In this document: positions 1 through 64,000 of the stretch, one piece after another
Position numbering within the stretch: position 1 is the first letter of the stretch
How the letters are laid out: every line of letters starts with the position of its first letter
DNA from: Acetobacter sp. DsW_063
GTDB taxonomy: Bacteria; Pseudomonadota; Alphaproteobacteria; Acetobacterales; Acetobacteraceae
Direction: 5' to 3'
DNA: 64,000 nucleotides
Assembly (NCBI RefSeq): GCF_002153745.1
Contig: NZ_JOPL01000007.1
Location: forward strand, 1-64,000
Program-made: the position numbers and the translations under genes
The notes under the pieces: generated by a model
What the model was told of the DNA's origin: nothing
The model's input: the letters and a program-made list of their open reading frames with translations, nothing else
Databases searched by the model: none

Positions 1-365
1 CACAACCTCTCGCTCAATTCAATACATTAATAGGTCCTGAACCTAGTGCATAATGACCACATTCATGATCGTGTCTCGAAATATCTTACAGTGACCTAAC
101 CTTGCGCCAGATTAGGTCTTGCGCGATTAGGAACTCCAGACGGTAATTCAGGTTACCGCATCTTCTATTTCTCCCTAACGACATCAAGGATGCATCGCGA
201 TAGACTAAAGCCGTAAGAAAACAAAAACGCTCTTGAAGCATACCAAATAACAAGGCAGCATCCACTTGAACATTACGTGTGCTTACGGTCGATTATGAAA
301 GACTCTTAATTCCCTTTCCAATGCTCTAATAAAATCATCCTAAAAAACCAACTGAGTAAATATTC
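1..365. other. Intergenic, no gene seen
   Basis: No convincing reading frame is present. The stretch is more AT-rich than the genes around it. It holds one short inverted repeat, GACCTAA at 93-99 and TTAGGTC at 112-118. The last 60 bases are AT-rich and probably carry the promoter of the gene at 366, but I see no clear -35/-10 pair. Confidence 0.5.
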
Positions 366-1241
366 ATGAAATTCAAACAAATTATATGGGCATATGCTTC
401 TTTTGCGATATTCGGCACTATGCCTGCTCTGGCTGCGCCAAACGAAACCGTCACTGTTTACGGCCTGTCACCGAAAATCGTGCTTCATGAAATCCGGAAA
501 ATGGCGTCAGGCCAATGGGACGCCCAACTGGCCCGGTGGGATTCGGCATTCTGCCCGGGGGTTCTGGGGCTGGACGAACCCTTTCAGGGCATAGTTCTCA
601 AGCATCTGGACAGAGCTGCCCGCGCAGTCATCCCCGGATTGCCAGCTACCTGCAAGACGAAAAACGCGTTCATCGTCTTCAGCGAAAATGGCAGCGCCAT
701 GTTTGACGCAATCGACAAAGGCTTGCCCACGTTAGGCAACGGTTACGATTCAAGCAATGTCAGCAAGCAGGATTTCGAGCCGCCGGATCGTCGCATAGTC
801 GCGCAATTACGGCAGGACCGCCCCGTGCGCTGGTATCGCAGCACCAGCGTACAGTATTTCAATGGCGCCTGGGGAGACGCCTCCGCCCAGTCGGCGAAAT
901 TTGACGAGAAGGGAACTCTGCTCCGCACGACGTTTACAATCGTGATCGTCGACCGGAATCTGGCTTCCGGCGCATCCTGGGGGCAACTTGCCGATTATGT
1001 GGCGTTCGTTGTGCTTGCCGCACCGGCGCTTGGCGAAAATTTCAACCAGAACTCGATCATGAGCCTGTACGACGAAGGACGTTTTCAATCGACGGCGCCC
1101 TCGCTTATGACGCCGCTCGACGACGCCGTGCTCCGCGCCTTGTACGCCGCCAATCCGGCGCAGGATGCTCATGCCGAACAGACTGAGATCGCTACGTCGG
1201 TCAGCAGCGAAGTCACGCACAAGACCCGCGCAACACATTAG
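366..1241 (+). CDS. Exported protein of unknown function
   Basis: A 291-residue protein that I do not recognise. The N-terminus is a signal peptide: a basic start (MKFKQ), a hydrophobic stretch over residues 6-22, and a probable signal peptidase I site after PALAA. The mature part is mixed alpha/beta in character, with two cysteines (in FCPG and TCKT) that could form a periplasmic disulfide. The polar C-terminal 30 residues look disordered. The ATG is preceded by an AT-rich leader with a weak GAG. It stands alone, with 377 bases before hemB, so the context gives no hint of its job. Codon use matches the neighbouring chromosomal genes. Confidence 0.75.
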   Translation: MKFKQIIWAYASFAIFGTMPALAAPNETVTVYGLSPKIVLHEIRKMASGQWDAQLARWDSAFCPGVLGLDEPFQGIVLKHLDRAARAVIPGLPATCKTKNAFIVFSENGSAMFDAIDKGLPTLGNGYDSSNVSKQDFEPPDRRIVAQLRQDRPVRWYRSTSVQYFNGAWGDASAQSAKFDEKGTLLRTTFTIVIVDRNLASGASWGQLADYVAFVVLAAPALGENFNQNSIMSLYDEGRFQSTAPSLMTPLDDAVLRALYAANPAQDAHAEQTEIATSVSSEVTHKTRATH

Positions 1242-2614
<1,373 letters not shown>

Positions 2615-2736
2615 TGCGCCCCCAACAGGGAGTCGCATCATTGGCATTGAAACCCGAGGCCCGTTATCCCACTATTGTAGAGGAGAAGGCCCGCGTAGGT
2701 CTCCAGCGTTCATAAAATCCGGGGGAAGCGTCGATC

Positions 2737-3471
2737 ATGACCTATTCATCGCGCCATCCCCAGTTCTTCTACACAACGGCGCCCCTGCCCTGCCCCTATC
2801 TTCCCAACAGGATGGAGCGCAAGGTCGTCACGGATCTTTCCGGGCCTGACGCCGAAGCGTTACACGACAGGCTTTCCCGTGCAGGTTTCCGCCGAAGCCA
2901 TACCATCGCCTATGCGCCGGTGTGTCACGGTTGCAATGCCTGTGTGCCGATCCGCATCGTCGTTCCTCAGTTCCAGCCGGACCGAACGCAGCGCCGCATC
3001 ATGCGAGCAAATGCCGCCATCGACGGTTTCGACGTGCCGCCGCATGGAACGCCGGAGCAATTCGCCCTTTTTCGTCGATATCAATTGGCGCGTCACTCCG
3101 ATGGCGACATGGCGTCTATGAGCTTTAACGACTATCGCGCCATGATCGAGGACACGCCCATCAACAGTTTCCTCATTGAATTCCGCTCCGAAGAGGATCA
3201 GCTGATCGCTGTCAGCCTCGTGGACGCGCTTATCGACGGATTTTCGGCGGTCTACAGTTTTTTCGACCCGGATCTCGCCAACCGCTCACTGGGCGGCTTC
3301 GCCATCATGTGGCTGATAGAGAAAGCCCGTGCGCGTGGGTTACCGTATGTCTATCTTGGCTACTGGATCGCGGAGAGTCGAAAGATGTCCTACAAGTCGC
3401 GTTTCCATCCTGCGGAGATTCTGACGCGCGGGTTGTGGCGCGAACTCCCTCCGACGTCCGCGACTCCCTGA
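2737..3471 (+). CDS. bpt: Aspartate/glutamate leucyltransferase (arginyl-tRNA-transferase family)
   Basis: A cytosolic aminoacyl-tRNA-protein transferase of the Ate1/Bpt family. By family knowledge, bacterial Bpt moves leucine from leucyl-tRNA to N-terminal Asp or Glu, making substrates for ClpS/ClpAP. It has 244 residues. The N-terminal domain carries PCPYLP near 18-23 and the cysteine cluster C63, C66, C69 (CHGCNAC). The C-terminal domain has the GNAT-like core, with YSFFDP, the GGFAIMWLIE helix and YLGYWI. It follows hemB by 122 bases on the same strand but may have its own promoter. The N-terminal metal or heme ligands are intact. Confidence 0.93.
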   Translation: MTYSSRHPQFFYTTAPLPCPYLPNRMERKVVTDLSGPDAEALHDRLSRAGFRRSHTIAYAPVCHGCNACVPIRIVVPQFQPDRTQRRIMRANAAIDGFDVPPHGTPEQFALFRRYQLARHSDGDMASMSFNDYRAMIEDTPINSFLIEFRSEEDQLIAVSLVDALIDGFSAVYSFFDPDLANRSLGGFAIMWLIEKARARGLPYVYLGYWIAESRKMSYKSRFHPAEILTRGLWRELPPTSATP

Positions 3472-3670
3472 AATTTATTTCGAATTTATGCGCCTTCCGC
3501 CCGCAGCCACGCCACGGCCGTATGGCGTATGGCGTATGTTCCGGCGCCGCGCGACGCTGACGCTCACCATCCAAACGGATACGAAAGCCGTAACTCCCCG
3601 TAAAATGGCGGCCGGAGCGCAATGCCAGTAGAATTTGGATTTTACGCAGCCACATGACAAACCCGTTCCG

Positions 3671-4216
3671 ATGACCATTTTGCGCATAGACGAGATCGAA
3701 TCCTCACCTTGGAAAAACGGAGGCGGCGTCACCCGCGAGATCGCCGTTGCCCGCGACGACGACGAACGCGTGCTGTGGCGTCTCAGCGTCGCAGACATTG
3801 CGCGAGACGGCCCGTTCTCGTCATTCGAGCAAACGGACAGAAGCATGGCGCTTCTGAACGGATCAGGTCTTGATCTTATATTTTTCGATTCCGGAAACAC
3901 TCTTTCCCTGGATCGTCGCGGAACCATACTGCGCTACCCCGGCGCACCGGGGCCATTGGCGCGGCTTCGCGCAGGTCCATGCCGCGCAGTCAATTTCATG
4001 AACTCGCAGGGCGCAACACCGATGGCGTTGACCGTGTTTCGCGAACCTGAATTTCATCGCAGCAGTCAGTTTATCCTGATTCCTGCCGAGGGAGCATGGC
4101 TCGTCAACGACGGACAGGAAGTGGTCCACCCGGGAAGCTTACTCATAAGCCGAAACGGCTGCGCCGTGAGCGCTGCGGCGCCGAACGGCGATAACCTCGC
4201 CTACCTTCTGGCTTAG
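3671..4216 (+). CDS. HutD/Ves family protein
   Basis: A single-domain cupin-like protein of the HutD/Ves family, identified by the N-terminal signature WKNGGGVTREIA. The start used is the ATG at 3671, giving 181 residues, because family members begin just before this motif. An in-frame TTG at 3635 would add 12 residues, and neither start has a strong ribosome site. HutD is linked to histidine utilisation in some bacteria, but no other hut genes are here, so the role remains open. A lone HutD next to regulatory genes is common. Confidence 0.8.
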   Translation: MTILRIDEIESSPWKNGGGVTREIAVARDDDERVLWRLSVADIARDGPFSSFEQTDRSMALLNGSGLDLIFFDSGNTLSLDRRGTILRYPGAPGPLARLRAGPCRAVNFMNSQGATPMALTVFREPEFHRSSQFILIPAEGAWLVNDGQEVVHPGSLLISRNGCAVSAAAPNGDNLAYLLA

Positions 4217-4454
4217 ACGCATTGATAAGGTGAGCTGACTGACGTCGCGTGACGCATCAGGGCATCTCCGCCGGGCATATCCATAACGTATATTTAATTC
4301 GACTGAATTGGCCGGGCGGGCCGAAAGGCGCGGTTTGGCGCGCATCTTCCCGCCTGCCGCATGGCAAGGCCGTAGCGTGACACGGCGGCGACGCCACTTT
4401 ACAATACCAACGTAAGGCCAGCACCGTGGCCGTCGACGTCGCTGGAGTATTTTT

Positions 4455-5135
4455 ATGCGAATTCTTCTCGTCGAGGACGATCCGACTGTTCGGGGCTTTG
4501 TCAGCAAAGGGTTGTCTGAAACGGGGCACCTCGTCGAGCAAGCCGACAATGGCAAGGACGGGCTGTTTCTGGCGGTAAGCGAGAAATTTGACGTCGTTGT
4601 CCTCGACCGAATGCTCCCCGGCGGCATCGACGGCCTGCGAATTTTGGAAACGTTGCGGAGTCAGGCCAACGCGACGCCGGTGCTGATTCTTTCAGCGCTC
4701 GCCGACGTCGACGACAGGGTGGCTGGCCTTAAAGCTGGCGGCGACGATTATCTGACCAAGCCGTTCGCGTTCTCGGAACTGCTCGCACGCGTCGAGGCTC
4801 TGGGCAGACGTGGCCGCAACGAGTCTGCACCGCAAACACGCCTTGAGGTCGGCGGGCTTGAAATGGACCTTCTGGCGCGCAGCGTGCGACGCGACGGCCA
4901 GAAGATCGACCTGCAACCTCGCGAATTTCGCCTGCTCGAATTTCTTCTTCGTCATGCAGGACAGGTCGTCACGCGGACAATGCTGCTCGAAGGCGTGTGG
5001 GATTACCATTTCGACCCTCAGACCAACGTCATCGACGTTCATGTTTCGCGCCTGCGCCAGAAGGTCGACAAACCTTTTCCGCAGCCTCTTATCCATACGA
5101 TCCGCAACGCCGGCTATATGCTGCGGGCGGAATAG
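4455..5135 (+). CDS. OmpR/PhoB-family response regulator
   Basis: A DNA-binding response regulator of 226 residues. The receiver domain (1-115) has the acidic pair D8/D9, phospho-acceptor D51 in VVVLDRMLP, switch residue S80 and K102 in YLTKPF. The C-terminal winged helix (about 130-226) ends in the usual VDVHVSRLRQK and IRNAGYML pattern. The kinase gene follows 98 bases downstream, so the two form a two-component pair. The stimulus is unknown. The co-operonic exported proteins suggest an envelope signal. Confidence 0.93.
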   Translation: MRILLVEDDPTVRGFVSKGLSETGHLVEQADNGKDGLFLAVSEKFDVVVLDRMLPGGIDGLRILETLRSQANATPVLILSALADVDDRVAGLKAGGDDYLTKPFAFSELLARVEALGRRGRNESAPQTRLEVGGLEMDLLARSVRRDGQKIDLQPREFRLLEFLLRHAGQVVTRTMLLEGVWDYHFDPQTNVIDVHVSRLRQKVDKPFPQPLIHTIRNAGYMLRAE

Positions 5136-5233
5136 GCTCGATCCATGCGCGCCGTTCCCCACGAGCGTCCAGCTGATCGTCTTTCGTCGACCGGAGACCG
5201 CTGGCGCGATGAAATGCGGGAGCGTGCCCGCCA

Positions 5234-6802
5234 GTGAACGGGTTGCGCCTCCCCGTGCGCGCCTTTGGGCGCAATGGAACAAAGGCGCCATGGCGCCGCC
5301 CGTCACTGCGCGCCGCTTTGCGACGCACCGGGGGCTTTCGATCCGCAAGCGTGCGGTTCGCCATCGGCTACGCCGTGCTCTTCTCCGCGTCCGCCGTGTT
5401 GTTTCTCTCGGTCATCTGGTGGGGAACCGCAGGACTGATAGAGCGACAGGTCGAAGCCTCCGTTGCGGCTGACGCCCGCGCTTTGTCAGAGCGCTGGACG
5501 GATGGCGGGCTGTCGGCTCTGGCGCTTACTATTGAAGACCGGCTTGAAGACAACGTGGATGACGACGCGATCTATCTTCTGGTCGATCCGCACGGTCAGC
5601 ATGTCGCAGGCAATCTCCCGTCCTGGCCCGCCGACGTGGCGATGAGCAATGTCTGGTACCAACTTTCTGTCCGTCGCGCTGGCGCTCGTGGCGTGGCCGA
5701 AGTGCAGGGCTTCGATTTGCCCGGCGGTTACAGGCTGCTCGTTGGGCGCGACGTGCGCGGTCGGGCGATGTTGCGCAGGCTTCTGACAGACCTGCTCCTC
5801 TGGGCGTGGATCATGATTACCGCGCTCGCACTGGGTGGCGCATTGCTCGTGCGCAGTATGTTTCGCCGCATGATCTCCCAGATCGCCCGCACCACCACCG
5901 CCGTCGCGCATGGAGACATGACCCGACGCATGCCTCTGCACGGCAGGGGCAACGAACTCGATGAAGTCGCGGAAGCGATCAACGAGATGCTGGATCGCAT
6001 CGCGCGTCTGATGGACGGGGTGAAGCAGGTTTCCAACGCCATCGCCCATGATCTTCGCACGCCAATCACGAGGGCCAGAGCACAGCTCGAATACGCGGCG
6101 CTTCACGGGAAGGATGAGGCCACGCTCCGCTCCGCCATCGAAGACGGCGTGGCGGATCTGGACAACATAACGGCTGTTTTCGAAGCCCTGCTGCGCATCG
6201 CCCAGATAGAAGCGGGTTCGCGGCGATCCGCCTTCGCTTCGTTCGACCTGATTCCCGTGCTGCGTGACATCGCTGAACTTTACGAACCAGCGGCTGACGA
6301 GCATGAAATCAAGGTCGTCATGCGGCTACCCGAACATCTGCCGTTCTACGGCGATCGCTCGATGATCCAACAGGCCGTGTCCAATTTGCTCGACAATGCC
6401 ATCAAATTTTCTCCGCACGGCGGCTCGATTACCGTTGCTTCCGCAGTCGGTCCCAATCTTGGCATGGAGGGCAGCCCGGCGGGCCGGGTCGCCACGATAG
6501 CGATCAGCGACGAGGGAATGGGCATGAGCGAGGCCGATATCGCTCGCGCCTCCGATCGATTCTTCCGCGCCGATTCCGCGCGCAATACGCCGGGTTCGGG
6601 TCTTGGCCTCTCACTCGTTCAGGCGATCGTGCAACTCCATGGCGGTACCATGCAATTCTCCCGGCGAGATCCGGGCCTTACGGTTCGTATGCAACTCCCT
6701 CTGCCAACTGCTCGGGGAAAGACCGTCGGCGCCAACATGAAGCAGGATTCACCGCGGCCACACTCTGGCGATAGCTCCCCGGTAGTAGTTTCAGCACCAT
6801 GA
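5234..6802 (+). CDS. Membrane sensor histidine kinase
   Basis: Partner of the response regulator upstream. It has 522 residues from a GTG start. Transmembrane helices lie at about 43-64 and 186-207, with a 120-residue periplasmic sensor domain between them, followed by HAMP (about 208-262). HisKA has phospho-acceptor H272 in NAIAHDLRTP. The ATPase domain has the N box NLLDNAIKF, DEGMGM and GSGLGLSL. The first 40 residues are arginine-rich, so a later start near the first helix is possible. Its stop overlaps the next start (ATGA), so the downstream exported protein is translationally coupled. Confidence 0.92.
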   Translation: MNGLRLPVRAFGRNGTKAPWRRPSLRAALRRTGGFRSASVRFAIGYAVLFSASAVLFLSVIWWGTAGLIERQVEASVAADARALSERWTDGGLSALALTIEDRLEDNVDDDAIYLLVDPHGQHVAGNLPSWPADVAMSNVWYQLSVRRAGARGVAEVQGFDLPGGYRLLVGRDVRGRAMLRRLLTDLLLWAWIMITALALGGALLVRSMFRRMISQIARTTTAVAHGDMTRRMPLHGRGNELDEVAEAINEMLDRIARLMDGVKQVSNAIAHDLRTPITRARAQLEYAALHGKDEATLRSAIEDGVADLDNITAVFEALLRIAQIEAGSRRSAFASFDLIPVLRDIAELYEPAADEHEIKVVMRLPEHLPFYGDRSMIQQAVSNLLDNAIKFSPHGGSITVASAVGPNLGMEGSPAGRVATIAISDEGMGMSEADIARASDRFFRADSARNTPGSGLGLSLVQAIVQLHGGTMQFSRRDPGLTVRMQLPLPTARGKTVGANMKQDSPRPHSGDSSPVVVSAP

Positions 6803-7209
6803 GACGCACATTTCTCTACGCGGTCGTCCCGACCCTTTCGATCGAACTTTGCGGAGCTGCAGTGGCGCCAGATCCGGCTCCGTCCGCAGAGCAGGTCGTT
6901 GCGAATCAGTCCGCTCCTGCTCCGGCTGCGTCCACGAGCGATGTTGGGGCCATTGAGTCATCCGCGTCGGCGGGAGCAAGCGGTGTCGGACACGCGCCCC
7001 GTGAGCGCAGTCTGGCCATTACATCGGACAGTCAGGCGTTCTGCACGCGTCTGGTTCACGCAATAGAATCCCACGGCCTGGACACATCGCGTGACGTGCA
7101 GGCCTTGCGGAGCGAGGGCGAGCAGCTTTGCGCCGAAGGTCGGGTGCGTCTTGGCGTCGCCCGCCTCAGAGAGGCTCTGGTCGCATTGAAGGAAGAAAAA
7201 GATCCATGA
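6799..7209 (+). CDS. Small exported protein coupled to a two-component system
   Basis: 136 residues, not recognised. Residues 1-22 form a signal peptide. An Ala/Ser/Pro-rich linker follows to about residue 60, then a small helical domain with two cysteines (SDSQAFCTRL and GEQLCAEGR). It overlaps the kinase stop and the next start by 4 bases each, so it sits in the middle of a coupled operon of regulator, kinase, this gene and the SIMPL protein. A periplasmic accessory role in sensing is plausible but unproven. Confidence 0.75.
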   Translation: MRRTFLYAVVPTLSIELCGAAVAPDPAPSAEQVVANQSAPAPAASTSDVGAIESSASAGASGVGHAPRERSLAITSDSQAFCTRLVHAIESHGLDTSRDVQALRSEGEQLCAEGRVRLGVARLREALVALKEEKDP

Positions 7210-7928
7210 TTCACTTGGAAAATAAATTGATTATCCAAAGAATTTTCAGACAAAATTATACCATCGCCATACTCGGCTGCGCTCTTGCATTTACCGTAAC
7301 AGCCCCCGCCCAGGCCGAGACTACCGCTGCCGGAACGCAACTCGAACTGACCGGAACGGGGACCGTCGACGCAAGTCCCGATCGCCTCACCGCCACTCTC
7401 GTCGCCAGAGGAGTCGCGCCGGACGCCGCGACCGCGCAGTCGCGCGCAAACGACATTGTCCGCAAGGCCATGGCCGCTATCGCAAGCGTCGATGGAGTGA
7501 ACGGTGCGGCTGACTCCTACTCTGTGTCGCCCCCGGGCGCGAATGACACTGCAAAAGGCTGGGAAGCCCGACAGACGATCCACGTCGTCGCGTTCGGCTC
7601 AGATGCGCTTCTACCGCTAGTCGGCCGTCTGCAGGCTCAGGGACTTCTTCTTGATGGACTCGGCTGGTCGCTCTCTCCTGCGCGCGAGAAGGAACTAAGT
7701 AAACAGGCAACGAAGCTCGCGCTTGACAACATGCGTGAGAAAGCTCGGGACGCGGCGACTGACCTGGGCATGAAAGTTGCCTCCATCGCCGAAATTTCCC
7801 TCGAAACGCCGTTCGGCCCACGGCCAGTCATGCTGATGGCGGCCCGTATGGCTTCCGCGCCGACCTCAACCCCGGAGGAGCAACACGTCTCTGTCACGGC
7901 GCGTGCGAAAATCATCCTCGGGCAGTAA
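7206..7928 (+). CDS. SIMPL-domain periplasmic protein
   Basis: 240 residues from the ATG at 7206, chosen because it forms an ATGA overlap with the gene before and places a signal peptide (cleavage near PAQAE) at the N-terminus. The mature protein matches the SIMPL (DUF541) pattern: an opening strand LTGTGTVDASPDRL, repeated helix-strand units, a central LGWSLSP strand, and a C-terminal helix with DLGMKVASI followed by VTARAKIIL. Family members are periplasmic or outer-membrane oligomers with poorly defined roles in stress tolerance. Context suggests it is an output or partner of the two-component system. Confidence 0.82.
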   Translation: MIHLENKLIIQRIFRQNYTIAILGCALAFTVTAPAQAETTAAGTQLELTGTGTVDASPDRLTATLVARGVAPDAATAQSRANDIVRKAMAAIASVDGVNGAADSYSVSPPGANDTAKGWEARQTIHVVAFGSDALLPLVGRLQAQGLLLDGLGWSLSPAREKELSKQATKLALDNMREKARDAATDLGMKVASIAEISLETPFGPRPVMLMAARMASAPTSTPEEQHVSVTARAKIILGQ

Positions 7929-7987
7929 TTCAAGGCCGGGCTGCGAGCCGCACACCAGCGTAAGAAGCGGCAACTTCTACTCTCCCG

Positions 7988-8001
7988 ACACGTTAACGTG
8001 T
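7988..8001. promoter_or_regulatory. Perfect 14-bp palindrome, candidate operator
   Basis: ACACGTTAACGTGT is a perfect palindrome about 200 bases before the mannitol dehydrogenase start. It lies in the 269-base gap after the SIMPL gene. An operator for a sugar-responsive repressor is plausible. No regulator gene is adjacent. Confidence 0.35.
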
Positions 8002-8197
8002 AAAGTGCTGGTTGCTCCCTCGTTCTGAGGGGGCGGTTTATGGCGACAACCTTGTGCAGCGGGCGGCCGCGCAATCTACGCTTGATGGCGGTTTTCGCCC
8101 AACTCAGGCGACCTCGGTTCGTGCCCTACATCGGCCAGATCATTCGTCTTCTGCCGTGGCTGTCGTCAACAACAGATCACAGAGGAGAATCTCCGTT

Positions 8198-9682
8198 TTG
8201 AAATTAGGCAGGTCCAATTTTCAAAAGGCGCCCGACACCGTCTACAAACCCAATTTCGATCCGGCTATGCTACGGCCCGGTATAGTTCACCTCGGCTGCG
8301 GCAATTTCCATAGAGCCCATCAGGTCACTGCGACGCAGGCCGCGATCGGAGCCATGGGCGCCGACGGGCTACAGTGGGGCATCGTGTCGGCGACCATGCG
8401 GCGACCAGAACTGGCGCTGGAACTGGTTGAGCAAGACAACCTCTACACCTTGCTCACGCGCGAGCCGAACGGCACGGTGGCGTCAATCATGGCCGCGATA
8501 TCCGAGGCTGTGTTCGCAAGGGACACGCATTCGACGCTCGCCGCGCGAATCGCCGATCCGCGCACGAAAATCGTGACGCTGACTGTCACAGCCAGCGGCT
8601 ACTACCTGACGGCGGACGGCTCCATTGACCCGGAAGCAGCCGACCTTCTCGCCGACCTGAAAGCCAAATCCCCACGCACAGCGCCCGGTATACTGGTGCA
8701 GGCGATGTCTCTCGTCCGTGCGAAAGGCGGCACGCCGCCGGTTATTCTCTGCTGCGACAATGTGGCGAACAACGGTCGCACGTTACGGCAAGCTGTCATG
8801 GATTTCGCCGCTTGGCGTGGAAACGACGAACTCTCGACCTGGATTGGGGAGAATGTGCAGTTTCCGGACACCATGGTCGATCGAATCGTTCCGGCGCCCC
8901 TATCTGACGACAAGGACGACGCCAGAAGGCTGCTTGGCGGGCTGGAAGACTCCATTCCCATTTCGGCGGAACCCTGGTTCCAGTGGGTCATTCAGCGCTT
9001 CGACGGCCCGCGCCCATTGTGGGAAGCGCACCCCGGCGCGCGGTTCGTCTCCGATGTCGATACATTCGAGCGCGCCAAACTCCAGATGCTGAACGGCGCG
9101 CATATGCTGCTCGCCTACGCCGGGGGTTTGGCAGGCTTGAACACCATCGCTGAAGCGGCGTCCGACCCTGCACTCGGCCCCGTCGTCGAGCGCTTCATGC
9201 GGCGCGAGCAGACAGCCGACGTTGATCTGCCGGAAGATACTCTCGACCGCTACGCAGCCGACCTCATGACCCGTTTCCGCAATCCCGGAATCGTTCATGA
9301 AGTCGAAAGGATCGGGCGTAACGGATCGGTCAAGATGGCCATGCGCGTCATCCGTCCGATGCGCGCCAATCTGGAGCGTGGTGAACCCACACCTGGAGCG
9401 ATCCTGCTTATTGCAAGCTGGATACGGTGGTTCGCCCTGCATGAGCAGGAAGCTTTGGAAATCTCTCTGACCGACCCACGTGCGGATCACTTGCGACAGA
9501 TTTGCGCAGACGCTCGAGATGATCACATGGCTCAAGCCGAGGCGTTTCTCGCAATGGAGGAGGTGTTCGGCCCCCCCCTCCCCGACCATGAACGTCAGGT
9601 CACCGCAGTGGCGAAAGCGCTTGGCGATCTGACGAGGCTGGAAGCGTCAGAAGTTCTGCGCAAGCTCGCGGCAACCGGCTAA
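8198..9682 (+). CDS. Mannitol 2-dehydrogenase family protein
   Basis: An NAD(P)-dependent long-chain polyol dehydrogenase of the mannitol/fructuronate family, interconverting mannitol and fructose or a related polyol pair. It has 494 residues from a TTG at 8198. That start is chosen because AGAGGAGAA lies 9 bases upstream and it gives the usual family length; an upstream ATG would add 62 residues that are unlike the family. The Rossmann start is IVHLGCGNFHRAHQ. The catalytic region has the conserved KLQMLNGAHMLLAY lysine/asparagine/histidine helix. Substrate choice cannot be settled from sequence alone. Confidence 0.9.
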   Translation: MKLGRSNFQKAPDTVYKPNFDPAMLRPGIVHLGCGNFHRAHQVTATQAAIGAMGADGLQWGIVSATMRRPELALELVEQDNLYTLLTREPNGTVASIMAAISEAVFARDTHSTLAARIADPRTKIVTLTVTASGYYLTADGSIDPEAADLLADLKAKSPRTAPGILVQAMSLVRAKGGTPPVILCCDNVANNGRTLRQAVMDFAAWRGNDELSTWIGENVQFPDTMVDRIVPAPLSDDKDDARRLLGGLEDSIPISAEPWFQWVIQRFDGPRPLWEAHPGARFVSDVDTFERAKLQMLNGAHMLLAYAGGLAGLNTIAEAASDPALGPVVERFMRREQTADVDLPEDTLDRYAADLMTRFRNPGIVHEVERIGRNGSVKMAMRVIRPMRANLERGEPTPGAILLIASWIRWFALHEQEALEISLTDPRADHLRQICADARDDHMAQAEAFLAMEEVFGPPLPDHERQVTAVAKALGDLTRLEASEVLRKLAATG

Positions 9683-9697
9683 AGTAAAGAAGCGCGA

Positions 9698-9718
9698 CGG
9701 CGGCCCGTCAGGCCGCCG
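9698..9718. terminator. Hairpin between convergent genes
   Basis: CGGCGGCC, a 5-base loop, then GGCCGCCG: a perfect 8-bp stem between the ends of the mannitol dehydrogenase and HAD genes. The HAD stop codon lies in the loop. There is no long T run, so it may work as a bidirectional or Rho-assisted stop. Confidence 0.55.
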
Positions 9719-10412
9719 CATGCTCTATATAGGCCCTGACCACAGTAAGGTCCTCAACCACCGCCAACGCCTTTGCGCGGACGTCGTCTACCGGCTCGAG
9801 AAGATCGGGGACGATGATGACACGAATGCCTGCCGCCTGAGCCGCACGCGCACCGGAGTTGGAATCCTCCAACGCAAGGCAATCAGCAGGCGCCACGCCA
9901 ATTTTTTCTGCTGCTGTCAGGTAAGGTTCCGGATACGGCTTTCCTTGAGACACGTCGTCCCGCGTAACAATCGCGTCAAACCGCTCGAATAACCCTACAA
10001 GTTTCAGGTGATGATCCGTGCGGTAACGGCTTGACGACGTGGCGATCGCACGAGGTATTTCAAGCTTGTCGAGAAGATCGAGTAGCGGCTCTACGCCTTT
10101 CTTGAGCGCGAGTTCACCCGCGTCCACCAAACCCCGTAGATGCTCCTCTTGAAGCGCGAAAAAACGCTCTAGAGGAAAATCCTCTCCATATGTTTCACGG
10201 ACCAGCGCCCGGCACCCATCGGCAGGAACGCCAATCATGCGGCGGCAAAACGCCATGGGCATGTCGTGCCCGAGATCTTTCGCCGCGAGAATCAACGCGT
10301 CCATCGCAAGCGTTTCGCTGTCGAGCAGCAATCCGTCCATGTCGAAAACCACACCCTTGATTGGGTCCGGTCTGGCCGTGGTCAGATCGGCAAGACGATT
10401 ACGTTCAGTCAT
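9708..10412 (-). CDS. HAD-superfamily phosphatase (beta-phosphoglucomutase-like)
   Basis: 234 residues with HAD motif I VFDMDGLLLDSE (nucleophile D24, acid/base D26) and a helical cap domain (about 35-100). Motif II is IATSSSR, motif III is the lysine in QGKPYPEPY, and motif IV is ALEDSNSGARAA. This is subfamily IA, related to beta-phosphoglucomutase and sugar or glycolate phosphatases. The substrate cannot be read from the sequence. An AAGGG site 9 bases upstream supports the ATG. The polyol dehydrogenase next door makes a sugar phosphate substrate plausible. Confidence 0.88.
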   Translation of the reverse strand: MTERNRLADLTTARPDPIKGVVFDMDGLLLDSETLAMDALILAAKDLGHDMPMAFCRRMIGVPADGCRALVRETYGEDFPLERFFALQEEHLRGLVDAGELALKKGVEPLLDLLDKLEIPRAIATSSSRYRTDHHLKLVGLFERFDAIVTRDDVSQGKPYPEPYLTAAEKIGVAPADCLALEDSNSGARAAQAAGIRVIIVPDLLEPVDDVRAKALAVVEDLTVVRAYIEHAAA

Positions 10413-10538
10413 TAAGCGCGCCCTTTCAATGACGTCAGGGGTATTGGGGTACTACACCGGTGCGGCAGAAAAGTTGCGTCCTCGCTCCGTCCCAGCCGCG
10501 TACGCTGTGCTGAGAAGCCAAACCGACGCAACCTCGCC

Positions 10539-11117
10539 TCAGGGGGAAACGGTCGCGCCCAGCACCTTGAGGAACTGCGCCAGCCAGGCCGGATGCGCGG
10601 GCCAGGCCGGAGCTGTAACGAGTTGATCATCCGTGATGGCTTCCGTCACAGCGATATCCGCATAAGTCCCGCCCGCCAATTCGACCTCAGGACGGCAAGC
10701 CGGATATGCAGAGACACGACGTCCCTTGACGAGGCCAGCAGCGGTGAGAATTTGCACTCCGTGACAGATGCAGGCGATGGGCCTGTCAGCAAATGCCCTG
10801 ACGAGTTTGAGCACATTTTCGTCAAGGCGAAGATATTCGGGCATCCGCCCGCCCGGGACGACCAGCCCAATATAGTCGTCTGTCGCAACCGTGGCAAAAT
10901 CCGCGTTCAACGCGAAATGATGTCCCGGCTTCTCGCTATAGGTCTGCGCGCCTTCAAAATCATGAATGGCGGTGATAACCGTGTCGCCTGCCTTCTTCCC
11001 CGGCGACACAACGTCCACCTTGTAACCGACCATCGTGAGCGCCTGAAACGGCACCATGATTTCGTAGTCTTCGACATAGTCGCCGGCTAGCATCAACAGC
11101 CTGATTTCGTCGGACAT
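10539..11117 (-). CDS. DJ-1/PfpI family protein
   Basis: 192 residues with the class I glutamine-amidotransferase-like fold. The elbow is [11 protein letters not shown], with nucleophile C118 and following H119. The family glutamate lies in the GDYVEDYE segment and the oxyanion loop is VVPGGRMPE. Relatives include PfpI-type peptidases/deglycases and isonitrile hydratases, so the exact activity is uncertain. It is followed 127 bases later by the HAD gene on the same strand and may be co-transcribed with it and with the MoaB-like gene upstream. Confidence 0.88.
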
Positions 11118-11160
11118 ACGCTTATCTCCTGTCGTTCGTATCTTGAGCGGACGCTTCGGC

Positions 11161-11691
11161 TCAACGTTCCTGCAGGCGCGGCATCAACTCCACGAAATTA
11201 CAGGGCTGAAACCGACTGTCGAGTTGGTGGACCAAAATGTCGTCCCAGCCGTCTTTGACGGCCCCGGTCGAGCCAGGCAGGGCGAAAAGATAGGTTCCTC
11301 TGGCGACGCCCGCGAGCGCTCTCGACTGTATCGTCGACGGCCCTATCTTCTGGTACGACAGCATCCGGAAGAGTTCGCCAAATCCCTCGATCCGCTTTTC
11401 CAAAACCTGCTCGAACGCCTCTGGCGTCACGTCCCGACCGGTCACGCCAGTGCCGCCGTTGGTGATCACGACGTCGATTTCCGGGTCGCCTATCCAGCGC
11501 TCAAGGGTCCGAACAAGCCGGACGACATCATCGGGCTCGATCGCGCGATCCGCCACTACGTGCCCTGCGCGCTCTATTCTTGCGACCAGAGTAGAGCCGG
11601 AGGTGTCCGTTTCGAGGGTTCTGGTGTCCGATACAGTCAGGACCGCAATCCTGACACGAAGGAATGGTTTTGTGGCGTCGATCTGGGGCAT
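11161..11691 (-). CDS. moaB: MoaB/Mog-like molybdopterin biosynthesis protein
   Basis: 176 residues of the MoaB/MogA fold, binding molybdopterin in molybdenum cofactor synthesis. The signature segments are [24 protein letters not shown] and [12 protein letters not shown]. The ATG at 11691 is preferred because family members begin just before [10 protein letters not shown]; an in-frame TTG 36 bases upstream is the alternative. No other moa genes are in view. Length and motifs favour MoaB over the adenylyltransferase MogA, with moderate certainty. Confidence 0.88.
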
Positions 11692-11855
11692 GCCGGAGGA
11701 TATTGATCCACAATCGAAGCACGTCAACCACGTGCAAAAATGTCACGCGAAGCGCCTATTGCCGTCGAAGCCGCGAGTTGAACCTGAATTTCACTATGAC
11801 ACAAAATGATTAAATTGTAAGAAACTTATGCACTTGGGGTTAGTTAGAACCTCCG

Positions 11856-13502
11856 ATGAGACAAAGAAAAGTAACAGCAATCAAGAGTCCTCGTGCTATG
11901 CTAAATAAAAATAAAAATAGCCGCACTCGGCGCTCAGTGAACGTTTTCCTGCGTTCCTTTGCCCCTGCGCCTCTGGCATGCGCAGGCTACCTTGCGCTGA
12001 TCGCGCCCGTCGCACACGCACAGTCGGCCAGTCAGGCGCCAGCGTCAGTGGCTGCGACGCCGACCGGTTCCGTCTCAGATACAAAGGCGGTGTCGAAGCC
12101 GGTCCGACCTGTTAGCTATGCCCCCCCAGAGCCGCGCTCCCCTCGACGCCGCCTCAGCGACGCCGATCTCCATCTTTATGTCACCCTGAACAAGCCGCCG
12201 CCGATGACCGGCTCGGACCGTCAGGGCCCGACGGAGATGCTGATGTATGGCAACCCGCATCTGTTCGGCGATTGGGGCGGGATACAGCCTTGGCTAACCA
12301 AACGCGGCATTTATCTGACTGTCGGCATCAACGAAGAATTCATGGGCAACGTCACGGGCGGCAAGCAGCGCGCCTACTCTGACGCGGGCCAGGTCGCAGC
12401 AGAACTCGACATTGACTGGGATAAACTCGCTGGCATCAACGAGTTCTGGACGCATATGCTGGTCGTTAACGGTCACGGTAACAACCTTGGCCGCCTTATC
12501 GGCGAGAACATTGCGCAACCCCAGCAGATTTACGGCGCACGGGGAAACGTAGTCGCCCATCTGGTCGCGCTTTACGGAGAAAAAGGCCTGTTTCGTAACC
12601 GGCTGAACATCGCCGCCGGATGGATTCCGACAGGAACGTTCTTCAACTACGATTATCTGGCCTGTTCATTTGTCAACGTAACCACCTGCGGAAACCCTGC
12701 TCCCGGAAAATACGTTCCCGGCGGTCGCGATTGGCCATCTGGCAACCTCGGCGCAGTCGTCCGAGTGTGGCCAACCCGGCAAGTTTACCTGATGGCCGGT
12801 CTTTTCGCGGTCAATTCGAGCAGCAGTTACAACGGCGGCATCTCAGGCTGGGCCTGGGCGCAACCGGGCCTCGGCAAGTTCTCGTCGCAGTTTGAAGTTG
12901 GCTGGCTCCCATCGTTCGGAAAGAACGATCTTATCGGTCATTACAAGCTCGGATACTTTTACGACAACGCTCGTTACCCGCATCTCTACGAAGACATCAA
13001 CGGGAACTCCTATCAGGCAACAGGCCTGCCGCGCCGATATCGCGCCGGTATGAATGTTGCGTGGTTTCTGGCTGACCAGATGCTTGTTCGCTACGGCAAA
13101 GGTCTCACAAACGGCCTGATCGCGTTTGGCGGGGCCGAGTATGCGAACGGCGCGACGGTCGCCATGCGTGATCACGCATGGATCAGCCTTCTGAGCGGAG
13201 GCTCCCCGTGGCATCGGCCGCTCGATCAGGTCGGCATCATGTACCACCACTTTGACATGAGCCACTCTGTCGCGCTGCAACAGGAGTCGTCTCAGGCCCT
13301 CGGCCTGCCTTACGTCTCAAATCAGTGGGGCGAGCCTTATGGCGTTCAGGGACATGAAAATGTCTGGGAAGCTTTCTACAGCGTGCATGTGCTGACAGGA
13401 ACCTCGGTTCAACCTGATTTTCAATACATTAACCACGTAAACGCCACGACCAAATTTCGTGACGCTGCGGTGCTCGGCGTGCAGATCAACACCATCCTGT
13501 AA
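11856..13502 (+). CDS. OprB-family carbohydrate porin
   Basis: Outer-membrane carbohydrate-selective porin, 548 residues. A basic N-terminus and hydrophobic stretch end at AHAQ, a signal peptidase site, followed by a low-complexity Ala/Ser/Pro linker. The barrel domain starts at about 125 with HLFGDWGGIQPWL, the OprB opening motif, and ends in strands finishing with INTIL. An alternative ATG at 11898 would shorten the cytoplasmic lead by 14 residues and is equally plausible. Acetic acid bacteria often carry OprB porins for sugar uptake ahead of periplasmic oxidation. A strong terminator follows. Confidence 0.9.
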   Translation: MRQRKVTAIKSPRAMLNKNKNSRTRRSVNVFLRSFAPAPLACAGYLALIAPVAHAQSASQAPASVAATPTGSVSDTKAVSKPVRPVSYAPPEPRSPRRRLSDADLHLYVTLNKPPPMTGSDRQGPTEMLMYGNPHLFGDWGGIQPWLTKRGIYLTVGINEEFMGNVTGGKQRAYSDAGQVAAELDIDWDKLAGINEFWTHMLVVNGHGNNLGRLIGENIAQPQQIYGARGNVVAHLVALYGEKGLFRNRLNIAAGWIPTGTFFNYDYLACSFVNVTTCGNPAPGKYVPGGRDWPSGNLGAVVRVWPTRQVYLMAGLFAVNSSSSYNGGISGWAWAQPGLGKFSSQFEVGWLPSFGKNDLIGHYKLGYFYDNARYPHLYEDINGNSYQATGLPRRYRAGMNVAWFLADQMLVRYGKGLTNGLIAFGGAEYANGATVAMRDHAWISLLSGGSPWHRPLDQVGIMYHHFDMSHSVALQQESSQALGLPYVSNQWGEPYGVQGHENVWEAFYSVHVLTGTSVQPDFQYINHVNATTKFRDAAVLGVQINTIL

Positions 13503-13526
13503 AGCGTGTCGCATTGCTAAAAAGCA

Positions 13527-13558
13527 GGGCGTCTCCACATTTATGGAGACGCCCTTTC
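13527..13558 (+). terminator. Rho-independent terminator of the porin gene
   Basis: An 11-bp perfect stem (GGGCGTCTCCA with TGGAGACGCCC), a 6-base loop and a short TTTCT run, 24 bases after the porin stop. Confidence 0.85.
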
Positions 13559-13718
13559 TGTATCCGCTGCTCAGAAATATCGAGCAATGCGTGACAGTAA
13601 TCTGTCATAACGCACGGTGGCTTCGACGTCGCAAGCTCATGCCGAAGATGATTACTGCGTGAAATACCCCCTGAAAATGAGCGAGCAGTGCACGCAAAGC
13701 CCCGCCCACAAATAAAAA

Positions 13719-13750
13719 AGGCGCAAGAAATAAATCTTGCGCCTCTTCCT
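13719..13750 (-). terminator. Rho-independent terminator of the decarboxylase gene (bidirectional in form)
   Basis: A 10-bp stem, AGGCGCAAGA with TCTTGCGCCT, and a 6-base loop. On the minus strand it is followed by a CTTTTTTATT tract, and on the plus strand by CTTCCTTTTT. It lies about 37 bases after the decarboxylase stop. Confidence 0.85.
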
Positions 13751-13787
13751 TTTTCACTCCCTACGCCTCGCAGGGAGATGAACAGGG

Positions 13788-14918
13788 TCAGATATAATGC
13801 TCGGTCAGCGGCGCGAAACCATTGAAACGAGTCGAGCAGTAGGTCGACACATACGCCCCGGTCGATAAAAGTTCGACGCGATCGCCAGCGTTTAGTGCGT
13901 CCGGAAGCGCGTAGGGACTCCGCTCATACATGATGTCAGCTCCGTCACATGTGGGGCCAGCGATGGCTACAGCCGAAACGGCTCCACCGTCATGTTGCGT
14001 GCGGATGTCGTAACGGATGGACTCGCCCTCCGTCTCAGCCAAACCGCCGAAGCGTCCGATATCAAGATACACCCAACGCGGACCATCCTCGCGGCCACGG
14101 CGACTGACGAGCACGACTTCCGCAGACACCACGCCCGCAGCGCCGACGATGAAGCGTCCCGGTTCGACCAGCATTTCGGGGAGCGCATTCCCGAAATGCT
14201 TGGTCATGGCGGAGCAGATCGCGTCGCCGAACTGCTCAATCTCCGGCACGTCATCGCGATAACGAATGGGAAAACCGCCGCCGAGATTCACCATACGCAG
14301 ATCAAGGCCAGTCGCAGACAGATCTGTCACCAGCGAAGCCACACGAGCGATTGCGGCTTCGTAAGCGTCCGCCGACAACTGCTGGCTTCCGACGTGGAAC
14401 GACAGACCGTACGGGTCGAGGCCCAATTCGCGAGCATGCAGCATCAGTTCACGCGCGCTCTCGACCGTTGTCCCGAATTTGCGCGAAAGCGGCCACTCGG
14501 CGCCATAATTGTCGACGAGCAGGCGGCAATAGACCTTCGAGCCAGGCGCGTAACGGGCAATTTTCTCTAATTCCTCGAGAGAATCAAAGACATACAGCCG
14601 AACGCCGACAGCGAAGGCAGCCTGAATGGCGGATACCTTCTTTACGGTGTTGCCGAAGGAAATGTCGTCAGGGCTGGCGCCGGCGTCGAGGCAGAGACGA
14701 ATCTCCTCCCACGAAGCCGCGTCGAAACGGGAGCCGAGCGACACCAACCGCTCAAGGATGGGGCGAGCGGGATTAGCCTTGACGGCGTAGTAGATCAGGG
14801 CGAGCGGGAGCGCGCCCTGCAGGCGACGAAAACGATCCTCAACCTCATCAACGTCGACGACCAGGCAAGGCGTAGCGGGCTGCTCGTCGGCGAGGAATTG
14901 TGAAATTTTGGGTGTCAT
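13788..14918 (-). CDS. Ornithine/lysine decarboxylase, fold type III PLP enzyme
   Basis: 376 residues of the alanine-racemase-fold basic amino acid decarboxylases, making putrescine from ornithine and/or cadaverine from lysine in the cytosol. PLP lysine K47 lies in YYAVKANP. Other motifs are FHVGSQQ, the glycine loop NLGGGFP, the phosphate-binding EPGR, and the dimer-interface catalytic cysteine in GPTCDGAD. The C-terminal substrate tyrosine is in GAYVSTYCSTRFNGF. Family members in alphaproteobacteria often act on both substrates. It is monocistronic, with a long leader upstream and a strong terminator downstream. Confidence 0.9.
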   Translation of the reverse strand: MTPKISQFLADEQPATPCLVVDVDEVEDRFRRLQGALPLALIYYAVKANPARPILERLVSLGSRFDAASWEEIRLCLDAGASPDDISFGNTVKKVSAIQAAFAVGVRLYVFDSLEELEKIARYAPGSKVYCRLLVDNYGAEWPLSRKFGTTVESARELMLHARELGLDPYGLSFHVGSQQLSADAYEAAIARVASLVTDLSATGLDLRMVNLGGGFPIRYRDDVPEIEQFGDAICSAMTKHFGNALPEMLVEPGRFIVGAAGVVSAEVVLVSRRGREDGPRWVYLDIGRFGGLAETEGESIRYDIRTQHDGGAVSAVAIAGPTCDGADIMYERSPYALPDALNAGDRVELLSTGAYVSTYCSTRFNGFAPLTEHYI

Positions 14919-15140
14919 CGCACTTTAATCCCTGTCTGGACCTGCAATTTGATGCAGGTGAGTTGCGAAACGGTCTAACGGACCAGCGACCAAAAACGAG
15001 CTCCATCCAGGAGCCCCGATTGCCAGAACGCTTGACGTCGTTGCGTAACCTCAGTGGGCCAGTGGCACGTGCGTTGTTGCGTGGGACGCGCATATGGGGC
15101 CAAACAGCCCCCAACGCAACAGGATTTTTATGAAATTCGA
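14919..15140 (-). promoter_or_regulatory. Structured leader of the decarboxylase gene, candidate speF-type RNA
   Basis: The roughly 200 bases before the decarboxylase can fold into several hairpins. One is ACCTGCA/TGCAGGT at 14940-14959, just before the start. Others are GGGGC/GCCCC near 15090 and GGTC/GACC near 14975. An in-phase leader frame beginning MELVFGRW near 15005 runs into the coding region. A conserved speF leader motif is known upstream of alphaproteobacterial ornithine decarboxylase genes. I identify this leader as a candidate only from position and structure, not by matching the consensus. Confidence 0.4.
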
Positions 15141-15228
15141 AAAAAACTGGCGAAGACGATAATAACCCTTATAATAGCTGGAGATTATTGAATTTTTTAA
15201 GACACCTTCATCTGTGCGGCCGGGCTAT

Positions 15229-16320
15229 ATGGATCGCCGCTCCAAGCGAGGCTCCTTGACCTTAACTCCCCCTATCGAAAACTCCATGCAAGACACGCCG
15301 CACGGCGATTCCGATGTGCGACTGGCCGACGACATAGTTCAGCCTAGCGCCGATAGCGCAGCACATGGCGAGGCAGCGCAGGTTATGGAGCCCGTTCCCT
15401 CACCGCTTGCACTGACAAAGCGGCAGTGGGCCTGGGCAGCCAAGGCTACGGTAAAAGCGCTGCTCTCCGGTCCGACCACCCTCGTCTCCGCCGGTTGCGC
15501 TTTTTATACGACTCTCGCGCTCTTTCCTTCGATCAGCATTCTGATTTCTATCTATGGATTGGCGTTCGACGTTCAAAGCGTCGCGACGCAGCTCAATACT
15601 GTAAGGCGCCTGCTCCCGCCCGCTGCGTTCACACTTATTGAGGACCGGATTCAAATTCTTGTATCGGAGCCACACAGCTCCCTTACGCTCAATCTTCTGA
15701 TCTCAACGCTAATCGCGCTCTGGTCCGCCTCCGCTGGCGTAAAAGCGATCCTTTCCTCCCTGAACATTGCCTATGACGCTGAAGAAAAGCGCGGATTTCT
15801 GGCCTTTCAGGCTCTTGCGCTAGGGATGACGCTCGCGTCGACGATCGGTGTCTGCCTCAGCGTGGCGATCCTTGTTGCGATCCCCGTTGCACTCAAATAC
15901 TTGCCTGCACTTTTACTAATAGACCCACCCGCAGGATCTATCGAATTCGCCGTGCGTATGAGCGGCTTGGGCGTCATGACCGCGTTTATGATCACGACCC
16001 TGATGGCGCTCTATCGCTTCGGCCCGAGCCGTACGCATGCGCAATGGCGTTGGGTCGCCCCCGGCGCCGTGATTAGCACGATCTTGTGGATCGTATCGGC
16101 ATCGGGGTTTTCCTACTATGTTGCGCACCTCGCCAACTACACGAGCACCTATGGACCGCTCGGGGCCGTAGTGGCGATCATGATGTGGTTCTTTGTCAGC
16201 GCTTGGGTTGTGCTGCTCGGCGCGGAGCTGAACGCCGAACTTGAGGCGTTTTCATTGTCGTCCGGACCTCGCAAGGTCGGTCCCGGCGACACCCGCCTAC
16301 ACGGGGGACGAAAAATTTGA
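15229..16320 (+). CDS. YihY/BrkB-family inner membrane protein
   Basis: 363 residues from the ATG at 15229; a GTG at 15214 and an ATG at 15288 are alternatives. A polar cytoplasmic N-terminus of about 70 residues is followed by six predicted membrane helices. The family signature AGCAFYTTLALFPSI is in the first helix. Later segments include LWSASAGVKAI, the helix pair at about 185-260, TYGPLGAVVAIMMWF and LLGAELNAELE. YihY proteins were once called ribonuclease BN by mistake; their real role, perhaps in transport or envelope function, is unknown. It runs divergently from the decarboxylase. Confidence 0.88.
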   Translation: MDRRSKRGSLTLTPPIENSMQDTPHGDSDVRLADDIVQPSADSAAHGEAAQVMEPVPSPLALTKRQWAWAAKATVKALLSGPTTLVSAGCAFYTTLALFPSISILISIYGLAFDVQSVATQLNTVRRLLPPAAFTLIEDRIQILVSEPHSSLTLNLLISTLIALWSASAGVKAILSSLNIAYDAEEKRGFLAFQALALGMTLASTIGVCLSVAILVAIPVALKYLPALLLIDPPAGSIEFAVRMSGLGVMTAFMITTLMALYRFGPSRTHAQWRWVAPGAVISTILWIVSASGFSYYVAHLANYTSTYGPLGAVVAIMMWFFVSAWVVLLGAELNAELEAFSLSSGPRKVGPGDTRLHGGRKI

Positions 16321-16615
16321 GCACTCCCCTTAATCAGATTATTGCATCGCTCCTACGAGATCTGGAACCAAGCGCATCACCGTTCACGCCGCACCACAGT
16401 AAGAGGCTTCAAGCTTTGTTCTGATGGGGTATGCGTCACGCAAGGCGCTCGGCAGGTTGGACGCTGTCTCAACCTTAAACGGGCGCGCTCTGTGCGTATT
16501 TTGGTTACGAGATTGCGGGCCTCAAACGTCTCAAAACGAGGTGCGGTGACCACTTATAGCCGTTTGAGGGTCGATTTCGACGAGAACAAGGCCAAGCGTA
16601 TTTCTGCTTCGGAAA
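16321..16615. other. Intergenic with a long-loop inverted repeat
   Basis: No gene is visible. CCTCAAACG at 16520-16528 pairs with CGTTTGAGG at 16561-16569 across a 32-base loop, about 50 bases past the RlpA-like gene's stop on its strand. This could act as a weak terminator for that gene. Confidence 0.35.
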
Positions 16616-17143
16616 CTAGTGCTCTGGCGCCTGCGCAACCTCAAGCGGCTCTACATCGCTTCCGGAGGCCGGAGTGACTTTCACATGTGCGACACCAGCG
16701 CCAAGCATGCCAATTCGCGCGGCGGCCGCGTGAGACAGGTCGATAATGCGTCCGCGCGCATAAGGTCCACGGTCATTCACGGTCACGACGACCGAACGAC
16801 CGGTCTCTTCCGATTCGACAAGGAGTTTGGACCCTATTGGAGCGGTTGGGTGCGCCGCGGTCAGTTCAGCCTGATTGAAGCGGCCGCCCTGCGCGTTCCG
16901 ACGGCCGGAAAACCGCCCGCCATACCAACTCGCAACACCTTTCTGTGTCCATGCGTGAGTGGCCGAGGCCAATTCGTGCGCCCTGCGGGAGAGAGCTTCA
17001 CGTACCGAAGCGGCCCAGGACGTGTGAGCAGGCGTCGCATCAACCGAAGGGCCGCTCGCCGTGGCGTCGGCCGCCGCCAGGAAGCCAGAAAGGGCAAGGG
17101 TAAAGTAAACGCCCCGCTGAATTTTCCCGCGTTGTAACCGCAC
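16616..17143 (-). CDS. RlpA-like exported protein (double-psi beta-barrel)
   Basis: 175 residues with a signal peptide (cleavage near ATASG), a helical spacer of about 35 residues, and then the RlpA-like domain: GVASWYGGRFSGRRNAQGG, ELTAAHPT, PIGSKLLV, VTVNDRGPYA and IIDLSHAAA. Full RlpA proteins act on denuded peptidoglycan at the septum and often carry a SPOR domain. This one has none, so binding or cleavage of cell-wall glycan is inferred only from the domain. It is transcribed divergently from aroQ. Confidence 0.88.
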   Translation of the reverse strand: MRLQRGKIQRGVYFTLALSGFLAAADATASGPSVDATPAHTSWAASVREALSRRAHELASATHAWTQKGVASWYGGRFSGRRNAQGGRFNQAELTAAHPTAPIGSKLLVESEETGRSVVVTVNDRGPYARGRIIDLSHAAAARIGMLGAGVAHVKVTPASGSDVEPLEVAQAPEH

Positions 17144-17360
17144 CCAACTTTCTCACACCTGTTTCAACCAGCGACCACCAAAGCCGCCCTTGAACGCAAT
17201 TACAAGAAAAAAGCGTAATTACATGGTTTCAAAGGCGCTCCGGCGCGGGGTCTATCGTGGATTTTCACCATGCAGGATCGTCAATCCCAACGACGCTGTC
17301 GGCGCAAGAGAACACGCTGCTCTTGGAGTGGATCGCGCGGCGTGCTAACGGCCCGTCATC

Positions 17361-17816
17361 ATGGAGCGCCCTCTCATCGCCGTATTCAACGGCCCCAACC
17401 TCAACATGCTTGGCCTTCGCCAACCGGAAGTCTACGGACGCGCCACGCTGGACGACGTAGAACTGTTATGCGCGCAGACGGCCGAACGCCTCGACGTGGC
17501 GATCGATTTTCGTCAGACCAACGGCGAGGGCGAGCTTATTTCCTGGGTGCAGGAATGCAGGGGACGAGCGCAAGGCATCATCATCAACCCGGCGGGCTAC
17601 TCACACACATCGGTGGCTCTGCTTGACGCGTTGCTGGCCGTCGATCTGCCCGTTATCGAGGTTCATATCTCGAATATCCACCGCCGGGAGCCTTTCCGCC
17701 ACCATTCATACGTTTCGCGGGGCGCGCTCGGCGTGATCTGCGGGCTTGGCGTGCCGGGCTATGCGCTGGCGCTTCAGGCCATGACTGACATCATCATTAA
17801 CGAGGACCTTCAATGA
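17361..17816 (+). CDS. aroQ: 3-dehydroquinate dehydratase, type II
   Basis: Third step of the shikimate pathway: 3-dehydroquinate to 3-dehydroshikimate. It has 151 residues, the usual type II length. [10 protein letters not shown] is the N-terminal signature, with catalytic Y25 in [14 protein letters not shown] and VEVHISN-type segments form the active site (here [13 protein letters not shown]). The start is the ATG at 17361. Its stop overlaps accB by 4 bases (ATGA), so aromatic amino acid and fatty acid synthesis genes share one operon, an arrangement seen in many proteobacteria. Confidence 0.96.
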
Positions 17817-18277
17817 GCCAGATGCTCGTGGACGCGGATGCCATACGGGCATTGGCGAACATTCTGAACGACACCGGACTGACCGAGATCGAGGTTTCGG
17901 AGAAAGACAGCCGCATCCGCGTCGTCCGCGCCGCCGCCCCCGTCGCCGCTCACGCAGTCGCCCCCGTCGCGGTGGCGGCGCCCGCCGCCCCTGCACCTGC
18001 CGCTACGCCAGTTCCAACGGCTCCGGCAGATCTGTCCAAACACCCCGGCGCCGTGAACAGCCCGATGGTTGGCGTCGCCTATCTCGCGCCCGACCCGTCG
18101 TCTCCTCCGTTCGTCGCCGTTGGACAGACCGTGACCGCAGGACAGACGCTGCTGCTTATCGAAGCGATGAAGACCTTCAACCAGATCAAGGCCCCGAAAG
18201 GCGGCACGCTGAAGCAGGTCCTCGTGACGTCCGGCGATCCGGTCGAGTTCGGTCAGCCTCTCGTCATCGTCGAGTGA
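17813..18277 (+). CDS. accB: Acetyl-CoA carboxylase biotin carboxyl carrier protein
   Basis: BCCP subunit of acetyl-CoA carboxylase, 154 residues. It has an N-terminal segment that binds biotin carboxylase, an Ala/Pro-rich flexible linker at about 40-72, and the biotinyl domain at about 78-154 with the biotin site EAMKT at K120. The overlap with aroQ (ATGA) and the one-base overlap with accC (TGATG) show tight coupling of the three genes. Confidence 0.97.
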
Positions 18278-19620
18278 TGTTCTCCAAGATCCTCATCGCC
18301 AATCGAGGCGAAATCGCCCTGCGCGTGCTCCGCGCCTGTCGCGAAATGGGCATCCGCACCGTGGCCGTCCACTCCACCGTGGACGCCGACGCAATGCACG
18401 TCCGCCTCGCGGATGAAGCTGTGTGCATAGGCCCGCCGACAGCGCGCGAGTCCTATTTGAATGTCGCGGCGATTCTTTCCGCCGCCACGATCACCGGCGC
18501 CGAAGCGATCCATCCCGGATACGGCTTCCTGTCGGAAAACGCGGATTTCGCCGAAACCGTGGAAGCACACGGTCTGACCTTCATCGGCCCGACCGCGCAG
18601 CACATCCGCACGATGGGCGACAAGATCAGCGCAAAAACGACTATGCAAGCGCTTGGCGTGCCGTTGGTCCCCGGCTCCGACGGCGAACTGGTCAACCTCG
18701 ATCAGGCGCGCGAAGTCGCGGCTCAGATCGGCTATCCCGTGCTGATCAAAGCCGCGGCTGGCGGCGGTGGGCGCGGCATGAAAGTCGCGCATGACGAGAG
18801 CGAGATCGCCGAAGCCTGGAGCGTAGCCCGCACCGAGGCTCTGGCCGCGTTCGGCAACGACGCTGTCTACCTTGAGAAATACCTTGATCGGCCGCGCCAC
18901 ATCGAGCTGCAGATTCTCGGAGACACACACGGCAACGTGGTGCATTTCGGCGAACGCGACTGCTCGTTGCAGCGCCGTCACCAGAAGCTGCTCGAAGAAG
19001 CGGGGTCCCCTGCTCTGACAGCTGCCGAGCGCGACGCGATCGGCGCCACGGCGACAGCGGCGCTGTCGAAGATGGGTTACCGCAATGCGGGCACGCTGGA
19101 GTTCCTGTATCAGGACGGCCAGTTCTGCTTCATCGAGATGAACACTCGTCTGCAGGTCGAACATCCAGTGACCGAAATGGTCTGCGACATCGATCTGGTC
19201 CGCGAACAGATACGCATCGCGGCGGGCGAGCCTCTTGGCTACGAGCAGAAGGACATCACCTTCTCCGGTCATGCCATCGAGTGCCGCATCAACGCCGAAG
19301 ACCCTGAGACGTTTGCGCCGAGCCCCGGCTCAATCACCATGTTCCACCCGCCCGGCGGGCCGGGCGTGCGCATGGACAGCGCGATCTTCACGGGATACCG
19401 CGTGCCGCCGTATTACGACAGCATGGTCGCCAAACTGATCGTCCACGCCCCGACGCGCGACGCCGCCATCCGACGGATGCAGCGCGCGCTGGACGAAATC
19501 GTCGTGGAAGGCGTTAAGACGGTCATCCCGTTGCACCGCCGCATCATGGCGGATCCGGAGTTCCAGAAGGGCGACTACACCATCCACTGGCTTGAGCGGT
19601 TCACAGCCCGCAAGGGCTGA
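18277..19620 (+). CDS. accC: Acetyl-CoA carboxylase, biotin carboxylase subunit
   Basis: ATP-dependent carboxylation of BCCP-bound biotin, the first half-reaction of malonyl-CoA synthesis. It has 447 residues, full length. The order is [11 protein letters not shown] [20 protein letters not shown], the ATP-grasp glycine loop [22 protein letters not shown], the metal and catalytic segment [16 protein letters not shown], and the C-terminal [13 protein letters not shown]. The ATG at 18277 shares its A with the accB stop; a GTG one codon earlier is possible. A long palindromic hairpin follows. Confidence 0.97.
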
Positions 19621-19625
19621 CCATT

Positions 19626-19653
19626 GCGGTCGCCCCTGATCAGGGGCGACCGC
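19626..19653. terminator. 28-bp perfect palindrome between convergent genes
   Basis: GCGGTCGCCCCT, loop GATC, AGGGGCGACCGC: a 12-bp stem and tetraloop 5 bases after the accC stop. The stop codon of the convergent hydrolase gene begins in the loop. There is no T tract, but it is very stable and can serve both directions. Confidence 0.7.
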
Positions 19654-20578
19654 TTAGGAAATCCTGCAGCGCCGCGTGAAACAGGCTCGGCGCCTGCAAA
19701 AAGGCGAAGTGGCTGGAATCCGGCAGGATCAACAGATACGCGCCCGGAATCATATGCGACATGGCCACCGTGTGCTCCTGATGGATCATCTCGTCATGAT
19801 CGCCGTCGACGATCCAGACAGGCGTATGGATCGTCGCCAGACGCCCCGCGTCCCAATGGGGTTCCCGCCCCCACATCGCCTGCACGCTTGCCGCGAACGT
19901 GTTGAACTTCCCCGGCGTCGGCGAAAGTCGCTGATATTCTGATCGCGCCCGATCAAAAAAACATCTTACGACCGTCGATTGCCCCGCGTTCGGATCGTTG
20001 CCGCCGGGATCGACATTGGCGCCGAAGGCGAACACGCGGCTGATGCGATCCGCGTGATTCAGCGCCAGATTAAGCCCCACGATGGCGCCGTCGCTCCACC
20101 CGATGATCGCAGCCTTGTCTATCCGCAGATGATCGAGCACCGCGACCGCGTCCTCCATCATCAGGTCATAGCCTAGCCGCTCCGTTCCTGCCGTGCTCCG
20201 CCCGTGCCCGCGGCTGTCGAGCAGAATGACCCGGTAGCCATCAGCGACCAGATTCCGCGCCTGAGCCGCAAGGAAATTCGCGTTGGCCATCCCTCCGTGC
20301 AGCATCAGCACGGGCTCGCCTGTTCCCGCTTCCGCATAAAACAAAACAGCGCCGCGATTGCCCAGATGGCCGGTCCGAAATGTCGGTCCGAGGTCTGGCG
20401 TCGGCGGGAGCGTTCGCCAGCGTGGCGCCGACGGCTCGTCACAAGCGTCGGGCGGCGCCGCGAAAAGGCCGGCTGGCGCAAGGTGAAGGCCCACAACGAC
20501 AGTCGCCGCGAACCGGAACAGCCGCGATTTCGGGCGCGGTGGCATACGCGGCGACAGACGCGAAGGCGGTGAAAACAT
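19640..20578 (-). CDS. Exported alpha/beta hydrolase
   Basis: 312 residues from the ATG at 20578, set by AGGAG 7 bases upstream; earlier in-frame starts give arginine-rich junk. Residues 12-41 form a signal peptide, so it is probably periplasmic. The hydrolase core has the oxyanion motif LMLHGGMAN at about 91-99, LLDSRGHGRS, nucleophile S162 in GWSDG, the acid in VDGDHDEMI and histidine in DSSHFAF. It resembles the 3-oxoadipate enol-lactonase/esterase group, but the substrate is unknown. It is convergent with accC. Confidence 0.88.
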   Translation of the reverse strand: MFSPPSRLSPRMPPRPKSRLFRFAATVVVGLHLAPAGLFAAPPDACDEPSAPRWRTLPPTPDLGPTFRTGHLGNRGAVLFYAEAGTGEPVLMLHGGMANANFLAAQARNLVADGYRVILLDSRGHGRSTAGTERLGYDLMMEDAVAVLDHLRIDKAAIIGWSDGAIVGLNLALNHADRISRVFAFGANVDPGGNDPNAGQSTVVRCFFDRARSEYQRLSPTPGKFNTFAASVQAMWGREPHWDAGRLATIHTPVWIVDGDHDEMIHQEHTVAMSHMIPGAYLLILPDSSHFAFLQAPSLFHAALQDFLSGRP

Positions 20579-20800
20579 TCGAAAGCTCCTGGCGCTGCGT
20601 CGACAGGGGCGTCGCCGACGTCTTCTCTCCCATGTCAGCATACCGCCGCCGCACCGGTCGAGCCGCGCAGCGGGGCAGGCGCCAGCCCATCGGCGGTTGC
20701 CACACGCAGGATGCACGGTTAAACGCCCCGTTTATTGCGCCAGATCCGCCTCCGTTCGCGCACAGGGCGGCGCGCCAGACGTTACGAAAGACCCGCCCTT

Positions 20801-22381
20801 ATGGACCAGTCCGCACCGCTGCGCGTCTCGCGCGCTCTCATCTCGGTTTCCGACAAGACCGGCTTGATCGACCTCGGCCGCGCGCTTGTCGCGCACGGGG
20901 CGGAAATCCTGTCCACAGGCGGTTCCGCCAAGGCGCTGCGCGACGCAGGGTTACCCGTGACCGAGGTGTCCGACCACACCGGCTTCCCGGAGATCCTCGA
21001 CGGCCGCGTGAAGACGCTGGTCCCCCAAATTCATGGCGGCATCCTCGGTCGCCGCGATCTTCCCGCCCATGTGGAGCAGATGCAGGCGCATCAGATCTCC
21101 CCAATCGATCTGGTCGCGGTGAATCTCTATCCCTTCGAGGCAACTGTTGCTTCAGGAGCTGGCGCCGAGGACTGCATCGAGAACATCGACATCGGCGGCC
21201 CCGCCCTGATCCGCGCAGCGGCGAAGAACCATGACCATGTCGCAGTGCTGACCAGCCCGACGCAGTACGCCGAAATCATCACGGCGCTGGAACAGGGCGG
21301 CACAACCTTGCAGGCGCGCCGCGCCCTTGCAGGCGCCGCTTATGCTCGCACCTCCGCCTACGACGCCGCGATCTCGGCGTGGTTCGCAAAAGAACGGGGC
21401 GACCTGCTGCCAGAGCGCCTGACCATCGCCGGCGAACGCGCCGAAGTGCTCCGTTACGGTGAAAATCCGCACCAGCAGGCAGCGTTCTACCGCAATGGCG
21501 AGGCGCGGCCCGGCGTCGCAACCGCGCGGCAGGTTCAGGGCAAGGCCCTGTCCTACAACAACCTCAACGACACGGACGCCGCCTTCGAAGCGGTGGCCGA
21601 GTTCAGCGAACCGGCGGTCTTGATCGTCAAGCACGCCAACCCGTGTGGCGTGGCTACGGCTTCCAGCCTGTCCTCCGCATGGGATCTCGCGCTCCGGTGC
21701 GATCCTGTCTCCGCTTTCGGCGGCATCGTGGCCCTCAACCACGCGCTGGACGAGGAAACGGCCGAGAAGATCGCCTCGATCTTCACCGAAGTCATTGTCG
21801 CGCCAGATGCCACAGAAGGCGCCATGAACGCGCTGGCGCGGAAGAAGAACCTCCGGCTGCTGCTGACCGGCGCGCTACCAGACCCGTCTCAGGGCGGGCT
21901 TGTCGTCCGTTCGCTTGCTGGCGGTTTTCTGGCGCAGACCCGCGACAACGGGCGCATCGGCGTAGCGGATCTGAAGGTCGTCACGAAGAAGGCGCCGACC
22001 GAGACCGAGATGGCCGACCTCCTGTTCGCGTTCCGGGTGGCCAAGCATGTGAAGTCCAACGCCATAGTCTACGCAAAGGACGGCGCCACGGTCGGCGTCG
22101 GCGCCGGGCAGATGAGCCGCCTCGACTCCGCGCGCATCGCCGCTAGTAAGGCCGGGGACATTGCCAGGACGTTAGGTCTGGACGCGCCGCTGACGCAGGG
22201 AAGCGTCGCCGCTTCTGACGCGTTCTTCCCCTTCGCCGACGGGCTTGAAACCATCGTCGCGGCAGGTGCCACTGCGGTTATCCAGCCTGGAGGATCGATC
22301 CGCGACGATGAAGTCATCGCCGCTGCGGATGCAGCCGGAATCGCTATGGTCTTCACCGGCATGCGTCATTTCCGGCACTGA
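20801..22381 (+). CDS. purH: Bifunctional AICAR transformylase/IMP cyclohydrolase
   Basis: Last two steps of de novo purine synthesis. It has 526 residues from the ATG at 20801, which places the usual [14 protein letters not shown] near the N-terminus. The IMP cyclohydrolase (MGS-like) domain covers about 10-150, with [14 protein letters not shown] and [20 protein letters not shown]. The transformylase domain covers about 150-526, with [41 protein letters not shown] and [10 protein letters not shown]. It is divergent from the hydrolase. A frame extending 22 codons upstream has no ribosome site. Confidence 0.97.
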
Positions 22382-22510
22382 CCCGCACGCGCGGCCATTG
22401 CCTGCCGGGAGCGAAAGTGGCGAGATTGCTGGTCTCACGCGTCTGAGGCTGATCCGTTAGCGTTCTCGCCCGGATCGGCCTCAGACTTCTTGTTCGACAT
22501 GCATCTTTTA

Positions 22511-22537
22511 CCCGATCAAGGTTCCAGTCTGATCGGG
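22511..22537 (+). terminator. Candidate terminator hairpin after purH
   Basis: CCCGATCA and TGATCGGG form an 8-bp stem around an 11-base loop, 130 bases after purH. No T run follows, so this is tentative. Confidence 0.3.
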
Positions 22538-22606
22538 TGGCGTTCTAACGGTCGCGTCTCTGCGTTTCTCAGCGAATCGCATGGATCGCGGCAAGTCGAG
22601 GCGATC

Positions 22607-23335
22607 ATGCGTCACTTTCTCAGGTCAACGTTTACGACTCTGCTCTTGTCTGCCGCTGCGTCCGCGCTCGGCGCAGGCTACGCAAGCGCTGCGAGCGGCC
22701 CAACGGCCGATTCTGTCTACGATCTCTCTGGCCTGCCGACCTTCAGCGGGGTTGTCTCCCAATATTTGCCTTCGCCAAACGGGAAACTTTCGGGTTTCGT
22801 GCTCTCTGACGGCACTGAGGTTTTCCTCTCCCGACAGTTGGCCGAGACGCTCCCAAAGCTGGTTAAACCGGGCGAACGCGTCAGCGGGTCAGGCCTCAAG
22901 GGAAAATCCCTCCCCATCTTCCGCGCAGTCGCCGTTTCGGGCCCCCATGGGCAGGGCTCAGACGATACGGCGATCACCATGCCGCAGCACGGCCCCGAAA
23001 TGCTGGCAGGACCGGATCTGGTCGTCAGCGGCGTCGTTGGGCAGCAGTTGTATAACGTGCGCGGGTTACTGGTCGGCGCCATCCTGAAAGACCATACCGT
23101 CGTAAGCCTCTCTACCGGCGCCGCCGCCAAAGTGGCTTCCTGGCTTTCTCCCGGATCGAAAATCTATGCGGTGGGACCCGGCGCGGCCGGCGATCTCGGG
23201 AAGGCGCTGTCCGCGCGGGAAATCGGCCCGAGTGCGGATCATCTTGTCACCGTGGTCGCGGACGACGCGCCGGAGGCAGGCAATCCCCCCGGCTCGCCGG
23301 GCTACGACGTGATCCCGGCCTCGGAGAGTCACTGA
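22607..23335 (+). CDS. Exported protein with two OB-like repeats
   Basis: 242 residues from the ATG at 22607. The start is chosen because it opens directly into a signal peptide (MRHFLRSTFTTLLLSAA, cleavage near ASAAS); upstream in-frame starts lie in non-conserved sequence. The mature protein contains two similar units. One begins FSGVVSQYLPSPNGKLSGFV, followed by LSDGTEVFLS and PGERVSGSG. The other begins VVSGVVGQQLYNVRG, followed by LKDHTVVSLSTG and PGSKIYAVG. The strand spacing resembles an OB fold repeated in tandem. The function is unknown and there is no operon partner. Confidence 0.7.
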   Translation: MRHFLRSTFTTLLLSAAASALGAGYASAASGPTADSVYDLSGLPTFSGVVSQYLPSPNGKLSGFVLSDGTEVFLSRQLAETLPKLVKPGERVSGSGLKGKSLPIFRAVAVSGPHGQGSDDTAITMPQHGPEMLAGPDLVVSGVVGQQLYNVRGLLVGAILKDHTVVSLSTGAAAKVASWLSPGSKIYAVGPGAAGDLGKALSAREIGPSADHLVTVVADDAPEAGNPPGSPGYDVIPASESH

Positions 23336-23361
23336 CCTAATCTGAAGATACGCGTGAGCGG

Positions 23362-23400
23362 GGCATCTCCACTGGCTCGGCGACTTCGCTGGAGATGCTT
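23362..23400 (+). terminator. Candidate terminator of the OB-repeat gene
   Basis: GCATCTCCA at 23363-23371 pairs perfectly with TGGAGATGC at 23390-23398, followed by TTCC, 27 bases after the stop codon. The loop is long (18 bases). Confidence 0.4.
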
Positions 23401-23594
23401 CCTGCAACTTGAAGCTGCGGCGCAGCGTAAGGCCGCCCGCCACGAAAATGTAGCGACGGGGGCACGTTCTCGGCGGGATACCCGGAACGCTTCAAAATCT
23501 GTTTCGAGAGAAATCTTGCCGAGCAATCGGGTTAGGTGCGTCTGCGAAGAATACGAACTCCGCAGATACGCTCACCCCCGTGCGCCAGCGCGCC

Positions 23595-24338
23595 TCAGAC
23601 GCCGTGGCGGCGCGTGAAGCTCCAGTATAAAGGCTGCCGCCCTGCCGCCAGAGCTTTCGCTTCATAGCGGGTGGGAGCCCAATCATCGGGTCGTGTGGTG
23701 GCTGGCGCTTCCACATTGAAGAACGTCTGGGCCGCCATCACTTCCTCAACCCAGTTCTGATAGGTCGGATCGTCGCTGGCGACGCGCCAGATCGCGCCCG
23801 GCTTAAGAGCGCGGGCGACCAGCGGCAAATTCCCCGGGTGAACGAATCTTCGCTTGGTGTGGCGCGCCTTTGGCCAAGGGTCGGGAAACATAAGGAACAG
23901 TCGGTCCAGAGACGCCTCAGGCAGCGCCGCAAGCAATTCCCGCGCGTCCTCGTCCCAGATACGCAACATCGGCGGCGTTGACGCAGTCGCCTCCTCGGCC
24001 TCCGGAAACAGACGGCCCAGTAATGAGCACAATCCGTTTTCGAAAACTTCAGAGGCGATATAGCCGACCTGCGGATGCGCCGCGATCTGCGCAGCCGTGT
24101 GCTCGCCGCCGCCGAAACCGACCTCCAGCCATACCTGCTCCGGACGGACGTCGAACGCCTCGGCAGGGTTCGTCGCATTGGAAAGGGCGAATCTCATGCG
24201 GGGCAGAGATTCGTCGATCAGCCTCTGCTGCCGGGGCCGCAGTGGATGACCACGTTGCCTCCCATAGAGGCGTATGGCGGGGGGCTTGAGGGTAACGGAG
24301 GAGGACTCAACCTCCTCCTCAATCGCGGTCCGGACCAA
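23595..24338 (-). CDS. trmB: tRNA (guanine-N7)-methyltransferase
   Basis: SAM-dependent formation of m7G46 in tRNA. The motifs are RLYGRQRGHPLRPRQQ near the N-terminus, the SAM loop LEVGFGGGEH, LFLMFPDPWPKARHTKRRF, and a C-terminal DDPTYQNWVEE segment. The start is unsure. The TTG at 24338 gives 247 residues, close to the family length, and lies just past the metK stop; an in-frame start at 24419 inside metK would give 274. The gene follows metK closely, so the SAM-making enzyme and a SAM user are probably co-transcribed. Confidence 0.9.
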   Translation of the reverse strand: MVRTAIEEEVESSSVTLKPPAIRLYGRQRGHPLRPRQQRLIDESLPRMRFALSNATNPAEAFDVRPEQVWLEVGFGGGEHTAAQIAAHPQVGYIASEVFENGLCSLLGRLFPEAEEATASTPPMLRIWDEDARELLAALPEASLDRLFLMFPDPWPKARHTKRRFVHPGNLPLVARALKPGAIWRVASDDPTYQNWVEEVMAAQTFFNVEAPATTRPDDWAPTRYEAKALAAGRQPLYWSFTRRHGV

Positions 24339-24367
24339 GTCTGCGGCCTTATTAACGGACGTGAATA

Positions 24368-25555
24368 TCAGCGATTGAACGCGCCGCGCAGCGCGTCGAC
24401 CAGATCGGTGCGCTCCCACGGGAAGGTGTCGCGCGCTTCGTCCGGGGTGCGTCCGAAATGCCCGTATGCCGAGGTCTCGGCATAGATCGGACGGTTCAGA
24501 CGCAGATGCTGACGGATGCCGCGCGGCGACAGGTTCATCACCTCGCGCAGGACGCGGCCGAGCTTCGCCTCGTCAATGTCCTTGCCCGTGCCGTCGAGGT
24601 CTACGTAAACCGACAGAGGGTGCGACACGCCGATAGCGTAGGAAATCTGCAGCGTGCAACGGTCGGCGAGGCCCGCAGCCACAACGTTCTTCGCCAGATA
24701 ACGGCAGGCGTAAGCGGCGGAACGGTCGACCTTCGTCGGATCTTTGCCGGAGAATGCGCCGCCGCCATGCGGGGCCGCGCCGCCGTAGGTGTCGACGATG
24801 ATCTTGCGGCCGGTCAGACCGGCGTCGCCGTCCGGGCCACCGATCACGAAGATGCCGGTCGGATTGACGTAGAATTCGTCTTCCGGCGGCAACCAGCCTT
24901 TCGGCAGCACATCGGCGACGATCGTGCGCAACTCATCACGTAGTTGCTTCTGGTTCATACCCTCGTCGTGCTGCGTCGAGATAACCACGGACGTCGCGCC
25001 GACAGGCTTGCCGTCGACGTAACGGAGGGTCACCTGGCTTTTCGCATCGGGCTGCAGGCCGAAAGCGCGCTTGTCGCCCGCCCGGCGCAGGTCACGCATG
25101 GTCTTGAGAATGCTGTGCGAGTAGTACAGCGGCGCCGGCATGAAGGTGTCGGTTTCGTTCGTCGCGAAACCGAACATGATGCCCTGATCGCCCGCGCCCT
25201 CGTCTTTCTCGCCTGCGCTGTCGACGCCGACAGCGATGTCCGCGGACTGCGCGTGCAGATAGTTGCTGATTTCGGCGTTCTTCCAGGAGAAGCCAGCCTG
25301 ATCGTAACCGATGTCGCGGATCGCCTCGCGCGTCAGTTCGATCAGCCCTTCGGACGTCACCGACGCCGGGCCGCGGACCTCGCCTGCGAGGACGACGCGA
25401 TTGGTCGTCACCAGCGTTTCGCAGGCGACGCGGGCTTCAGGATCGGCACCAAGATAGGCGTCAAGCACCGTATCGCTGATGCGGTCCGCGACCTTGTCCG
25501 GATGACCCTCGGACACTGATTCCGAAGTAAACAGGAACTCGCCGTGCTTGAGCAT
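24368..25555 (-). CDS. metK: S-adenosylmethionine synthetase
   Basis: Makes SAM from methionine and ATP. It has 395 residues, full length. The motifs are [19 protein letters not shown] (ATP and metal), the methionine loop [12 protein letters not shown], the phosphate loop [19 protein letters not shown], and the C-terminal AYGHFGR. It is upstream of trmB on the same strand. The 5' region contains a long perfect hairpin at 25686-25718. I looked for known SAM riboswitch patterns there and could not identify one. Confidence 0.97.
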
Positions 25556-25685
25556 GATTGTGCTGAACGCCTCGCAAAAAAAGAATTACGCCGCGACCTC
25601 GCGCGCCGCTGCAAATAAAAGACCGACGTCGTTTGGCCGAGGACGGGGGCGGGGTCAAGTTAAGACCGATGCAGTCACGCATGAG

Positions 25686-25718
25686 CGCCTATTCACGTAT
25701 TTCTGACGTGAATAGGCG
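25686..25718 (-). promoter_or_regulatory. 13-bp perfect inverted repeat upstream of metK
   Basis: CGCCTATTCACGT, a 7-base loop, ACGTGAATAGGCG. It lies about 130 bases before the metK start and about 175 bases after the dapB stop. No T tract flanks it on either strand, so an operator or leader-RNA role is as likely as termination of dapB. Confidence 0.4.
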
Positions 25719-25892
25719 TGGACGTTCGCGTGACGCCCACAACCATCGCCAACCAGCAACCTGACAATGAGCGCCGTGTAGAGGCCGCACATGCCGGAGC
25801 GCCACCAAGAAAAGAGTCTTTCCTCTGTCCTGCCGCCGCCAATTATCACCGACGACGAGGCGCATAAAACTTCGCGCAGGCGGGCCTTACGT

Positions 25893-26669
25893 TCAGATCA
25901 GGCCGAGCACATGCTCCATCGAGTAGAGGCCCGCGGCCTGTTTCGCCGCCCACGCCGCCGCCATGACGGCGCCGTCGGAAAACACCCGCCGGTCGAACGC
26001 CCGGTGCGTAAGGCCGATCTGTTCGCGCGCGGAGGTAAAGAGCGCCGTGTGCTCGCCGACGATCTGCCCGCCCCGCAACGCCGCAAAACCGATTCCGCCC
26101 GTCGAACGCGCGCCGCAATGCCCTTCCCGCGCCGGCTCGCGCACGGCGTCGAGCGTGACCCCGCGCCCCGCCGCGACGGCTGCGCCTATGGACAACGCGG
26201 TGCCGGAAGGCGCATCGACTTTCTGCCTGTGATGCATCTCGACTATTTCAGCATCGTAGGTCTCCGCCGGAAGCGCCGCGCCCATCTGCCGTGCAAGACG
26301 CTCAACCAACGTGACTCCGGGCGAGAAATTGGCTGCCTGAACCACCGGCGCCCGTTCGCCGGCCACCACCACCGCAGCCTGATCAATGGCGGAGAGACCG
26401 GTCGTTCCCAGCACCCAGGCGACCCGAGCTTCTGAAACAATTTCCGCGTGACGAACCACGGTCGACACGTGGGTGAAATCGATCACGACGTCGACATTCG
26501 CGATCAGTTCGCTCAGGTCGCTGGCGATTCTCACGTCCGCAATCGGGGAATCCGCGCGCGAAGTGCCGCCGACCAGCGCATATCCGGCTTCCCTAACGCT
26601 CAGGACCAGATTTTTGCCCATCCGGCCCGTTACGCCAGCTATGGCGACCCGCAACGTATTTTTGGTCAT
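25893..26669 (-). CDS. dapB: 4-hydroxy-tetrahydrodipicolinate reductase
   Basis: NAD(P)H reduction step of the diaminopimelate/lysine pathway in the cytosol. It has 258 residues. The nucleotide-binding start is VAIAGVTGRMGKNL, followed by IDFTHVSTVV and LGTTGLS. The catalytic segment is EMHHRQKVDAPSGTAL (general-acid histidine and lysine), then the substrate-binding RSTGGIGFAALRGG. A large hairpin sits about 90 bases upstream. The gap to metK on the same strand is 337 bases, so they are probably separate units. Confidence 0.96.
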   Translation of the reverse strand: MTKNTLRVAIAGVTGRMGKNLVLSVREAGYALVGGTSRADSPIADVRIASDLSELIANVDVVIDFTHVSTVVRHAEIVSEARVAWVLGTTGLSAIDQAAVVVAGERAPVVQAANFSPGVTLVERLARQMGAALPAETYDAEIVEMHHRQKVDAPSGTALSIGAAVAAGRGVTLDAVREPAREGHCGARSTGGIGFAALRGGQIVGEHTALFTSAREQIGLTHRAFDRRVFSDGAVMAAAWAAKQAAGLYSMEHVLGLI

Positions 26670-26753
26670 GTCCTGAAAACGCCTTCAACCATCATCACAA
26701 CCCGCGGCCCCATTGTAGCCGCCATGTTCATCGGGAAGCGCTCAAGGCGAAAC

Positions 26754-26804
26754 AATACCCAAGGTGGCGGCGCGATCCGGGGGGAAGATCACGCCGCCGG
26801 TATT
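26754..26804 (-). promoter_or_regulatory. Large hairpin between ruvX and dapB
   Basis: AATACC at 26754-26759 pairs with GGTATT at 26799-26804. Inside it, GGCGGCG and GATC (26766-26777) pair with GATC and CGCCGCC (26787-26798). It lies 134 bases after ruvX and 85 bases before dapB, both on the minus strand. It could end ruvX transcription or act in the dapB leader. No T run is evident. Confidence 0.4.
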
Positions 26805-26937
26805 CATCCACGGTGCGATTTGGGGGGATCACCATGGACCCCTCCTCCTACGACGTTTGCCCAACACGTTCAACGCCAATACGGATCGATTTCGATATGA
26901 GGGCGACTACCGACCCAGCAGCGAGGCCAACTTTTCA

Positions 26938-27423
26938 TTATGGAGCGTGGCTAAACGCGTCGCCGCCATAACGATCCAGCGCCCCCTGAAGCATGTAGGC
27001 GGCCGCCATCTTGTCCACGGTCTCCTGCCTTCGCTTACGCGACATGTCAGCCTCCTGAATCAGGAGGCGATTGACCGCGCTGGAGGACAATCGTTCATCC
27101 CACAACGCTGCGGCCACACCTATGCGCTGCGACAGATCCTGCGCCCAGTCGCGCGCAGCCTGCGCAGCCGGACCGAAATCGCCATCAAGCGATAAAGGCA
27201 GACCGACGACGATGCCGCCGACATCGTGCTCACGCACGATCGCGTCGACGCGAGGGGCCATGGCGCCCAACTTGTCCCGCTTGAGAACGGAGTAAGGCGA
27301 CGCGACCATCCGCATCACGTCGGACAGCGCAAGGCCAACGAGGCGTGCGCCCGGATCGATGCCGAGGAGCCTCTGGCCCGGTGTGAGCTCAGCGAAGAGC
27401 CGGTCCATGTTGAACAGTGCCAT
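26938..27423 (-). CDS. ruvX: Putative pre-16S rRNA nuclease (RuvX/YqgF)
   Basis: RNase H-fold protein of the YqgF family, implicated in 16S rRNA 5'-end maturation. It has 161 residues from the ATG at 27423; longer forms extend into the divergent gatC region and are unlikely. LLGIDPGARLVGLALSD carries the first catalytic aspartate, VVGLPLSLDG the second strand, and WDERLSSSAV and KMAAAYMLQ the later acidic positions. It is divergent from gatC, with 70 bases between the starts. Confidence 0.92.
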   Translation of the reverse strand: MALFNMDRLFAELTPGQRLLGIDPGARLVGLALSDVMRMVASPYSVLKRDKLGAMAPRVDAIVREHDVGGIVVGLPLSLDGDFGPAAQAARDWAQDLSQRIGVAAALWDERLSSSAVNRLLIQEADMSRKRRQETVDKMAAAYMLQGALDRYGGDAFSHAP

Positions 27424-27493
27424 AGGCTGGGGGTATGTTGCCGCTCCGCCGGCCACGCCAGCGTTTTTTTCCTCTGATGAGAGTTTTTGCTGC

Positions 27494-27784
27494 ATGTCGC
27501 TTGATCTCGCGACCACGAGACGCATCGCCAAACTGGCCCGGATTGGCCTTGACGATCAGGAAATCGAAACCGTGCGCGCCCAGATGGGCGGCATCCTCGG
27601 CTGGATCGAGATCCTGAACGAGGTCGACGTTGAGGGCATCCCTCCGATGGTGGGCACCTCCCAGACGACCGCCCTGCCCCAGCGGCAGGACGCAGTGACG
27701 GACGGCGATCGCCAGAGCGATGTGCTGGCAAACGCTCCGGACCGTGAAGGTCCATTCTTTACCGTGCCGAAGGTGGTCGAATGA
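27494..27784 (+). CDS. gatC: Glu/Asp-tRNA(Gln/Asn) amidotransferase subunit C
   Basis: Small clamp subunit of GatCAB, which amidates Glu-tRNA(Gln) (and Asp-tRNA(Asn)). It has 96 residues with the family pattern [13 protein letters not shown] near the N-terminus, then [19 protein letters not shown] and a C-terminal [16 protein letters not shown]. The start ATG at 27494 is in the usual position; 45 upstream in-frame codons do not resemble the family. Its stop overlaps gatA. Confidence 0.95.
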
Positions 27785-29265
27785 TGCTGACAGATCTGAC
27801 CATCGCACAGGCCGCAGAAGGCCTGCGCAAACGCGACTTCACAGCCGTCGAGCTGACGAACGCACATGTCGAGGCGATTGACGCGCTGAACGGGCGCCTG
27901 AACGCCTACATCACCGTCACCGCCGATCAGGCGAAGGAAGCGGCCGCTCACGCTGACAAAACACTCGCTGCTGCCGACGCTCCAACGCTGACCGGCATCC
28001 CGCTGGGGATCAAGGACCTGTTCTGCACGAAGGGCGTACGGACCACGGCGGCCAGCCGCATCCTCGGCGATTTCACGCCGCCTTACGAGAGCACGGTGAC
28101 GGCCAACCTCCTCGCCAATGGCGCGGTGTTCGTCGGCAAGACGAATCTCGACGAGTTCGCCATGGGCTCGACGAACCTGACCTCCGCGTTCGGCGCGGTT
28201 GAAAACCCCTGGCGGCGCAACGGCGACGACACTCCGCTGGTGCCGGGCGGTTCCTCCGGCGGCTCGGCCGCAGCGGTTGCGGCGCACCTCGCCATGGGCG
28301 CGACGGGCACGGACACGGGCGGGTCGATCCGCCAGCCTGCGGCGTATTGCGGCATCGTCGGTCTGAAGCCGACCTATGGACGGTGTAGCCGCTGGGGCAC
28401 GATCGCCTTCGCAAGCTCGCTGGATCAGGCGGGTCCGATGACCCGCACGGTCGAGGACGCGGCCATCATGCTGGCGGCCATGGCCGGGCACGATGTGAAG
28501 GACAGCACCAGCGCCGACATCGCCGTTCCGGATTACCGCGCCGCCTGCGGACGCAGCCTGAAGGGCCTGCGCGTCGGCGTGCCCGCAGAATATCGCGCGC
28601 CCGGCATGTCCGCCGAGCTTCAGGCGGTATGGGATCGCGGCGTCGCAATGCTGCGTGAGGCCGGATGCGAGATCGTGGACGTGTCCCTGCCACATACGAA
28701 ATACGGTCTGGCGACGTACTACATCATCGCCCCCGCCGAGGCGTCGTCCAACCTCGCCCGCTATGACGGCGTGCGATTCGGAGACCGCCGCGAAGGCGCA
28801 AGCCTGGACGAGCTGTATGAGCGCACCCGCCATGACGGCTTCGGCGAGGAAGTGCGCCGCCGTATTCTGGTCGGAACCTACGTGCTCTCGGCCGGGTATT
28901 ACGACGCCTACTACCTGCGCGCACAGAAGATCCGCACGTTGATCCAGCGCGACTTCACGCAGGCGTTTGAATCGGTGGACGTGCTGCTGACCCCCACTGC
29001 GCCGACCGCCGCGTTTGGGCATAACGAGAAGCCGGAAGACCCCGTGCAGATGTATCTGAACGACGTGTTCACCGTGCCCGCGAGCATGGCGGGCCAGCCT
29101 GCCCTGTCGGTGCCGGTGTCGCTGGACAGCACAGGCCTGCCGCTTGGCCTGCAGTTGATCGGACGGCACTTCGACGAAGAAACGCTGATCGCTGTCGGGT
29201 CGGCGCTTGAAAAAGCCGCCGACTTTACCGCGCGTCCCACCTTCCGCGCAGGAGCAGCGGCATGA
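27781..29265 (+). CDS. gatA: Glu/Asp-tRNA(Gln/Asn) amidotransferase subunit A
   Basis: Amidase that releases ammonia from glutamine for GatB. It has 494 residues. The Ser-cis-Ser-Lys triad is visible: K78 in GIKDLF, cis-serine S158 in PGGSSGGS, and nucleophile S182 in [10 protein letters not shown]. It is coupled to gatC and gatB by 4-base overlaps at both ends. A 537-codon open frame on the opposite strand is a codon-bias shadow, not a gene. Confidence 0.97.
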
Positions 29266-30716
29266 CGTACACTCTGGAAGGCTCCACCGGCACGTGGGAG
29301 ATCGTTGTCGGTCTGGAAGTCCACGCGCAGGTCATCAGCCAGTCGAAGCTGTTCTCTGGCGCCTCAACCCTGTTTGGCGGCGAGCCGAACACGCAGGTCA
29401 GCCTGATCGACGCCGGATTTCCGGGCATGTTGCCGGTCATCAACCATGAATGCGTAGCGCAGGCGATCCGCACCGGGCTCGGGTTGAAAGCGCATATCAA
29501 TCTGGAAAGCCACTTCGACCGGAAGAACTATTTCTACGCCGATCTTCCACAGGGGTATCAGATCAGCCAGTTCACCCACCCGATCGTGGGCTCGGGCGTG
29601 GTTGAAATCGAGCTTTCTGACGGCTCCACGCGCCAGATCGGCGTCACGCGTCTGCATCTGGAGCAGGACGCGGGGAAACTCTTGCACGATCAGGACCCGA
29701 AGCGCTCCTTCGTGGACCTGAACCGCGCGGGCGTCGCGCTGATGGAGATCGTCAGCGAGCCGGACATCCGCTCTCCAGAGGAAGCAGGCGCGTATCTGCG
29801 CAAGATGCGCCAGATTCTGCGTTACCTCGGCACTTGCGACGGCAACATGGACGAAGGCTCCATGCGCGCCGACGTGAACGTGTCGGTCCGCAAGGCGGGC
29901 GAACCGTTCCGCACGCGCTGCGAGATCAAGAACGTCAACTCGATCCGCTTCGTCACACAGGCGATCGAGATCGAGGCCATGCGCCAGATCGAGGTGTGGG
30001 AGTCCGGCGGCTCCGTCGATCAGGAAACTCGCCTGTTCGATCCCGGTCGTGGTGAGACGCGCTCACTCCGTTCCAAGGAAGATGCGCATGATTACCGCTA
30101 TTTTCCGGACCCGGATTTGTTGCCGTTGGTCGTCGAACAGTCCTGGGTGGATGAGCTGAAGGCTTGTCTTCCTGAACTTCCCGATGAAAAGCGTGCGCGA
30201 TTCCAGACGGAATACGGAATCACCGCGTATGATTCTGGCGTTCTGGTCGCAGAGCAGTCCATGGCGGATTTTTATGAATCCGTCGCCAAGGGTCGTGACG
30301 GCAAGATGACCGCCGCGTGGATGACCGGCGATTTCTTCGCGGCTCTCAACCGCACTGGCAAGGCGATTGAGGAGAGCCCGGTCGGCGCAGACAAGCTTGG
30401 CGGGATGCTCGATCTGATCACCGACGGCACGATCAACGGCAAGATCGCCAAGGAAGTGCTGGAGACGATGTTCGAAACCGGCGAGGCGCCGCTTGAGATC
30501 GTCGAACGTAAAGGCCTGCGGCAGGTCACCGACACCGGTGCTATTGAGGCGGCGGCTGACGAAATCATCGCAGCCAATCAGGACAAGGTCGAACAGTATC
30601 TTGGCGGCAAGGACAAGCTGTTCGGCTTCTTCGTTGGGCAGGTGATGAAAGCGACGCAGGGCAAGGCGAACCCCGCGATCGTCAACGATATCCTCAAGAA
30701 GAAAATCCACGGCTGA
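29262..30716 (+). CDS. gatB: Glu/Asp-tRNA(Gln/Asn) amidotransferase subunit B
   Basis: Kinase/transamidase subunit that activates the glutamyl-tRNA and transfers ammonia. It has 484 residues. The cradle domain motifs are [55 protein letters not shown] and [14 protein letters not shown]. The C-terminal YqeY-like tail ends [19 protein letters not shown]. It is the last gene of gatCAB, and two hairpins follow. Confidence 0.97.
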
Positions 30717-30722
30717 GGCTGG

Positions 30723-30795
30723 GGCGAGAGAGTTCAACCTCTCGCCGGTTCTTTTCAACGTGACGCCCGGAAGCGGGCGTCACGTGTTTCTCTCG
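30723..30795 (+). terminator. Double terminator after gatCAB
   Basis: The first hairpin is GGCGAGAG/CTCTCGCC at 30723-30746, followed by GGTTCTTTT. The second is ACGTGACGCCCG, loop GAAG, CGGGCGTCACGT at 30758-30785, a 12-bp stem followed by GTTTCTCTC. The pair should end the operon efficiently. Confidence 0.85.
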
Positions 30796-30990
30796 AAAGC
30801 CTGCCCTCCCCTGGCCGCTTCGTGTCTGCACGGCGGTTACTCCTTGCCGCACGCACGCTCGGAGTAATTGCCCGGATTATTGGGCGCTCCTCACGATATG
30901 AGCCGCTTTTGACGTGAACGCGCTTCGGCAGACACCCTCAAAATTTCAGATCATTCTTCCAAAATTCATGTATTTTAAAAAATTCATTCG

Positions 30991-31872
30991 TCAGGCGACA
31001 GGGAAACGCCGCCTGTCCAGAAGCGCCAAATTTTCGTGTATGGCCTTGATTAGGGCCTCGACCGCCGCGTTTCCCTCTGATCCTTTCTGCTTTTCCAAAA
31101 TGAAAGGCAAAGCGGGGAGCGGCGGAAGTCCGACCGCTTCGTGATCCAGCACTTCCAGTCCTTCAGGCACGAAACTACGCCCGAACACGGACAGACCTAA
31201 TCCTGCAAGGACACCCGCGCGTAAACCGGTGATGCTAAGGCTCGTATGGGCGATACGGAATGGAATCGAGCACCGTTCCAGCGTCTCTATCACCATGGCG
31301 CGACTGATGCTCGGTTCGGGATGCAACGCAAGCGGCAACGGCCGCAACGTTCCGATTTCAGGCTCCTCAGGTGCGGCGACCCAGACCAGCGGATCGTCCA
31401 GCAACGGTTCAGCGTCTTTCGCGGACTGACGCGCTTTTGCGAGCACGATGTCGAACACGCCTTCATGGAGTTTCTGGAGCAGGTTCACGCTCAGACCGAT
31501 CTCGATCTGCAACGTCACATCAGGGTAGATTCTTCGAAATCGCCTGAGAATATCAGGAAGACGCGATGTCGCGAAATCCTCTGCGACGCCCATATGTACG
31601 AAACCGCTCACGCCGGGCGCGTTGAACTCTCTTTCGGCGTCCTGAATTGCGCCGCAAATGCGGCGCGCATGAACCAACAGTCTCTCACCGTCCGGCAGCA
31701 AGGTGACCTTATGGGTCGAACGCTGAAGCAGCCGCCGTCCGACCTGGTTCTCCAGACGCTTGATCTGCTGGCTTACCGAAGATTGCGTGAGACCGAGGCG
31801 ATCCGCCGCCTGCGTGAAACTCGCCTCTTCAACGACCGTCAGGAAACTTTCCAGAAGCGTAGTGTCGATCAT
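30991..31872 (-). CDS. mdcR: LysR-family regulator, probable activator of the mdc operon
   Basis: 293 residues from the ATG at 31872. The N-terminal winged helix-turn-helix covers about 5-65 (FLTVVEEASFTQAADRLG and then LTQSSVSQQIKRLE), followed by an effector-binding domain. It is divergent from mdcA, and the 111-base gap contains symmetric CTGTCA/TGACAG elements. MdcR is the known LysR activator of malonate decarboxylase genes in Klebsiella; the assignment here rests on family and position. An in-frame start 10 codons upstream is possible. Confidence 0.85.
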   Translation of the reverse strand: MIDTTLLESFLTVVEEASFTQAADRLGLTQSSVSQQIKRLENQVGRRLLQRSTHKVTLLPDGERLLVHARRICGAIQDAEREFNAPGVSGFVHMGVAEDFATSRLPDILRRFRRIYPDVTLQIEIGLSVNLLQKLHEGVFDIVLAKARQSAKDAEPLLDDPLVWVAAPEEPEIGTLRPLPLALHPEPSISRAMVIETLERCSIPFRIAHTSLSITGLRAGVLAGLGLSVFGRSFVPEGLEVLDHEAVGLPPLPALPFILEKQKGSEGNAAVEALIKAIHENLALLDRRRFPVA

Positions 31873-31903
31873 GATAACAACATTAATTACATCACTCACC
31901 AAG

Positions 31904-31972
31904 CTGTCAAAAATTTATTCTATCACTGACAGCCCCATGAGCCTACTGTCGCCTTATTCGCTCGCCTGACAG
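31904..31972. promoter_or_regulatory. Candidate LysR operator in the mdcR-mdcA gap
   Basis: CTGTCA at 31904-31909 and TGACAG at 31927-31932 form an inverted repeat with a 17-base spacer. A further TGACAG at 31967-31972 lies just before mdcA. The region is AT-rich. Such spaced symmetric half-sites fit a LysR-type site that serves both divergent promoters. Confidence 0.5.
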
Positions 31973-31983
31973 GATTGGGAGCA

Positions 31984-33627
31984 ATGCGGGACTGGACTAG
32001 ACAAAAAACGGAACGCGCAGCGCGGATGGATGCCGCGGCGCCGTTCGCTGACGGCAAGGTCGTTGCAGCGGATGACGCTACGGATATGCTGCGGCGCGTC
32101 ATAAAATCAGGCGACCGGGTGTGCCTTGAAGGCGACAACCAGAAACAGGCGGATTTCCTCGCCTCTTGTCTGGCTCAGGTCGACCCTGCCGATATTCACG
32201 ATCTGCACATTGTGCAATCGGGTCTCGTGCTGCCGGAGCACCTTGACCTCTTTCGCCTCGGGATCGCGAAAAAACTCGATTTTTCCTATTCGGGTCCGCA
32301 GTCGGGCGCCATCGCCCGCGCGCTGGATCAGGGCAAGATCGAACTCGGCGCCATTCATACCTATATCGAGTTGTTCGCCCGTTACTATATCGATCTGACG
32401 CCCAACGTGGCTCTGATCGCTGGGGTATGCGCCGATCGGAATGGCAACCTCTATACCGGTCCGAACACCGAAGACACGCCGACGATCGTCGAGGCGACAG
32501 CCTACAAGAGCGGTATCGTTGTCGCGCAAGTCAACAAAATCGTGGACGAAGTTCCCCGCGTTGACATTCCAGGGGATCAAATCGACTTCGTGGTCGAGGC
32601 TCCGCGGCCCTTCTATGTAGAACCCCTGTTTACCCGCGATCCCGGCGCCGTCACGGACTCCCAGATCCTGATGGCCATGATTGCGCTGAAAGGAATATAC
32701 GCGGAATACAGGCCGAAGCGGCTGAACCACGGTATTGGTTTCGCTACGGCGGCGATCGAACTGTTACTTCCGACATACGGAGAAAAGCTGGGACTGCGCG
32801 GCGAGGTCGCCACGCACTGGGCGCTGAATCCGCACCCGACGCTCATCCCCGCTATCGAAAGCGGCTGGGTGGAGCAGATCCACTGCTTCGGCAGCGAAGT
32901 CGGCATGGACCGCTATATGTCGGCGCGACCGGATGTCTATTTCACAGGCAAGGACGGAACGCTGCGCTCCAACCGCCTGATGTGTCAGAACGCCGGACTT
33001 TACGCCTGCGACATGTTCATCGGCTCCACGCTGCAGATCGACCTTGCGGGAAACTCCTCGACGGTAACTCCTGACCGCATTGCGGGCTTCGGCGGCGCGC
33101 CAAATATGGGCTCAGACGCTCATGGCCGCAGGCACGTTTCCGACGCCTGGCTGAAAGCCGGACGGGAGGCGGCGGGCGATAGCGGGCCACTCGTGCGCGG
33201 GCGTAAGCTTGTCGTGCAGATGGTTGAAACTTTCGGCGAGGGTATGAAGCCCGCATTCGTGGAAGAACTGGACAGTCTCGCTCTGGCTCGCAAGTTGAAC
33301 ATGGAACTTGCGCCGGTCATGATCTTCGGAGACGACGTCACACACATTGTGACGGAAGAGGGCATCGCCAACCTCCTTCTGTGCCGCAACGCTGACGACG
33401 TGGAGCAGGCCATTCGCGGCGTCGCCGGCTATACGCCAGTTGGCCTGGCCCGCGACAAAGCGAAAGTCGAGGCCCTGCGCCAACGCGGCGTGATCCGTCG
33501 TCCGGAAGATCTGGGCGTGGACCCGATGGAAGCAAGCCGCAATCTTCTCGCCGCGCGCTCCATTCGTGATCTCGTGACCTGGTCGGACGGGCTTTACAGC
33601 CCGCCGTCGAAATTTCGCAACTGGTGA
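31984..33627 (+). CDS. mdcA: Malonate decarboxylase alpha subunit (acetyl-S-ACP:malonate ACP transferase)
   Basis: Exchanges acetyl for malonyl on the malonate decarboxylase ACP, forming malonyl-S-ACP and acetate. It has 547 residues from the ATG at 31984, with AGGA 9 bases upstream; a TTG at 31975 is less likely. It belongs to the CoA-transferase-like family, with typical segments VCLEGDNQKQADFLA, LHIVQSGLVLPEHLDLF, FGGAPNMGSDAHGRRH and HIVTEEGIANLLLCR. First gene of the mdc operon. Confidence 0.96.
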   Translation: MRDWTRQKTERAARMDAAAPFADGKVVAADDATDMLRRVIKSGDRVCLEGDNQKQADFLASCLAQVDPADIHDLHIVQSGLVLPEHLDLFRLGIAKKLDFSYSGPQSGAIARALDQGKIELGAIHTYIELFARYYIDLTPNVALIAGVCADRNGNLYTGPNTEDTPTIVEATAYKSGIVVAQVNKIVDEVPRVDIPGDQIDFVVEAPRPFYVEPLFTRDPGAVTDSQILMAMIALKGIYAEYRPKRLNHGIGFATAAIELLLPTYGEKLGLRGEVATHWALNPHPTLIPAIESGWVEQIHCFGSEVGMDRYMSARPDVYFTGKDGTLRSNRLMCQNAGLYACDMFIGSTLQIDLAGNSSTVTPDRIAGFGGAPNMGSDAHGRRHVSDAWLKAGREAAGDSGPLVRGRKLVVQMVETFGEGMKPAFVEELDSLALARKLNMELAPVMIFGDDVTHIVTEEGIANLLLCRNADDVEQAIRGVAGYTPVGLARDKAKVEALRQRGVIRRPEDLGVDPMEASRNLLAARSIRDLVTWSDGLYSPPSKFRNW

Positions 33628-33633
33628 GAGGTT

Positions 33634-33948
33634 ATGGAAACATTCACCATTCGCGCTCAGGCGCGAGCACCACTTCCCGGGGCCGGACGGCAGGCGATTG
33701 TCGGCGTCGTGGCGTCCGGAAATCTTGAGGTGCTGCTTGAGCGCAGTGAAACTGGCGACGCCGTCGTTGTGGACGTGACCACATCGGCCCGAGGATTTCG
33801 GGCCGTGTGGGAAGCTGTGGTCGCGGATTTCATCGCCCGCTCTTCGCCCGGGGGAGTGCGGTTCTCCATCCATGACAATGGCGCGCGGCCCGACACGGTC
33901 ACGTTGCGTCTGCTTCAGGGCGTAAAACTTCTGGAGACGCAGCCATGA
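33634..33948 (+). CDS. mdcC: Malonate decarboxylase acyl carrier protein (delta subunit)
   Basis: 104 residues. It carries the 2'-(5''-phosphoribosyl)-3'-dephospho-CoA prosthetic group. The attachment serine is probably S28 in GVVASGNLEVL, equivalent to the known Ser25 of the Klebsiella protein. A GAGAGG ribosome site precedes the ATG. Its end overlaps mdcD by 4 bases. Confidence 0.93.
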   Translation: METFTIRAQARAPLPGAGRQAIVGVVASGNLEVLLERSETGDAVVVDVTTSARGFRAVWEAVVADFIARSSPGGVRFSIHDNGARPDTVTLRLLQGVKLLETQP

Positions 33949-34874
33949 TCCCGGAAGAAATCGTCCGTAGCCCAAGTTGGTACGAATCCAGCGCCCGCAA
34001 CCGTATCTCGGGTTTGCTCGACGCCGACACATTCCGGGAAATTCTCGGTCCGGCCGAGCGGGTCATGAGCCCGCATCTCGAATTGTTCGACCTGCCGCCA
34101 GCTTTCGACGACGGTGTGATCGTCGGGCGCGGCCAACTTGATGGCAAACCTGTTGCGGTCATCGCACAAGAAGGCCAGTTCATGGGCGGGACGTTCGCGG
34201 AAGTCAGCGGCGCGAAAATCGTCGGGCTGCTGCGCGCCGTCGCGGCAGCGGCGGGAACGCCGAACGGCGTCAGCGCGGTTCTTTTGCTTCTCGATACGGG
34301 CGGCGTACGTCTGCAGGAAGCAAATGCAGGAGAACTCGCTGTGTCGGAGACCGTTCGCGCGCTCATCGACGTACGCGCCGCCGGTGTCCCGGTCATAGCC
34401 CTTGTCGGCGGACGCGCGGGGGCGTTCGGTGGTGGTGGCATCGTTACGGCCTGTTGCTCTCACGTCGTCATTTCCGAACAGGGGCGCATTTCCGTTACCG
34501 GGCCGGAAGTCATCGAAACCAACAAGGGAGCGGAGGAATTTGACTCACGCGATCGCGCTCTTGTCTGGCGCGTCACCGGTGGTCGCAGCCGTGTGCTGCT
34601 GGGCGGAGCTGACAGCTACGTAAAGGGCGACGTCGCCAGCTTCCGCGCCGCCGCCGCCCGCTCCCGCAATGCTGCGCCGCCGTTCACGCTGGAGACGATG
34701 GCGGCGGAACAGGAGCGTCTGGAAAAACGCCTTTCAAGTTACGGAGATTGCCGCGACACTCCAGAAATCTGGGCGCGCGCCGGGCTTTCAGACCCGACAT
34801 CGGTTCCCGACATCGACGACGACGCCTTCCTTGCGCTTCTTTCCGAACGGGAGATCAAACATGACGCCCGTTGA
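33945..34874 (+). CDS. mdcD: Malonate decarboxylase beta subunit
   Basis: With MdcE forms the carboxylase/decarboxylase core that releases CO2 from malonyl-ACP. It has 309 residues with a crotonase/carboxyltransferase-like fold. Segments include the ARNRISGLLD start, VIAQEGQFMGGTFAEVSGAK, LLLDTGGVRLQEANAGE and VGGRAGAFGGGGI, which shapes the oxyanion pocket. It overlaps mdcC by 4 bases and mdcE by 14 bases. Confidence 0.95.
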   Translation: MIPEEIVRSPSWYESSARNRISGLLDADTFREILGPAERVMSPHLELFDLPPAFDDGVIVGRGQLDGKPVAVIAQEGQFMGGTFAEVSGAKIVGLLRAVAAAAGTPNGVSAVLLLLDTGGVRLQEANAGELAVSETVRALIDVRAAGVPVIALVGGRAGAFGGGGIVTACCSHVVISEQGRISVTGPEVIETNKGAEEFDSRDRALVWRVTGGRSRVLLGGADSYVKGDVASFRAAAARSRNAAPPFTLETMAAEQERLEKRLSSYGDCRDTPEIWARAGLSDPTSVPDIDDDAFLALLSEREIKHDAR

Positions 34875-35589
34875 GCTTCTTTCACGTCTGTTTCCGTCCG
34901 GCCATGACGTAGTCGCGGGGCCTTCCAACACTCTCGCCGGTCGAGCCAAGCTTACGGACGGAGCCGCGGTCGAGGTTGTCGGGGTCACGGACGGCGCGCC
35001 GCTCAGCCCCGAAACCGCTATTGAACTGGCAGGCGTTATTATCCGCATCGTTCAGGACGGCAAGAAAACGCCGATCGTGCTTCTGATCGACACAGCCAGC
35101 CAACGCATGACACGACGCGACGAGATGCTCGGCCTGAACGAATATCTCGCCCACCTGGCGAAAGTCGTGACGCTCGCCGGGCTGTCGGGACATCGCACTG
35201 TGGCGGTGCTCTATGGCGCAGCGGCGGCGGGTGCGTTCATCGCCACGGCGCTCGCGGCGCAAACCTTGATCACGGTCGATGGCGCACACCCCAGCGTTAT
35301 GGACCTTCCGTCGATTGCTCGCGTGACCAAGCTGCCTCTGGAAGTTCTGGAGAAGAAAGCCGAAACCACGCCCATATTCGCGCCCGGCGTAACGCCTCTC
35401 GCCGCGACCGGAGCGGTCATGGAAAACTGGACGGTGGCGGACAATTTTTCAGACCGCATCGAATCAGCCCTGACGCTGGACGCCTCCTCCGACACGCGCG
35501 ACACACTTGGCGAGGAGCGCGGCGGCCGCAAGGTCGCCCACTCCGTCGCGTTGAGAGTTGCTGCGGAATTCGGGAAAGCAGCGCGCTAA
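34861..35589 (+). CDS. mdcE: Malonate decarboxylase gamma subunit
   Basis: Partner of MdcD in the decarboxylase core. It has 242 residues from the ATG at 34861, which lies inside the last codons of mdcD. The 64 codons upstream in this frame read as arginine-rich shadow of mdcD and are left out. Typical segments are LLIDTASQRMTRRDEMLGL, LYGAAAAGAFIATALAA and VMDLPSIARVTKLP. mdcG starts on the base after its stop. Confidence 0.94.
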   Translation: MTPVELLSRLFPSGHDVVAGPSNTLAGRAKLTDGAAVEVVGVTDGAPLSPETAIELAGVIIRIVQDGKKTPIVLLIDTASQRMTRRDEMLGLNEYLAHLAKVVTLAGLSGHRTVAVLYGAAAAGAFIATALAAQTLITVDGAHPSVMDLPSIARVTKLPLEVLEKKAETTPIFAPGVTPLAATGAVMENWTVADNFSDRIESALTLDASSDTRDTLGEERGGRKVAHSVALRVAAEFGKAAR

Positions 35590-36276
35590 ATGGTGCTTGT
35601 CCGGCGCCATGCGTTGGTCACCGTCTCGCCCTCAGCATGGCGTGAGGTCGCGGGAGACCATCCACTTAAGGAGGTCCGCGACTGGGCTGCCCTGCGTCGG
35701 CCTCTGGTCTGTCGGCGCCCTGCTCCGGACGAGGACGCTGGCGTCGCCCTCGGGCTGCCGCTGCCGCCTTCGCTCGGAAAACTCAGGCTGCCTTTTCTCT
35801 TGCCGGTGGATTGCCTTGCACCGTTCGACGGCTCCACGGCTCTGTCCGCACTGGACGCAAAGCCAGATTCGTTCTGGCGGCCGGACGTTACGAAACTGCT
35901 CCAGCTGGCGACTCGTCACGACATCGCTCCGGAGGCGACCGGCAGCCTGCTTTGGCAAAGCATCACTGGTCTGGATTATTTATCCGCGACCTCCGATCTG
36001 GACATCCTGTGGCGCGTCGATCCCGTGCGGCATGACACGACCTCCCTCCTTCGCGATCTGGCCGCCCTGACCGGCGCATTGACGATGTGTCTTGATGGCG
36101 AAGTCATATTTCCGGATGATCGGGGCGTTCAGTGGCGGGAGTTGCACGATTCGGCGAAGCACGGCGGCGGCGAGACAGTACTTGCGAAATCACTGTGCCA
36201 TGGCGTGGAGATTACCACGGTCGCGTCTCTCTTCACACGCGACGCGGCGCCATCGCGAGAAGTTATGGCGTCATGA
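35590..36276 (+). CDS. mdcG: Phosphoribosyl-dephospho-CoA transferase
   Basis: Attaches the prosthetic group precursor to MdcC. It has 228 residues. The nucleotidyltransferase-type acidic motif is SATSDLDILWRVD near 131-143, followed by GEVIFPDDRGVQWRE. Distant similarity to CitX-type holo-ACP synthases is expected. It starts directly after mdcE and overlaps mdcB by 4 bases. Confidence 0.92.
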   Translation: MVLVRRHALVTVSPSAWREVAGDHPLKEVRDWAALRRPLVCRRPAPDEDAGVALGLPLPPSLGKLRLPFLLPVDCLAPFDGSTALSALDAKPDSFWRPDVTKLLQLATRHDIAPEATGSLLWQSITGLDYLSATSDLDILWRVDPVRHDTTSLLRDLAALTGALTMCLDGEVIFPDDRGVQWRELHDSAKHGGGETVLAKSLCHGVEITTVASLFTRDAAPSREVMAS

Positions 36277-37136
36277 ATTTCCTGAGCGCCCCTCCCCTTG
36301 CTCAGCCAGAGCTCTCCAAAGCAAAAATCGTAGCCCAGTCTGCGCATGATTGTCTGATCGATGAAATAATGACCTGGCCTAAGCCGGGATTGGTCAGCCA
36401 CGTCGACAGCGGCAGCCACCGAGACATGTCGGTGACAACGTTCATAAAAAGCGCTTCGGCAATAGAGCCCTTTTTTGAATCTTTATACGCTGCAGGGCAT
36501 CGGAATGCCGCTCTTTCCGAACTGCGCCGTATAGGACTTGCCGCCGAACGCGCGATGCTGGAGGCGACCAACGGCGTCAACACGCATCGCGGCGCAATCT
36601 GGGGACTGGGTCTGCTATGCGCCGCCGCAGGCTGGCGCGCCGGAAACGACGCCACGATGTCGTGTGGAGAAGTCGTGCGGACCGTGTGGGGCGAGGCCAT
36701 TCGGGCCACGCCGGTCGTGGCGACCAGCAACGGCGGTCGCGTCTGCGCTCAGTATGGTGTAGGCGGCGCCCGCCTTGAGGCGGCGAACGGCTTTCCGGTC
36801 GTGCACAAAATCGGGGTCGCCGCGCTGCGCAGCAGCCGTCACGCTAACCCGACGCATACGGAAGCGGCGCGCGTGCAATGCTGCATGGCGTTGATCGCCG
36901 CCGTAGACGACACAAACCTTCTTCATCGTGGCGGCGTCGAAGGGCTGCGCCACGCTCAGGAGAGCGCACGCGCGTTTCTTTGCGACGGCGGCGTCAATGT
37001 TCCGGGGTGGAAAATTCGCGCGGCGGCTATGCATGCGGATTTTGTGGCCCGTAACCTGTCCCCCGGCGGCGCCGCCGATGGACTGGCGATGAGTCTATTT
37101 GTTGAAAAAATCGACCCATTCGACGAGCGTTTTTAA
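36273..37136 (+). CDS. mdcB: Triphosphoribosyl-dephospho-CoA synthase
   Basis: Makes 2'-(5''-triphosphoribosyl)-3'-dephospho-CoA from ATP and dephospho-CoA, the substrate of MdcG. It has 287 residues from the ATG at 36273 (ATGA overlap with mdcG). CitG/MdcB family motifs are EIMTWPKPGLVSHVDSGSHR near the start, NTHRGAIWGLGLL, and HGDKxx-type positions replaced here by an NGGRVCAQYGVGGARLEA segment. The C-terminus has LHRGGVEGLRHAQ. Confidence 0.93.
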   Translation: MNFLSAPPLAQPELSKAKIVAQSAHDCLIDEIMTWPKPGLVSHVDSGSHRDMSVTTFIKSASAIEPFFESLYAAGHRNAALSELRRIGLAAERAMLEATNGVNTHRGAIWGLGLLCAAAGWRAGNDATMSCGEVVRTVWGEAIRATPVVATSNGGRVCAQYGVGGARLEAANGFPVVHKIGVAALRSSRHANPTHTEAARVQCCMALIAAVDDTNLLHRGGVEGLRHAQESARAFLCDGGVNVPGWKIRAAAMHADFVARNLSPGGAADGLAMSLFVEKIDPFDERF

Positions 37137-37170
37137 ATAAATAAAAACTGTCACAAACAGAGGTCAGAAA

Positions 37171-38130
37171 ATGATCCAGGTGCTTCTTACATCTCTCGTT
37201 CCAATATTCGCTATCATGGCCGCCGGTTATGTTGCTGGCAAACAAGGAAAAATTGACAACCGCAATGTCGCCAGCCTGAATGTGCTGACAATGGAGTTCG
37301 CTCTTCCCGCTGCTTTGTTCGCGACGACAGCCCGGGCTTCCCGTCAGGTTCTGGCCGAACAATGGCCGCTGCTCCTGACACTGCTCCTTGGAATGCTCCT
37401 CATATTTGCGCTGGTGTGGTGTTTGGCGCGGTTCGTGTTCGGCGCATCGGCCGCGGTCTCGGCGGTTATGGCGCTCAGCGTATCGTTGCCGAACTATGCG
37501 GCCGCCGGAATACCGCTCGCCTCCGCCGTGTTCGGAATGACCGGAAAACTCTATATTACAACTGCGATTGTCTCCGGCGCCATCGTCATGTCGCCATTGA
37601 CCCTCGCCTTTCTTGAAGCCTCCAAGGCTCAGGGGGACATCAGCGGCGTGCGGCTGCTCTTTCAGTCCATCGGTCGCTCGATGCTCAAGCCCCTCGTCGT
37701 GGCGCCGTTTCTTGGCGTGGCGGTCGCCCTTGTCGGGCTTGAACTTCCGGTTTTTATAATCCGGTCGTTCGATCTTCTCGGACAGGCGACCGCCGGCGTC
37801 GCGCTGTTCGTCACCGGTCTGATCCTGAGCGCGCAGAAAGTCTCCTGGTCACCGCGCATCATCGGACTGTCGGTTTTGTGCAATATCATACAGCCGCTGC
37901 TCGGCGTGTTGCTTGTCAGCGTCATCCCTATGCCGGCAGAAATGGCGCACGCCGTCATTCTGCTGCTCGCATTGCCTGCAGGGTTCTTCGGTCTTCTCTT
38001 CGCCTTGCGTTATCAAGCCGACAGCCGGGACGCTGGTTCGATCATGGTGGTAAGCACATTGCTCAGCCTCATCACCCTGACGGCCGCGCTATGGCTTACG
38101 GCAACGCCACTGGCTCACGCCGCTTCTTGA
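37171..38130 (+). CDS. mdcF: AEC-family transporter, probable malonate importer
   Basis: 319 residues with about ten hydrophobic helices in two repeats, matching the auxin-efflux-carrier family. The N-terminal pattern is LVPIFAIMAAGYVAGKQG, followed by NVLTMEFALPAALF and SLPNYAAAGIPLA. It sits inside the mdc operon in the position of MdcF of Klebsiella; other bacteria use the MdcLM pair instead. AGAGG lies before the ATG. Substrate and direction are inferred from context. Confidence 0.88.
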   Translation: MIQVLLTSLVPIFAIMAAGYVAGKQGKIDNRNVASLNVLTMEFALPAALFATTARASRQVLAEQWPLLLTLLLGMLLIFALVWCLARFVFGASAAVSAVMALSVSLPNYAAAGIPLASAVFGMTGKLYITTAIVSGAIVMSPLTLAFLEASKAQGDISGVRLLFQSIGRSMLKPLVVAPFLGVAVALVGLELPVFIIRSFDLLGQATAGVALFVTGLILSAQKVSWSPRIIGLSVLCNIIQPLLGVLLVSVIPMPAEMAHAVILLLALPAGFFGLLFALRYQADSRDAGSIMVVSTLLSLITLTAALWLTATPLAHAAS

Positions 38131-38199
38131 CGACGACGAGGCGTCCATGTCCGATCCGTCGCCGCCAACTTCGGCAGCACACCGGGAGGACGCCGGATC

Positions 38200-39126
38200 T
38201 TGACTATCGTCGCCATACTTTGTTCCGGGCAGGGAACGCAGCATCGAGAGATGTTTTCGCTTGTCGAGAGCGATCCCTCCGCGGAACCCGTGTTTCAGGC
38301 CGCTAGGACACTTCTTGGCGCCGACCCCCGCGCCTTCGTTCGCACAGCCCCAATGGAGCAACTGTTCTCCAACCGAACGGGGCAGATTCTATGCTGCTCG
38401 ATGACTTTGGCCGCGCACGCGGCGCTCGGACCAGTCGACGCTCGCATCGTTTGCGCAGGATATAGCGTAGGCGAACTCGCCGCCTGGGGCGTCTCCGGGT
38501 GTCTGAAGCCCGAACAGGTTCTCAAACTGGCCGCCACACGGGCGGATTTGATGGACGCCGCCAGCCCCCGTGACGCGGGACTGGCGGGAATTGTCGGTCT
38601 TCAACCCGACCGGCTGCAACGCATTCTTGCCCAGACGGGACTTTTCATCGCTATACAGAATGCCGCAGACAACGTCGTGATCGGCGGACCCATCGCCGAG
38701 TTGGATGTCGCGCTGGCTCGGGCCATGCAACAAGGCGCGTCGGTAGCCCGCCGGCTGCGCGTCTCGGTCCCATCGCACACGCCATTGCTGCGGAACGCCG
38801 TCCAGCCGCTGAAGCAATCCATAATGGAATTACAGCCGAAAGCGCCACGAACAGGCCTGCGTTTGCTGAGCGGCCTCGACGGGGAGCCCATACTGCGCCC
38901 GGAGGATGGTTGCGAACGGCTCGCCCGGCAGGTGGCCGAGACAGTCAGGTGGGACGCCTGCCTGCAAGGATGCCGCGAGTCTGATGCGCAGGTGATTCTT
39001 GAGCTCGGCCCCGGATCGGCGTTGACACGTATGGCGCGAACCTCCCTGCCCGACATTCCCGCGCGCAGCATTGATGACTTTCATGGCTTGGATGGCGTGC
39101 GGCAATGGCTGCTCCGTGCGTCTTAA
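38200..39126 (+). CDS. mdcH: Malonyl-CoA:ACP transacylase of malonate decarboxylase
   Basis: Primes the system by moving malonyl from malonyl-CoA to the holo-ACP. It has 308 residues from a TTG at 38200, set by GGGAGGA 9 bases upstream. FabD-type features are ILCSGQGTQHREMF at the N-terminus, nucleophile S89 in AGYSVGELAAW, catalytic histidine in SVPSHTPLL, and a C-terminal ELGPGSALTRM. Last gene of the mdc operon. Confidence 0.93.
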   Translation: MTIVAILCSGQGTQHREMFSLVESDPSAEPVFQAARTLLGADPRAFVRTAPMEQLFSNRTGQILCCSMTLAAHAALGPVDARIVCAGYSVGELAAWGVSGCLKPEQVLKLAATRADLMDAASPRDAGLAGIVGLQPDRLQRILAQTGLFIAIQNAADNVVIGGPIAELDVALARAMQQGASVARRLRVSVPSHTPLLRNAVQPLKQSIMELQPKAPRTGLRLLSGLDGEPILRPEDGCERLARQVAETVRWDACLQGCRESDAQVILELGPGSALTRMARTSLPDIPARSIDDFHGLDGVRQWLLRAS

Positions 39127-39924
39127 GAACCAAACGTTGCGACAGGCGACGCCTTTTAAAGGCCTGCCACAGCGAAGCCTTGCGTCATCAATCCGCGACC
39201 ACATCGCGAACAACAGCCTCTCATTGATCTAGATCATTTTAGCCCGTCAGCGAACGCGGTAGAGCGATGACGGGCGGCGCTGTTATCTGGGCGAACAGTT
39301 TGCGCCGCCCGCCACCCCGACTTTCCGGCGCCAATTAGACCTATGGTCCACATCGCAACATCGGCATGGCGCGTCGAGGCTGACGCCAGAGTCATCGAGA
39401 CGCTTTCGCTTGCTCCGTGAAAAAATCTCATCCGCAATTTCGATTGGCCGTCGATTTTTCACGTTGATTACCGACATATTGTCGGGCTCGAAACCCACGG
39501 ACCGAATAGTCTCGCCGTATGCCGAGGCTGCATCTCGCCCCCGTCTGGATATTTCCGAACCCACTGAGGGCAATCTTGGCATGGGCGCAAGGGTATGTTC
39601 GAGCCACAGATGAACGCCCCACTGCGCCGGACGCCCCCAACCTGCGGCATGCTTTCGAATTGGGATTCCTGGCGTTTCCCGGAGACGAACCTCCCAGTGA
39701 TCCGCCTGATATTCGCGAGGCCTAGCTGACCGGAGAAAGAGCACGGGAATGGGATGACCGGCATTACTGGTGACAATGTCGGCGACTTCTGCCGATGAAA
39801 GTTATCTCGTTTCGAAAACCCCTCGCCCGCCGCTCCATGCCCGTCTTACCGTTTCTCCTGACGGTCGGTTTTCCGTTGAGCTTGGTGGTGACGGAATGCG
39901 AGCCCTTTCGCCGGTTGGCGTTGT
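39127..39924. other. Junction between mdc operon and prophage DNA, no confident gene
   Basis: About 800 bases without a gene I can support. Open frames on both strands here are short, compositionally odd and lack ribosome sites. Two inverted repeats stand out: a strong hairpin at 39271-39311, and CGTGAAAAAATC at 39416-39427 with GATTTTTCACG at 39453-39463. The left prophage boundary probably lies in this stretch, but no tRNA or recognisable attachment core is present. Confidence 0.45.
39271..39311. repeat. Strong imperfect hairpin, CGGGCGGCGC stem
   Basis: CGGGCGGCGCTGTT at 39271-39284 pairs with AACAG (39294-39298) and GCGCCGCCCG (39302-39311, 10 bp). The two right-hand blocks are separated by a few unpaired bases. 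It lies about 145 bases after mdcH and has no T tract. It could be the mdc operon end or an element end. Confidence 0.5.
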
Positions 39925-40416
39925 ATGAGTCGCGCAGTCATAGCCATAGACCCCGGCATCACGGGGGCCATCGCTGTCCTGAACGACCTTGGCGGGCTGA
40001 TCGAAGTTCTCGACATGCCAACAAGCCCTGTCACGGTTTCCGGCAAGGTCCGCAACGTTGTGTCTGCGCCGCTTCTGGCGACGATGATCCAGGCGCACGA
40101 TCCGTCAGAGGTGTGGCTTGAGAAGGTGAACGCACGACCGGGCGAAGGACCGGCAGGCGCGTTTTCATTCGGTCGTGGCGTTGGCGTGATCGAGGGCGTT
40201 GTCGCAGCGCTTGGCCTGCCTCTGTCCACGGTGCCGCCAGCCGAGTGGAAGAAGGCCATGCGGTGCCCCGCCGACAAGGACGGGGCGCGGACGCAGGCCA
40301 TGCAGTTGTTCCCCGCCAGCGCTGACCTGTTCAAGCGGAAGAAGGATGACGGTCGGGCCGAGGCCGCGATGTTGGGCCGGTTCGCTCTTGGAAAAACTCC
40401 GTCGACAAATAATTGA
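39925..40416 (+). CDS. Phage RuvC-like Holliday junction resolvase
   Basis: 163 residues of the RNase H-like RuvC family common in phages. AIDPGITGAIAVL carries the first acidic residue, the glutamate in VWLEKVNA the second, and KKDDGRAEAAMLGRFAL the C-terminal aspartates. The middle FSFGRGVGVIEGVVAALG matches phage relatives. The expected role is resolving branched DNA before packaging. It is the first recognisable phage gene after the mdc operon. Confidence 0.85.
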   Translation: MSRAVIAIDPGITGAIAVLNDLGGLIEVLDMPTSPVTVSGKVRNVVSAPLLATMIQAHDPSEVWLEKVNARPGEGPAGAFSFGRGVGVIEGVVAALGLPLSTVPPAEWKKAMRCPADKDGARTQAMQLFPASADLFKRKKDDGRAEAAMLGRFALGKTPSTNN

Positions 40417-40471
40417 CTCTCGAGCGAACGGACGAAAGGAAACCAAGAAAACCAAGGTATTTATAGAAATA

Positions 40472-41038
40472 ATGGCGCAACAGAATGGAGAAATATGGAT
40501 AACGAAATTTCCATATAGCAAATATTTGTCGGATCTATCTTCGCCGTTTCGTGAAAACGCAAAACGATTTATTGACGCTATAACTAGCGCCGGTGCGACA
40601 GTTACAATCACCAACACATACCGACCACCAGAACGCATCTATTTAATGCATTGGTCGTGGATGATCTTTAAGAGAAAGTGCCAACCAGCCGATGTCCCGC
40701 CAATGACGGGCGTCGATATCACTTGGAACAGCGGGAACGTTGGCACAGATATAGCGGCAGCTACGCAAATGGCGGTCGCGTTCGGTATAGCCAGTTTGGC
40801 CGTTGCTCCCGCTCTGAACGCTACAAGTAGGCACCTGACCAAGAGCGCCATCGACATGAATATTTCATGGGCAGGCAATTTGACCATAAAGAGTCAAGCG
40901 GGTCAGGAAGTCACAATCTCTTCTGCGCCTCGAACCGGGATGAATAAGGACTTGCAGGCTGTAGGCCGTTCATATGGAGTCATCAAATTCCATGGCGGTG
41001 ATAAAGATAGACCACATTGGTCAATCGATGGCTGGTGA
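40472..41038 (+). CDS. M15-like peptidoglycan peptidase
   Basis: 188 residues from the ATG at 40472; the frame continues upstream but as shadow of the previous gene. The C-terminal half fits zinc D-Ala-D-Ala peptidases of the VanY/M15 type: TNTYRPPE at 48-54 like the substrate-binding arginine motif, H121 and D128 in SRHLTKSAIDM matching SxHxxGxAxD (with the glycine replaced by lysine), and H182 in RPHWSIDGW as third zinc ligand. There is no signal peptide. The coding DNA is less GC-rich than its neighbours. A secreted 99-residue protein follows after 3 bases. It could be an endolysin, but another lysis enzyme exists at 50520, so a toxin role is possible. Confidence 0.7.
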   Translation: MAQQNGEIWITKFPYSKYLSDLSSPFRENAKRFIDAITSAGATVTITNTYRPPERIYLMHWSWMIFKRKCQPADVPPMTGVDITWNSGNVGTDIAAATQMAVAFGIASLAVAPALNATSRHLTKSAIDMNISWAGNLTIKSQAGQEVTISSAPRTGMNKDLQAVGRSYGVIKFHGGDKDRPHWSIDGW

Positions 41039-41041
41039 AAT

Positions 41042-41341
41042 ATGAAAAATTATCTCTACGCAGGTATGCTGTGCTTATCGGTTCTCGCCTGCGCGCCGAC
41101 AGCCGTTGCCGCTCCACCTGCGGATGTTAAGAAATTTCTCAACGCCGCATACACTTGCCAATTTCTCAGTGGTGAATACGATGATTCGCTGGCTGCAGAC
41201 GACAAACAGAAAATGCAGAAAGATGTTAAAAAATATTTTCACTACGTCAGAGATAATAAATCTAAATTGAAAGAGAAATATCACAACAACATCAAAATAA
41301 TAAATAAAATCAGCAAGTATGATTCACTCGAAATCGATTAG
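41042..41341 (+). CDS. Small secreted protein, possible immunity partner
   Basis: 99 residues, not recognised. The signal peptide MKNYLYAGMLCLSVLACAP could be cleaved by signal peptidase I after AVAA, or lipidated at the cysteine in VLAC. The mature part is helical, with TCQFLSGEYDDSL near 38-50 and a lysine-rich C-terminus. It is 3 bases after the M15 peptidase gene and shares its low GC content. A periplasmic partner placed directly after a cell-wall hydrolase is typical of toxin-immunity pairs, but this is inference. Confidence 0.65.
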   Translation: MKNYLYAGMLCLSVLACAPTAVAAPPADVKKFLNAAYTCQFLSGEYDDSLAADDKQKMQKDVKKYFHYVRDNKSKLKEKYHNNIKIINKISKYDSLEID

Positions 41342-42259
41342 ATTTATTGGTGAAACTCGAAATTTTAGACTTTGTGACGAGATGCGGTGTTCCATTTTAT
41401 TTTGGGTGACTCATCTCGTAAACTGCGTGATGCATCCCAATCGCATTCATGCGTTGTTATGGATCAGGGTTACGCAGGCATCGAGCCTGCGACTCCACGC
41501 CACTGACGAAACAGGCGACGTGGAAATTTGCATTTCGGCCAATTCACCGCCTGGCTCTGTTCCTGCCTCGCCGCCCTCCCGCCGGTTAATCGGGCATGAG
41601 AGAGAAATCTGCAAGAGGGACAACACGAGGGACAGATTAGCGAACAAACACGCTAACTATTTGATTTTATAAGGAATTTTTGGAATTTGTGGCGGACCCG
41701 AAAGGATTGCGTCTCCCGAGTCAGATCAACGGCTTAGGTGTGTTAAACCATGTGTGTTGACACACGGCAGAATCAGCGAACTTTTCCAGTGTGTTAAACC
41801 TTTCCCCTTGTACCCCTCCTCCATTCCGTGCGATTCTGCGCGGGCTGCGGCGGCGTGGATGGACACGCGGGAACTTATCGGCTTGGGTCGCCTGCGCGAC
41901 GGTCAAGGTAAGCTCTCCGCTCGCGAAGAGAGCCGGTATCAAGCCCGGCCCGCAGCAACAGGTTCCGGTCTTTTGCCTCGGCGATGGACTGGCGGGCGCC
42001 GGACCCGTGCTGCTCTGCATAGCGCATCAGCCTCTCCGGTAGTCCTCGGGTGCACACGGGGCAGAGGCGAACGACTGGCTATCCTGAAGGACTACCAGCG
42101 CCGCAGCCGGTGGAAGCCCGGCAACACTCCAGACACAATCTCAGCGCACGCTCAGGCCCATGGAAGTCCGCGCCCACGTCCGGCAGATCATGCAGTGGGG
42201 CGGCAGCACGATGCACTGAGGCGCTTGACTCTCGCCGCGTGTTCTCGTTCTGTTCTTCC
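41342..42259. other. Long region without a confident gene
   Basis: Several overlapping frames exist on both strands, none with a good ribosome site or recognisable protein pattern. A minus-strand frame around 41875-42057 (containing RYAEQHGSGARQS) is the most protein-like but cannot be anchored. The stretch contains the direct repeats listed separately at 41738-41800. Confidence 0.4.
41738..41800. repeat. Direct repeats flanking a palindrome, iteron-like
   Basis: GTGTGTTAAACC occurs at 41738-41749 and again at 41789-41800. Between them is GTGTG TTGA CACAC, a palindrome at about 41752-41765 that includes a TTGACA box. The arrangement suggests a repressor or replication-initiator binding region near the start of early phage genes. 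Confidence 0.45.
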
Positions 42260-42592
42260 ATGCTTGGAAGAAGCAACCACACTCACCATCCGGCGCTCGA
42301 TGCAGCGCTGAGCGAGACGGACGTAGCAACTGCGGCCCGTCTGGGGCTGAGTCTGCACGCCGCCTGCGCGTGCGGGAGATCGGGGGTTGCACATCTAGAA
42401 TTGGTGATGCGCGACAGGCCATCGGTTCGGCGCATGACCGTGCTCGCGCTGGCCGAACGGCTGACGTGCAGCAAGTGCCGCGAGCCGTATGCAAGCGTGA
42501 GCCTGTCCGACACCGGGTGTGGCCCAGATTGCCCCGGCGTTTACCCGGTGACGTGGGGGCTCACGCTCGTGGAGCGTAAAAAGCTGGGCTGA
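42260..42592 (+). CDS. Small zinc-finger-like protein
   Basis: 110 residues from the ATG at 42260; the frame is open upstream but non-conserved in character. Two cysteine pairs, CACGRSG near 35 and CSKCREPY near 70, are spaced as in treble-clef zinc ribbons. They surround a helix LALAERLTCSK, a pattern common in small alphaproteobacterial and phage proteins of unknown function. It is the first of a set of short plus-strand genes. Confidence 0.55.
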   Translation: MLGRSNHTHHPALDAALSETDVATAARLGLSLHAACACGRSGVAHLELVMRDRPSVRRMTVLALAERLTCSKCREPYASVSLSDTGCGPDCPGVYPVTWGLTLVERKKLG

Positions 42593-42643
42593 TTGGGCCA
42601 TAAGGACTGGGCGTGAGAGTCGAGGGGCTCGTGTTTTTTCTGC

Positions 42644-42672
42644 TTGACCAATGCACCCAATGGGTGTATTTA
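42644..42672 (+). promoter_or_regulatory. Promoter with palindromic operator between -35 and -10
   Basis: TTGACC at 42644-42649 and TATTTA at 42667-42672 are separated by 17 bases. The spacer contains the palindrome CACCCA A TGGGTG (42654-42666). This is the layout of a repressor-controlled promoter. It would drive the four-gene set starting at 42728, whose last member is an HTH protein. Confidence 0.55.
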
Positions 42673-42727
42673 GATCGCATCAGGGCAATCCTGATAGGGG
42701 TGCCGCTGCGGGGCGCAGGGAATATAA

Positions 42728-43015
42728 ATGATGAGCAAAATCCTCGAAATCGCGAAGAACTCTGACCACGTCTCCAGGGTTTCCCCGTGGAAAGACCGGG
42801 TCTATCTCAGCCTTGAAGGATTTGACGCGTCCGTGCGCGGCGACCGCAACTTAAAGGTTTGGATCAAGGGCGACATCCTGACAGTCGAGTGCGCCAACGG
42901 CTCACCCACCAGCGGTATCCTGGCATCTCTGCATGGCTTGACCGACGCGATCATCGCAGCAGGAGGGGAGCGCAAGGGTTACAGCGACAGCATCAACGCC
43001 ACCTACACGCTCTGA
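42728..43015 (+). CDS. Small phage protein of unknown function
   Basis: 95 residues, not recognised. An N-terminal MSKILEIAKNSDHVSRVSPW is followed by alternating strands (RVYLSLEGF, LKVWIKGDILTVEC) and a C-terminal helix. The amphipathic strand pattern suggests a compact alpha/beta fold. It has a weak CAGGG ribosome site. First gene after the operator-controlled promoter; the next begins 12 bases later. Confidence 0.65.
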   Translation: MMSKILEIAKNSDHVSRVSPWKDRVYLSLEGFDASVRGDRNLKVWIKGDILTVECANGSPTSGILASLHGLTDAIIAAGGERKGYSDSINATYTL

Positions 43016-43027
43016 GGACGAGGACGC

Positions 43028-43285
43028 ATGTGGTACGCGATACGATCTCACTCCAATCAGGTCGCCTATGGTTGGACCGACGACTTGGCAGTCGCTGACG
43101 CGGCTGCGGACCACCTGTGGCGCATAAAGATTGACCTTGGCGATCAGCGCATCGGCCTATGCAGATACGCAGCTTACCCTCTCACAGATGCCGAGGCCGC
43201 CTCACTTGGGCTGGAGAATTGGGGGGAGCCTCTACTCTTTACGGCGGACTCAACTGTCGATGACTTTGCGACCGACGCGGCATGA
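43028..43285 (+). CDS. Small phage protein of unknown function
   Basis: 85 residues, acidic, starting MWYAIRSHSNQVAYGW. I recognise no family. GAGGACGAGG upstream of the ATG is a good ribosome site. Its stop overlaps the next start (ATGA), so the two are coupled. Confidence 0.65.
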   Translation: MWYAIRSHSNQVAYGWTDDLAVADAAADHLWRIKIDLGDQRIGLCRYAAYPLTDAEAASLGLENWGEPLLFTADSTVDDFATDAA

Positions 43286-43764
43286 CCTACCTCAACCACC
43301 TGACCCTCAACACTGCGCACATCAGGCGATCGATGCGCGACGAGGTCGCTGACGAGGTCGTAACGCATACACGGGATTTGCTCGACCGCGCGCTGGCAGC
43401 GGTCGGCGACGCCGATATGCCGATCCCAGGGTACAGACTGCACGTCGAGTCCTTCGGTAAGCGCCGCGCCATGCTCTGCACGATTTTTGAGGACACTGAT
43501 CCCGTCGTCACGTTTGGCGTCGCATCCCGGCAATCCCCGGCGTTGTGGCGCGCTCTGCGATCTCTCCAGGCAGAGGCTTGGGACGCAGCCCCGATGCTCG
43601 CTGAGCCGGACTCTCCATGGATCGCGGCCCTGATGCTGCCCGCCCTGATGCGAAATCCGGCATCAGGCCTGTGGATCGGTGATTTTGAGCGATGCGCCGC
43701 ATGGGCGTGGCTTGCCGCCGATGACAAAAAAGCGACGCCCAATGACAACAACACCGACGCCTGA
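43282..43764 (+). CDS. Phage protein of unknown function
   Basis: 160 residues, mostly helical, not recognised. The start is coupled to the gene before by ATGA. The C-terminal tail DDKKATPNDNNTDA is polar and overlaps the HTH gene by 23 bases. The position, in a short-gene early operon ending with a regulator, suggests an accessory replication or host-takeover role, unproven. Confidence 0.65.
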   Translation: MTYLNHLTLNTAHIRRSMRDEVADEVVTHTRDLLDRALAAVGDADMPIPGYRLHVESFGKRRAMLCTIFEDTDPVVTFGVASRQSPALWRALRSLQAEAWDAAPMLAEPDSPWIAALMLPALMRNPASGLWIGDFERCAAWAWLAADDKKATPNDNNTDA

Positions 43765-43954
43765 CGAGATAAGGGCGCGCCGCCTCGCTATCGGTCTCAC
43801 GCAGACCGAGGCGGCGGAATTGATCTACAGCCGCATGCGCAGTTGGCAAAACTGGGAAGCGGGCGAGCGGACGATGCACCCCGGATTGTGGGAGCTTTTT
43901 TGCCTCAAAAGTGCGACCGCTAATCCGGCCACTTCCGCCGCAAATGCGCCCTGA
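43742..43954 (+). CDS. Small helix-turn-helix protein
   Basis: 70 residues from the ATG at 43742. XRE-type helix-turn-helix: RARRLAIGLTQTEAAELIY followed by SWQNWEAGERTM. The single short domain is typical of phage or plasmid transcription regulators. It could act on the palindromic operator upstream of its own operon. Its 3' end overlaps a minus-strand microprotein gene. Confidence 0.75.
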   Translation: MTTTPTPDEIRARRLAIGLTQTEAAELIYSRMRSWQNWEAGERTMHPGLWELFCLKSATANPATSAANAP

Positions 43955-44033
43955 CTGCAAGTGCGATGACCACACCAGCGACGATGGCCCCAAAGACGCC
44001 ACCACCTGCGAACCCCGCCTGAAACTCCGTCAT
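43920..44033 (-). CDS. 37-residue membrane microprotein
   Basis: MTEFQAGFAGGGVFGAIVAG begins a 37-residue protein with one membrane helix (residues 9-28) and a basic C-terminus (RAHLRRKWPD). Its ATG overlaps the stop of the frame upstream (ATGA), which suggests real coupling. It could be a small holin or a regulatory microprotein. It overlaps the plus-strand HTH gene by 35 bases. Confidence 0.5.
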   Translation of the reverse strand: MTEFQAGFAGGGVFGAIVAGVVIALAVRAHLRRKWPD

Positions 44034-44125
44034 GCTGCGCTCGCCCGCATCTCGGCGACCAGCGCATCCAGCGCCTCACCGTTGGGCGACGCACCGTTGA
44101 TTCCGGTCCAGTTCTGACGGAGCAC
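44030..44125 (-). CDS. 31-residue microprotein upstream of the membrane microprotein
   Basis: From a GTG at 44125: QNWTGINGASPNGEALDALV is the body, ending MRASAA. The composition is ordinary for a soluble peptide and its stop overlaps the next ATG. No strong ribosome site was seen, so it is tentative. Confidence 0.35.
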   Translation of the reverse strand: MLRQNWTGINGASPNGEALDALVAEMRASAA

Positions 44126-44134
44126 ATTAACATT

Positions 44135-44170
44135 AGTACATTTATGGTACATGCTCATGTAACTTGTACT
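44135..44170. repeat. Imperfect palindrome, AGTACA...TGTACT
   Basis: AGTACA at 44135-44140 and TGTACT at 44165-44170 bracket an inner TACATG / CATGTA pair. TTTTTCTTT follows on the plus strand, so it could be a terminator for the HTH operon. The symmetry would also suit an operator for the minus-strand microproteins. Confidence 0.45.
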
Positions 44171-44258
44171 TTTTCTTTGAGTGTCGGAAAATAAAACGGC
44201 CCGCAATAGTGTTTCAGCACTATGCGAGCCTCACCGATGACTTGAGGATAGCAAGCCA

Positions 44259-44759
44259 GTGGCTAACGAAGAGATTTACGCCAACGACCCGGGCGTGCAA
44301 GAGCGTTTTTGGGCGAAGGTTAATAAGGAAGGCCCTCAGCACCCTTACGAGCCCAGTAAGGGCAATTGTTGGGAGCGCCCAGCTTCGGTCAATGACGGAT
44401 ATGGTCATTTCAAAGTAAATGGGCGAATGCTCAAGTCACACAGGCTGTCCTGTGCGCTTGTTGGGAATCCCCCTCCCAAAGGTATGCTGTGCCGTCATAC
44501 ATGCGATAATAGAGTCTGCGTTAATCCAGAGCATATATCGTTCGGAAGTCCGAGGGAAAATACAAACGATATGATCTCTCGCGGCAGGCAGGCTCGTGGA
44601 GAGCGAGCATCAAAATCGAAGTTAACGGCAGAAGAAGTCATGTCTATCATGAAAGACTTTAGAAAATACCCACAAATAGCCGCCGAATATGGAGTTGGTG
44701 ATGAAGCTATTGGCCGCATAAAGCGCGGTATCACATGGCGTCACATAACGCACCTCTAG
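44259..44759 (+). CDS. HNH homing endonuclease
   Basis: 166 residues from a GTG with GAGGA 10 bases upstream. The HNH_3-type core is SHRLSCALVGNPP, then CRHTCDNRVCVNPEHISFG with zinc-binding cysteines, then ENTNDMISRGRQ. A C-terminal DNA-recognition helix region follows, KLTAEEVMSIMKDF and AAEYGVGDEAIGRIKRG (NUMOD-like). Free-standing enzymes of this kind spread in phage genomes. Its stop codon interlocks with the convergent papain-like gene in CTAG. An AT-rich hairpin precedes it. Confidence 0.85.
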   Translation: MANEEIYANDPGVQERFWAKVNKEGPQHPYEPSKGNCWERPASVNDGYGHFKVNGRMLKSHRLSCALVGNPPPKGMLCRHTCDNRVCVNPEHISFGSPRENTNDMISRGRQARGERASKSKLTAEEVMSIMKDFRKYPQIAAEYGVGDEAIGRIKRGITWRHITHL

Positions 44760-45520
44760 CGTCCCATTAAATAAGATGAATTGTCGGCGCGCAGCTTGTC
44801 CCAATCCTGCCCCGACAGCAGGCCGGATGCGGGGGCGATCTGGTTCCACGCGACGGCATGGAATTCGTCCGCTCGAGACCGGACCCATCGCCACGTTGCC
44901 TTCTGAATCCCGCCCCACGTCAGGACATCGACTACGTCTGAATCGTCAGTCCCGGAATAGCTCCACAAAAGCGCGCAATGGCCGCCCCACGATCCGGGCG
45001 TCTGGTCTCCTGGCGTCGTCGTGTCCCAGACCGCGTCGACAGACGCCTCGTCGGCTTCGGCCAGCGCAAACCCACAGTAGACTGTCCCAAAGGCAGCCAT
45101 ACAGAGGCGCACGCCATTGAGGTTGGTGAGGTCGATGTTGCCCCAGATAGGGTAAAGCGTCTGGGCCGCGAGCGCGTATCCGTCCCGAGCGGCAATCGCC
45201 AGCACGTCCACCTCGACGCCACCTCGATCGGTTGCGGCGTTGCCGGGAACGTAGCCCGTGCTCTTGGAGTAAAACGAGATCGCCTCGGCGTCTGTCACCG
45301 AGACCTGAAAACCCGCGAGCGACGCCTGCGCGCGGAAGCTGTTGCCCAGACCGGCGGACGTGCAATTTCCGAGCGTATTATTGGCAAGCATCTGCGGCGA
45401 CGGATCAATATGGTCTCGGATCAGCCGCGCCGGAGCCTGACGACCAAACAGCGACAGCGCCGCCATCTTCGGAGCGCGCGCGTCATGGCGTGCGGGGAGC
45501 TTGCCGAGTTTCATTCTCAT
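44756..45520 (-). CDS. Papain-like cysteine peptidase-fold protein
   Basis: 254 residues. LGNCTSAGLGNSF places C53 in a papain-type helix start, and GSWGGHCALLWSY places H181 on the following strand. A downstream LTWGGIQKATW resembles the third conserved segment of C1-type peptidases. There is no signal peptide. Similar proteins occur near phage tail or lysis genes, but the role is unknown. It is coupled by ATGA to the lipoprotein gene upstream and is last in the late-gene direction. Confidence 0.55.
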   Translation of the reverse strand: MRMKLGKLPARHDARAPKMAALSLFGRQAPARLIRDHIDPSPQMLANNTLGNCTSAGLGNSFRAQASLAGFQVSVTDAEAISFYSKSTGYVPGNAATDRGGVEVDVLAIAARDGYALAAQTLYPIWGNIDLTNLNGVRLCMAAFGTVYCGFALAEADEASVDAVWDTTTPGDQTPGSWGGHCALLWSYSGTDDSDVVDVLTWGGIQKATWRWVRSRADEFHAVAWNQIAPASGLLSGQDWDKLRADNSSYLMGR

Positions 45521-46011
45521 GGATTGGCTTTCGAGAGATACCGCCCTGCGTCGTAATCCGCAGGCAGCGTCGTGTGATCAGGGTGCAGGAGGCAGTCGCG
45601 CACGAGCGCCGAGCACGCGGCATGTGCGCCGAAGATCAGCGAGGACGTGCCGACGTAATGGATCGAGACCACGCGCCCGGACTGGATGCGGGCCGACATA
45701 CGGCACTGCATGGATGCGCTGGCGGAGACGGTCGGTTTGACCAGATCAGCAAAGAGCGGGACGGATCCGGATATAGACGGCGTGGAGGCGTTCGCGCCCC
45801 ACGATAGCACCCAATCATCCGGCCCGACGCGCATCCGCTCGGACGGTTGACCGGCGCAGGACACGAGATCCGGCAGTGTGGTGCCGGGGAGATCATGGCG
45901 TGCCTGCTCGGGGAGCGAGGCACAGGCTGTCAGACTCAATACCAGCGCCAGAGCCACCACAGGACGACGGCCATAGCCGCCATCCCGCCGACGATCACCG
46001 CGCGCTGGCAC
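45517..46011 (-). CDS. Lipoprotein of unknown function
   Basis: 164 residues from a GTG; an internal GTG nearer the signal is possible. VVALALVLSLTACASLPEQ is a lipoprotein signal with the modified cysteine in LTAC. The mature part has a cysteine pattern SCAGQP, MQCRMS, AACSALVRDC. This is a family type seen widely as small envelope lipoproteins. It is coupled to the papain-like gene downstream. Confidence 0.6.
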   Translation of the reverse strand: MPARGDRRRDGGYGRRPVVALALVLSLTACASLPEQARHDLPGTTLPDLVSCAGQPSERMRVGPDDWVLSWGANASTPSISGSVPLFADLVKPTVSASASMQCRMSARIQSGRVVSIHYVGTSSLIFGAHAACSALVRDCLLHPDHTTLPADYDAGRYLSKANP

Positions 46012-46081
46012 GACACAGGCCCCACACGAACAGCCAAATGCCGAAGGCTGGAGCCGCGACGATGAGAGCCGCGCCCCACAT
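45995..46081 (-). CDS. 28-residue membrane microprotein
   Basis: MWGAALIVAAPAFGIWLFVW begins a single membrane helix followed by GLCRASAR. The ATG shares a base with the stop of the upstream gene (TGATG), which suggests translational coupling. It overlaps the following lipoprotein start. It may be a tiny holin-like peptide or chance. Confidence 0.4.
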   Translation of the reverse strand: MWGAALIVAAPAFGIWLFVWGLCRASAR

Positions 46082-46632
46082 CAGCGCGACACGCCCAGTG
46101 CCTTGAGCGCCTGCGCCTCGGTCATGCCCAGACGCGCAGCCGACGTGGAGCCGAGCAGCGCCTCGAACAGAGACACGACCGTCGCGAGCGCGTTCGCCGC
46201 TGTGGTCGCATCACTCTTGACGGTGGACGAGAGAGACGAACCAGCACCGGAAATTGCAGCCGCAATCGTCGAACTTACGGACTCGATATCCGAAAGCAGA
46301 CTGTCGACGCGCGTTTTCCAGTTCGTGTCGTCATAGCTGACGGTCACGCTCGAACCGGCGGCGGCAGAGAACGCCGTCAGTGCCGTCGCAAGCGCGGTCT
46401 CGGCGGCTTCAATCGCGGCGAGATACGGCGTCAGCGCGGAGATGCCGGATGCCAGGCTGATGATTGTCGCAGCCGCGTTCACGCCCGCCTGCCCGTAGGC
46501 CGTGATCTTAGCGACGTTGAGCGTGATCGTGGTGACATTACCCGACGTGGTGACGGTGCAGGCGGCGAGCGCAGTCCCGGCGGCAAGCGCGCCAAGGCCA
46601 CGCAGGGCGGCGCGACGGGATACGTTACGCAT
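46081..46632 (-). CDS. Exported lipoprotein with Tat-like signal
   Basis: 183 residues from the ATG at 46632; the upstream in-frame extension is shadow. MRNVSRRAALRGLGALAAG is a twin-arginine-like signal ending in a lipobox (ALAACT). The mature part is Ala/Ser/Thr-rich and helical with no charged core, resembling an amphipathic coiled or pore-lining protein. It overlaps the upstream gene by 8 bases. The presence in a phage late region is unusual. Confidence 0.6.
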   Translation of the reverse strand: MRNVSRRAALRGLGALAAGTALAACTVTTSGNVTTITLNVAKITAYGQAGVNAAATIISLASGISALTPYLAAIEAAETALATALTAFSAAAGSSVTVSYDDTNWKTRVDSLLSDIESVSSTIAAAISGAGSSLSSTVKSDATTAANALATVVSLFEALLGSTSAARLGMTEAQALKALGVSR

Positions 46633-46891
46633 TGGCGGCGGTCTCCGTGTTGGTGATGCTGCCTTCGGCGGCGCTGATGACGGCGGTGATTCCGTCGAAC
46701 GCTTTCGACAGCCCAGCATCGATGCCGGACAAATCCACGCCGGGCGCGAGGTTGGGCACGAGCGCGTTGACAAGCAGCGACAGGGCGTTGCCCGCAAGCG
46801 CGATGTCAGCCTTCACGGCAGCGCTCTCATGCTTGCCTGCCACGGTCGAGATCAGGGTTTCGAGCGAAGTGATCGAGGCCAGATCGGCCAT
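46625..46891 (-). CDS. Small helical phage protein
   Basis: 88 residues from the ATG at 46891, supported by GGAGAAAGCTC just upstream. MADLASITSLETLISTVAGK starts a helix-rich protein ending in a Thr/Ala tail. Its composition resembles the Tat-type lipoprotein downstream, so the two may interact. The function is unknown. Confidence 0.6.
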   Translation of the reverse strand: MADLASITSLETLISTVAGKHESAAVKADIALAGNALSLLVNALVPNLAPGVDLSGIDAGLSKAFDGITAVISAAEGSITNTETAANA

Positions 46892-46903
46892 GAGCTTTCT
46901 CCA

Positions 46904-46934
46904 TAAAAAAAAAGCCGCCCGGTTAGGGGCGGCT
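46904..46934 (-). terminator. Rho-independent terminator
   Basis: On the minus strand AGCCGCCC, a 6-base loop and GGGCGGCT are followed by nine T residues. It ends transcription after the holin-like gene at 46977. Confidence 0.9.
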
Positions 46935-46976
46935 GTGCGTGGGGCGTGGGCGGTGTCTATCCGCCAATGTGAAAGG

Positions 46977-47273
46977 TCACTTCGGGCGCGTGTCGTCCGG
47001 ATGCAGTCCGAGCTTTTCCGCCGCCTCAGTTCGATCGGTCGCAACCGGAACCATGACTGCTTTCTGGCCGGGCTGATACGCATTGGCATTCCAGCCGCGT
47101 GCCTGAGCGATAGCCGAGACCGCCATGTAGACGAGCGTCCACTTACTGCCTGCGGCAGGCGGTTTCCAGAACCGCATCGCTAGCGCGCACGAAGCGATCA
47201 CGAACGAGACAAGCGCCATTGCGTCGCCCGCATACTGCGCCGGGACCAGCGCGAGGATTGTCGTGAGGTCCAT
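46977..47273 (-). CDS. Small membrane protein, holin-like
   Basis: 98 residues. Two hydrophobic stretches occur, AMALVSFVIASCALAMRFW near 18-36 and a weaker TLVYMAVSAIAQ near 46-57. A polar C-terminus ends EKLGLHPDDTRPK. Its size and position next to the lysis and fibre genes suit a holin or phage membrane protein, but no family is certain. It is flanked by a terminator on each side. Confidence 0.55.
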   Translation of the reverse strand: MDLTTILALVPAQYAGDAMALVSFVIASCALAMRFWKPPAAGSKWTLVYMAVSAIAQARGWNANAYQPGQKAVMVPVATDRTEAAEKLGLHPDDTRPK

Positions 47274-47285
47274 TGCTGGGCTCCA

Positions 47286-47312
47286 ATAAAAAGCCGCCCG
47301 GGTGGGGCGGCT
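47286..47312 (-). terminator. Rho-independent terminator of the fibre gene
   Basis: AGCCGCCC, 5-base loop, GGGCGGCT and a TTTTTATT tract on the minus strand, 9 bases after the fibre stop. It is nearly the same sequence as the terminator at 46904. Confidence 0.9.
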
Positions 47313-47320
47313 GCGTCACG

Positions 47321-50002
47321 TCACCACGTCGCGCCGTTGGCGATCCTGTGCCACGTATTCGTCGCGACGCACGAATAGATGTAGGTGGCGTCGGTCTCTA
47401 CCTGGCCAGCCGTGCAGGTTGCAGAGGATGACGCCGGAGTCCCAAACGGGAGCACTGCGGCCCCTCCAACCTTGAGGCCGCCTGCGAGACTCAAGCCGCC
47501 GCCGCCACTCTGTTGCGTTCCGATGTTAAAATTTCCGCTGGAGTCCGCAGTCAGGTAGACGGCAGCAGTGCTTGAGGCATTAGGAAAAAACAGCGCCTTG
47601 CCACTTGTCATATGCACATCGCTATCCGCCGTGACCGCGCCGGATGAATTAACGTGCAGGCCCGCGCCTGACGAACCGCCGAACAGCCCGAGGCCGCCAG
47701 CGGCGTCTGCATTGAATACGACGTCTCCCTTGGCCGTGCTGGCCGTCACCTTGTCGCCGCCGGTTAACGTCGAGACCAGTGTCGTTGTGCCGCCAACCAG
47801 TTCGGACCAGTGGAGGGCGACATTGCTCGCGGTGTTCGCACCCATATTGGTAGATGCTGCGATCAAACTTTCATAGGCAACGAGTGATATTTTATCACCT
47901 GAACCCGATCCGTCAGGCTGCACGGCGCTAGCGCCGATAAACTCGGCAAGTTCGTGGGTATCGCCTGCCGTTCCTACAACAACCGTCCCGTCCGTGCTGA
48001 GACCAGAATTAACACCGTTGTTTCCGTGAGCGTAGAACCCGTCCGAAATGAAGTTATTTGCCTTGGTGCCATTCCACGCGACGTAGCCATTCCAAGTGCT
48101 GCCACCGGCCATAAAGTCGTAGCTATCAAGCGACGGTTTATTCGGGCCGTTCATGGTCACAAGAATTCCCTTGGCGCGACCCATATAATCTGGAAGCCCC
48201 TGATGAAGGTCCATCTCGGCGATCTCGCAATCCGTAACAGGCTCAGGATACAGGCCAACCTCTGGCGAATTGGCGTCGCCTGACGTCTTGATCGATCGCG
48301 CTTCGAGGAAGCACATCGAATTATTCGAGATCGCGTGGGTGTAGACGCCCATGAACAGGTCCGCGTGGGTGTATGTCGGCCACATGGTCGTGTCGTAGGT
48401 CGTGCCCGGCACCTGCGTCGTGTCGGTATCCCCAGCGCCGAGAACGCGCCAGCCGCCGACTGTGATCGATGACCCATCCGACGCAATCGCAGTGATCTCG
48501 CCTGCATAGTCGTTGTTGGGCTGCCAGTATTTAGTCGCGTTGGTGCGCGTCGAGCCGACTGAATTGGTCATGACGTGCATGCCCACGCGTAGCAAGGCGA
48601 TGTCCTGCGCGGCCAAAGACGGGCTAAAATAGGCGTGCGTGGAATCGTAAGTGACCGTCCTCACAGTGCCGTCGCCTGATGTTATGTCTCCACCAACCGA
48701 CACCCACGGGTAGGACGAATCAGCAAAGATCCATGTCGCAGCCGCATCCATTTCCGGGTAGCCCGAGATTCCGCCCGATCCATCCGTCCCAGATGGGGCG
48801 AGCGCCGGTTGTGCTCCGCCGATGCCCGACTTGGTGAGGCCGACCCCGAACGTCGCGCCGAGACCGGACCCGCCATAAGGAGCCGCATAGACGAACGTTG
48901 GAGATGAGCCGCCGTAGCGGCGACCGCCCAGCATGACGGAGCGATTGTCGAGGATGCCGTATCCGAGATCATCCCCGATAGACACGCGCTGGGCAGCCGC
49001 AATGCTTATCTTGCCTGCGTTGTAGGTCGTGGCGGTGTCGCTGCCCGCATGGATCTGCCCCGTTGTGCTGACTGGAGCCGTCACGTTGCCGCTGGTGTCG
49101 AGACCCGCGACGCCGGACGCCACGCCCTTTTGCGTCAGCGGGATCGCGGCGCTCGCGGTGGTCTGGGCGGCGGCGGCGGCGGTCGTTGCGGTGTTGGCGG
49201 TGCTTTGCGCTGCTGCGGCTGCTGTCGTATTGTCGGCGATGGCGGTAACAGCTTGCGAGCCCGTCATGTCGCTGCTGAGCTTGGCATTGGACAGGTCGCC
49301 GGTCACTGGAGCCGTGATGTTGCCGCCACTGTCCAACGCCGCCACGCCATTCGCCGTGCCTATCTTGCTCGACGTGATGAGTTTGGCTGCGAGATTGGTC
49401 TCTGCTGTTGATATCGTCGTCTTTATCGCTGCGGCTACTCCGCCTACAGCAGACGACGATCTCCCTACCCCAGACGGCGCGGAGGCGTAGCCCCATCCCT
49501 GATTGGTCAAGGACAATCCCGACACCCCCCATAGCAGCGTCACGGTCGGCGGCGTGCAACTTGAGAGCGTGGACGTCAACGTCACCGGGTTAGACGGCAC
49601 GCCGGACGCTGCAACCGAGCCGCCGCTGGTGATCGTGACCGTCGAGCCGGAACCACCATCGCCGTCCGATACCGTGAACGTGGCCCCGGAGTCTGGATCA
49701 GTCAGAGCGATTCCAGCCGGGCACCCGGTCCCGGATGCGGCAACGGACGCGGCAACGACCCCGTAGGAGGAAACGGACGCAGCGACGCTCTCGCCATTAG
49801 ATGGCGCGTCGAATGTGATCGTCACCGGAAGATCGGCGGGTTTATAGACGCCGCCTGTCGTGATCGTCGCGCCTGACACCTGTCCGGCATAGATTGTGGT
49901 GTTGAGGTTAAGGCCGCGCGGCGGGATGAACTGAGCGCGCGCGGGAAGCGCCGAAACCGCCAACGTGGCGGCTGCGACGGCGGCAACTTTCGTATGGCGC
50001 AT
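47321..50002 (-). CDS. Tail-fibre/spike-like protein with N-terminal signal peptide
   Basis: 893 residues from the ATG at 50002; the longer frame upstream is shadow of the adaptor gene. An unexpected signal peptide, MRHTKVAAVAAATLAVSALP then ARAQ, precedes a Gly/Ser/Thr-rich repetitive region with coiled-coil alanine repeats (AAAAAQSTANTATTAAAAAQ). A middle domain follows (about 430-700, with DMHQGL-like and WNGYVAWNGTKANNF segments), then a C-terminal repeat region ending in a small CTAGQVETDATYIYSC domain. It looks like a receptor-binding fibre or spike. The signal peptide is odd for a virion protein. Confidence 0.65.
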   Translation of the reverse strand: MRHTKVAAVAAATLAVSALPARAQFIPPRGLNLNTTIYAGQVSGATITTGGVYKPADLPVTITFDAPSNGESVAASVSSYGVVAASVAASGTGCPAGIALTDPDSGATFTVSDGDGGSGSTVTITSGGSVAASGVPSNPVTLTSTLSSCTPPTVTLLWGVSGLSLTNQGWGYASAPSGVGRSSSAVGGVAAAIKTTISTAETNLAAKLITSSKIGTANGVAALDSGGNITAPVTGDLSNAKLSSDMTGSQAVTAIADNTTAAAAAQSTANTATTAAAAAQTTASAAIPLTQKGVASGVAGLDTSGNVTAPVSTTGQIHAGSDTATTYNAGKISIAAAQRVSIGDDLGYGILDNRSVMLGGRRYGGSSPTFVYAAPYGGSGLGATFGVGLTKSGIGGAQPALAPSGTDGSGGISGYPEMDAAATWIFADSSYPWVSVGGDITSGDGTVRTVTYDSTHAYFSPSLAAQDIALLRVGMHVMTNSVGSTRTNATKYWQPNNDYAGEITAIASDGSSITVGGWRVLGAGDTDTTQVPGTTYDTTMWPTYTHADLFMGVYTHAISNNSMCFLEARSIKTSGDANSPEVGLYPEPVTDCEIAEMDLHQGLPDYMGRAKGILVTMNGPNKPSLDSYDFMAGGSTWNGYVAWNGTKANNFISDGFYAHGNNGVNSGLSTDGTVVVGTAGDTHELAEFIGASAVQPDGSGSGDKISLVAYESLIAASTNMGANTASNVALHWSELVGGTTTLVSTLTGGDKVTASTAKGDVVFNADAAGGLGLFGGSSGAGLHVNSSGAVTADSDVHMTSGKALFFPNASSTAAVYLTADSSGNFNIGTQQSGGGGLSLAGGLKVGGAAVLPFGTPASSSATCTAGQVETDATYIYSCVATNTWHRIANGATW

Positions 50003-50010
50003 TGGGACTC

Positions 50011-50523
50011 TCAGGATGCAAAGGCGAAGGTAGGCGAGCCGGAGTTGTTCCACCAACCTCCATCTTCTGGCGCGCTTGTCGGGAGGCTTTCGATCCACAC
50101 GTCCATCGCTGTGCTGTTGACGGTCGGAATCGTTTCGCCAGGTGCGGATGGCGCAACGGGCGTGAGAATACTCGCCGTGGCGCTGACGTTGATCGATACT
50201 ATCGCCTGATAGGTCGCGCCGAGAGACGACAGGACCGCCACCGGGATCATGAGAGAGCCGCTCGCGGTCCACGAAGCCCACATCGTCACGATGTTGCCAA
50301 AGCTGGTCGTCCACGCCTGCGTCGCGTTGGTGCCGGTGCCGAACGCAAACGACGATATCGTCTCTGCGCCCGTCAATACGTTCGAAAAATCGACGCTATA
50401 ATCATTGCCAGAGCCAAGATACGTCGAAGGCCACGTCGGAATCATAGACGACGTGAGCCCGCGCAGTCGCAAGCTATTGCATCCGCCAAGCGTCACAATG
50501 CGTGCTGTTGGACGCCAACTCAT
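50011..50523 (-). CDS. Phage fibre-tail adaptor-like protein
   Basis: 170 residues. The N-terminus TWPSTYLGSGNDYSVDFSNV followed by AETISSFAFG resembles the fibre-tail adaptor family of alphaproteobacterial phages, where this motif opens a beta-sandwich. The later SINVSATASILTPV strands fit. It is coupled to the endolysin by ATGA and followed 8 bases later by the fibre gene. Confidence 0.6.
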   Translation of the reverse strand: MSWRPTARIVTLGGCNSLRLRGLTSSMIPTWPSTYLGSGNDYSVDFSNVLTGAETISSFAFGTGTNATQAWTTSFGNIVTMWASWTASGSLMIPVAVLSSLGATYQAIVSINVSATASILTPVAPSAPGETIPTVNSTAMDVWIESLPTSAPEDGGWWNNSGSPTFAFAS

Positions 50524-51146
50524 GCGCTCACTCCATCAAGTAGCTCAAGCGCCCTCGCCTGCCGCCGCGCGAGACGTGCGAGCCAGCCAGCGCCGAATTG
50601 CGTAAAGCCGTCGAGACTGCGGTAATGCCGCTCCTGCAGGCGCGAGACGTAGAGGATGCGCGCCGCCTGCTGGCCGGACTGGCTCTCCACCAGCGCCGCC
50701 TCTGTGATCGGGCCGTAGACACCATCCACATCGACACCGAGCCACCGCTGCAGCACCATCAGGCGAGACCGGCCCATGTTCAGGGCCTGATACGCCAAGC
50801 GAGCAACCGCAGAATCACTAAGCGCCGTTAGAGACGCGCCAACTCCTGCATTGACGCCATAGTCAAACCCCATCAGGTCAAGGCCGGACGGCAACGTGTC
50901 GCCGCGCACTTCCTGCCAATAGTTCTGGCGATAGATCGCGCCCGCCGTCTCGGCAGTCAGGCCGCGCATGTCCGACACTTCGACGCCGCGATGGAGCCAT
51001 GTGGCGAGCGTGTTCGCGCTGATGCCCATGTTCGTGCCGATCAAGCGCCCGCGATACCAGTTGCCGGGGTCGCCGGAGATGCGCTGATAGCCGCCCTCTT
51101 CCTCCAGCGCGAAGGCGAGGCAGGCCTCGAAGTTTGTGGCGGTCAT
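50520..51146 (-). CDS. Endolysin, glycoside hydrolase 108 family
   Basis: 208 residues. N-acetylmuramidase-type lysis enzyme. The catalytic glutamate E17 lies in EEEGGYQ, the GH108 signature EGGY, with DPGNWYRG, NMGISANTLATWL and AIYRQNYWQEV following. The C-terminal part has the peptidoglycan-binding repeat VDVDGVYGPITEAAL. The start is set by the ATGA overlap with the XhlA-like gene, giving a lysis module in the late region. Confidence 0.88.
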   Translation of the reverse strand: MTATNFEACLAFALEEEGGYQRISGDPGNWYRGRLIGTNMGISANTLATWLHRGVEVSDMRGLTAETAGAIYRQNYWQEVRGDTLPSGLDLMGFDYGVNAGVGASLTALSDSAVARLAYQALNMGRSRLMVLQRWLGVDVDGVYGPITEAALVESQSGQQAARILYVSRLQERHYRSLDGFTQFGAGWLARLARRQARALELLDGVSA

Positions 51147-51451
51147 TGGTGCGGCCAGAAAAGCTTGTAGAGAGCAGCGGCAACAGCAAAGAGTCCGCCG
51201 GTACCGAGCGTGTTCGCGACCCACACGGTAAGCTTGATAGCGCCGTCGCGTTGATGCTCACGCTTTTCTCTAGCCTCCATCATTGCCTTTATGACTTTGA
51301 TGTCGCCGCCCATGTCGTCCATGCGCGTCGAAAGCCGTTCGATCTGACGGGATTGCTCTTTCAGGTCGCTGTCGTGCTGGCGAACGAGATGAGTGATCAC
51401 CTCTGGTGGCAATGGATTGGCAGCCGTCGCCATCCCGATTAGATCAGACAT
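51143..51451 (-). CDS. XhlA-like phage membrane protein (holin/anchor)
   Basis: 102 residues. A coiled coil at about 25-65 (LKEQSRQIERLSTRMDDMGG) is followed by a C-terminal membrane helix (LTVWVANTLGTGGLFAVAAA). This is the layout of hemolysin XhlA-type proteins that work with holins. It overlaps the endolysin start by 4 bases. Confidence 0.7.
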   Translation of the reverse strand: MSDLIGMATAANPLPPEVITHLVRQHDSDLKEQSRQIERLSTRMDDMGGDIKVIKAMMEAREKREHQRDGAIKLTVWVANTLGTGGLFAVAAALYKLFWPHQ

Positions 51452-51469
51452 TCATTTGTTCCAGATACA

Positions 51470-51493
51470 AAAAAACCGCCTCAAAGGGCGGCA
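51470..51493 (-). terminator. Rho-independent terminator
   Basis: CCGCC / GGCGG, a short stem with a 6-base loop. On the minus strand it is followed by a run of T residues. It lies between the 53-residue membrane protein and the lysis module. Confidence 0.75.
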
Positions 51494-51494
51494 A

Positions 51495-51656
51495 TTACTT
51501 GTTGCGGAGTGCAGCAACGAGTTGAGCGATGCCGGATATTAAATATCCAGACGCAGCCAAGGCCAACACGAACCACAGTGCGGCAAAACGCCAGACATCA
51601 AGTGAATTCATCGCTTGTACAAGCCCGCGCAATCCGGTAAAATCCGGCATGTTCAT
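51495..51656 (-). CDS. 53-residue membrane protein, holin-like
   Basis: Starts MNMPDFTGLRGLVQAMNSLD and continues into one long membrane helix (FAALWFVLALAASGYLISGI), ending ALRNK. A single helix of this size next to the lysis genes suggests a small holin or pinholin. A start 16 codons upstream is possible. Confidence 0.55.
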   Translation of the reverse strand: MNMPDFTGLRGLVQAMNSLDVWRFAALWFVLALAASGYLISGIAQLVAALRNK

Positions 51657-51683
51657 TCCTGGTGTCGTCAGGGGTGGACAAAA

Positions 51684-51718
51684 GAAACCCCCGCGCTGTG
51701 TCACCAGCCGGGGGTTTC
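51684..51718 (-). terminator. Rho-independent terminator after the fibre operon
   Basis: GAAACCCCCG at the left pairs with CGGGGGTTTC at the right around a 15-base loop. On the minus strand TTTT follows. It ends the baseplate-fibre transcript. Confidence 0.8.
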
Positions 51719-51752
51719 GCTTTTCAGATCAATTTCGCCCCAGAAGGCGGCG

Positions 51753-51932
51753 TCAGGAGGCGGTATAGGTGCTGCCGATCGGATAATTGCTGTCAGGGTC
51801 AGCGACGGCGGCGCTGCCAGATGGCGGTGACCACGACGACGTACCGTCCCAAATGACAATGTTGTAGACGTATCCAGACGCCTGCGTAGACGTGGCGGAA
51901 GTGAGGTAGACCGCGTAACGCTCTGCGGACAT
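51753..51932 (-). CDS. Small tail-associated protein
   Basis: 59 residues from the ATG at 51932, which shares a base with the stop of the fibre gene upstream. MSAERYAVYLTSATSTQASG then a short beta-rich sequence ending GSTYTAS. Possibly a fibre chaperone or cap; no family recognised. Confidence 0.5.
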   Translation of the reverse strand: MSAERYAVYLTSATSTQASGYVYNIVIWDGTSSWSPPSGSAAVADPDSNYPIGSTYTAS

Positions 51933-53251
51933 CACGAAATCTCCCATATTTCAAACCAGGCAGACCCACCAGCGCCGCCCGTCGTCGCTGTTGTTGCGCT
52001 CAACGCATTGACTGTGCCGCCGCCGCCTGAGCCGCGCGATCCAGCGCCACCAGCGGCCCCTGCTCCACCCGGCGCTCCACCGGGAGCCCCAAATGGCGAC
52101 GCGCCACCCGATCCGCCCTGACCGTAGAAATTAGTTGTGATGTTAAAGACTAATCCAGGCGTCGACGGATTTCCGGACGCGCTGCCCAGATCCGTAACAG
52201 ACGAAGCAATCGTCGGATACGCGCCACCGGTAACAGCGCCTGCCATCATATTCGAATTGGCGCCTGTGGTGTTCACGCCGCCGAGTCCTCCGGGACACGA
52301 AACCAGCGACCCGAATGTCGAGGTGCCGCCTGAGTTGCCGGTCATCGCGCCGGTAACCGCTGCGCCGCCCGCCGCGATGGTGATCGGGATTATGTAAGTC
52401 CCATCGGACTGCAATGTCGCTGCGGCGAGAAGGGCGGCCCGCGTGATTTTGACGTAGGCGTAAGAACCTGAACTGCCGCCGGAAGAAACCGACGCTTGCG
52501 TTGATGATGTTGTGGATGCCCCAGCCGCGCTCGCACCGCCGCTGCACATTTTCAGCAGAATATAGGAGCAAATCATGTTTACGGTATAGTTTTGCGATAC
52601 GCCACCATCTATTATATTGAGAACGCGCCCGGACTTTAGCTGCGGAATCGTCGGATATAGCGTCTCTGCCGCGATATAAGACGTCGTTGAGAGATTAGTG
52701 ACTGAGGACGGCACAGTGACCGTGTAGAGCAGCACGACCGCACCCCCGGTCGGCGTAGTTGGCGCGCTGGTCGCGGCCTCAATCGTAATAGTCGAACTGC
52801 GGACGGTCGGCATAGCCGTTGCGTCGTTACCTTGCCCTGAAAGGGTCTGAGACGGGTTCGATGAATTAAAAAACGCAGCCACAGTGTTGGTTGTGTCGCT
52901 GTCGCTGCACACTGCGTAAATGCCGTATGTCGTCCCGGCTGATAGCGTAAGAGTCGATGCAGCCGTCAGGAGATATTGCACTGTCACGGCCGTGCTGTCC
53001 GCAGCAAGTCCGGCTGTCGTCGCGCCGATAGCCGTCACATCAACGACGCCCGGAGCGAGTACCGAACCAGCGCCGACCGTCAGCGTCATGGCTGTAGTCG
53101 AAAACGTCAGCGCGAAACCTTCAGCCGCCGAGACACCATCTCCGTAAACCTGAGATGCGAGTTTGCCGAGGCCAACCTTTGCGAAGCGCCCAGCGTACAG
53201 CATATCCGTGTCGAGCGGCACCGCGCCCGCATAGATGATGTTCCGGTCCAT
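51932..53251 (-). CDS. Glycine-rich tail fibre protein
   Basis: 439 residues from the ATG at 53251 (AGGAT just upstream). The N-terminus MDRNIIYAGAVPLDTDMLYA is the type that attaches fibres to baseplates. The middle is beta-rich. The C-terminus has a long glycine-rich stretch (GAPGGAPGGAGAAGGAGSRG at about 398-417), like a polyglycine tip domain of receptor-binding fibres. It overlaps the small gene after it by one base and sits just after gpI, the standard fibre position. Confidence 0.78.
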   Translation of the reverse strand: MDRNIIYAGAVPLDTDMLYAGRFAKVGLGKLASQVYGDGVSAAEGFALTFSTTAMTLTVGAGSVLAPGVVDVTAIGATTAGLAADSTAVTVQYLLTAASTLTLSAGTTYGIYAVCSDSDTTNTVAAFFNSSNPSQTLSGQGNDATAMPTVRSSTITIEAATSAPTTPTGGAVVLLYTVTVPSSVTNLSTTSYIAAETLYPTIPQLKSGRVLNIIDGGVSQNYTVNMICSYILLKMCSGGASAAGASTTSSTQASVSSGGSSGSYAYVKITRAALLAAATLQSDGTYIIPITIAAGGAAVTGAMTGNSGGTSTFGSLVSCPGGLGGVNTTGANSNMMAGAVTGGAYPTIASSVTDLGSASGNPSTPGLVFNITTNFYGQGGSGGASPFGAPGGAPGGAGAAGGAGSRGSGGGGTVNALSATTATTGGAGGSAWFEIWEIS

Positions 53252-53258
53252 GATTATC

Positions 53259-53867
53259 CTACGAAGATTCGACCTGAACCCACGCGATGACGCCATCGGC
53301 TTTTGTCCGATTGATCGCGCTGTAGACTTCAGATGCCGATGCGGCGGCAGCCGCCGTTAAAAGGAATTGGCCACCCGAGAGATGCCCGTAATGCAGCCCG
53401 TTATTGTAGCCGTAGCCACCACCCATCGCCGGATACGCTGACGAGCCATACCCTTTGCAATCTTCTGCGTTGGTTGGCTCTATGATCGTCGGCGTGACGC
53501 CTGTCGCAGACTCAACAGCCGCGATGATCGCCGCCCGCGTGTTCTTCTCCGCTACAAGCGCGGCCTGTATCCGCGCCAGATACGATGCGTCGGTCTCGTC
53601 CGCGTTTCGCGGGAACCCGTCTGCACCAAACAGGTCCGCTGCGTGCATGTCCAGGGATGCGCCTGTGCTGGTCTGCAATCGCGTCTGATCGTTCACGTAG
53701 TCAAAAAGCGACCAGATCCACGCGAAGACGCTGGCGAATCCCGTCAGGATGCCGACAAGGACAGGAGCCTGTTCGTCTTCGTCAACGCCGGGCGCATCCG
53801 GAAACCACCTGTCCGGCAAAAGCTGCCGCAGCCGCCGAACAAAATCGGACTGATCTCCGGTCGCCAT
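53259..53867 (-). CDS. Baseplate protein, gpI/Mu gp48-like
   Basis: 202 residues. The position directly after the J-like gene and before the fibre matches P2 gpI or Mu gp48. An N-terminal RRLRQLLPDRWFPD start, an aromatic helix SVFAWIWSLFDYV, DLFGADGFPRNADETD, and a C-terminal GYGYNNGLHYG region support this. It starts at the last base of the J gene's stop. Confidence 0.72.
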   Translation of the reverse strand: MATGDQSDFVRRLRQLLPDRWFPDAPGVDEDEQAPVLVGILTGFASVFAWIWSLFDYVNDQTRLQTSTGASLDMHAADLFGADGFPRNADETDASYLARIQAALVAEKNTRAAIIAAVESATGVTPTIIEPTNAEDCKGYGSSAYPAMGGGYGYNNGLHYGHLSGGQFLLTAAAAASASEVYSAINRTKADGVIAWVQVESS

Positions 53868-55006
53868 TATGCCGCCACTACGGTTATCGAGATCGTGCCC
53901 GCGCGGATAACGCCCGTGCTGGAAGCCGGAAGATCAGCCTGCGCGCCGTTGAGAAGCACGTCGGTGATAGATGTCGGCGTGACTGTCGCGTTGTTCCACG
54001 CGACGACGGAGAGGCGGCTGTAGGCGTAACCCGCGCCGACCGACTGTGCATCGATGTCCGTCGTCACCGCCGTCTGGATCGCGGTCTCAACAGCCGCAGT
54101 AGCCGTCCCGGACGGGACATTAACGGTCATCGACACGTTAGCCACCGTCTCGACGGGGCCAATGGTCGCAAACCCCACGCCACAAGCGCGAACTGCGTCG
54201 ATCGCCGCGTAAACGTCTTCGATCAGCGTGTCGGATGGATCGCCCGTGCCGTCATCAACGACAGCGGTGAAATACCCCGCTCGCGTCGTCCCGTCCGCAG
54301 CCTGTCCGTCCATGATGGCATCGGTGAGATTGGTCTGCACGCCCGCGATTGCGCTCTCTATCGCCGCCTCACAGGCTGTCGCCTTCGCGGCCAGCCAGTC
54401 AGGAAACCGCGCGATCAGGGCTGCGTCTGTCTCGCCGTCCGATCCGTTCACAACGGCTGTCGTGTTGGTCGCGATGTCGATCCCAGAGATCGCCGTGCCA
54501 AGCAGGCAGATCGCGCCAGCCGCGACGTTCCCGGCTGTCCCCGTCGTAGTGCACTGCACCGGGACAGTAATCGACGCCGTTCCAGACGGTCGGACATAAG
54601 CCGCCGCAGTCGTGCTCCACGCACTGTTCGACGTGTCTTCCGTGACCGCGTAGATCAGCCCGGAGACCGTCTTCACCGTGTCGCCAACGGCCACCGTCGC
54701 CGATTGCCCGGATGGGGAAAACGACGTCATCGTGACGCTGGTCGTCGCGGCTGTGCCAGCCTCGCGCGACATGCCGAACTGCTCGACCCAGGTATCGATA
54801 TCCGATCCGGTGGAGGTCGTCAGGTAAACGCGCGTCAGGATCTGGAGCGCAACATATTGCAGCCAGAGTCCGACACCAGCCACCGCTTCCATCAGCGCGC
54901 GACCGACCGTGCCAACTGTCATGTCGAGCAAAGACGCGCACGCGCCCTGCGCCGCCGTTATCGCCGTCGATACGGTCGTTGAGAATGATCGGAGTGTCAG
55001 TGACAT
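53867..55006 (-). CDS. Baseplate J-like protein (P2 gpJ/Mu gp47)
   Basis: 379 residues. Baseplate wedge protein of contractile tails. The N-terminal helix GVGLWLQYVALQILTRVYL, STGSDIDTWVEQFGMSREAG and the GTAGNVAAGAIC segment are hallmarks of gp47/J, and later DGETDAALIARFPDWLAAKA carries the usual arginine-rich loop. It follows the gp25-like gene by one base. Confidence 0.88.
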   Translation of the reverse strand: MSLTLRSFSTTVSTAITAAQGACASLLDMTVGTVGRALMEAVAGVGLWLQYVALQILTRVYLTTSTGSDIDTWVEQFGMSREAGTAATTSVTMTSFSPSGQSATVAVGDTVKTVSGLIYAVTEDTSNSAWSTTAAAYVRPSGTASITVPVQCTTTGTAGNVAAGAICLLGTAISGIDIATNTTAVVNGSDGETDAALIARFPDWLAAKATACEAAIESAIAGVQTNLTDAIMDGQAADGTTRAGYFTAVVDDGTGDPSDTLIEDVYAAIDAVRACGVGFATIGPVETVANVSMTVNVPSGTATAAVETAIQTAVTTDIDAQSVGAGYAYSRLSVVAWNNATVTPTSITDVLLNGAQADLPASSTGVIRAGTISITVVAA

Positions 55007-55007
55007 T

Positions 55008-55370
55008 TTACGCCGTGTAGCTCAGGGCTTGTTGCGTCTGCGACGCCGCATCCGTGTATTGGATCAGGCAGGTGAATGACCCGCCGCCATTATCTGTGAC
55101 GGTGGTCGTGACCGGCTGGGACTGATCAACGCCAGTTTCCATCGCCATCTGTTCAGCAATAACGCCCTGAATCATCGTCGCCGTTATTGGGCTGCCGATC
55201 ATCGCCGGTGCGCCCGCGCCGTAATCGAGCGACCAGAGATATCCGCCTGGATTGGTGCAGAGCCGACGCAGGATGGATTGTTGCGTCGCGGTAGGTTCTT
55301 CAACGACGGCAATCCCGCCTGAACTGTTCAGCAGGATATCTCCGCCGAAGACGTGGCTTATGAGGTTCAT
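55008..55370 (-). CDS. gpW/gp25-like baseplate protein
   Basis: 120 residues. IAVVEEPTATQQSILRRLCT then LDYGAGAPAMIGSPIT is the gp25/W pattern of the baseplate inner wedge. Located between the V-like spike and J genes, as in P2 and Mu. Confidence 0.82.
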   Translation of the reverse strand: MNLISHVFGGDILLNSSGGIAVVEEPTATQQSILRRLCTNPGGYLWSLDYGAGAPAMIGSPITATMIQGVIAEQMAMETGVDQSQPVTTTVTDNGGGSFTCLIQYTDAASQTQQALSYTA

Positions 55371-55376
55371 CGTCTA

Positions 55377-56063
55377 TCAACCAACCGGGCCGCCGGTGTT
55401 CGCGCCGCTGTTTCCGTTCGTGTGGACGTGACTATTCAGGCTGTGCGCGGACGTTTTCACGTCGGACTGCCCAGTAACCGTACCGCTCGCCGTTATGTCG
55501 CCACCAGTCACAGACAGGCCGGAACTGCTGAGCGTCATCGTGCAGCCGCCTACTTTTGCGATGATCGACGACGTTGTAATCACCAACGTCGCATCTCCCG
55601 CACCCGCGAAGAAGCCGCCTGCCGTGACATGGAACCAGCCCGCACCCTCGGTGGCGTCGCCCGCTGTTCGACTATCCGTGTCGGTAGGCGGCGCTCCACA
55701 CCCAGCCATGACCAGCATTTCACCGGACTGCGCCACTTCGCCTGTCTGTGGTGACGTTGGAGACTGGATTATGTCGTCAAAGACATCGGCGGACACGACG
55801 AGGTGTTCAGCGTCCCCACCAATCGGCGTCACCTTGACGTGCTGCCCGATGGACGGCGGCGCGGACATACGAAGATCGCCGGAGCGCACACCGACGCCAT
55901 ACTGAATCCACCCGCTTTCAACGCCGTCCGGCTGAAGTGTAACCTTAACCGCGTGGTTAATCGGGTCTACCGCCGTGACGAGGCCATAAGATGACGCTGG
56001 GATAGAGTTCGCGACCGCCTGCCCCACCATTCTCGCGATGGTGGCTGACAAGCTCCTAGTCAT
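55377..56063 (-). CDS. Baseplate spike protein (gpV/Mu gp45-like)
   Basis: 228 residues. An OB-like N-terminal domain (YGLVTAVDPINHAVKVTLQP) is followed by a beta-helical stretch. The spike tip ends HSLNSHVHTNGNSGANTGGP, where paired histidines can bind iron as in the P2 gpV apex. It punctures the outer membrane in contractile phages. Its start overlaps gpD by 8 bases. Confidence 0.85.
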   Translation of the reverse strand: MTRSLSATIARMVGQAVANSIPASSYGLVTAVDPINHAVKVTLQPDGVESGWIQYGVGVRSGDLRMSAPPSIGQHVKVTPIGGDAEHLVVSADVFDDIIQSPTSPQTGEVAQSGEMLVMAGCGAPPTDTDSRTAGDATEGAGWFHVTAGGFFAGAGDATLVITTSSIIAKVGGCTMTLSSSGLSVTGGDITASGTVTGQSDVKTSAHSLNSHVHTNGNSGANTGGPVG

Positions 56064-57222
56064 ACTCGATGCTTTCGTCTTCCGCCGTGTCGCGCGTGCG
56101 AAGCGTCACGTTCTGTGTGTAACCCTGATCCCAACCGAATGTGCTGGACACGGCGTCCACATCATGCGTGCCATCCCATGTCGTGCCGGTGCCGGTGAGC
56201 GTCATAAACTGGCGCGGAGCCAACGACGCTCGACCGTGCATCGTGAAACTCAGCGTCCTGTCGTGGGCGATGATCTGCCGGTAAAGGGTCTCGGCTTTCG
56301 CTTGCAACTGGTCCTGTTTTAGCCCCGGGAACTTGAAGCTGTGCATCGTTCCGTTGGTCAGGGCGTTCGTTTTCCCTGCGCCCAGAGCAGAGAAATACAC
56401 TTCCGACTTGATCCGCTGCTTACTGTCCCACGAAATGCAATGCACGACGACGCCCTTCGCCGTCTGGTAGTCGCGCGAAAAACTGGCATCCCAGAAGTCG
56501 GATGTGATTGGCGACCCACTACCAAGATCGACGTAATGCACCGACGTCACTGATGATGCTGCGTCTGCGCTCGAAGGATATGGCGCGACGACAATTGTCT
56601 TCCCGTCCGCGTAGATGTCGCAATTCGAACCGTTCGCGACATAGCGCGCCAGATCAAAGGCGGTCTGGAAACGATGCTGACCGGCTGCGGAATGCCGCTT
56701 GTGTTCGATCTGCCAGAACTGCCCTTCGTATCCCGTGGAGACCGTGACGTTTGGCGTCAACCCAGCCGCTGTAATGACGGACTTCAGAAGCTCTGTGCCG
56801 GTCTGGTTCAGCCACGCGTCGATAACGCGCATGTCCATCAGCTTCGCGAGATAGTCGCGACAGGTTATCGACGCGCTGCTGCTGAACGGTCTGAAAGCGA
56901 CGTTATCGACGATCCCCTGAAACACCGCCGCCCATTGTGTGCCGGACGTTTCTTCGTCGCGCATCTGCAACTGGATATCGATGTCAGAGAGTGCCGACCC
57001 AGCGGTAGGGTCGGACACGTCGAACCAGTAAGGAGCCCGCGTCACCGATCTATCAAACGCGAGTTCCAACGTCAGCGTGTCGCACCGACCGTAGCGTGTC
57101 CTGTCGAGAGAAAACGACAGAACGCCGAAGCCTGTTTGCTCAGAACCATTTACAAGCAGCCTACAACGCGGGGAATGCCACGGATTGCGCCGCGTCCCCG
57201 TCACCGTAATGCTGTCGCTCAT
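56056..57222 (-). CDS. Tail hub protein (gpD/Mu gp44-like)
   Basis: 388 residues. The late-control D / gp44 fold: FSLDRTRYGRCDTLTLEL, VFQGIVDNVAF, ITCRDYLAKLMDM, FQTAFDLARYVANGSN and DYQTAKGVVVHCISWDSKQR. It forms the trimeric hub below the spike. It overlaps gpX by 4 bases upstream and the spike gene downstream. Confidence 0.84.
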   Translation of the reverse strand: MSDSITVTGTRRNPWHSPRCRLLVNGSEQTGFGVLSFSLDRTRYGRCDTLTLELAFDRSVTRAPYWFDVSDPTAGSALSDIDIQLQMRDEETSGTQWAAVFQGIVDNVAFRPFSSSASITCRDYLAKLMDMRVIDAWLNQTGTELLKSVITAAGLTPNVTVSTGYEGQFWQIEHKRHSAAGQHRFQTAFDLARYVANGSNCDIYADGKTIVVAPYPSSADAASSVTSVHYVDLGSGSPITSDFWDASFSRDYQTAKGVVVHCISWDSKQRIKSEVYFSALGAGKTNALTNGTMHSFKFPGLKQDQLQAKAETLYRQIIAHDRTLSFTMHGRASLAPRQFMTLTGTGTTWDGTHDVDAVSSTFGWDQGYTQNVTLRTRDTAEDESIEYD

Positions 57223-57419
57223 TGGTCAGGGATGCCGTCCGTTTGCGTGGAGTCAACGACCGGCAACTGAAGCGCCACAGGCGTCGTAAAGGACGACAGG
57301 TCCGGATCAGACATGCCGTTGAGTTGCGCTATCCGCCACCATTGTGTGGCGTCGCCGAGTTGCGCCGCCGCGACGTGATAAAGCGTCCGGTCGGACGAGG
57401 TGACTTTTACCGTAGCCAT
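57219..57419 (-). CDS. Tail protein X-like, LysM-type
   Basis: 66 residues: a single LysM-like unit, TLYHVAAAQLGDATQWWRIA then QLNGMSDPDLSSFTTPVALQ. P2 gpX and similar tail proteins have this form. It is coupled to neighbours on both sides. Confidence 0.78.
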   Translation of the reverse strand: MATVKVTSSDRTLYHVAAAQLGDATQWWRIAQLNGMSDPDLSSFTTPVALQLPVVDSTQTDGIPDQ

Positions 57420-58324
57420 CAGGAGATCACCGAGACCGTCGTGCCGGATGCGACGCCTGTGTTGAGCGCAGCGCGCCCGACTGACGCCCGCGCGTCTACC
57501 GCCGTGGAGGCAATGCTCGCGTTCTGGGCGACGGTCGTCAGCGCTGAGGCGTCCCCAACGGTGATCGCCTCAAGGTTCGCTCCGGCGTCTGAAATCGTGG
57601 TCCCGAGTGACGTTGCCGCTGATTGCATCGAAGTAATCATGGTCGCAACAGATGACGGCGCAGACGCAAGGTTCGTCGCTGCGCCCGTCAGGCTTGTCAC
57701 CGCAGACAGGTCGGTGGATACGCTTGCCAACGCCGATCCTGCGCCGACAAGGCTAGCGAGCGGCGTAATTTGCCCTACCACCGCGCCTAACTGACTGCTC
57801 GCACTGGAGATCGCTGACGAGACGGTTGAGATCGTGTCTGTAACGGATGTGATAGCATTCGAGGCATCGGAACCGATCAGAGCAGAAAGCGCGCTCGACG
57901 CCGTACTGCTGCTCGTCGTGGTCGACGGTATCTGCTCAAGCTGGATCTCATACGGGATGACCGCGCCCTTGCGGGTGTATTCATACCAATATTCGGCGAT
58001 CTTTACCTGAGCTGCGAAGCCAGGGGCTGAGAAGGCGACAGGCTTACCGGCCACCCGCATTTTCTTCAGGAGTTGTGCGCGGGAAAGCGCATTTGGCCCG
58101 AGGAAACGTGCAGAAAAGATGATCCTGTTCGGATCGTTGCCGACCGCATCGACTATTCGGCCCCCACCTGGCAACCTCTGAACGACAAGTTGCTGAAGGC
58201 CGCCGTCGCGGATCACGTCAGGGACTTCAGCGCCGGAAAGAGTCACACTCCCTATGACGACAGACGCACTCGTCCCGAGGCGGCCAACGGATCCGATGGC
58301 TGCCTCGATCGACGTGAGCGACAT
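57419..58324 (-). CDS. Tail protein, gpU / DNA-circulation-N-like
   Basis: 301 residues. The N-terminal half (1-135) resembles the gpU or Mu gp43 tail terminator-hub family: LQQLVVQRLPGGGRIVDAVG, SARFLGPNALSRAQLLKKM and EYWYEYTRKGAVIPYEIQLE. The C-terminal half is Ser/Ala-rich and helical, with coiled-coil potential. In Mu-like phages the tape-measure gene lies directly upstream; here a lipoprotein gene and a long gap occur instead. Confidence 0.7.
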   Translation of the reverse strand: MSLTSIEAAIGSVGRLGTSASVVIGSVTLSGAEVPDVIRDGGLQQLVVQRLPGGGRIVDAVGNDPNRIIFSARFLGPNALSRAQLLKKMRVAGKPVAFSAPGFAAQVKIAEYWYEYTRKGAVIPYEIQLEQIPSTTTSSSTASSALSALIGSDASNAITSVTDTISTVSSAISSASSQLGAVVGQITPLASLVGAGSALASVSTDLSAVTSLTGAATNLASAPSSVATMITSMQSAATSLGTTISDAGANLEAITVGDASALTTVAQNASIASTAVDARASVGRAALNTGVASGTTVSVIS

Positions 58325-58336
58325 GGTATTCCTGAG

Positions 58337-58684
58337 TTACGGCTGGCCGGTAAAGATTGGCCACTTCTGTATTGGCGCGGTCGAGTCGCGCGGCACGAAC
58401 GGCCAGTGTTCAGTGTTGATCTGACTGTTCTCGGCCATAGCCTGCAAATTCGGGTCGGCCCGGAAGTCGAGAGGAATCATCTTGGAATTGTAGATGTTCG
58501 GGTCGTGGATATTACTCCACCGCTCGCATCGGCTGTAGGCGGCATCAAAGCTGAGCGGCACTCCGTTGACGTCTCCATGCGCCATCATCGTGTGCATGCA
58601 CTGGATGTCGGTCGCGCCGGGGAATCTTCCTGTGTTAGCGCATCCTGCCAGCAGCAGGCCGACTGCAAGAGTTAAGCGTCGCAT
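58337..58684 (-). CDS. Lipoprotein at the head of the baseplate operon
   Basis: 115 residues from the ATG at 58684. MRRLTLAVGLLLAGCANTG is a lipoprotein signal with cysteine at 15. The mature part has cysteines (DIQCMHTMM and YSRCERWSN) and a Pro/Trp-rich C-terminus. It is not recognised. It is first in the minus-strand tail operon, 12 bases before the gpU-like gene, where a tape measure would be expected. Confidence 0.6.
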   Translation of the reverse strand: MRRLTLAVGLLLAGCANTGRFPGATDIQCMHTMMAHGDVNGVPLSFDAAYSRCERWSNIHDPNIYNSKMIPLDFRADPNLQAMAENSQINTEHWPFVPRDSTAPIQKWPIFTGQP

Positions 58685-58750
58685 TTTCCACGTCTGATTG
58701 ATGATTGAAGCGACATTATCGAGCCTTGCGACTCGTCGCGTCAACCCAAC

Positions 58751-58781
58751 AAAAAAGCCGCCACCCGGTCGGGTAAGCGGC
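58751..58781 (-). terminator. Rho-independent terminator with two-part stem
   Basis: GCCGC/GCGGC outer stem and ACCCG/CGGGT inner stem, followed on the minus strand by six T residues. It blocks transcription arriving from the DUF3800 side before the tail operon begins. Confidence 0.85.
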
Positions 58782-58935
58782 GTGGACGCACGAATGCGGA
58801 TGATACAGATTTATAGGGGTGTTTTCGTACGGTTTGTCAAGGGGATTGTGGGGGTGTCTGGCCGTGGCCAAGGGCGAAATCGGCGTCGCTGGCTGGAATC
58901 AGGCCTAGAGTGGCGTCAGCAACACAACGTGATAC

Positions 58936-58976
58936 ACGCAATTTGCGTTTTAATTTGACACGAATCTTGCGTGTCA
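58936..58976. promoter_or_regulatory. Two adjacent palindromes upstream of the tail operon
   Basis: ACGCAA T TTGCGT at 58936-58948 and TGACACG-7-CGTGTCA at 58956-58976. The second carries the same GACACG half-site as the three operators at 63305-63378. Both lie upstream of the tail operon, but the terminator at 58751 stands between, so their target promoter is not settled. Confidence 0.5.
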
Positions 58977-58996
58977 CTTAGATCAGTCCTGCAAGA

Positions 58997-59066
58997 CGCC
59001 TCGATACCCGAACTGTCTCCGTATGGTGTGCGTGTCTACCGCTCGGTAGTCTAGGGTATTGAGGCG
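58997..59066. repeat. Long inverted repeat with inner hairpin, candidate structured RNA
   Basis: CGCCTCGATACCC at 58997-59009 pairs with GGGTATTGAGGCG at 59054-59066, 13 bp with one G-U in plus-strand RNA. Inside lies CTACC GCTC GGTAG at 59036-59049. The structure is better paired on the plus strand. No tRNA features fit. Confidence 0.45.
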
Positions 59067-59069
59067 CAC

Positions 59070-59687
59070 CTACCTAAAATTCCAGATGTTGTCGATCTTC
59101 CCAGAGCGACCCAACATTGAGCGCCATCGTCCAGCGTCTGGCTTGTCTGATTTGTAGGATCTGGCAATGGCCCCGGCCACCATGTCGGCCAATTGAATTA
59201 GCGGCTCACCCTTTGAGTCTTTTAGACTCACCTTCCGAACGCACCCGGCGTCTACGCTGCGCCGTAAATAGCCGCAAAATTCCTTTTTAAAATCCCTGTC
59301 TCCAGACCCATCAATAATCACTTTGGCGTCTTTGAGAACCCCATTGTCGTGTCTAAGCATCTGCCCGATAAAGTAATTGTAAAATTTATCCTTATTCTCT
59401 CTCAGAGTTGGTGAATATATCTTTGATTTGTCAACAACAACTGATCGCGATATAAAATCACACTTACAAACTTCCCTGAAAAACTCATCCCTATAGTCAT
59501 TGCATAATTTTCCGAATTTAAACTCCGGGCCAATTTCTAATTTCTTAGATAAATCTTGTATCGATTTAATCGCATGGGCGATGGCGGATTCTGTCGTGAA
59601 GATAACCATCGTCGTAATGAAGTGTTGCGACGAACCTTTGGTAATTTTGAACCCGGCGTCGCCCGATTCATCGATGAATATCCACAT
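59070..59687 (-). CDS. DUF3800 domain protein
   Basis: 205 residues. FIDESGDAGFK at 4-14 carries the acidic pair D6/E7 and D10 of the DUF3800 family. VIIDGSGDRDFKKEF and the C-terminal LIQLADMVAGAIARSY follow, giving an RNase H-like catalytic pattern. DUF3800 genes are common in mobile elements and defence islands; function unsettled. The GC content is clearly lower than the phage structural genes. It is divergent from higBA. Confidence 0.82.
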   Translation of the reverse strand: MWIFIDESGDAGFKITKGSSQHFITTMVIFTTESAIAHAIKSIQDLSKKLEIGPEFKFGKLCNDYRDEFFREVCKCDFISRSVVVDKSKIYSPTLRENKDKFYNYFIGQMLRHDNGVLKDAKVIIDGSGDRDFKKEFCGYLRRSVDAGCVRKVSLKDSKGEPLIQLADMVAGAIARSYKSDKPDAGRWRSMLGRSGKIDNIWNFR

Positions 59688-59917
59688 GCCCGATTATAGG
59701 GCACACGCCCTTAGCCGTTACAAGTGGGATTAGCTCATATCGTAAATGTTTCTTAGAGAAATCAATTATGTAGTGATATTTCAAGTGTCGATCCCTTCCT
59801 CAGTGGCCCACATCATTGCGAGCCGCCAACACCTGACCGCACCCTCCCGCCGGGCGGCGCGGTTCCGGGATGGATGGCGTCGTCCACCATCCCCTCAAAT
59901 TAACAAAACAAAAATCT

Positions 59918-59947
59918 TTACGCGTCGCGTAATACGCGTTATATAAT
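59918..59947 (+). promoter_or_regulatory. higBA promoter with palindromic operator
   Basis: TTACGCG T CGCGTAA (59918-59932) is a perfect palindrome just upstream of a perfect TATAAT at 59942-59947, which lies only 4 bases before the higB ATG. The layout fits autoregulation by HigA. The mRNA would be leaderless or nearly so. Confidence 0.65.
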
Positions 59948-59951
59948 ACCC

Positions 59952-60233
59952 ATGTCGATACGGTCATTCGCCTCCAAAGCTACCGAGACCCTGTTCCGCA
60001 CCGGGCGGCACAAGGACTTCTCCGGTATCGCCAAGGTGGCGGTGCGTAAACTCGATATGCTCGAAGCCGCGACAGTTCTGCAGGATCTTCGCTCTCCGCC
60101 AGCGAACCACCTTGAAGCCCTAAAGGGCGATCGCGCCGGACAGCACTCGATCCGCATCAACGACCAGTTTCGCATCTGCTTCATCTGGGGCTCATCAGGC
60201 CCAGAGCAGGTCGAGATCGTAGACTATCACTAA
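59952..60233 (+). CDS. higB: HigB-type toxin of a type II toxin-antitoxin system
   Basis: 93 residues of the RelE/HigB family of mRNA interferases. MSIRSFASKATETLFRTGRH at the start, RKLDMLEAATVLQDLRSPPA, and the C-terminal HSIRINDQFRICFIWGSSGP hold the basic and aromatic positions of HigB. Toxin before antitoxin is the usual higBA order. The promoter palindrome upstream suggests autoregulation. Confidence 0.92.
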   Translation: MSIRSFASKATETLFRTGRHKDFSGIAKVAVRKLDMLEAATVLQDLRSPPANHLEALKGDRAGQHSIRINDQFRICFIWGSSGPEQVEIVDYH

Positions 60234-60251
60234 CAGGGAGGCTTGAAGGTT

Positions 60252-60545
60252 ATGGCACGCATTATGACGCACCCCGGAGAAGTTCTCCGCGAGGAATTTA
60301 TGATCCCCATGGGGCTGAGCGCGAACGCCCTAGCCCTTCAGTTGCGCGTCCCGGCTAACAGGATCACCGCGATCATCAAGGAAGAGCGCGGCGTATCGCC
60401 CGAGACGGCGCTACGGCTGTCCCGGTTCTTCGGCACGACGCCGCAGTTCTGGATCAATCTCCAGGCGAACCACGACCTGTCGCGCGTGTCGGCTGGCATC
60501 GGCGCACAGATCGAAAAGGAAGTGGCCCCTTATGAGGCCGCTTGA
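60252..60545 (+). CDS. higA: HigA antitoxin
   Basis: 97 residues from the ATG at 60252, with GGGAGG at about 10 bases; a TTG at 60243 is too close to that site. Family start MTHPGEVLREEFMIPMGLS, then helix-turn-helix NALALQLRVPANRITAIIKE, and FGTTPQFWINLQANHDL. It neutralises HigB and represses the operon. Confidence 0.93.
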   Translation: MARIMTHPGEVLREEFMIPMGLSANALALQLRVPANRITAIIKEERGVSPETALRLSRFFGTTPQFWINLQANHDLSRVSAGIGAQIEKEVAPYEAA

Positions 60546-60547
60546 GA

Positions 60548-60721
60548 ATGGTGAAGGTTCCTAAGCACCCCAAGCCGGGCCGTAAGCTGATTGTTTATCT
60601 ATTCCTATTGCTCGCAGGTGGCCTCGCGCTCTTCTATCTTAGCGGCGGCCCTGTGGGGCTACGCTCGTCTACGGGTGACAGGAGCGCATCCACCGTTTTT
60701 GGCGCAAGAACAGGACGATAA
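60548..60721 (+). CDS. 57-residue membrane protein after higA
   Basis: MVKVPKHPKPGRKLIVYLFL starts a basic N-terminus and one membrane helix (LIVYLFLLLAGGLALFYL), with a polar tail. It begins 2 bases after the higA stop region and is likely co-transcribed. The function is unknown; its link to the toxin-antitoxin pair may be only positional. Confidence 0.6.
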   Translation: MVKVPKHPKPGRKLIVYLFLLLAGGLALFYLSGGPVGLRSSTGDRSASTVFGARTGR

Positions 60722-60914
60722 TATTTAGACGATAAAAATAACTCGGCGAAATACTTCGAGCGGGCCTACAAATTACGTTGCGCGACGCCCTGTTAGAAAC
60801 TACGCCATGCTCGCGGCGGTTCCTCGGCTTCTAGCGCGCCTCCAATTCTGGGGCCAGCCGGGGAACTGACTACGCGCTGAATCGCGCGTCGCCGTAAATT
60901 CAAGGAGACCTGCC
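60722..60914 (+). other. Leader region of the cold-shock gene
   Basis: No gene. AT-rich sequence near 60730 could hold the promoter, giving the long 5' leader usual for cold-shock mRNAs. AAGGAGA at about 60901 is the ribosome site of the next gene. Confidence 0.4.
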
Positions 60915-61121
60915 ATGACGACAGGTACCGTTAAATGGTTCAACGCAATCAAGGGATACGGCTTCATCGCCCCTGATGACGGGGCCCCCGACGTGTTCAT
61001 ACACATCAGCGCACTGGAGCAGTCCGGCCTGAAAAATCTTAATGAAGGTCAGAAAATCAACTACGCGTTGCAAAATGGCCGGGACGGCAAGCCCAGCGCG
61101 GTCAACGTTAGCCTTGCTTAG
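60915..61121 (+). CDS. Cold-shock domain protein
   Basis: 68 residues, a single cold-shock domain. RNP1 is in KGYGFIAPDD, RNP2 in DVFIHISAL, and the start is TGTVKWFNA. It binds single-stranded RNA/DNA. Several paralogues are usual per genome. This copy sits in phage-like DNA, so it may be a mobile accessory gene. A strong AAGGAGA site supports the ATG. Confidence 0.93.
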   Translation: MTTGTVKWFNAIKGYGFIAPDDGAPDVFIHISALEQSGLKNLNEGQKINYALQNGRDGKPSAVNVSLA

Positions 61122-61203
61122 CCGCATACTCGATATGTGACTGCGCGGCGGGTTGTAATCCCGCCGCCAGATATCACATGCAACCTCTACAATGGAGGCT
61201 GCA

Positions 61204-61449
61204 ATGCGCAAGCCAATATACGGGAGCGGAGATTCCCGCTCACACAATAGACCCACACAACAAGTCGGCAGACACTTCGCGGATAGAGCGACTATGTGCA
61301 TGCCAGCTGAAGCGATCCTGCCGCAACTCCGGGCCGAACGCGCGAAGCGACGAGCCGCTGACGACGCCAGAGCGCGCGCCCTGATGGCTAGAGATCAGGA
61401 ACAGTGGGAGAGCGAGGGCGGCTTTCTATCTGGCAGGCCGCAGCCCTAA
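61204..61449 (+). CDS. Small Arg-rich protein of unknown function
   Basis: 81 residues from the ATG at 61204 with GGAGG 6 bases upstream. MRKPIYGSGDSRSHNRPTQQ starts a polar segment, and LPQLRAERAKRRAADDARAR forms a charged helix near 44-63. Unrecognised. Confidence 0.5.
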   Translation: MRKPIYGSGDSRSHNRPTQQVGRHFADRATMCMPAEAILPQLRAERAKRRAADDARARALMARDQEQWESEGGFLSGRPQP

Positions 61450-61555
61450 CGAACTGTCGGGATACATCCGCGTTACCGTCGCACGGACGGCACCATAACA
61501 AGCCTCATCTGTCACAGGCTCACAGTGTCGTCCGGCCAAATCTGGAGACGCCCCT

Positions 61556-61786
61556 CTAAACCACCTCCAACGCCCGCCTCTCCCGAAGCACGGCTTTCGC
61601 GTCCAGATCGTCCCAAATCTGCTTCAGCGCGTGCGCCGCAGTCTTCAGGCGCTCCCGTTGCTCGTCTTCCGGCAGCGCGTCCGATCCACGCTTGTTCACC
61701 ATGTTCGCCACCAAGCCGAGCGAAAAACCGATCTCGGCTGGCTCCATCCGCTCGCGCGGACGGTCGCCGTCAACCAGCGCGCTCAT
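61556..61786 (-). CDS. Small phage protein of unknown function
   Basis: 76 residues: MSALVDGDRPRERMEPAEIG, then a helical body with LPEDEQRERLKTAAHALKQI. Overlaps the antirepressor gene by 4 bases (ATGA), so it is last of a coupled minus-strand operon. Confidence 0.65.
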   Translation of the reverse strand: MSALVDGDRPRERMEPAEIGFSLGLVANMVNKRGSDALPEDEQRERLKTAAHALKQIWDDLDAKAVLRERRALEVV

Positions 61787-62607
61787 GACGCTGGCTCCGG
61801 GGTCTTGGCGAAAGGGACGGCTGCACGAGCGGTCTCCTGTTCAGCGCGGATGGCGTCGATCAGCCTCACGCTCCAGTGCCACGCCTGAGCCGTGCCCTTG
61901 GCGTGCTTTCTGTTTGTTTCGTCAAGGCGCGCGAACGGCCTACCCTTCTCGGTGGGGGCCCAATTGTTCCGATCATCCTTTTCTTGAAACCCAAGGCTGC
62001 GAATAAGCCTGTTTGCAGCCACAGCCGCCGCATGCCCGGAACCAAGGCCGAGTGCCTCGCCAACCTGCGTTGCAGTCAGGTATTTATCCTGCTCAACCGC
62101 AGGCTGATACGTGATCCCCATGATTTCGAGAGGGTTCTCGCCGCACTTTTTCTCGCAATATCGAGCGCCGTAGAAACCGGCCTGCGTGGCGTCCATTCCC
62201 ATCAGGATCGCGATGCCCTGCCCCGTCTTGAAGACAGAAAGCGGACTAGGCTTACGGATGCGTTTTGGCTTCTGCGCCGACTGCTTCCCAAAATAGCTGC
62301 GGACAAGGGCCTTCTGCACGTCCCAAGCCATGTCGTCGGTGAACGACTTGACGAGCATCAGATACCCCTGCTCGGTCAGGATCACCAACCCATTCGGGGC
62401 GGTAAATCCCATTTCTCTGGCTTCGTCCGAATTTCGGACGAAGTAATCTTCACCCTCGGTGAGCCGCGCTTTATTGTCATTAAACCTCTTGCGTGCCGTG
62501 CCTTCTGGCCTCTGATGAAGTTCATCCACCATCTTGAAGGTGACGACGCGCTGGCCTGCATACTCGACCACGTTCACAGCGCGGTCGTTGATCGTGACCT
62601 GATTCAT
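61783..62607 (-). CDS. Phage antirepressor-like protein
   Basis: 274 residues. The N-terminal part (about 1-110) resembles the ORF6N/Rha-type domain: INDRAVNVVEYAGQRVVTFK, MVDELHQRPEGTARKRFNDN and LTEQGYLMLVKSFTDD. The C-terminal part has a KYLTATQVGEALGLGSGHAA helix-turn-helix-like region and PTEKGRPFARLDETNRKH, as in KilA-C-type regions. Such proteins lift repression or adjust phage gene control. Coupled on both sides. Confidence 0.75.
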   Translation of the reverse strand: MNQVTINDRAVNVVEYAGQRVVTFKMVDELHQRPEGTARKRFNDNKARLTEGEDYFVRNSDEAREMGFTAPNGLVILTEQGYLMLVKSFTDDMAWDVQKALVRSYFGKQSAQKPKRIRKPSPLSVFKTGQGIAILMGMDATQAGFYGARYCEKKCGENPLEIMGITYQPAVEQDKYLTATQVGEALGLGSGHAAAVAANRLIRSLGFQEKDDRNNWAPTEKGRPFARLDETNRKHAKGTAQAWHWSVRLIDAIRAEQETARAAVPFAKTPEPAS

Positions 62608-63092
62608 GCTGCGCCTCCTTCAACTTGCACTTCCCTGTCTTCAGCGACGTTGCGCATAAACTCGTTGCGCTTACGTTCGAATTCAGGCAGGCTGTAGGAA
62701 GCGGTGATCTTTTGTACTGCTGTTGATGAGCCTTCAAGGAATCTCTTTTCGGCCTTTCGATGCCCAGCCCCGTGCTGCACAAGGGCGCTCAAGAATGCTG
62801 CCGCGTAATCATGTGGGACCAGACGCTCGCGCCCATTCTCTGTCGTGATCCACACGAGAAGATCGCAGTAAGGGCCGTCGATGAATGTGCGCTCTGCGTT
62901 AAGGGCGCTCTGCGGTGGCATTTTCAGGAGTTTCACCACGTCGCTCAGAGGAGAAAACGGGAGCGTCAGGCGACCGGATGGGGGCAGGAAATACCTGCAC
63001 TCCAAATTCTCCCACCTCTGCACGTGAATTGGTTTTGCGCACGAAGGCGCATTTGTGCTATCTGTCATCCGTTGAATCTCTCCAAGGTTCAC
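62604..63092 (-). CDS. Phage protein of unknown function
   Basis: 162 residues, or 154 from the ATG at 63068. LPFSPLSDVVKLLKMPPQSA and PYCDLLVWITTENGRERLVP suggest an alpha/beta core. No family recognised. It overlaps the ribbon-helix-helix gene upstream and the antirepressor downstream by 4 bases. Confidence 0.65.
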   Translation of the reverse strand: MNLGEIQRMTDSTNAPSCAKPIHVQRWENLECRYFLPPSGRLTLPFSPLSDVVKLLKMPPQSALNAERTFIDGPYCDLLVWITTENGRERLVPHDYAAAFLSALVQHGAGHRKAEKRFLEGSSTAVQKITASYSLPEFERKRNEFMRNVAEDREVQVEGGAA

Positions 63093-63289
63093 TCAGAGGC
63101 ATCGGGGCTTGCTTGGCGGCTCCCCGGTGCCTTTTCTGTTTTCAGAAGAACTGACGCGAGCAGTTCGTTAATTTCCGACGTCAGGCTGCGAACACTTCCC
63201 GCAGCGGATCGTCGAAGCGCCTCATAAACATCAGGCCTCAGCCGTAATGTCATCCGAGGACAATCTTGGAATGGGGTTGGGATTTGCAT
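63089..63289 (-). CDS. Ribbon-helix-helix (Arc-like) repressor
   Basis: 66 residues from the ATG at 63289. The strand PRMTLRLRPDVYEALRRSAA opens an Arc/MetJ ribbon-helix-helix fold, followed by SVRSLTSEINELLASVLLKT as the second helix. It heads the minus-strand operon and is divergent from another ribbon-helix-helix gene. Three palindromic operators fill the gap, so it probably binds them. Confidence 0.8.
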   Translation of the reverse strand: MQIPTPFQDCPRMTLRLRPDVYEALRRSAAGSVRSLTSEINELLASVLLKTEKAPGSRQASPDASE

Positions 63290-63304
63290 CTCCTTACGTC
63301 GTAC

Positions 63305-63378
63305 GACACTGATGTCGTGTCGCCACAATGAATGGACACGAGTGTCGTGTCAACTGGATATGACACGAGAGTCGTGTT
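63305..63378. promoter_or_regulatory. Three palindromic operators between divergent repressor genes
   Basis: Sites of form GACACGA-NNN-TCGTGTC at 63305-63321 (left half imperfect), 63335-63351 (perfect) and 63362-63378 (one end mismatch). Centre spacings are 30 and 27 bases. They lie in the gap between two ribbon-helix-helix genes and would control both. Confidence 0.8.
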
Positions 63379-63408
63379 ACCGATATTTCATTGTTTCAGG
63401 AGGCCGCA

Positions 63409-64000
63409 ATGTCTGATGATGACCGATACACCCGGATAACGCTTCGCATCCCGAAGGAACTAACTCTCAAATTAAAAGACGCCGCTGACGCTCGGTCGCA
63501 TTCTATGAATGCTGAAATTATTCAGAGATTGGAGAATACCTTCGGATCAGATTGGGACAAATTACATGAGTTCATTAAGAACCCCAGCAATACTGAAGGC
63601 TTGACCGATGATGAGCGGGAAATAGCCTGGAATATTCGCTACATGTCATCAAATGAGTCGGACAGACTGGAAAGAAGCGAGAAAAACGCGTACTTAACTA
63701 TATCTGCCATACAAGAAATACGAAAATTAAAGAAAAGCGGCGATATTAGCGTACTATTGGATAGTTTAAATAAAGAAGAGCAGCTAAGAGAAGAAAATAG
63801 AAAAAAATGGCTTTCAAGACACCCAGTTAAGTCTGAAAAGATCGCTGGTATTGAATCTGAATACGAGGAATGGGAAAACAAAATAAAGGAAATACGAAGA
63901 GAGCAGGAGGAATTATATTCAAAACTCAAAGAGGCTAGAGCCAAATCAAGAACCACAAAATTGAAGCTGAAGGCCCACAACTTAGAGATTACGAGGGATA
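63409..64000 (+). CDS. Ribbon-helix-helix protein with long coiled coil (partial)
   Basis: Open from the ATG at 63409 to the window edge, at least 197 residues. CAGGAGG precedes the start. The N-terminus YTRITLRIPKELTLKLKDAA then RSHSMNAEIIQRLEN is an Arc-type DNA-binding domain. From about residue 120 a very charged coiled coil follows (KEEQLREENRKKWL, EYEEWENKIKEIRREQEELY). It is AT-rich compared with neighbours. The fusion of a short DNA-binding domain to a long coiled coil is unusual. The 3' end is outside the window. Confidence 0.75.
   Translation, partial: MSDDDRYTRITLRIPKELTLKLKDAADARSHSMNAEIIQRLENTFGSDWDKLHEFIKNPSNTEGLTDDEREIAWNIRYMSSNESDRLERSEKNAYLTISAIQEIRKLKKSGDISVLLDSLNKEEQLREENRKKWLSRHPVKSEKIAGIESEYEEWENKIKEIRREQEELYSKLKEARAKSRTTKLKLKAHNLEITRD

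Follow-up and report, generated by a model that had tools for sequence, protein, structure and literature searches.

Two phage control regions are the closest described counterparts of the locus reported here. At lambda OR, two opposed repressors, CI and Cro, act through three operators that lie between divergent promoters. The other is immI of Salmonella phage P22, which comprises mnt, arc, sar and ant (PMC11016777); an account of sixteen P22-like phages presents immI as an ‘ant moron’, a cassette that is inserted in the late operon and is variable between phages (PMC2629481). Ribbon-helix-helix (RHH) proteins contact DNA through a β-strand (PMC3325190). The open-access literature searched yielded no account of shared three-site arrays, of matched recognition triads, or of sar variants outside P22-like phages.

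The present locus lies at one end of what we call the window, that is, the whole stretch of 64,000 nucleotides that was analysed (positions 1 to 64,000 of contig NZ_JOPL01000007.1, Acetobacter sp. DsW_063). The initial annotation had placed here two divergent RHH genes flanking three palindromes, with the second gene running past the window edge. Both genes and all three palindromes are present, and the second, mnt-like reading frame has been completed from the contig (Table 1). The layout of the locus is that of P22 immI: mnt is divergent from arc and ant, the antirepressor gene is downstream of arc, the primary repressor is encoded separately, and the module is placed between late genes. Here these are tail genes, with tape measure and sheath on one side and tail/baseplate proteins on the other. 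It differs from the ant moron as described in that the prophage carries sheath and baseplate genes, and in that loci of other Proteobacteria also have the module.

Table 1. Features of the mnt/arc/ant module (window positions; operators were obtained by palindrome array analysis)
Feature	Position	Strand	Details
ant, ORF6N-domain antirepressor (by homology)	61783..62607	-	274 aa
Second operon gene (ORF154)	62604..63068	-	154 aa; ATG 63068 start chosen by reading
Predicted sar-like antisense RNA	63071..63141	+	about 71 nt; covariance model match 63066-63141, 56 bits, training row
arc-like RHH gene	63089..63289	-	ORF reaches TTG 63328; ATG 63289 preferred start; first gene of antirepressor operon
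Antisense terminator hairpin (predicted)	63096..63133	+	12-bp stem, ΔG -24.6, then TTCTGTTT; inside arc reading frame
Operator 1 (arc side), predicted	63305..63321		GACACTGATGTCGTGTC
Operator 2 (middle), predicted	63335..63351		GACACGAGTGTCGTGTC
Operator 3 (mnt side), predicted	63362..63378		GACACGAGAGTCGTGTT
mnt-like RHH gene	63409..64000 in window, complete at contig position 64059	+	216 aa

The mnt-like frame opens at ATG 63409 with aggagg 5' of the start; it matches Pfam Arc (E 1e-7), and it has PDB profile matches to Arc and Mnt. Taken alone, the arc-like protein gives weak matches (Pfam Arc E 0.019; FitA-like RHH E 0.005); it is clear (about 5e-12) with a profile of paired RHH genes, a profile that itself includes the arc-like protein. 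This minus-strand frame would span 63089-63328 were the TTG start used. ATG 63289 appears the likelier start: the ATG CAA ATC of the window reads GTG CAA ATC in homologue L051, which backs this choice, and AAGGAG lies directly upstream, although the choice is not certain because the spacing is 0. The ‘long coiled coil’ attributed to the second protein corresponds to a predicted long C-terminal helix (residues 139-209, pLDDT mostly above 90). AlphaFold performs poorly over the RHH part of this protein (block means 51-72 up to residue 50), a result that plausibly fits a domain that folds as a dimer. In the phage collection, Pkon1 was the only source of a relative of the mnt-like protein at E≤1e-3. 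A 36-kb IMG/VR viral contig (UViG 2854540230_000007; our L011/L143) encodes the mnt-like protein at 100% identity, and the region is therefore classed as viral there too.

The gap between the preferred start codons is 119 bp long (63290-63408) and holds the three 17-bp palindromes at start-to-start spacings of 30 and 27. The three sites have one common consensus, and their joint score exceeds that of all 200 dinucleotide shuffles (p 0.005, which is the floor; z 8.8). These palindromes are real, but the exact GACACGA/TCGTGTC pattern once ascribed to all of them is found in the middle one only, which is also its sole occurrence in the 3.03-Mb assembly (69% complete); palindromes 1 and 3 each deviate in one arm. 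All three lie between divergent promoters that are weakly predicted. Operator 2 overlaps TTGACA (63348-63353, minus strand), a possible -35 of the arc promoter that was picked out by eye and is absent from the promoter scan output; the accompanying -10 is weak (3/6, by eye). Operator 3 overlaps a candidate mnt promoter that the scan did return (63360-63387, 9/12 consensus matches).

In these operators the locus departs from P22, which has one Oarc and one Omnt, carries the β-strand triads QNR/HNR, and scores a triple array that is not significant (p 0.075); the window has three like sites, a significant array, and the triad R-T-R in both of its RHH proteins. Since distinct Arc and Mnt operators are not found in the window (one consensus, identical triads), we treat the locus as a variant of immI and not as a plain member. 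Its likeness to lambda OR is that two opposed repressors apparently share three operators between divergent promoters. The differences are that the window proteins are RHH as against helix-turn-helix, and that the predicted switch would control an antirepressor, not lysis/lysogeny genes directly, with a CI-like gene also present.

Behind the arc-like gene come ORF154 and ant, the ORF154 stop overlapping the ant start (ATGA). ORF154 is an extra gene for which P22 has no counterpart; a Pfam search assigned it to no family, and 60 other genomes gave one weak match (E 9e-4). Compared with its phiAX1 counterpart, the best likeness is in the 15 N-terminal residues, where the antisense promoter (see below) is predicted. 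Ant is ORF6N-type (E 2.4e-13), which again differs from P22, and matches the anti-repressor family phrog_4608 (E 5e-39); its residues 113-274 are 48% identical to the KilA-N protein of the phiAX1 module. The window ant (61783-62607) and the phiAX1 antirepressor gene (L008 4629-5495) thus have a common C-terminal part and N-terminal domains of different kinds, ORF6N versus KilA-N, which is, by sequence comparison, domain shuffling. About 9 kb from the RHH pair, the same prophage encodes a CI-like S24 repressor (contig 72855-73598; Peptidase_S24 E 1e-12; a CI-like repressor phrog), and a YdaS/P22_Cro-like gene is divergent from it.

Several other genes are found in this neighbourhood. A HigB/HigA-type toxin-antitoxin pair (59952-60545, plus strand; HigB Pfam E 5e-17) occupies the same insertion between tail genes, and the late region of Pkon1 also has a RelE-type pair. 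A small cold-shock-like gene, recognised by eye (60915-61121, plus strand), adjoins the module; the Rfam cspA thermoregulator matches weakly there (27 bits versus a cut-off of 78). A DUF3800 protein (59070-59687, minus strand; Pfam E 3e-13) is inserted in the late gene cluster.

The RHH pair proved to be conserved when it was sought in other prophages. Two scans with an alignment of mnt-like proteins supplied 160 loci, namely the best 80 of 96 relatives and, in the viral scan, the best 80 of at least 197; the seeds, [HR]SMNAEI[VI] or SMNAEI[VI], bias the sample towards Mnt proteins of this type. Among these 160 loci (best 80 of each scan), 124 have a divergent RHH pair, in 121 cases at the matched gene; in L071, L110 and L168, all three of which are cluster representatives, the pair lies away from it. 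A further 21 loci, mostly preselected as module-like, bring the count to 144 of 181. The 144 pairs form 101 clusters at 85% DNA identity, from genome and viral sets that overlap; the called pairs in L110 and L123 are doubtful. The module layout of the window recurs in Acetobacter phage phiAX1 and in Paracoccus phage Pkon1. In phiAX1 there is a second antirepressor, with Bro-N and ANT domains (L045 11023-11784), near the S24 gene and besides the one in the RHH module. Antirepressor-type domains dominate downstream of the pairs in the 93 clusters scanned, the other 8 of the 101 having been left out as lacking a suitable ORF of ≥180 aa: ANT 24, Bro-N 20, Rha 17, KilA-N 12, P22_AR_N 8, AntA 7 and ORF6N 3, where each count gives the members of a family and families overlap. 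Eight matched phage integrase.

A 1989 report by Knight and Sauer is said, on the strength of its title, to place the specificity of Arc and Mnt in a short N-terminal region. We take the contact residues of P22 Arc to be the triad Gln, Asn and Arg, and we mapped the equivalent positions in other RHH proteins by alignment from P22 Arc. Across the 101 modules, the two proteins of a pair are identical at contact columns 6 and 8 with frequencies of 0.64 and 0.49, versus 0.20 and 0.14 in shuffled pairs (z 11.6 and 11.8); every other tested column has a z of 3.9 or less for within-pair matching, columns with fewer than 60 pairs having been left out, and the third contact, Arg, is nearly invariant. 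Kinship was handled in this test by identity thinning alone: matching persists when Mnt domains are thinned to <70, 60 and 50% identity (57, 29 and 14 pairs, respectively), and at <50% columns 6 and 8 are still the top two (n=14; z 4.2 and 6.3). Whole triads are identical in 35 of the 101 pairs, with 6.3 expected and a maximum of 14 in 2000 shuffles. The remaining 66 differ at one position or more, and groups in which Mnt has KMR and Arc has PQR suggest that one partner can diverge.

The arrays themselves are widespread in the sample: 84 of the 101 clusters have a three-copy palindrome array with p≤0.05 (71 of them at the floor, p 0.005), 17 modules being without a significant one, and in 79 of 100 cases none of 40 random windows taken from the same locus scores as high as the intergenic gap. 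Array sequence varies between modules and is largely constant within each. Bearing in mind that the contact columns match within pairs and that 84 of 101 clusters have three-copy arrays, we conclude that both RHH proteins of a pair probably share one three-site array, like CI and Cro at lambda OR. Furthermore, the Mnt triad tracks the operator among proteins that are <50% identical elsewhere: the similarity difference is 0.157 versus 0.034 for the highest of 500 permutations, in a test that covered 74 of the 84 clusters with p≤0.05, since the rest ran off the extracted region. For example, RTR goes with TGACACnAnnnTnGTGTCA, QRR with CCCACnGTGGG, KMR with TGTC..GACA, and RNR with GCACA..TGTGC; twelve Mnt triad classes have two or more members, eleven of them with a readable operator consensus. 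By comparison between modules, the matched residues and the arrays give good support to a predicted switch in which two RHH repressors use three shared sites; this half of the original proposal, which had the switch replace CI and Cro, is probable, and the replacement is not supported (see below).

The module also contains a predicted sar-like antisense RNA, the 5' end of which was placed by an extended -10 (TGC-TATCTG, 63056-63064) whose -35 is weak (3/6, by eye). This RNA would span the 3' end of arc, whose last codons lie under the terminator, together with the ribosome-binding region of ORF154, the next gene. The geometry is that of P22 sar, which abuts the ant start and ends at arc, except that the terminator is inside arc in the window and after arc in P22. 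Antisense terminators with ΔG≤-15 occur at 59 of 101 arc ends; the figures for mnt ends, other gene ends and shuffles are 10 of 101, 40 of 789 and 49 of 505, respectively. The criterion misses real cases, because P22 and L205, both with an Rfam-recognised sar, fall among the 42 modules that have no antisense hairpin at that threshold. Among Acetobacteraceae the hairpin usually falls within the arc frame and is accompanied by a recurring protein tail, KA.G...SPDAS and variants. An alignment of 26 of the 30 in-frame or near-stop hairpins shows covariation: paired cells make up 97.4%, and both sides vary in 7 of the 12 base pairs. The corresponding values for slid controls are 39-58% and 0-3. The extended -10 motif TGNTA is found within the searched stretch in 44 of the 59 copies with a hairpin (14.8 expected; 9 on the other strand), and 46 of 49 occurrences lie 39-56 nt upstream. 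Related motifs that resemble GTTTGGCGAC or CTTGGCGG recur in the hairpin loops of L002 (the window), L048, L049, L056, L059, L072 and L076, with either orientation represented among the phages; they may fit a kissing loop for sense-antisense pairing, as the U-turn idea would suggest.

In 299 genomes of the family, a covariance model of the antisense RNA gave 21 matches with E≤2e-7, all at RHH gene ends: 18 fall on, or shortly beyond, the 3' end of an RHH ORF identified by profile, and 3 fall at RHH-like frames identified by reading. Twelve of the 21 are training rows; the other 9 comprise 6 at ORFs identified by profile and 3 at frames identified by reading. Ten weaker matches include two that adjoin a profile-found RHH ORF and one that is the other strand of a strong match. 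A candidate second module in the window, where the covariance model also matches 13710-13797 (minus strand, 26.7 bits), was rejected: the site is an ordinary terminator after a gene that, judged by eye, is decarboxylase-like.

Of seven loci to which the Rfam sar model (RF00262) was applied at a loose threshold, four have a full-length match at the 3' end of arc: L205 scores 59.4 bits and so passes the cut-off of 43, and L200 (36.5), L179 (32.9) and L078 (32.5) fall below it. At E up to 5 the model gives no match in the window (L002), phiAX1 (L008) or L191. The four loci that match are from outside Acetobacteraceae, and their P22-sar-like RNAs lie just past the arc stop. Acetobacteraceae copies are like RF00262 in position, orientation, length (about 70 nt) and the terminator at the arc end, and differ in having another 12-bp stem and loop, inside coding sequence. 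The Rfam family model looks narrow.

Other readings of these elements deserve consideration. A hairpin followed by a T-run is what any plain intrinsic terminator looks like, and the cspA-like and higBA genes of the window point towards it, so that it might merely terminate upstream read-through and have no antisense role. We regard this as unlikely, given that the hairpin is fixed in position at the arc end and that most copies have an extended -10 39-56 nt upstream; moreover, P22 sar has the same geometry, Rfam sar matches four of the seven homologues tried at the same spot, and in phiAX1 the annotated genes over ~6.6 kb beyond arc (38099-44704) are all oppositely oriented. As to the operators, the distinct Oarc and Omnt of P22 provide a precedent for classical wiring, in which each RHH protein has an operator of its own and the three sites resemble one another by coincidence. 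This seems to us quite unlikely, because both proteins of the window pair have the same triad (RTR/RTR), as do those of far more of the 101 pairs than expected, and because the three window sites have one consensus.

The resemblance of three shared sites between divergent repressors to lambda OR is also what recommends the claim of the initial annotation that the RHH pair acts in place of the usual CI/Cro pair as the primary lysogeny switch. This claim has to be given up as very improbable: the prophage has its own S24 CI-like repressor gene, from which a Cro-like gene diverges, the RHH operon lies within the tail cluster and encodes an antirepressor, and phiAX1 likewise carries both the RHH module and an S24 protein. 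The tail-gene setting, the antirepressor operon and the S24 repressor together indicate that the RHH pair is not a stand-in for CI and Cro. The pair might also be unrelated to immunity, an autoregulator in the style of RHH toxin-antitoxin or plasmid-partition systems, as the phrog_795 label ‘partition protein ATPase’ would have it. We attach next to no credence to this idea, since P22 Mnt has the same label in its annotated record, HigB, the closest toxin gene seen, is separated from the pair by about 2.9 kb and has an antitoxin of its own, and antirepressor families dominate downstream of the pairs.

We consider it likely, then, that the locus is a secondary immunity module of the P22 immI type, mnt/arc/ant, with a shared operator array, an antisense RNA, and an Ant that is directed against a CI-like repressor. 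The gene order, the three-site array, the matched recognition residues, the conserved and covarying antisense terminator and the co-resident CI-like gene are observations from sequence and statistics. From them we infer binding, occupancy order, promoter positions, antisense transcription and Ant action, and we propose the following scheme. In the lysogen, the mnt-like protein would occupy the operator array and keep the arc-like/ORF154/ant operon silent. Following infection or derepression, the first product would be the arc-like protein, which, since it recognises the same sequence, would compete at the same three sites and shut down mnt as well as its own operon. With operators 1 and 2 over the candidate arc promoter and operator 3 over the candidate mnt promoter, the mnt-like protein on sites 1 and 2 would silence ant, and the arc-like protein on site 3 would silence mnt. 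The antisense RNA, which would run from the beginning of ORF154 to the hairpin inside the arc frame, would pair with the arc-ant message and limit antirepressor synthesis: the ATGA overlap would couple ant to ORF154, whose ribosome-binding region the RNA would cover. Accumulated Ant would inactivate the CI-like S24 repressor encoded elsewhere in the prophage. The antirepressor gene of the module, in other words, probably disarms the main phage repressor.

Two predicted features take this module beyond P22: matched triads combined with shared three-site arrays, and a sar-like RNA that has its terminator inside the arc frame. We lean towards the view that it is the wiring of P22 which is the exception. 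Most immI-type modules would then be OR-like, with RHH pairs that stay matched at two β-strand positions and so compete for one three-site array, and a sar-like antisense RNA would be standard, folded in Acetobacteraceae into the arc coding sequence. The results also point to antisense RNAs that escape the Rfam sar model in both Acetobacteraceae copies to which it was applied. If this view is true, the triad classes and their operators would amount to a natural RHH recognition code, a code for β-sheet DNA readers, and one textbook locus would become a widespread module with testable rules that predict the bases each RHH pair reads. It would also suggest that, with an unrelated protein fold, phages have arrived at a switch that shares its operators in the manner of OR.
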